Shown here: in pieces, positions 1 through 20,516 of the stretch
Numbering within the stretch: the stretch's first letter is position 1
How the letters are laid out: the number at the start of each line of letters is the position of its first letter
Source of the DNA: a virus
Strand: one strand, 5' to 3'
DNA length: 20,516 bases
IMG/VR virus record: IMGVR_UViG_3300024062_000083
Coordinates: 1 to 20,516 of that record
The notes under the pieces: generated by a model
Databases searched by the model: none
Seen by the model: the letters and a program-made list of their open reading frames with translations, nothing else
Told to the model about the DNA's origin: nothing
Program-made: the position numbers and the translations under genes

Positions 1-1
1 A

Positions 2-85
2 AGTGTTGCGTATGCTGTAGGGCAGCTAGAGGCACCTGTATTTGATTCGGTGGTAGATATTTTACCCGTGTGTGAGATTGTTTAG
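2..85 (+). CDS. 3' end of an upstream gene (partial, unknown product)
   Basis: An open frame runs from the window edge to a TAG at 83-85, giving 27 C-terminal residues that end in VCEIV. It is two bases from the start of the small terminase gene and in the same direction, so it is probably the last gene before the packaging module. The fragment shows no recognisable domain and the rest lies outside the window. Confidence 0.5.
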   Translation, partial: SVAYAVGQLEAPVFDSVVDILPVCEIV

Positions 86-87
86 GT

Positions 88-459
88 ATGAAAGATAAGG
101 GCGGCAGGCCAACAGTAATGACCCCGGAAGTTATCCAAAAACTAGAGGATGCCTTTAGTTGGGGGTGTACTGACTTAGAGGCTTGTTGTAATGCCAATAT
201 AAGTAAAAGCACTTTGTATAATTATTGTGATGACAACCCTTTGTTTATGGAGCGTAAAGAGATACTTAAAAACAACACGTCCTTAAAGGCTAAGAAGGTC
301 ATTAATTCAGCACTTAATGACGATGACGTTAGCACAGCTCATAAGGTGCTTGACAGGAAGGAAGGTACTAAGGTTAAGAGTGAAATTACAGGCGCTAACG
401 GTGGTGCTGTTGAGGCTAAATGGACTGTAGAGTTTGTCAATGCCACTACTAAAGATTAA
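88..459 (+). CDS. terS: Terminase small subunit
   Basis: A 123-residue protein that should recognise the packaging site on concatemeric phage DNA and present it to the large terminase. The N-terminus has the familiar small-terminase pattern: a basic GGRP stretch, then TPEVIQKLEDAF and a helix-turn-helix around residues 25-48 (LEACCNANISKSTLYNYC). A charged helical middle follows, with an AHKVLDRKEGTKVK segment near residues 85-97. The start at 88 is chosen because homologues begin with this KDKGGRP-type sequence, although the Shine-Dalgarno is poor and overlaps the previous stop. Its end overlaps the large-subunit gene by about 20 bases, which fits translational coupling. The family is recognised from motif pattern and position; packaging specificity (pac or cos) cannot be read. 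Confidence 0.88.
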   Translation: MKDKGGRPTVMTPEVIQKLEDAFSWGCTDLEACCNANISKSTLYNYCDDNPLFMERKEILKNNTSLKAKKVINSALNDDDVSTAHKVLDRKEGTKVKSEITGANGGAVEAKWTVEFVNATTKD

Positions 460-1876
460 TCGAGCTTTAGAGTCTCTATTCACAGCCAAGCAGCAAATAA
501 TTGTTATAGTTGGCGGTAGGGGCTCTGGCAAGTCAATCGGTATAGGTGATTACCTTACATTTAAGATGGCAACAGAAGCAGCAGACGTTTATTGTTTGCG
601 TGAGTTTCAAGACTCGGTTCTTGATTCAGTGCATAGGGTGTTTGAAGGCTCAATACAGAAACGATTAAAGCTAGACAACTGGAACATCCAAGCAAATTCA
701 GTAATAAGCCCAGAGGGCGCAAAGACTCGCTACAGTGGAGCTAACAGAAACCCTGATTCCATTCAATCAGCACAAGATTATAAATATTCATGGTTTGAGG
801 AAGCGCACAGGGCTAGCCAAGACTCAATTGATAAGTTACTGCCTACAATTCTGCGTAATCCTGGGGCTAAATGTATATTCACAGCTAACCCTCAATCATC
901 AGCAGACCCGTTCAGTCAGAGGTTTATTGTTCCATACCTATCAGAGCTAGAAAAGCATGGTAGATACGAGGATAATTTACACCTAATCTTAGTGGTTAAC
1001 TGGCGCGACAACCCTTGGTGGAATGAAGAGCAAGAACGATTGCGTCAATGGGATTATGAGAATCTTACTCGCAGCAAATACGATTGGATATGGGAAGGTA
1101 AATTCAACGACTCAGTTGAAGATGCTATTATTAAACCTGAATGGTTTGACGCTGCTATTGACGCACATATCAAGTTAGGTATAACACCAACAGGCGCAAC
1201 GGTAGCAACACTTGATCCCGCTGATGAAGGCGCAGATGAAACGGGTTACGCAGTACGCAAAGGTATTTTGTATAACGACATAGGTGAGATTCAAGCAGCA
1301 GACGGTAATGAGGCATGTGACAAGGCCACAGCGATAGCAATACAAGCTAATGCTGATTTATTCGTTTGGGATGGTGACGGTATGGGTGCTTTGTTACGTA
1401 GGCAGATTGGCGATTCGTTTGATGGTATTAAGTGCGAACTTAGAATGTATCGAGGCTCTAACGCTGTAGAGAATAAGAAGGCCGTTTATGATGGGTTAGG
1501 CTCATTAGGTAGTAATGATAAGCCTAAGACCAACGCTGATATGTTCTACAACAAGCGCGCTCAATATTACATGAAGTTGGCCGAAAGATTCTTTAACACA
1601 TACAGGGCAGTCGTTAAGAAAGAGTATGTTGATCCAGATACGCTAATCAGCATTAGTAGTGAAATACCTGTATTGCAGAAATTACGAGCAGAAGTCTGTA
1701 GAATACCCAGAAAGCCCAATGGCGCTGGCAAAATACAGCTAATGAGCAAAGAAGATATGAAGAATAAATTAAAAATAGCATCACCTAACATGGCTGATTG
1801 CTTGGCAATGGGTGAAGAAATACCAGACCTAGCGGCAGATACTAAGCCGCTAGAATTTGACAGCTTTTGGGGTTAG
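440..1876 (+). CDS. terL: Terminase large subunit (ATPase and nuclease)
   Basis: The DNA-packaging motor, about 478 residues. A Walker A motif GGRGSGKS lies at residues 25-32. A Walker B-like segment WFEEAH lies near 118-123, and a TANPQ coupling motif near 148. In the C-terminal RNase H-like nuclease half, acidic residues that fit the catalytic set are LDPADEG (D near 259), VWDGDG (near 312) and MADCLAM (D near 453). The pattern resembles the PBSX/Terminase_3 type. The frame also offers a TTG at 434, but the ATG at 440 gives MPLLKINRALESLF, close to usual N-termini, so it is preferred. Both starts lie inside the small-subunit gene. The portal gene follows after three bases. Confidence 0.95.
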   Translation: MPLLKINRALESLFTAKQQIIVIVGGRGSGKSIGIGDYLTFKMATEAADVYCLREFQDSVLDSVHRVFEGSIQKRLKLDNWNIQANSVISPEGAKTRYSGANRNPDSIQSAQDYKYSWFEEAHRASQDSIDKLLPTILRNPGAKCIFTANPQSSADPFSQRFIVPYLSELEKHGRYEDNLHLILVVNWRDNPWWNEEQERLRQWDYENLTRSKYDWIWEGKFNDSVEDAIIKPEWFDAAIDAHIKLGITPTGATVATLDPADEGADETGYAVRKGILYNDIGEIQAADGNEACDKATAIAIQANADLFVWDGDGMGALLRRQIGDSFDGIKCELRMYRGSNAVENKKAVYDGLGSLGSNDKPKTNADMFYNKRAQYYMKLAERFFNTYRAVVKKEYVDPDTLISISSEIPVLQKLRAEVCRIPRKPNGAGKIQLMSKEDMKNKLKIASPNMADCLAMGEEIPDLAADTKPLEFDSFWG

Positions 1877-1879
1877 ACA

Positions 1880-4105
1880 ATGATTGATTACAACGATTTT
1901 CAGACAGTAGCAGACGAGCGCAAGAAGTCGCAAGGCACTAACGAAGATGAGCGCGACAAAGCTCGTGAGCAGATTTACTTTGTAGAGAAAGAGGACGGGC
2001 AGTGGGAGCCGGATATTATCTCTAAGATGAACGGCAAGCCTCGCTATACTGACGACCGTTGTAATCCTATACTTGATTCAATATGCGGTGAGATAGAAGA
2101 TAACGAGTTTGCTATCAAGATAAGCCCGTCAAGCGGTGAATCATCTAAAGATGTGGCAGAAGTCCTAGAAGGCATTATACGCAACATAGAGAACATCAGC
2201 AGCGCAGAGCTAACATATGCGTCAATGGGTCGCATGATGGTTACTAGTGGTATGTCTGGGGTTTATATTGAGCAAGACTACATCGACGGTGACAGCTTTG
2301 ACCAAGACCTATTTATTCGTTACGTCCCAGACTTTGTAAATCGTGTCTGGTTTGACCAAGCTAGCGTAATGGCTGATAACTCAGATGCTCGATTCGTTTT
2401 TATTGATGACGATATAAGCAAGGAAGAATACGAAAGCAAGTTTCCAGACGGTAAGATGATGAGCGTTAATAGAGATATTAAAGCTGATGTCTATTACGAT
2501 AAGCCAGACGTTATTACTATAAGCCGATGCTATTACAAAAAACCTGAAACCATTGAGATAGTTGAAATGTCAGACGGCGCAATACTCAAAGCAGATGAAG
2601 ACTTTGATATGATTGTTGACGAGCTGGCAATGGATGGAATAGTAGAGGTTCGCAGACGCAAGCGGCTAACCCATAAAATCTATCAGCGTATTATGGACGG
2701 TAACGATTGGTTAAGCCCAGAAGAAGAAACAGTATTTGATAGTCTGCCGGTGTTTGGTTGCTATGCTAACCATAAAGTAATTGACGGCAAGGCCGTAGTC
2801 AGGGGCGCAATAGCTAAAGCGTTAGACCAGCAACGCGTACACAACATGGCGTTTAGTCGTGAAGTGGAAGAAGTTGTATTATCACCTCGACCCAAGTTTT
2901 GGGGTACGCCTGAAATGCGTAAGGGGCATGAGAAAACACTATCAACCCTCAACACTAACGCCAATCCTTGGCAGGACTTTAATATAGACCCTAACCTACC
3001 AGGTATGACACCACAATTTTTAGGTGGTGCGCCTGTTAATCCTGGGCTATCACAGTTAAGCCTTATGTCTGCCCAATCCATTGACCTAGCAACAGGGGCA
3101 TTTAGCCCTCAACTTGCGGATAATGCTAACCTACAATCTGGTGTTGCGCTTGATAAGCAGATTGAAAAGTCTAACAGTTCAACGGTTAAATATTATCGCT
3201 CAATACAAACCACTCTTACGGCAGTTGGCAAGTGCTTGGTTAATGCTATTCCAAAAGTATATGACGCAACAAGACAACAGCGTATATTGGCAGAGGATGG
3301 AGAAAGCGAGATTGTTACGCTTAACCAAGTTGTTATTGACAACCAAACAGGCGAAGCAATCACTGTTAACGATTTATCTGTAGGCGAGTACGATGTAAGT
3401 TGTAGTTATGGTGCGGCATTCAAAAACCGCCAAGATGCTATGACAGACAAGATGTTAGCTTATGCTGCTATTGACCCAACTCTTATAGAGATTAGCCGTG
3501 ACGTGATGCTTAAGAACTCTAGTGAGCCGGGCATGGATGTAGTAGCTGAACGCGCAAGAGCTATGCAATTACAGAATGGCGTTATACCTTTCGACCAGAT
3601 GACACCAGAAGAACAGCAAGCAGCACAAGAGGCGCAGAACCAACCGCCACAGCCTGACCCTAATTTATTAATTGCAGAAGCTGAGATGGGGAAAGCTCAA
3701 GCAGCACAGACGGGCGCACAAACCAAGCAGCAAGAGGCGCAATTTAATCAACAGTTGAAGGTTGCCGAGATGGAGTTGGAAAATAGAAGGCTTGCATTGG
3801 CAGAGCAAGAACAGCAGCTAGATGTCCAGAAATTCATGCGCGAAAAAGAGGATAAATACAATGTCGATGCGGCACAAATCCAACAGAGCCAAGAAAAAAT
3901 TGATTTGCAGGCACAAAACCAGCAGTTTACGCAGATGCTGGCAATGCAAAAGCAACTTGATGAGTCTCAAAAGCTAGCAGCAGATACATTAAAGGCATTA
4001 AAGGAGGCTATGGGCGCAGAGGCTATAATGAACGAAAGCACAGCAAAGGCATATGCTAACGTATCAGATAATCTTGAGGAAGAAACGGATACCCCGCCTA
4101 GCTAG
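1880..4105 (+). CDS. Portal protein, P22-like
   Basis: A 741-residue protein, close to the 725 residues of P22 portal. It should form the dodecameric ring at one capsid vertex, act as the DNA channel and dock the terminase. The N-terminal two thirds are a mixed portal core, with segments such as DRCNPILDSICGEIEDNE near residues 58-75. After about residue 580 the sequence becomes rich in Gln, Ala and Glu (EEQQAAQEAQNQ, then heptad-like EMELENRRLALAEQEQQ). It is predicted to form the long helical barrel or coiled coil typical of P22-type portals. Position between terminase and scaffold supports the call. The stop lies in a GC-rich inverted repeat that faces the end of a minus-strand gene cluster. 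Confidence 0.93.
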   Translation: MIDYNDFQTVADERKKSQGTNEDERDKAREQIYFVEKEDGQWEPDIISKMNGKPRYTDDRCNPILDSICGEIEDNEFAIKISPSSGESSKDVAEVLEGIIRNIENISSAELTYASMGRMMVTSGMSGVYIEQDYIDGDSFDQDLFIRYVPDFVNRVWFDQASVMADNSDARFVFIDDDISKEEYESKFPDGKMMSVNRDIKADVYYDKPDVITISRCYYKKPETIEIVEMSDGAILKADEDFDMIVDELAMDGIVEVRRRKRLTHKIYQRIMDGNDWLSPEEETVFDSLPVFGCYANHKVIDGKAVVRGAIAKALDQQRVHNMAFSREVEEVVLSPRPKFWGTPEMRKGHEKTLSTLNTNANPWQDFNIDPNLPGMTPQFLGGAPVNPGLSQLSLMSAQSIDLATGAFSPQLADNANLQSGVALDKQIEKSNSSTVKYYRSIQTTLTAVGKCLVNAIPKVYDATRQQRILAEDGESEIVTLNQVVIDNQTGEAITVNDLSVGEYDVSCSYGAAFKNRQDAMTDKMLAYAAIDPTLIEISRDVMLKNSSEPGMDVVAERARAMQLQNGVIPFDQMTPEEQQAAQEAQNQPPQPDPNLLIAEAEMGKAQAAQTGAQTKQQEAQFNQQLKVAEMELENRRLALAEQEQQLDVQKFMREKEDKYNVDAAQIQQSQEKIDLQAQNQQFTQMLAMQKQLDESQKLAADTLKALKEAMGAEAIMNESTAKAYANVSDNLEEETDTPPS

Positions 4106-4109
4106 CGGG
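4093..4109. terminator. Inverted repeat between convergent genes, possible weak terminator
   Basis: CCCGC (4093-4097) can pair with GCGGG (4105-4109) across a 7-base loop. It covers the portal stop codon and abuts the stop of the minus-strand cluster at 4110. No T-run follows on either strand, so it does not meet the usual intrinsic-terminator pattern. The convergent placement is the main argument. Confidence 0.25.
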
Positions 4110-4226
4110 CTAACCCCAAAACACCCTATAAATAAACTCAACCACAACAGCCACTATTACACCAATAGCGACACCAGTAAAGCCAGCGGCAAGGAAGCCG
4201 ACAGCAGCGAATAGTAGGTACATCAT
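4110..4226 (-). CDS. Small single-span membrane peptide (38 aa)
   Basis: A 38-residue minus-strand frame starting MMYLLFAAVGFLAAGF and ending EFIYRVFWG. It is almost entirely hydrophobic with spaced glycines (GFxxAGFxGVAIG), as expected for one transmembrane helix with a short C-terminal aromatic/basic tail. The ATG overlaps the stop of the preceding 20-codon frame as ATGA, and an AAAGGTG Shine-Dalgarno-like stretch lies just upstream. The coherent hydrophobic composition argues against chance. It is the last gene of the minus-strand cluster. Function is unknown; small membrane peptides of this kind in phages can act in lysis control or superinfection exclusion, but nothing here decides. Confidence 0.5.
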   Translation of the reverse strand: MMYLLFAAVGFLAAGFTGVAIGVIVAVVVEFIYRVFWG

Positions 4227-4285
4227 TCATCACCTTTTTGTTGTTCACTAGCAATCAGCTTTCTAATGTAATTTCTTACGGTCAT
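4223..4285 (-). CDS. Possible 20-residue peptide in the minus-strand cluster
   Basis: A very short frame (MTVRNYIRKLIASEQQKGDE) whose ATG overlaps the preceding stop as ATGA. Its own stop overlaps the next start in the same way. A GGAAGG stretch lies immediately upstream. It may be a real micropeptide or a translated linker that couples the flanking genes. Length alone makes it uncertain. Confidence 0.3.
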   Translation of the reverse strand: MTVRNYIRKLIASEQQKGDE

Positions 4286-4491
4286 AGCCTTCCAGTAAGG
4301 TATGGGCGTGACGGAGCTTTCCTTCTGTAAGTTCTGCCTGATAACCAATCAGGTTTCGGCGTATCCCTCCGCGCCAAAGTTCTTCCACTAACGCCTAAAG
4401 CAATAGCAAATTCCCTGGTGGTTATGTTCGCATTCTTTGGCAGCACAGCTAGCCAATTAGGTATCTTGCTTGGGGCTTCAGTCCTTTTCAT
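4282..4491 (-). CDS. Small helix-turn-helix protein, possible excisionase/AlpA-like regulator (69 aa)
   Basis: A 69-residue basic protein. Residues about 25-43 (TTREFAIALGVSGRTLARR) read as a helix-turn-helix of the MerR/excisionase/AlpA type. A wing-like basic stretch (SGRTYRRKAPSRPY) then runs to the C-terminus. An AAAGGT sequence lies a few bases upstream of the ATG. It is encoded opposite to every large gene in the window and sits second among the larger ORFs of a compact overlapping cluster. A DNA-binding regulator is the most likely role; excisionase versus transcriptional control cannot be separated. No integrase is in view to support excision. Confidence 0.55.
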   Translation of the reverse strand: MKRTEAPSKIPNWLAVLPKNANITTREFAIALGVSGRTLARRDTPKPDWLSGRTYRRKAPSRPYLTGRL

Positions 4492-4546
4492 TACTTTTAC
4501 CTTTTTTGTTGTAAACCATTAATGAGTCCGTTCTAACCTTTATCAT
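4478..4546 (-). CDS. Possible 22-residue peptide in the minus-strand cluster
   Basis: A short basic frame (MIKVRTDSLMVYNKKGKSNE followed by KD). Its ATG overlaps the stop of the 63-residue gene as ATGA, with a GGAG eight bases upstream. It ends 14 bases inside the following helix-turn-helix gene. The ribosome binding site and stop/start overlap make translation plausible. It may serve mainly to couple translation of the next gene. Confidence 0.33.
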   Translation of the reverse strand: MIKVRTDSLMVYNKKGKSNEKD

Positions 4547-4734
4547 TTTAATATCTCCATATCATTAATAAAGTTGTTTTTATCCATATCATGCACAAAC
4601 GCGCTGATTTTCTTTCCCTGCCTATTGTTTTTATTGGCGTGTTGTCTGTACCACCTAAGAGAATATCCCATATGAGCGCAAAACTCGTTTAGATTATATC
4701 CCTTGTCGCGTATTTTTCTTGTAACTGGATTCAT
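4543..4734 (-). CDS. Small putative DNA-binding regulator (63 aa)
   Basis: A 63-residue protein. Its region around residues 8-35 (IRDKGYNLNEFCAHMGYS then LRWYRQHA) has the spacing of a small Cro-like helix-turn-helix, followed by a basic segment and an acidic/hydrophobic tail. The start has an excellent AGGGGG Shine-Dalgarno five bases upstream. It is the first gene of the minus-strand cluster. Upstream lies a predicted promoter whose spacer and start region carry three copies of a TGCAAATGA-like repeat, so autoregulation by this protein or the following HTH protein is an obvious inference. No specific family is recognised with confidence. Confidence 0.5.
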   Translation of the reverse strand: MNPVTRKIRDKGYNLNEFCAHMGYSLRWYRQHANKNNRQGKKISAFVHDMDKNNFINDMEILK

Positions 4735-4746
4735 TGTAACCCCCTG

Positions 4747-4786
4747 TTATTTGCATCATTTGCATTACCATACATCATCATTTGCA
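4747..4786 (-). repeat. Three direct repeats TGCAAAT(G/A)A, candidate operator
   Basis: On the minus strand TGCAAATGA occurs at 4786-4778 and at 4764-4756, and TGCAAATAA occurs at 4755-4747. The first two extend to an identical 11-mer, TGCAAATGATG, spaced exactly 22 bases (about two helical turns), which places them on one DNA face. The copies lie within the spacer and near the expected transcription start of the predicted promoter. They are candidate binding sites for one of the small HTH proteins. Confidence 0.45.
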
Positions 4787-4795
4787 CTAAGCCAA
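4767..4795 (-). promoter_or_regulatory. Predicted sigma70-type promoter of the minus-strand cluster
   Basis: Reading the minus strand, TTGGCT (4795-4790) and TATGGT (4772-4767) are separated by exactly 17 bases. Each matches the consensus in four of six positions. The start of the 63-residue gene follows about 33 bases downstream. Direct repeats sit in the spacer and just after the -10, as operators often do. Confidence 0.4.
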
Positions 4796-4843
4796 GTATT
4801 ATTTTGAATATGGGTTATGAAGTGTTAAAATAAACCAACTGTA

Positions 4844-4858
4844 CGCGACAGTATCGCG
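4844..4858. other. Short perfect inverted repeat upstream of the scaffold gene
   Basis: CGCGA (4844-4848) and TCGCG (4854-4858) flank a 5-base centre, just before a TATAAA (4861-4866) and 29 bases before the scaffold start. It could be an operator or a small RNA hairpin in the scaffold leader. The TATAAA has no convincing -35 partner, so a + strand promoter here is only weakly supported. Confidence 0.3.
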
Positions 4859-4886
4859 GCTATAAATACCTTTTAAGGGCAATAAC

Positions 4887-5708
4887 ATGAGTGAGCTACA
4901 AAGTGACGAACCGACTTTTGACAATGACGAATATGTCGAGGAAGTTGAAAGCGAGGAAATTACAGAGGCCAATGAGCCATCAGATTTAGCAACTGATAGT
5001 GATGAGGAACACGAAGAAAATCCCATTGATAGTGAAAAGCAAGTTAATCAGGATGCAATTAACAAGCGAATATCTCAAAAGCATTTCGAGGCTGAACAAG
5101 CCAAGCGAGAGGCGGCAGAGTATAAGCGCAAACTTGACGAGTACGAAGCACAGAATAGACAGCAAGCCCCGCAAGTAATGGAGCGACCTGACCCGTTTGA
5201 TGATGACTATGACACCAAGATTGCAGCTTATGAAGAATCTATCAAAAACAATGCGCGTTATGAGTATGGGCAAAACGTCCAGAACCAATACGCGCAGCAA
5301 CAACAGGCAGAGCAGCAACGCAAGCAAGGTGAAGAAATAAACAAGAAAGCTCAAATCTACACAGAAAGAGCTAAGGCGTTTGGAATCGACACTCAAGAGT
5401 TGCAGCAAGCAGGGCAGTTAGTTACCAGCTACGGACTTAGTGAAGATGTAGCCATGCACATTTTAGATGATGAGCAAGGCGCGTTAATCACCAAGCACCT
5501 AGCAGCTAATTACAATGATGCTGAAAAGATATTATCTATGCCCCCAATACAGGCGGCTTTATATATCGAAAGGGCAATCAAACCTAAGCTTGCAGCTTTA
5601 AAGCCTAGAAAAACCAACGCGCCACCACCAGCAACGAAAGTTAACGGAGGCGGTGGAGACAAAGACGCTGGTAAATATAATTATATCGGCAACGCTAAAT
5701 TTGAATAA
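4887..5708 (+). CDS. Scaffolding protein, P22 gp8-like
   Basis: A 273-residue highly charged protein, slightly shorter than P22 scaffold (303). The N-terminal 50 residues are strongly acidic. Residues about 60-150 are Gln/Glu/Lys-rich and helical, with a QNQYAQQQQAEQQRKQ stretch. The C-terminal tail is basic (IKPKLAALKPRKTN, then glycine-rich), matching the known requirement for a basic coat-binding C-terminus in P22-type scaffolds. It should direct coat assembly into a closed procapsid and then leave. AAGGGC lies upstream of the ATG. It precedes the coat gene by 11 bases. The call rests on composition, size and position rather than on a conserved motif. Confidence 0.85.
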   Translation: MSELQSDEPTFDNDEYVEEVESEEITEANEPSDLATDSDEEHEENPIDSEKQVNQDAINKRISQKHFEAEQAKREAAEYKRKLDEYEAQNRQQAPQVMERPDPFDDDYDTKIAAYEESIKNNARYEYGQNVQNQYAQQQQAEQQRKQGEEINKKAQIYTERAKAFGIDTQELQQAGQLVTSYGLSEDVAMHILDDEQGALITKHLAANYNDAEKILSMPPIQAALYIERAIKPKLAALKPRKTNAPPPATKVNGGGGDKDAGKYNYIGNAKFE

Positions 5709-5719
5709 AGGAGCCACTC

Positions 5720-6988
5720 ATGGCTAATAATTTTGACAGTAACTTTACACGTAAACTCGCTAAAGTATTTTTGGACAAGTTCGAGTCTGGACGTGTAATT
5801 TCTAAGAACGTAAACACTCAGCTTTTAAATGGTAAATTTGGAGCTGATACTGGCGATACAGTAGACTTTAAACGTCCTACTGATTATGTATCTAAGCGCA
5901 CCTCTGCTGGTGACATAACTGGTGTTGGTCGTTCAGATATCATCACTGGTAAAGCCTCTGGTACAGTGCAGGACTACTTCACTGTAGACGTTGACTTTAA
6001 CGAAGCTGATGAAGCCTTGAAAATGGATCAACTTGACGCGCTATTAGCCCCAATGGCTACACGTATCAAAACTGACCTTGAGCTTGACTTCGCTAACTTC
6101 TGCATGAAAAACACCGGACTTGCTGCTGGTACAGTTGGAACAGGTATCACTACTTGGGATGAAGTCGCCGAAGCTGGTGCGTTAATGCAATCGTCTGGTA
6201 TCCCTATGGATGACAGCTGGTGTTATTTCGCTAACCCTTATACCCAACGTAAACTTGCAAGTAATCAACGTAGCTTAGGTGGCGAAACTGGCTCTATGTC
6301 AGCTAACCAAAAAGCCGTTATCACTGATATGTTCGCTGGTATGAAGGTAATGACTGCCACCACCTTACCTAGCTATACAACTGGCGCTGGTGCAGATAGA
6401 GCAGGTACATTGTCAGCTACGCCTACAGCCACTTATTTATCAGCCAAGGACACTATGACGCAATCAATTGCTGTTGCTGGTTTCCAAGCTAATTTAGTGG
6501 TCGCAGCTGGTGAAACCATCACTGTCACAGGTCGTAACCGTCTTAACCTTTCAACTCGTCAGCCAATCCTTGACGAAACTGGCGCAGCCATCTTGTTTAG
6601 CGGTACTGTTACCGAAGCCGTTACGCTTAACGGTTCTGGTGCGGGTACTTTGGTTATTACTGGCCCAGGCATCTATGAAGCAGCAGGCGCATTCAATACT
6701 GTTGACTCTGCCTTAACTTCTGGCGACGTTGTAACTCTTGGCGGTGCTGCTAGCACTATTATTCAACCTAACTTGTTCTGGCATAAACAAGCTTTCTCAA
6801 TTGGCTCTGTACCAATCAAGAAGCTTTACAGCACTGATACTATCGCCACTACTGAGGACGGTTTACAATTCCGTATCTCTAAGTACGCTGATGGTGATGC
6901 GAACAAGCAGATTGTACGTATTGATTTCCGTCCAGCTTATGCGGCTCTTAACCCGTTCTTCGCTGGAAAATCGTTCGGTACACCTTAG
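5720..6988 (+). CDS. Major capsid (coat) protein, P22-like
   Basis: A 422-residue protein close to P22 coat (430). The N-terminal half carries an HK97-fold pattern with DTVDFKRPTDYVSKRT near 50-65 and the helical TRIKTDLELDFANFCMK near 115-130. Between about residues 225 and 350 a Thr/Gly/Ala-rich beta segment (ITVTGRNRLNLSTRQPIL, and VVTLGG) corresponds to the extra insertion domain of P22 coat. The C-terminus (IVRIDFRPAYAALNPFFAG) resembles the end of other members. AAGGAG lies 8 bases before the ATG, the strongest ribosome binding site in the structural region. Codon use favours CGT, GGT and GCT, with only occasional AGA/AGG, as expected for the most abundant virion protein. An intrinsic terminator follows. 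Confidence 0.93.
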   Translation: MANNFDSNFTRKLAKVFLDKFESGRVISKNVNTQLLNGKFGADTGDTVDFKRPTDYVSKRTSAGDITGVGRSDIITGKASGTVQDYFTVDVDFNEADEALKMDQLDALLAPMATRIKTDLELDFANFCMKNTGLAAGTVGTGITTWDEVAEAGALMQSSGIPMDDSWCYFANPYTQRKLASNQRSLGGETGSMSANQKAVITDMFAGMKVMTATTLPSYTTGAGADRAGTLSATPTATYLSAKDTMTQSIAVAGFQANLVVAAGETITVTGRNRLNLSTRQPILDETGAAILFSGTVTEAVTLNGSGAGTLVITGPGIYEAAGAFNTVDSALTSGDVVTLGGAASTIIQPNLFWHKQAFSIGSVPIKKLYSTDTIATTEDGLQFRISKYADGDANKQIVRIDFRPAYAALNPFFAGKSFGTP

Positions 6989-7006
6989 TATTGAAGCAAG
7001 CTAATC

Positions 7007-7030
7007 AAGCCCCGTAATTGGGGCTTTTTT
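7007..7030 (+). terminator. Rho-independent terminator after the coat gene
   Basis: AAGCCCC (7007-7013) pairs with GGGGCTT (7020-7026) across a GTAATT loop, and the stem is followed directly by a T tract. It begins 18 bases after the coat stop. It should reduce readthrough from the abundant head transcript into the tail genes. Confidence 0.85.
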
Positions 7031-7046
7031 GTTCGTGCTATATAAT
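7018..7046 (+). promoter_or_regulatory. Predicted promoter restarting transcription into tail genes
   Basis: A perfect TATAAT (7041-7046) lies 15 bases after the terminator tract. A weak -35 candidate TTGGGG (7018-7023) sits 17 bases upstream, inside the terminator stem. An overlapping TGCTATATA (7036-7044) also reads as an extended -10. A short AT-rich leader and GAGGGG ribosome binding site follow, before the start at 7078. The -10 is convincing, the -35 is not. Confidence 0.45.
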
Positions 7047-7077
7047 GTAAAATATACAAAAACCTTGAGGGGTTCAC

Positions 7078-7224
7078 ATGTCAGATTTAATCGCATTAGT
7101 AAAGCCAGATGGAACAGAGGTTAAAGTTAATCAAAATTCGCTGGAATGGGCTTTGTCTTTAGGCTGGAAGAAACCAACACAAAAGAGTAAAACGAATGGC
7201 AACGGCAGAAAGTCTAGTAAATGA
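7078..7224 (+). CDS. Small conserved-type phage protein downstream of coat (48 aa)
   Basis: A 48-residue protein starting MSDLIALVKPDGTEVKVN. It contains NSLEWALSLGWKK near residues 21-33 and a basic Lys/Ser/Asn tail. The GAGGGG site (7067-7072) is five bases from the ATG. The gene overlaps the next one by 29 bases. Short proteins with a beta-hairpin start and a GW motif, located just after the major capsid gene, are common in phages, and their role is generally unassigned. Both strong initiation signals and context support it as real; function is unknown. Confidence 0.7.
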   Translation: MSDLIALVKPDGTEVKVNQNSLEWALSLGWKKPTQKSKTNGNGRKSSK

Positions 7225-7642
7225 TATACTGCAAGAGTTATTGATTAACTCAGCAGAGCAATCAATACCAGCGGTAGATTTCCAAACAGCGTTAAGATAT
7301 TTAAATGACTGGATGGCAATGCAAGATGCTGATGGCGTTAAGCTTGGATATACCGAGCTAACCAATCCGGCTGATACGGTAACTGTCCCTGCTGGCGCTA
7401 TAATGGGAATGAAAACCAACGTAGCGATTCAGCTTGCCGCAACCTATGACGTAGTTATTACACCAGACCTATCAGTCAGAGCGGCTAACGGCTTAAACGT
7501 TATGATTAAGCTTGGTAGCCCAATCCTAGGCAGTAGTTATACTTCAAATATGCCAATAGGCAGTGGTAGAAATAACACCTTTTCAGATTATAATTTTTAT
7601 GATGGTTGCTGCGAAGATAATCCAGCATCATGCGGAGAGTAA
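7196..7642 (+). CDS. Tail accessory factor / head-tail adaptor, P22 gp4-like
   Basis: A 148-residue protein near the size of P22 gp4 (166). Gp4 binds beneath the portal as the first neck ring and stabilises packaged DNA. The N-terminus (MATAESLVNDILQELLINS) and the segment FQTALRYLNDWMAMQDADG near residues 29-47 match the usual pattern of this adaptor family, in which an amphipathic helix leads into RYLNDW(M/L). The C-terminal region is Gly/Ser/Asn-rich and ends in CCEDNPASCGE with clustered cysteines. It starts inside the 48-residue gene. P22 gp4 has been reported to have peptidoglycan hydrolase activity; nothing in this sequence tests that. Confidence 0.85.
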   Translation: MATAESLVNDILQELLINSAEQSIPAVDFQTALRYLNDWMAMQDADGVKLGYTELTNPADTVTVPAGAIMGMKTNVAIQLAATYDVVITPDLSVRAANGLNVMIKLGSPILGSSYTSNMPIGSGRNNTFSDYNFYDGCCEDNPASCGE

Positions 7643-7646
7643 TTAA

Positions 7647-9284
7647 ATGACTTGTCAATCAGTCGCGCAAGATATAACAAACGCTGTAGCGGTAACGAGT
7701 GCGGTTGACTCTGATAACTTCGCGCTAGTGCGTAACGGTACATTAAACAGCATTTCATTTGCTTCAATGTCGTCTAGTCTTGGCGTAACGGGTCAGATTA
7801 AAAGCGTAGGTTCACCCACAGCGGTACAGATACTCAATCAACCTTCTGGTGAGCTTAATTTTATTCGTGCCCTAGCGCCTTCACAGGGGATAACAGCAAC
7901 GCTTGACCCATACGGTAGCGTGGCACTCAAAACGAATTTAGCTAACGCCGGAAGCGCATCTGATGGCGCTAATGTTATTGTTGACTCAACAGCAGCGCAG
8001 GTTGCATTTAAGCGCATAAAGGCAGGCTCTAACGTTAGCATTACGCAAACAGCTAATTCAGTTGAAATTACAGCGGGTAATATTGAGGACTTGCAAAACA
8101 GGGTAGTAGTTACGCAAGCCTCAGACTTGGCTGGTGTGCTTGATAGTACCAAGCAGTATTTTATTGATGGTATTATTGATATGGGTAGCCGATCAATAGA
8201 TGTTCCTTCGGGCGGCTTAAATTTGGCGGGTTACAGCTTTGACATATCTAAGCTTATATCTTCCGAGACTGGCTATACAATGTTCACATCACCGGTTGGC
8301 GGGTCGGGCAACTTGATTGGTTCTGACTATGCGGTTGAAGTAACTGGCGCAGCCTCGCAGGTCTATAACTTAACGTCGGCCACGGGCTTTGATGCTTTTG
8401 AGTTTGCGCGTATTAATTACAACGATTGCACATCACTAGGCACGATTACAGGTTACAGGCAGGGCTTAGAAGTAGGTACTGGGCGGTTTGGTGGCAAGCC
8501 AGAGCTAACGCTTGCAGGGGCTTGGGTTGGTGGTTATTTCATTGATACATCAATAGTTAGAGGCTTAACAGACGGTGCTTACTCGCTTTTTAAAGCTGGT
8601 GCTGGCTTCACTATGGCATCGAGGTTTAGGTCTAACCAAAACATTGACCTAAATGCTACGGTATCATTTTTTGACTTTGCCCCGGCTAATTTTATTAACC
8701 CGTCAACGGTTTCTATTGAAAGCGCAATAATTACAAGAAATGGGGTGTTTAACTCCCAAGATGCAAACATAACCCCAAATATGAGCAATTCGGATTTAGT
8801 GGCTGCATGGTCGGGTAATAATGGTATGCCTAACACCTTCGAGGGCGGGCATATAGAGGTGACAACAGAAGCGGTTAGCACCATAACAACGGCTGGCGTA
8901 TTTGTTGATGTAGAAGCGGGCTTATGGACATCTCAAGATTTACAGCACTTTGATAACCCAGCAGGCGGGCAATTAAGGCATTTAGGCAATACGCCAAGAG
9001 AGTTTAAGGTCATAGCCGATTTCTTGATTGATGGAACGCCGGGTGATGATATATCCCTACGGGTTACTAAATGGGATGATTCGGCATCGTCTTTTGTGAC
9101 AGTGCTAGACCAGACGAGGGAGGTTAACAGTTTTCAAGGTGGCAGGGATGTTGCTTTTTTCAACATAAATATCAATACAACGCTAGATCAAAACGATTAC
9201 ATTAAGTTGCAAGTTGCAAACGTTGCCACTACAAACAATATTACCGCAGAGGCAGACAGCTATTACATAGTAGAGGCTAGGTAA
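7647..9284 (+). CDS. Fibre-like virion protein, candidate receptor-binding protein (545 aa)
   Basis: A large beta-rich protein encoded between the gp4 and gp10 equivalents, where P22 has no gene of this size. Three regions are visible. Residues 1-150 are a Ser/Ala/Asn-rich shaft with short repeats such as AFKRIKAGSNVSITQTANSVEIT, as in trimeric fibre stems. Residues about 150-400 look like a parallel beta-helix, with many short strands and turns (VPSGGLNLAGYSFDISK, GYRQGLEVGTGRFGG). Residues about 400-545 form a compact beta domain (GGHIEVTTEAVSTITT through EADSYYIVEAR), suggestive of a jelly-roll C-terminal knob. It shares its last base with the next start (TAATG). A tail fibre or side fibre is most likely; a decoration or head-fibre role is possible. 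Confidence 0.6.
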   Translation: MTCQSVAQDITNAVAVTSAVDSDNFALVRNGTLNSISFASMSSSLGVTGQIKSVGSPTAVQILNQPSGELNFIRALAPSQGITATLDPYGSVALKTNLANAGSASDGANVIVDSTAAQVAFKRIKAGSNVSITQTANSVEITAGNIEDLQNRVVVTQASDLAGVLDSTKQYFIDGIIDMGSRSIDVPSGGLNLAGYSFDISKLISSETGYTMFTSPVGGSGNLIGSDYAVEVTGAASQVYNLTSATGFDAFEFARINYNDCTSLGTITGYRQGLEVGTGRFGGKPELTLAGAWVGGYFIDTSIVRGLTDGAYSLFKAGAGFTMASRFRSNQNIDLNATVSFFDFAPANFINPSTVSIESAIITRNGVFNSQDANITPNMSNSDLVAAWSGNNGMPNTFEGGHIEVTTEAVSTITTAGVFVDVEAGLWTSQDLQHFDNPAGGQLRHLGNTPREFKVIADFLIDGTPGDDISLRVTKWDDSASSFVTVLDQTREVNSFQGGRDVAFFNININTTLDQNDYIKLQVANVATTNNITAEADSYYIVEAR

Positions 9285-10768
9285 TGGGTCAGCCTGTACC
9301 GGTTTCACTAGGCAACGGTTATTACGTATCTGACAGCCTGCCTTTGTCTAATCAACAGTGTTTGAACTGTTACATTGATAAACCTCAAGCTGTGGCGTTA
9401 TCTGATGCCATGATAAAGGGGTCGGCTGGATTGTCTGAGATTCTAACGACAGGTGTAATTGACCAAATCAATAGAGGCTCACACGTTAAAGACGGGAAGC
9501 CTTACTTCCTTAACGGTGATACGCTTTACAGAATAGACAGAACCGTTAACGATGAAGGGTTAGAGGTTTTTACCGCTGTAGCTTTAGGCGTTATACCCGG
9601 CGAAGCTCGATGCTCGTTTGCAGATAATGGCACTCAATTACTTGTGTTAATACCTGGTGGCAATGGATACATTGTTAATGAGTCAGCAGGCACAGTATTT
9701 CAGCAAATAACAGACGTAGATTTCAACACTACAAACGGCAAGCCTCAGCATGTCGTATATGTTGATTCATTCTTTGTAGTCACTACAGATGAAAAGAAAA
9801 TAATTAAATCATCAGCCAATGACGGGTTAACTTGGAGTGCGTTAGATTTTGCATCAGCGGCAGCAGACCCAGACGCAATAGTCGCGCCTATAGTAGTTAA
9901 GAATAAGCTCACTATAACAGGCTCAGAGACAATCGAAGGCTTTGACAACTTAGGGTTGCCGGGGTTTCCTTTTCAGCGTAACGGCTTATTTGTATCTAAG
10001 GGGTGCTCTGCACCTTTCAGCCTAGTTAATATTAATGATGGCTTTATGTTTATCGGTGGCGCAGTAAACGAAAGCGCAGCTATATGGACGCTTAACGGGG
10101 CTACACCTCAAAAGGTTAGTACAACAGCTATTGACGCCAAACTGCAAGAATTTACCAGAGATGAGATAGTGGAAAGCTTTGCATTTTCATACGCTCAAGC
10201 TGGCGCTTATTTTGTTGAGTTCTCACTACCATCAGTTACTTTTGTTTATGAAGTGTTAACTGGTACGTGGAGCGAAAGACAAAGTCAAATCGTTGACACT
10301 AAGGGCTTGACGCAGAATGTTAGACATAGAGTTAATTCACTGGTGACGGCTTATGGTCGAGTGTTATGTGGTGACTCACAAGATGGTCGAATAGGTGAAT
10401 TGAAGCTTGATAATTATAAAGAGTATGACAACCCAATACTGAGGGCGTTTTCATTACAGCCACTAACTAATCAAGGTGATTCATTTTCACTTAACAGCGT
10501 AGAGCTAACAACCGAATCAGGTGTTGGTAATGATGACCAGCCAGAGCCAGAGGTAAGATTAAGTACTTGCGTTGATGGCAAATCATTTAATGACCCAATA
10601 CCTCGAGCAATGGGTAAGATTGGGGAGTATAATGTAAGACAAGTTTGGGCGAGGCTTGGCAGGTTTCCAAGATTAGGCGTTTTATTGTTTGAGTTCTCAG
10701 ACCCTTGTAAGTTTAGGGCTTTAAAGCTAAGAGTTAACATCAAAGCAGGGGCGCAACGTGGCCGTTAG
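9284..10768 (+). CDS. Packaged-DNA stabilisation protein / tail hub, P22 gp10-like
   Basis: A 494-residue protein close to P22 gp10 (472). Gp10 forms the hexameric hub below gp4 and carries the spikes and needle. The N-terminus has the typical LGNGYYVSDSLPLSNQQCLN pattern, and the C-terminal part shows WARLGRFPRLGVLLFEFSDP near residues 458-477, a common ending for this family. Repeated strand-rich segments through the middle (e.g. DSFFVVTTDEKKI, GFMFIGGAVNESAAIW) fit a beta-propeller-like fold. The start overlaps the previous stop as TAATG, and its end overlaps the following GTG start by 11 bases. Synteny (gp4, gp10, gp14, gp7, gp20, gp16) supports the assignment. Confidence 0.88.
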   Translation: MGQPVPVSLGNGYYVSDSLPLSNQQCLNCYIDKPQAVALSDAMIKGSAGLSEILTTGVIDQINRGSHVKDGKPYFLNGDTLYRIDRTVNDEGLEVFTAVALGVIPGEARCSFADNGTQLLVLIPGGNGYIVNESAGTVFQQITDVDFNTTNGKPQHVVYVDSFFVVTTDEKKIIKSSANDGLTWSALDFASAAADPDAIVAPIVVKNKLTITGSETIEGFDNLGLPGFPFQRNGLFVSKGCSAPFSLVNINDGFMFIGGAVNESAAIWTLNGATPQKVSTTAIDAKLQEFTRDEIVESFAFSYAQAGAYFVEFSLPSVTFVYEVLTGTWSERQSQIVDTKGLTQNVRHRVNSLVTAYGRVLCGDSQDGRIGELKLDNYKEYDNPILRAFSLQPLTNQGDSFSLNSVELTTESGVGNDDQPEPEVRLSTCVDGKSFNDPIPRAMGKIGEYNVRQVWARLGRFPRLGVLLFEFSDPCKFRALKLRVNIKAGAQRGR

Positions 10769-11018
10769 AGTATCACCACCAGATGCAAACAGGCCTATCC
10801 TTAATGATGATGGTTCAATGGAGCAATCATTCCGGACGTGGACTAGCTTAGTTACTCAGCGAGAGATGATAATCGGAACAGGTAACCCAGAGGGTGTTAT
10901 CGATGCTATTCAAGGAGCTGTTTATATGAATGATGCGGGCGCGGCCGGTGCGATATTATACGTTAAACGTGACCAGTCTATTGCTGGTGAAACAAAACAA
11001 GGTTGGGTGTTGGTATGA
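10758..11018 (+). CDS. Small virion-region protein at the tail-needle position (86 aa)
   Basis: An 86-residue protein with a GTG start inside the end of the gp10-like gene. It begins VRVSPPDANRPILNDDGS and contains EMIIGTGNPEGVIDAIQGAVY near residues 36-56, then GAAGAILYVKRD and a terminal GWVLV. This GxGNPEGVV...GxxY pattern is widespread in small phage tail-region proteins and fibre modules. In P22 the tail needle gp26 (233 residues, coiled coil) occupies this gene position, but this protein is far shorter and has no coiled-coil shaft. Real gene very likely; function unknown. The next gene starts at an ATGA overlap. Confidence 0.72.
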   Translation: MAVRVSPPDANRPILNDDGSMEQSFRTWTSLVTQREMIIGTGNPEGVIDAIQGAVYMNDAGAAGAILYVKRDQSIAGETKQGWVLV

Positions 11019-11455
11019 TGGTTAGTAGAAGTCACGACCATAAAGACATAAAGCGCGTAGTTATGAGTATGCTTAGTGACGTTACAGAGGATGATACAGC
11101 GCCAGAATGCGCCAATATAGACGTAGACACTGACTGCTGGTTGAGTCTTGGTGAGTGCGGGTATATGCACGTATCAGCCTACAACAGAACCACCCTAGAC
11201 ATTCATCCATACATCATAAAAGAACAGCGAAACAAGTCTATTGAGTGCGGAAAAGCGACGCTAAAATGGGTTGCAGAAAACGCGCCAAGTATGTACAAGA
11301 AAATTATCAGCCAAGTGCCTAGTATTTATCCGCATATTAAGCGATACACCAAAAGGCTAGGATTTGAGCATGAAGGCACTTATAAAAAGTGCTTCACTAA
11401 AAACGGCCAGCTGTATGATTTATGGTTATTCGGCATTGAGAGGAAAGATATATGA
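11015..11455 (+). CDS. GNAT-like phage protein, P22 gp14/DUF2824-like
   Basis: A 146-residue protein placed exactly where P22 carries gene 14. The C-terminal third reads as an acetyltransferase end: IKRYTKRLGFEHEGTYKKCF, then a DLWLFGIER strand, the usual GF..EG.....G...D...F pattern of GNAT proteins. The central beta segments CGYMHVSAYNRTTLDIHPYI fit the same fold. An upstream TTG at 11003 is in frame, but the ATG at 11015 forms an ATGA overlap with the previous stop and is preferred. P22 gp14 is needed for infectious virions; whether this protein modifies anything enzymatically is not known. The acetyl-CoA loop (RxxGxG/A) is not clearly present, so it may be non-catalytic. Confidence 0.65.
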   Translation: MMVSRSHDHKDIKRVVMSMLSDVTEDDTAPECANIDVDTDCWLSLGECGYMHVSAYNRTTLDIHPYIIKEQRNKSIECGKATLKWVAENAPSMYKKIISQVPSIYPHIKRYTKRLGFEHEGTYKKCFTKNGQLYDLWLFGIERKDI

Positions 11456-12036
11456 GCATCATTAAGGATACATTCTTTGGGGGAGCAGAAAAGAAAGCTG
11501 CTAAGGCCACACAGAGAGGTATAGAGTCTGGGCAAAAAAGGATTGAAGAAGGCAATAAACAAGCTAGAGAGGATATATTTAATTTATTTCCATCAGCAGA
11601 AGCCAACTCACAGAAAGGCTACCAAAGCGCCTTAGATGTGTTCGGCCAATTCATGCCACAACAAGCCCAGACTTTCCAGCAAGGCAATGTTGCAGCGCAG
11701 AATCAAATACTTGCAGGAATGCCACAGGCTCACAATGCGTTAATGGGTGGACAGGTTGATTATTCACAGTTTCAACCCACTCAATTGGATTATGATGCGA
11801 GTATGTTCCAGCAGCAATTACCCGACTATCAAACAAGCCAACAGGCGTTAAGCCCTTTGGCTGGAATGACTGATGAGCAGATTCAAACGATAACATCCAT
11901 GTATCCACAAGCACCAGCAGGGTTACCGCAAAATCCCAATGTTATAGGCCCAGGAATGACAAATAATGCAGAGCAATACCCAAATTTAAACTTTACACTG
12001 CCAGATTTTAACTTGTTTGGACGGAAAATATTATGA
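11452..12036 (+). CDS. DNA transfer (ejection) protein, gp7-like
   Basis: A 194-residue protein overlapping both neighbours by ATGA. Residues 1-50 are a charged helix (GGAEKKAAKATQRGIESGQK, then KRIEEGNKQAREDIF). A Gln/Ala-rich middle with QKGYQSALDVFGQFMP follows, then a Pro/Gln/Asn-rich tail ending LNFTLPDFNLFGRK. The pattern resembles the N-terminal part of internal virion proteins annotated as DNA transfer proteins; the following gene has the matching C-terminal part. In P22, gp7 is 229 residues and is ejected first, entering the outer membrane/periplasm. The assignment rests on gene order, size and composition; there is no catalytic motif. Confidence 0.65.
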   Translation: MSIIKDTFFGGAEKKAAKATQRGIESGQKRIEEGNKQAREDIFNLFPSAEANSQKGYQSALDVFGQFMPQQAQTFQQGNVAAQNQILAGMPQAHNALMGGQVDYSQFQPTQLDYDASMFQQQLPDYQTSQQALSPLAGMTDEQIQTITSMYPQAPAGLPQNPNVIGPGMTNNAEQYPNLNFTLPDFNLFGRKIL

Positions 12037-14336
12037 AAGCACCAGTTAGCGCATTAAGAAACCTACAAACAAACATGATGCGGCAGCCTAGCCAAATGAG
12101 CGCAGGCGCACAGCAAGCCATACAGGCAATGCCAGCGCCACAGGGATTGCGAGATGCCAATGGAAATTCAATAACCCAGCAGCAGGCTGATGGGATGGTG
12201 AAGCACAATGTTCGCGGAGGCGGCTCTTTTTATGGAGCGCCAGCGCAGGAATATCAAGGCGAAAGGCTTGTCAGTGACGTGTCAGGCGCAACAACATCAC
12301 AGGTCCAGTCACTACTGGCGGGGGGTCAGCAACAAACCCCATACCAACCAGCGCCAACAGGTGGAAGTCAAAACTACGGCCTAGCGGGTGCTGAACAAGC
12401 TTATGCTGGCGGGTTAACTGGTGGGTTGAATGCTTTACAGGGCGCAACGCAACAAGGTTTGGGCGCATTACAAAATGCCAATGCCTTTGGGCAGAATCAA
12501 ATTAGCATGGGTGGACAAGGTGCTTTAAATACCTTACAGAACGCACAGCAAGGGGCTGGCAATTACATTCAGCAAGGTGTTAATCGAGCGTCTAATACAC
12601 TGGGTAATGCTGGGCAGTTTGGAGCTAACCAGCTGAATCAAGGGTTAGGTCAGGGACTTAACACGCTACAAAACACAGCAAATCAAGGTGTTGGCGCTAT
12701 CATGGGTGGCGCACAGCAGGGCGCTAACGCACTAAATCAAGGTCAATTTGGCGCGTTAAACCAGTTAAATCAAGGTTCACAGCAGGGCTTGAATATATTA
12801 AATACTGGCAACAACCTAGCAGGCCAACAATCAAGCCAAGGGACAAGAGGCGCATTAGACTCATTGCGTCAAGGCATGTTTGCCTCACAAGATATGATTA
12901 ATCAAGGCATGGGCGCTTTAGGTGGGGACTTTAGCGGTAGCGCTTCAAATGTCGATCAAAACATAGGTCAAGACCAATTCAATCAAGCGGCTCAGGGCGT
13001 AGGCGCTTACGCTGGCGGCGGGCTGCAGTCACAGCAACAGCAGTTAGCTTTATCAGGCGCACAGGGTCAAGAAGCGTTTAACAACGCAATGATGAATAAC
13101 CCCGGAACTAAATACCTGCAAGATGAAATGATGCGTAACGTTACCAACCAAGGAAGCGCAACAGGTAATGTGGTAAGTGGAAACATTCTAAGAGAATTAC
13201 AGGATAGAAGCGCTGGTATAGCCGCTCAAGACCTAGACAACCAATTTAATAGGGCTTTCCAATCCACAGGGCAAGGATTACAGGCAGCAGGGCAGCAAGG
13301 GCAATTCCTGTCCCAAGCTGGACAGCAGCAAGGTAATTTGGCGGCTCAAAACGCACAGATGCAAACACAAGCAAGCTTGCAGAACGCCAGTAATAGACTT
13401 GGGGCGGCTCAGTCTCAAGCAAGCTTGGCGGGTAATCAAGCCAATAATTTATCTAACTTGTTTGGTCAAGGCGCTGGTTATCAGCAGCAAGGCGGTCAGT
13501 TTAACGCTGGGTTAACGGCTAATGCTGCACAGCAGGGCGCGGGTATAGCTGCAAATAGAGGGCAAAACATGGCGAACGCTATGTTGTCAACTGGTCAGAA
13601 TCAAGCCAATCTCGCTAATCAAGCTGGTCAAAACTCAGCTAACATTCTATCGTCTTTAGGTGGTGCGGGCGCTCAAGCTCAAATAGGAGCAGGTCAGAAT
13701 CAGGCCAACCTAGCAAGCAGTATTGCTAACCAACAGGCAGGCTTGCAGTCTCAAGGTGGATCGAATCAAGCTAACATATTAAGTGCTTTAGCTGGTCAAG
13801 GTGCTGGATTACAGGCTCAGACTGGACTAAATCAGGCCAACTTTGCTGGTCAATTAGCTGGTCAAGGTGCTGGCATGATGCAAAACGCAGGCGCTAACGC
13901 TGCTAATATGTATCAAAACGCTGGCAATGCTCTTGGTGGAGCTAGAACGCAAGCAGGTAGAGATTTAGCTAATCAGATAAATCAATCAACGCGCTCACTA
14001 GCGGATTTAAGTAACCGACAAGGCGCTGGCTTATCTGATGTGTTTGGCCAGGGTGGCGTGAACATCGCCAACTTCATGCAAAACACAGGTAATATGTCAG
14101 CCGCGCAACAGCAGGAGTTAGCAAAAATATTATCTAATTTGTCCACAGGAAATGCTTCACAATTGGCATCAGGTGACGTGGGTATTGGTCAGGCACAGGC
14201 TGGCGGGTTAACTGGTGGGGCAGCAGGTATACGGGGCGGTATAGGTCAAGTGGCTGGCGGGATAACTGGCGCTTTCGGTGCTCCAGCGGGCGCATCGAAT
14301 ACTGTTATGGGCGCATTAACTGGATTTTTCGGATAA
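12033..14336 (+). CDS. DNA transfer (ejection) protein, gp20-like, with hendecad repeats
   Basis: A 767-residue protein very rich in Gly, Gln, Asn and Ala, larger than P22 gp20 (471). Residues 117-292 and 466-707 are arrays of exact 11-residue repeats, with a conserved hydrophobic position in each unit and small residues at others. The middle segment (about 340-420) has NNPGTKYLQDEMMRN, VVSGNILRELQDRS and AAQDLDNQFNRAF, the signature of phage internal DNA-transfer proteins. The C-terminus is Gly-rich. It should be packaged in the head, ejected with the DNA and help form the channel across the envelope. Overlap (ATGA) with the previous gene and position before the gp16-like gene agree. The repeats are predicted to make long helical bundles. 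Confidence 0.72.
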   Translation: MKAPVSALRNLQTNMMRQPSQMSAGAQQAIQAMPAPQGLRDANGNSITQQQADGMVKHNVRGGGSFYGAPAQEYQGERLVSDVSGATTSQVQSLLAGGQQQTPYQPAPTGGSQNYGLAGAEQAYAGGLTGGLNALQGATQQGLGALQNANAFGQNQISMGGQGALNTLQNAQQGAGNYIQQGVNRASNTLGNAGQFGANQLNQGLGQGLNTLQNTANQGVGAIMGGAQQGANALNQGQFGALNQLNQGSQQGLNILNTGNNLAGQQSSQGTRGALDSLRQGMFASQDMINQGMGALGGDFSGSASNVDQNIGQDQFNQAAQGVGAYAGGGLQSQQQQLALSGAQGQEAFNNAMMNNPGTKYLQDEMMRNVTNQGSATGNVVSGNILRELQDRSAGIAAQDLDNQFNRAFQSTGQGLQAAGQQGQFLSQAGQQQGNLAAQNAQMQTQASLQNASNRLGAAQSQASLAGNQANNLSNLFGQGAGYQQQGGQFNAGLTANAAQQGAGIAANRGQNMANAMLSTGQNQANLANQAGQNSANILSSLGGAGAQAQIGAGQNQANLASSIANQQAGLQSQGGSNQANILSALAGQGAGLQAQTGLNQANFAGQLAGQGAGMMQNAGANAANMYQNAGNALGGARTQAGRDLANQINQSTRSLADLSNRQGAGLSDVFGQGGVNIANFMQNTGNMSAAQQQELAKILSNLSTGNASQLASGDVGIGQAQAGGLTGGAAGIRGGIGQVAGGITGAFGAPAGASNTVMGALTGFFG
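12381..12908 (+). repeat. First hendecad array in the gp20-like protein (16 units of 11 residues)
   Basis: Translated in frame, residues 117-292 divide without gaps into sixteen 11-residue units, e.g. TQQGLGALQNA, GQGALNTLQNA, AQQGANALNQG, QFGALNQLNQG. Position 8 is Leu or Ile in fourteen units (the first has Tyr, one later unit has Ser). Position 11 is nearly always Gly or Ala. The DNA period is 33 bases, with diverged codons, so the array is old rather than a recent tandem expansion. Confidence 0.75.
13428..14153 (+). repeat. Second hendecad array in the gp20-like protein (about 22 units)
   Basis: Residues 466-707 divide into about twenty-two gapless 11-residue units such as GQNQANLANQA, GQNSANILSSL, GSNQANILSAL, GLNQANFAGQL, GANAANMYQNA and GVNIANFMQNT. 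Position 5 is Ala in most units and position 7 is usually hydrophobic. The best block is 488-663. The last units (to 707) are more degenerate. Periodicity of 11 corresponds to three helical turns. Confidence 0.72.
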
Positions 14337-14345
14337 GAGGTAATT

Positions 14346-15353
14346 ATGGCACAGTATGATTTTTACAACCCCGCTAATAGGGGGGCTGGTGTAAAAGGCG
14401 CAATCGCAGCAACTAGCAGCTTATTTGACGGCATTGAGGGGCGCAAAATAAACGCCATGAAGATTATGGGTGTGGAGGATGCCCAGCGTAGACAAGCAAT
14501 GACAGATGATGCCAAGACAGCGGAATTATTAATCAGAAATGGCGATACGCAGGGGGCGATGGACTTTCTTAGCGGAAGGGCACAAGATTCATCAATGAGC
14601 GGAGGAAACCCACGCGAAACAATGGAAGTCTATAACGCCTTACGCGCTGGTGACGTTGATGGTGCTTTAGGTATGATTGGTAATTACAGGTCTTTATTTG
14701 ATGATAGTTACAAAGCACCAGAAACAAAAAAACAGTCGGATAAACAAAAAGCAGAAGGTGGTATGGTCTTTAATCCAAACACTGGCACTTATTCTATAGA
14801 CCCAACTGCAGCAAGTAGATTAGATGCAATTGCAGCTAAGAAAAAAAGCGGGGAGGCGCTGTCACTGAAAGATAAGCAGTCTATCAACAAGGACATTACT
14901 GGGTTTCTTAAAGACACAACATTAATACACAATACTGCTAACGACCTATCTAAGTTACAAAAAATGCCTAGTGGCCCTGCGTCAATTGCTCTTGTTTTTA
15001 AATTTATGAAGGCGCTAGACCCTACGTCAGTTGTTAGAGAGGGTGAGTTTTCAACGGCTCAAAACTCTGCTGGCGTCCCAGAAGGCATAAGAAATATGTA
15101 TAACAAGCTTGCAAGCGGTGAAATACTAGGTGGTAAGCAGATACAGCAATTTGTTGACACAGCACAGGGGCTGTCAAACTCTGCAATTGAATCCTCTCGG
15201 ACTCAAATAACTGATTATCTTGATACTTATGGGGATAGCCTGCCCGATAAATTCTCAACATCAATCATGAGGCGCATACCTAAAACATTTGAAATTAACC
15301 AGCCTAGTGCAAACGTCATTAAATTTGATGTCAATGGAAACCAAATACCATGA
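14346..15353 (+). CDS. Putative internal virion protein (335 aa)
   Basis: A 335-residue, largely helical protein. It begins AQYDFYNPANRGAGVKGAIA and has small helical repeats around residues 50-115 (AELLIRNGDTQGAMDFLSG, ALRAGDVDGALGMIGNY). A Lys-rich linker follows, then a C-terminal domain with LVFKFMKALDPTSVVREGEF and AQNSAGVPEGIRNMYNKL near residues 215-255. That DPTSVVREGE...AQNSAGVP pattern recurs in phage ejection/internal proteins. AGAGGT lies seven bases upstream of the ATG. The gene follows the gp20-like gene by 9 bases and overlaps the gp16-like gene by ATGA. It is an extra ejection-type gene relative to P22. A role in DNA ejection is inferred from context and motif. Confidence 0.6.
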   Translation: MAQYDFYNPANRGAGVKGAIAATSSLFDGIEGRKINAMKIMGVEDAQRRQAMTDDAKTAELLIRNGDTQGAMDFLSGRAQDSSMSGGNPRETMEVYNALRAGDVDGALGMIGNYRSLFDDSYKAPETKKQSDKQKAEGGMVFNPNTGTYSIDPTAASRLDAIAAKKKSGEALSLKDKQSINKDITGFLKDTTLIHNTANDLSKLQKMPSGPASIALVFKFMKALDPTSVVREGEFSTAQNSAGVPEGIRNMYNKLASGEILGGKQIQQFVDTAQGLSNSAIESSRTQITDYLDTYGDSLPDKFSTSIMRRIPKTFEINQPSANVIKFDVNGNQIP

Positions 15354-17056
15354 GTATTAGAGCAGAGCTATCAGATGGTAGGGTGTTAGAGTTTCCAGAT
15401 GGGACAGACCCGCAGGTTATACAGGCTACCGTTAAAAGGGTGATTGGTCAGGGTCAATCTAAGGCTGGCGTGACACCTAAAGAACCTACAGAAGAAGCCG
15501 GCATTATGTCAGGCGCGTCGGATTTAGAGAAATCTATTATTGGCGGCATAGAGAATGCAGCAAGCTTTGGCTCTAGTATGATAGCAGAACCTTTGGCGGG
15601 GCTTGCAGGGATAGTTCAATCAGCGAACCCATTTGCCGAACAAGGCGCAGGTGCTAGAGCGGTTGAATCTGTCAGAGACTCGTTGACATTTAGACCGTCA
15701 ACTGATGCAGGCGTTAGTCAACAGCAAGCAATTGGTGAAACACTTGCGCCAGTAGGTGAGGCCATATCTAACACTGAGAAGTTTTTAGGTGATAGCACTT
15801 TAGAAGCAACAGAGGGCACTATCTTTGAATCGGCTGGGCCTTTACTTGCTACGATGGCGCACACGTTACCAACGGCGGCGCTTGAAATTCTAGGCTTTAA
15901 AGGGGCTGGGAGGCTTTCAAAAGTTAAACCTCCTAGTAATAATTTAATCAAAAAAACTTTGGTTGAGTCAGCCCCAGAAAACGCGCAAGTCAGGAAGGCG
16001 GCCAGCGTACTATATAAAGAGGTTAATGATTCCGGTGCTGTAGTTAAAAAAACATCACTAGGGCGACTTGAGAATGCACTTGATGTGCTGGCTAAAAAAG
16101 AAGGCATTAGAGAAGGTGTTTCAGACCCAGTATTTAGATCGATCAACGCCATAAAAAAAGATATTAATAGGGGCGTTCCAATTCCAATCAATGAGATTAC
16201 AGACCTAAGAAAAATAGCTCAAAACGCTGTAAACCCAATGGATAAGAATATAACAAGACAGGCATTGCTAGTTTTAGACGAGGTTGACTCTTTTATTGCT
16301 GATATTAACGTGAACGATATGGCCAGGACTGGGAACATACAAGCATCAGACATATCCAAAAAATTAAATGCTGCTGGTAAGCTTTACGGCAGGGCTAAGA
16401 GGGCTGAAATGCTAGAGGAGGCCATTACAATTGGCGCTAGCAGAAAAGCTGGAATAGACAAAGGAATTAGAAACGAACTTAACAGGTTAATAAATAATAA
16501 AACAACCAGAAAGTTTCTATCTAAGGATGATATCGCAGCAATAAGAAAAGTAACTGATGGAGATTTCAAGCAGAATTTTGCCTCTTTGGTTGGAGGAATG
16601 GGCATTAAATTTGAAAACAGCCCTAGCGTATTCTCTGCAATGGTTAGTGGTGCGGGTACTGGTGGAGTTGCCGCCTCTCTTGGCATGAGCGGAGCGGCAC
16701 TTCCCGTTGCTGTCACAGCCGTTACGGTAGGAACCGCATCAAAGATAATCGCAAACAAGCTGGCGAGAGGCAATGCCAATTTCTTAAAAACAATGCAATT
16801 AGCTGGCAATGACGCGAAGAAAATAACTAAAGCTTACTTGGAAATTGTTCCTAAAAGTAAAAGGAGCTTATCTGACCTGTCTGACTTGCTTTTAGATCCA
16901 AATATAGACCTAACCACGCTGGAAAATATAGCGAGTGATACAGTCAAAGATGCGGTAAAGGCAGCTCAATTTAAGCGAGAGATGGCTAAGTTTATGGCTA
17001 CAGTTCCATCTGGCGCAGCTATATCATCTAAAGATGAGGTAGAAGATAATGAATGA
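15350..17056 (+). CDS. DNA transfer (ejection) protein, gp16-like
   Basis: A 568-residue protein near the length of P22 gp16 (609), last in the ejection cluster. It opens with RAELSDGRVLEFPDGTDPQV then IQATVKR, a beta-hairpin plus helix that is common at the N-terminus of ejected phage proteins. Gly/Ala-rich amphipathic segments follow (GGIENAASFGSSMIAEPLAG near residues 64-83; GPLLATMAHTLPTAALEILG near 164-183). A strongly hydrophobic stretch near 430-470 (MVSGAGTGGVAASLGMSGAA, then LPVAVTAVTVGTASKIIANK) could insert in a membrane. The remainder is basic and helical. No lytic transglycosylase motif is visible. It should cross into the host inner membrane during ejection. Confidence 0.65.
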   Translation: MSIRAELSDGRVLEFPDGTDPQVIQATVKRVIGQGQSKAGVTPKEPTEEAGIMSGASDLEKSIIGGIENAASFGSSMIAEPLAGLAGIVQSANPFAEQGAGARAVESVRDSLTFRPSTDAGVSQQQAIGETLAPVGEAISNTEKFLGDSTLEATEGTIFESAGPLLATMAHTLPTAALEILGFKGAGRLSKVKPPSNNLIKKTLVESAPENAQVRKAASVLYKEVNDSGAVVKKTSLGRLENALDVLAKKEGIREGVSDPVFRSINAIKKDINRGVPIPINEITDLRKIAQNAVNPMDKNITRQALLVLDEVDSFIADINVNDMARTGNIQASDISKKLNAAGKLYGRAKRAEMLEEAITIGASRKAGIDKGIRNELNRLINNKTTRKFLSKDDIAAIRKVTDGDFKQNFASLVGGMGIKFENSPSVFSAMVSGAGTGGVAASLGMSGAALPVAVTAVTVGTASKIIANKLARGNANFLKTMQLAGNDAKKITKAYLEIVPKSKRSLSDLSDLLLDPNIDLTTLENIASDTVKDAVKAAQFKREMAKFMATVPSGAAISSKDEVEDNE

Positions 17057-17207
17057 TACAATAAAAACCGCGCAACTTAATATTTGTCTGCTTTCTTTTA
17101 TTTCAATTTTTTTGGAATCCATTATGCCAGCCTTAAATATGTTAAAAAATAATTTTAGATTGCTTTCTAATGAAAAGCAAGGAGGTGCCCCATCCCACGT
17201 TTTATAA
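17049..17207 (+). CDS. Possible small hydrophobic peptide overlapping the spike start (52 aa)
   Basis: A 52-residue frame whose ATG overlaps the end of the gp16-like gene (ATGAATGA). It runs through the spike ribosome binding site, stopping at TAA 17205-17207. Residues 10-32 (LNICLLSFISIFLESIMPAL) are hydrophobic; the tail NEKQGGAPSHVL encodes the Shine-Dalgarno of the next gene. Translation of this frame would bring ribosomes to the spike start, which lacks a standard codon. It may be a real membrane peptide or only a coupling leader. No homologue is recognised. Confidence 0.35.
   Translation: MNDTIKTAQLNICLLSFISIFLESIMPALNMLKNNFRLLSNEKQGGAPSHVL
17179..17194 (+). promoter_or_regulatory. Strong ribosome binding site followed by ATC instead of ATG
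   Basis: AAGGAGGTG (17179-17187) is an almost perfect anti-16S match. Six bases after GGAGG comes ATC (17192-17194), in frame with the spike. The in-frame codons between the upstream stop TGA (17171-17173) and the ATC include no ATG, GTG or TTG. This site decides the spike start. Confidence 0.7.
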
Positions 17208-18109
17208 ATCCAGTACCAGGGTTTTCATACCCACCTTACGGAAAACTTTACTTTTACAAGTCAGGCACTAACAGCTTATTGACTACGTATAAAGACGACT
17301 TAGAAACCATAGCAAACACTAACCCTGTTGAGCTTGGCGCTTTAGGTCGAGTGCCAAACACCTTTTACACTGGCAAAGCTAGAGTAGTATTGCAAGATGC
17401 TAACAGTCAGCAAGTGTGGGAACGTGACCCTGTAGGCGGTGAAGGCGCTTTAGGTGACTTTGAAGTATATGACGAGACAGTTGTATATGACAAAGATGAT
17501 ATCGCCAAAACCGCCTTAGGTGTGTTCTACATATCGCTGCAAGACACCAATCAAGGTAATGACCCAACGCTAACGCCTAATGCAAATTCATTCTGGATGG
17601 AAGTCAGATTCATTGATGTTTACAACAGTCAGAAGCCTTATTCAACTGGTGATATCGTACAATCAAATGAGGGTTATTTGTGGCGCTCAATGGTTGATGC
17701 CAACCTATCAAATGAGCCTACAACTGATACCGGTACAAACTGGCTACCTGCTTTAAATGGGGCTAAGTTGCCAGAGGTAATGGCGTTAGAATCATCACTG
17801 GGCACCTTCTCAGCGAATAGCGTAACAGTCATACCACAAACTGGTGGCGGCGTGTTAACAGCTTTACGCATTAACGAGATTCAAGACGGTGGTGCGTACA
17901 CATTGCCGGCAGCTAGCAGCATATCAGTTAATCAAACTATTCAAATAGATTTGCCAGACGCTTATAAAACTTTTAAGCCTGTTATATCTCGCTCAGGAAG
18001 TGATACAATAAGCTATTCAGGCGGCACAGATACCAGTATTACTATGGACTCTGCATCTAGCGAGTCAATTACATTAAAATCCGACGGAATAAGCGATTGG
18101 GAGCTATAA
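17192..18109 (+). CDS. Short tailspike with P22-type head-binding domain, non-canonical start
   Basis: With an ATC start the product is 305 residues. It opens (M)PRFINPVPGFSYPPYGKLY, then FYKSGT...TTYKDD...NTNPV...GRVPNTFY and ending VWERDPV near 80. This is the classic P22 tailspike head-binding domain, which docks the spike trimer to the tail. The next standard start (TTG, 17279) would delete 29 conserved residues, so it is rejected. Residues about 98-190 contain two modules, the second YSTGDIVQSNEGYLWRSMVD...PTTDTGTNW, resembling small CBM5/12-type carbohydrate-binding folds. The last 110 residues are a beta-rich Ser/Thr domain ending DGISDWEL. There is no large depolymerase beta-helix as in P22 (666 residues). 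It may be an adaptor or simple receptor-binding spike. Confidence 0.78.
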   Translation: MPRFINPVPGFSYPPYGKLYFYKSGTNSLLTTYKDDLETIANTNPVELGALGRVPNTFYTGKARVVLQDANSQQVWERDPVGGEGALGDFEVYDETVVYDKDDIAKTALGVFYISLQDTNQGNDPTLTPNANSFWMEVRFIDVYNSQKPYSTGDIVQSNEGYLWRSMVDANLSNEPTTDTGTNWLPALNGAKLPEVMALESSLGTFSANSVTVIPQTGGGVLTALRINEIQDGGAYTLPAASSISVNQTIQIDLPDAYKTFKPVISRSGSDTISYSGGTDTSITMDSASSESITLKSDGISDWEL

Positions 18110-18110
18110 C

Positions 18111-18539
18111 ATGACGATTAAAACGTCTTTATTGGGTGGAAGTTCGGGTATACCAACGCTCGCCCCAGATTTAACCTGGCCTAATTCAAAGCTCATTTCA
18201 AACACTGGATATAAGCAGATAGCAGGAATAGACGCTACGGCGGGGCTAACAACAGCACTTAGCTTAACGGGAAAGTTTTTAATTAGCGGGCTTCTATTTG
18301 ACGATATGATTTCAGAAGCCTACACAGTAAAAATGACGGTTGACGGCGTGGTAATATGGAATGACTCCATAGCATCCGTTGCCTCCACCGCATTAGTCCT
18401 TTATGGAGCCGCTAGTAACTCATTTTCAAGCTCAACAACTGAACCGGGATTTATCTGCAATACATCGTTAGTATTAGAAATACAATCAACAACAGATACA
18501 TCAGTAACCCTTGAATATCTAGTTAGGCCAATACTATGA
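18111..18539 (+). CDS. Putative beta-rich tail-associated protein (142 aa)
   Basis: A 142-residue protein one base after the spike stop. It opens TIKTSLLGGSSGIPTLAPDL, and a central segment (KFLISGLLFDDMISEAYTVK, then MTVDGVVIWND) reads as alternating beta strands. The C-terminal half (SLVLEIQSTTDTSVTLEYLV) continues that pattern. Size, composition and position behind the spike suggest a receptor-binding or spike-associated structural protein. Genes like this often follow short spikes in phages with modular adsorption devices. No Shine-Dalgarno is evident, so it probably depends on coupled translation from the spike. The specific family is not recognised. Confidence 0.55.
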   Translation: MTIKTSLLGGSSGIPTLAPDLTWPNSKLISNTGYKQIAGIDATAGLTTALSLTGKFLISGLLFDDMISEAYTVKMTVDGVVIWNDSIASVASTALVLYGAASNSFSSSTTEPGFICNTSLVLEIQSTTDTSVTLEYLVRPIL

Positions 18540-18856
18540 ATATAATCTCAGACAGCGGAAAGCATAAAATAGAAAGCGCAGGCACATTGCAGGTAACCCC
18601 ACCGGCAATACGCCACATCTCAAAACGCGCATTTCGTAATCGGTTAACACAGCCAGAGCGCACATTAATCCGTAAGTCTACTGATGACATTGTTATTGAC
18701 ATCAAAGAGGAACTTGAGATGACGACTTATGTCGATTTGGATATGCCATCAAATACTGATGCTCTGAATTACTTGGTATCTGTTGGCATATTGTTAGCGC
18801 CAAGAGTAGCGGAGATACTAGTTGACGGCACAGTCGAAGAAGAATTTAAGGGGTAA
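18536..18856 (+). CDS. Conserved-type phage tail-region protein (106 aa)
   Basis: A 106-residue protein overlapping the previous gene by ATGA. The motif AFRNRLTQPERTLIRKS near residues 32-48, then TYVDLDMPSNTDALNYLVSV and LAPRVAEILVDG, resembles a small protein found in many phages near tail-fibre genes. There the sequence is AFRxRFTxxE...YVDLD...L...G...RxxEIL. Its role is not established; a fibre-associated or assembly role is inferred from location. The N-terminus is basic and the C-terminus acidic (EEEFKG). Confidence 0.6.
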   Translation: MNIISDSGKHKIESAGTLQVTPPAIRHISKRAFRNRLTQPERTLIRKSTDDIVIDIKEELEMTTYVDLDMPSNTDALNYLVSVGILLAPRVAEILVDGTVEEEFKG

Positions 18857-18861
18857 ATAAA

Positions 18862-18951
18862 ATGCCAAGAAGTAAAGACAAGGGTAAGCCATCACCGGCT
18901 TACAAAAAAACACCGGTTAAGCCTAAATCTAAAAAGAAACCTAAAAAGTGA
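18862..18951 (+). CDS. Lysine-rich small peptide (29 aa)
   Basis: A 29-residue, extremely basic peptide (MPRSKDKGKPSPAYKKTPVK followed by PKSKKKPKK). AAGGGG lies nine bases before the ATG. Its stop overlaps the following GTG start (GTGA). Peptides starting MPRSKDKGK and ending in Lys/Pro runs are frequent as small unassigned genes just before phage lysis cassettes. Nucleic acid or cell-envelope binding is conceivable from charge but not demonstrated. Confidence 0.55.
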   Translation: MPRSKDKGKPSPAYKKTPVKPKSKKKPKK

Positions 18952-19349
18952 TTAAGTTGGCGGTTGTTTTATTAGCGTTTGTGTTAATTTATGGATGCAA
19001 TAATTTAAATGCTGATTGGTATTATCTCGGATATAGCGCAAGTTATGGAATAGTATCTATAATAGCCGCCAACCTTTCTAAAAAAATAAAATCACAACTA
19101 TTATTATGGTATGCTACGGCTAGTTTATTTACCAGCGTATTGCACTTTCTTGTTCATGTTGGTTTTTACAACACGTTAAAATATACTCTTTGGCACCAAC
19201 CTTTAAATATTGGTGTTATTGTTGAATTATTTGAATTTGCGTTAATGATTACCGGGGGCTTGAGTGTTGTTTTTTATGTCTGTTGTTTGCTTATTAATAA
19301 TTATAAACAGCACAAAAGCTATATTAATAGCGTGGGGGTGTTTAAGTGA
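18948..19349 (+). CDS. Multi-pass membrane protein of the lysis region (133 aa)
   Basis: A 133-residue integral membrane protein with about four hydrophobic spans: residues 3-17 (KLAVVLLAFVLIYG), about 26-43, 49-73 (LLLWYATASLFTSVLHFLVH) and 86-115 (IGVIVELFEFALMITGGLSV). It starts with GTG overlapping the previous stop and ends GTGA-overlapped with the XhlA-like gene. The sequence after the first span has a Cys (YGCNN), but the residues before it do not make a convincing lipobox. Context suggests a holin-like or lysis-regulating protein; superinfection exclusion is an alternative. Family not recognised. The base composition is more AT-rich than the structural genes. Confidence 0.55.
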   Translation: MIKLAVVLLAFVLIYGCNNLNADWYYLGYSASYGIVSIIAANLSKKIKSQLLLWYATASLFTSVLHFLVHVGFYNTLKYTLWHQPLNIGVIVELFEFALMITGGLSVVFYVCCLLINNYKQHKSYINSVGVFK

Positions 19350-19687
19350 GCGCAACAGTAGAGCAACTTGCGAGGCTAGACGAAAAGATTAGTTTGTTTA
19401 TGGCTAGCCAGTCAGAATTTAACAAAAATATTAACGACAACCTAAAAGAATTATCTAAGACACAAACCCAGATACAGGTACAACAAGTCGAGATAAATAA
19501 CGTTGTAATCAATAGCAACTTGATGTCGGGCAAAATCGACAAGCTAAACACTGAAATGTCAGATGTCAAAACAAACCAAGCTTTAATGATTGACTTTAAA
19601 GGTCAGGTTAGGCATTTGAAATGGGTCTCGGTTGGTCTATTTGGCGCGGTGGCAGTCGCTTTAATAAAAACAATACTAATACCATGA
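19346..19687 (+). CDS. XhlA-like coiled-coil membrane protein (113 aa)
   Basis: A 113-residue protein. Residues about 5-85 form a long amphipathic coiled coil (LARLDEKISLFMASQSEF; QIQVQQVEINNVVI; GKIDKLNTEMSDVK). It ends in a single transmembrane helix (KWVSVGLFGAVAVALIKTIL, residues 91-110). This layout is that of the XhlA/haemolysin-type proteins that assist holins. GTG start coupled to the previous gene by GTGA; its stop overlaps the next ATG. It probably sits in the inner membrane and cooperates with the holin encoded at the window end. The architecture is clear, the family assignment is by resemblance. Confidence 0.65.
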   Translation: MSATVEQLARLDEKISLFMASQSEFNKNINDNLKELSKTQTQIQVQQVEINNVVINSNLMSGKIDKLNTEMSDVKTNQALMIDFKGQVRHLKWVSVGLFGAVAVALIKTILIP

Positions 19688-20028
19688 TACTACAGCGCCT
19701 TAAATCACCTTCAGACCGTACCAATGGTATATTAACCCTACCAGATGGGGGTGAGATTAAAACACTTGAAAGACCGTGGAAAGACAACGAGGTGGGCGTT
19801 TCTTGTATACCGGCGGGATTCTATAAGTTCATGCGCGATACCCATGGAAGGTTCCAATGGTTTAGAATATTAAGCGTTGATGGACGAACTGATATTGAAA
19901 TACATGAAGGCTCAAAACCAAGCCATAGTGAAGGCTGTATTCTGATGAGCAAGACAGATTTAAACACGCTTAAATGGTGGTGTGGTGATGAGCGGACTAA
20001 TTACGTGGTAGAAATACGGGATGCTTAA
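19684..20028 (+). CDS. DUF5675-like protein, candidate lysis enzyme (114 aa)
   Basis: A 114-residue soluble protein. It has LTLPDGGEIKTLERPWKDNE (residues 17-36), VSCIPAGFYKF (39-49), DGRTDIEIHEGSKPSHSEGC (66-85) and then ILMS. The order TLERPW...SCIPAG.Y...GR..I.IH.G....S.GCI is the DUF5675 pattern. His74, Ser82 and Cys85 recall the active-site arrangement of YkuD L,D-transpeptidases (His then S/T-H-G-C). Placement between an XhlA-like protein and a holin makes it the only endolysin candidate in view, but hydrolysis is not demonstrated for the family to my knowledge. An in-frame ATG at 19621 would add 21 atypical residues; the ATG at 19684 has ATGA coupling and the expected N-terminus. Confidence 0.75.
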   Translation: MILQRLKSPSDRTNGILTLPDGGEIKTLERPWKDNEVGVSCIPAGFYKFMRDTHGRFQWFRILSVDGRTDIEIHEGSKPSHSEGCILMSKTDLNTLKWWCGDERTNYVVEIRDA

Positions 20029-20030
20029 AT

Positions 20031-20267
20031 ATGGGGTCAGAACGGATACAAGACCGAATAGAGTTGTATCGGTTTAAAGAAACTAAAACTACGTTTACGG
20101 GCGTTTGCACACTTATTTATGATAATGATAAGGTTTTTATTAAAGGGCTTTACGGTGCCATTGGTATGTCGGACGCAAAAGAATTAAAGCGGTATTTATC
20201 TGGCGTTGGCGTTACTGAGGTTTCGTTTATTCGGCACGGTAAACTGATTATAAAGAGGGTTAGATAA
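20031..20267 (+). CDS. Small conserved-type phage protein of the lysis cassette (78 aa)
   Basis: A 78-residue protein, two bases after the DUF5675-like stop and overlapping the holin start by one base (TAATG). It contains DKVFIKGLYGAIGMSDAKEL, then KRYLSG and a terminal VSFIRHGKLIIKRVR. A VF(I/V)xGLYG.....D...L...L...G.....ERHG-type pattern is found in small phage proteins close to lysis genes. No enzymatic motif is visible. Role unknown. Confidence 0.55.
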   Translation: MGSERIQDRIELYRFKETKTTFTGVCTLIYDNDKVFIKGLYGAIGMSDAKELKRYLSGVGVTEVSFIRHGKLIIKRVR

Positions 20268-20516
20268 TGGATGTGCTTAGTTTTATTGGCGGTATATTTA
20301 AGCCAGCTGCAGAATTGATTGATAACGTACACACCAGCAGCGAAGAAAAGTTAAACTTAAAAGCGACTATAAAGTCAATTGAAAACGCGCTTTTAGCTAA
20401 GGTTATTGAGTATGAGACAAAAATACTTGATAGTAAGACCAAGGTAATCACAGCAGAGGCCACAGGCGAAAGCTGGATGCAAAGAAACTGGCGACCTATA
20501 ACAATGCTCACCTTTT
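20267..20516 (+). CDS. 3TM phage holin, GTA_holin_3TM-like (partial, cut by window end)
   Basis: Eighty-three residues are visible, with no stop before the window edge. The N-terminus MDVLSFIGGIFKPAAELIDN precedes the charged helix SSEEKLNLKATIKSIENALL and a KVIEYETKILDSK coil. The strongly conserved TAEATGESWMQRNWRPITML then leads into the first membrane segment. The AEA.G.SW.QRNWRPI.ML signature is typical of the 3TM holin family (PF11351-type). It should form or regulate the lesion that triggers lysis; the membrane spans lie beyond the window. Confidence 0.85.
   Translation, partial: MDVLSFIGGIFKPAAELIDNVHTSSEEKLNLKATIKSIENALLAKVIEYETKILDSKTKVITAEATGESWMQRNWRPITMLTF

Follow-up and report, generated by a model that had tools for sequence, protein, structure and literature searches.

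The window analysed here is a stretch of viral DNA of 20,516 nucleotides (IMG/VR record IMGVR_UViG_3300024062_000083), in which a head-binding tail fibre or spike gene lies on the plus strand downstream of a gene for a 568-amino-acid homologue of phage ejection proteins (15350..17056, plus strand). Between them lies a small ORF of 52 codons (17049..17207, plus strand), which runs from an ATG at 17049 to a TAA at 17205-17207, so that it begins within the end of the upstream gene and extends over bases 1-16 of the tail gene. The tail gene (17192..18109, stop codon 18107-18109) comprises 305 codons when read from an ATC at 17192..17194, the proposed initiation codon, and its frame is open from a TGA at 17171-17173 to 18109. 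Following this upstream stop, the codons of the tail frame are TGA(17171) AAA GCA AGG AGG TGC CCC ATC(17192), and no ATG, GTG or TTG is present in frame between TGA 17171-17173 and the conserved N-terminus of the tail protein. The first conventional in-frame start is a TTG at codon 30 (17279..17281), which has a weak Shine-Dalgarno (SD) sequence (-2.7 kcal/mol). Initiation there would delete the conserved N-terminal KLYFYKSG, which corresponds to the first predicted beta strand of the head-binding domain.

Upstream of the ATC, an extended SD sequence, AAGGAGGTG, is located at 17179..17187, with six bases between GGAGG and ATC. In another frame, an ATG at 17170..17172 (MKSKEVP...) is in frame with a CCC-C run at 17188..17191. 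The preliminary description of this DNA had placed ATC 17192 six bases past GGAGG, AGGAGG at 17180-17185 and a third frame of 52 residues across the site, and had stated that the tail frame lacks ATG, GTG and TTG from the 17171 stop to the conserved N-terminus; the codon listing and the small ORF bear out all of these points.

A podovirus tailspike head-binding domain is assigned to the tail protein because the profile of its family matched two solved structures, the head-binding domain of tailspike 7eeq (E 3.7e-15) and the tail spike chains 9vyg (5.6e-10). A Pfam search with the tail protein gave no match, and the only PHROGs match was to a family of unknown function. Because the AlphaFold model was weak (mean pLDDT 53.7), it was consulted only for the first strand. 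Given its length of 305 residues and the lack of a recognised enzymatic domain, the product is more safely called a "head-binding tail fibre or spike protein" than a "spike". Elsewhere in the window, the portal gene is separated from the following forward gene by a gap of 780 bases (4106-4886) that contains two reverse-strand ORFs (4282-4518 and 4543-4746), which by eye resemble small DNA-binding proteins.

Start codons of homologous tail genes

In the homologous locus L003 (86% identical), the gene begins with ATG CCA AGA TTT ATA AAT CCA, compared with ATC CCA CGT TTT ATA AAT CCA in the window, and DNA similarity between the window and the L003 contig restarts exactly at 17192. Codons 2-30 of the two genes differ by seven synonymous and one non-synonymous changes, which argues that this N-terminus is translated as protein. 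An ATG is also the aligned start in L007, L008, L060 and other homologues. Since nearly all homologues carry ATG at this position and the codons behind it are under protein-level constraint, 17192 marks the ancestral start, the ATC being derived.

Start codons were compared in loci from the pattern scan described below, from a profile search (80 viral and 2 genome loci) and from 17 cultured-phage or named-virus regions, which left 100 distinct contexts after removal of duplicates. ATG was found in 95 contexts, ATC in three, and GTG and TTG in one each; the weak ATC codon is not kept among orthologues, most of which use ATG. A scan of IMG/VR with a degenerate pattern of the N-terminus, allowing any ATN as first codon, returned 15 loci with 12 ATG (including L061, which may not be a tail gene) and three ATC starts, and no ATA or ATT. 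No ATC start was found among cultured phages, the annotated start being ATG or GTG in each of the 17 cases compared, and prophage relatives in genome contigs amounted to only two loci, one with a clear ATG start. In Pseudomonas phage PAE2 (L074, OK041467), the head-binding domain of the tail protein is unannotated and an antisense ORF is listed over the region. As no forward gene is annotated there, PAE2 was considered as a cultured parallel and rejected, its start being a plain ATG. The sole TTG of the census belongs to L112 (UViG_3300032212_000054), where the tail gene begins GCAGGAGCAATAATT TTG ACT AGA; this locus comes from the same sample as L050, one of the loci with an ATC start.

For other genes of the window whose homologue aligns from codon 1, this codon is ATG or GTG. 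The terminase gene (434-1876) is listed with a TTG start at 434, which is probably wrong, as the alignment with the L003 contig suggests an ATG at 440, two codons in.

The three cases of ATC at the start of the tail gene are the population of the window, L058 and L050. The first is also represented by a separately assembled contig, UViG_3300024518_001076, which covers the whole window (20.5 kb), has the same ATC and differs by three bases, two of them 16 bases or less from the contig edge and one at 8191. As both contigs may come from related samples, their independence is good, although not complete. L058 differs from its sister L055 (the same contig as L046) within the first 30 codons by four synonymous and no non-synonymous changes, the only coding change being ATC versus ATG at the start, so that the ATC of L058 most likely arose separately from that of the window. 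An out-of-frame ATG lies four bases upstream of the ATC in L058, which makes a one-base assembly error there conceivable. The case of L050 is weaker than the other two, since another ATG, in frame but without an SD sequence, lies 33 bases upstream of its ATC.

Shine-Dalgarno sequence and overlapping small ORF

The match to the anti-SD sequence extends beyond AGGAGG to the nine bases of AAGGAGGTG, which occurs a single time in the window when both strands are searched. With a duplex energy of -12.7 kcal/mol with the 16S tail, it is the best among 20 gene starts of the window, the next reaching -9.7 kcal/mol, and only about 0.03% of sampled background windows upstream reach this value. Among the 259 ATC triplets of the plus strand, ATC 17192 is the only one with an SD pairing of -10.3 kcal/mol or lower. 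A long SD sequence at proper spacing (-12.7 kcal/mol, six bases) is thus present before a non-canonical AUN codon. Within the family, the three ATC starts rank 1, 2 and 8 of 100 in SD strength (-12.7, -10.3 and -8.4 kcal/mol), compared with a median of -5.6 kcal/mol for ATG starts; the p value of this comparison (Mann-Whitney p = 0.002) is optimistic, since the census sequences are related.

In both the window and L058, the small ORF has its stop codon at tail-gene bases 14-16; in L050 it is the upstream gene that ends, with a TAG, four bases before the ATC. Small hydrophobic ORFs of about 40-52 codons lie between the ejection-protein and tail genes in the window (17049-17207) and in L040 and L042-L046, where they overlap or abut both neighbours and share a TTAAATAAA-like core. 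Counting the window, seven phages have a small frame open at this position, the other six being related by the upstream gene. No family match was obtained for the small hydrophobic ORF, and no sequence homologue of the 52-codon ORF was found beyond the same population; the relatives share its position and open frame. Stop-start overlaps are known to favour coupled re-initiation, which is strengthened by an SD sequence (PMC2268962), and coupling to the small ORF perhaps contributes to initiation of the tail gene.

Initiation at AUC and alternative explanations

We consider it highly likely that the tail gene is initiated at AUC 17192, a very rare start codon, the weak codon being offset by the extended SD sequence and possibly by coupling, and that its ancestral start was ATG. 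Initiation at ATC was the first of two explanations in the preliminary description, and it is now well supported by the homologous ATG, the conservation from codon 2 onwards, the strongest SD sequence of the window and the ATC in two further phages. The ordinary initiator tRNA would read AUC 17192 and insert formyl-Met, followed by Pro-Arg-Phe. AUC and the initiator anticodon form a C.C mismatch, and this third-position mismatch would be compensated by the nine-base, well-spaced SD sequence. Ribosomes finishing the 52-codon ORF a few bases downstream may in addition re-initiate at the AUC. The change from ATG to ATC would have occurred in the lineage of the window, separately in that of L058 and probably also in that of L050. 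No phage-encoded tRNA able to read AUC as an initiator was detected by ARAGORN in the sequence searched. The C.C mismatch speaks against an AUC start, as does the disfavouring of weak third-base pairs by IF3 in cell-free work (PMC10158994). From these data, we infer that the AUC start is used with a yield below that of AUG; that it sharply limits spike expression, as had been proposed, is plausible. A more far-reaching idea, which is possible but doubtful, is that this podovirus family repeatedly moves its receptor-binding tail gene to an AUC with an extended SD sequence and a stop-start overlap, as a translational rheostat tying the supply of tail protein to the IF3 level or initiation state of the host.

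The same start could have a different cause, namely selection acting on the overlapping small ORF, with the ATC as a mere by-product. C 17194 is the second base of a Ser codon (TCC) of this ORF, which an ATG would turn into Cys; the window and L058 read Ser-His there, L046 with its ATG reads Cys, and seven phages have the frame open at this position. Apart from this, however, the small ORF is not conserved at its C-terminus, and L050 has ATC without such an overlap; we regard this cause as improbable.

It is somewhat less probable still that ATC is a loss-of-function change that destroyed the start, so that little protein is produced, or solely a shortened version initiated at TTG 17279. In favour of this, AUC initiates weakly and populations can carry defects, but the gene is otherwise intact and under constraint, the strongest SD sequence of the window would be superfluous for a dead start, and ATC is found again beside strong SD sequences in other phages. 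For the truncated form, the TTG has only a weak SD sequence and the first head-binding strand would be lost.

The second explanation in the preliminary description, a programmed +1 frameshift in the manner of prfB with a start at ATG 17170, slippage at CCC-C and stimulation by the internal AGGAGG, received no support and is very unlikely. The frame relation is right, and a run of four C follows AGGAGG after two bases. However, the donor ATG lacks an SD sequence (+0.4 kcal/mol), the codon after CCC is CAT and not a stop, and relatives have a plain ATG. The arrangement is also not transferable to the other ATC cases, as L058 has no CCC-C and the slip frame of L050 is closed by a TAG directly before CCC. 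We therefore judge the CCC-C site not to be used.

An assembly or sequencing error at 17194 is the least probable explanation. The contigs are metagenomic, but the separately assembled contig and two different phages have the same codon. ATG at 17192-17194 in close relatives had been named as an observation that would speak against an ATC start; it was found in different phages only, whereas the same population keeps ATC, which points to ancestry rather than to error.

Comparison with known systems

The prfB frameshift site shares with the tail gene an internal SD-like AGGAGG ahead of a pyrimidine run. In prfB, an in-frame stop (UGA) is needed after the slip codon, and the spacing of 3 and the CTTT are almost universally conserved (PMC12421855). 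In the tail gene, in contrast, the slip codon is not followed by a stop, the upstream frame has no initiation site of its own, and the arrangement is not conserved. The prfB type has an SD-like element about 3 nt before the slippery run; in the tail gene, AGGAGG lies 2 nt before CCC-C, with CCCC in place of CTTT.

Closer parallels are genes with AUN starts. The gene of IF3, infC, can start with AUU, AUA or AUC; in S. aureus an AUA is combined with an extended SD sequence (PMC13009471), and in Streptomyces the start is ATC (PMC5472188). Unlike the phage tail gene, for which such a loop is not known, infC is a cellular gene autoregulated by its own product. Also alike in combining a weak AUN codon with an extended SD sequence are cvfC1 (AUU) and ccpN (AUA) of S. 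aureus, where the yield from AUU or AUA next to an extended SD is about 10-30% of that from AUG (PMC13009471). The weak codon of ccpN is conserved between species, whereas most members of the phage family keep ATG. Streptomyces sigR starts with GTC beside a AGGAGGTG ribosome-binding site, and its expression is below that of an ATG version and is repressed by IF3 (PMC5472188). While the product of sigR is a regulator whose level is held under that of its antisigma partner, the tail gene is structural and its codon is AUC.

The combination of a non-AUG start with an extended SD sequence is hence already known in bacteria. That the tail gene adds a further case, with a recurrence within one phage gene family that is unusual, is well supported by the sequence comparisons. 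In the literature searched, of which coverage was incomplete, no phage tail gene with an AUC start was found described. For annotation, gene finders limited to ATG, GTG and TTG would remove 29 residues from the tail protein, including the virion-attachment strand. As ATC occurs three times within a single phage gene family, beside a strong SD sequence every time, these cases provide a natural test of how far an SD sequence can offset a weak start. If AUC is truly used, the few known cases, which in the literature searched were all cellular genes and for the most part regulators, would be extended by a structural gene of a phage.
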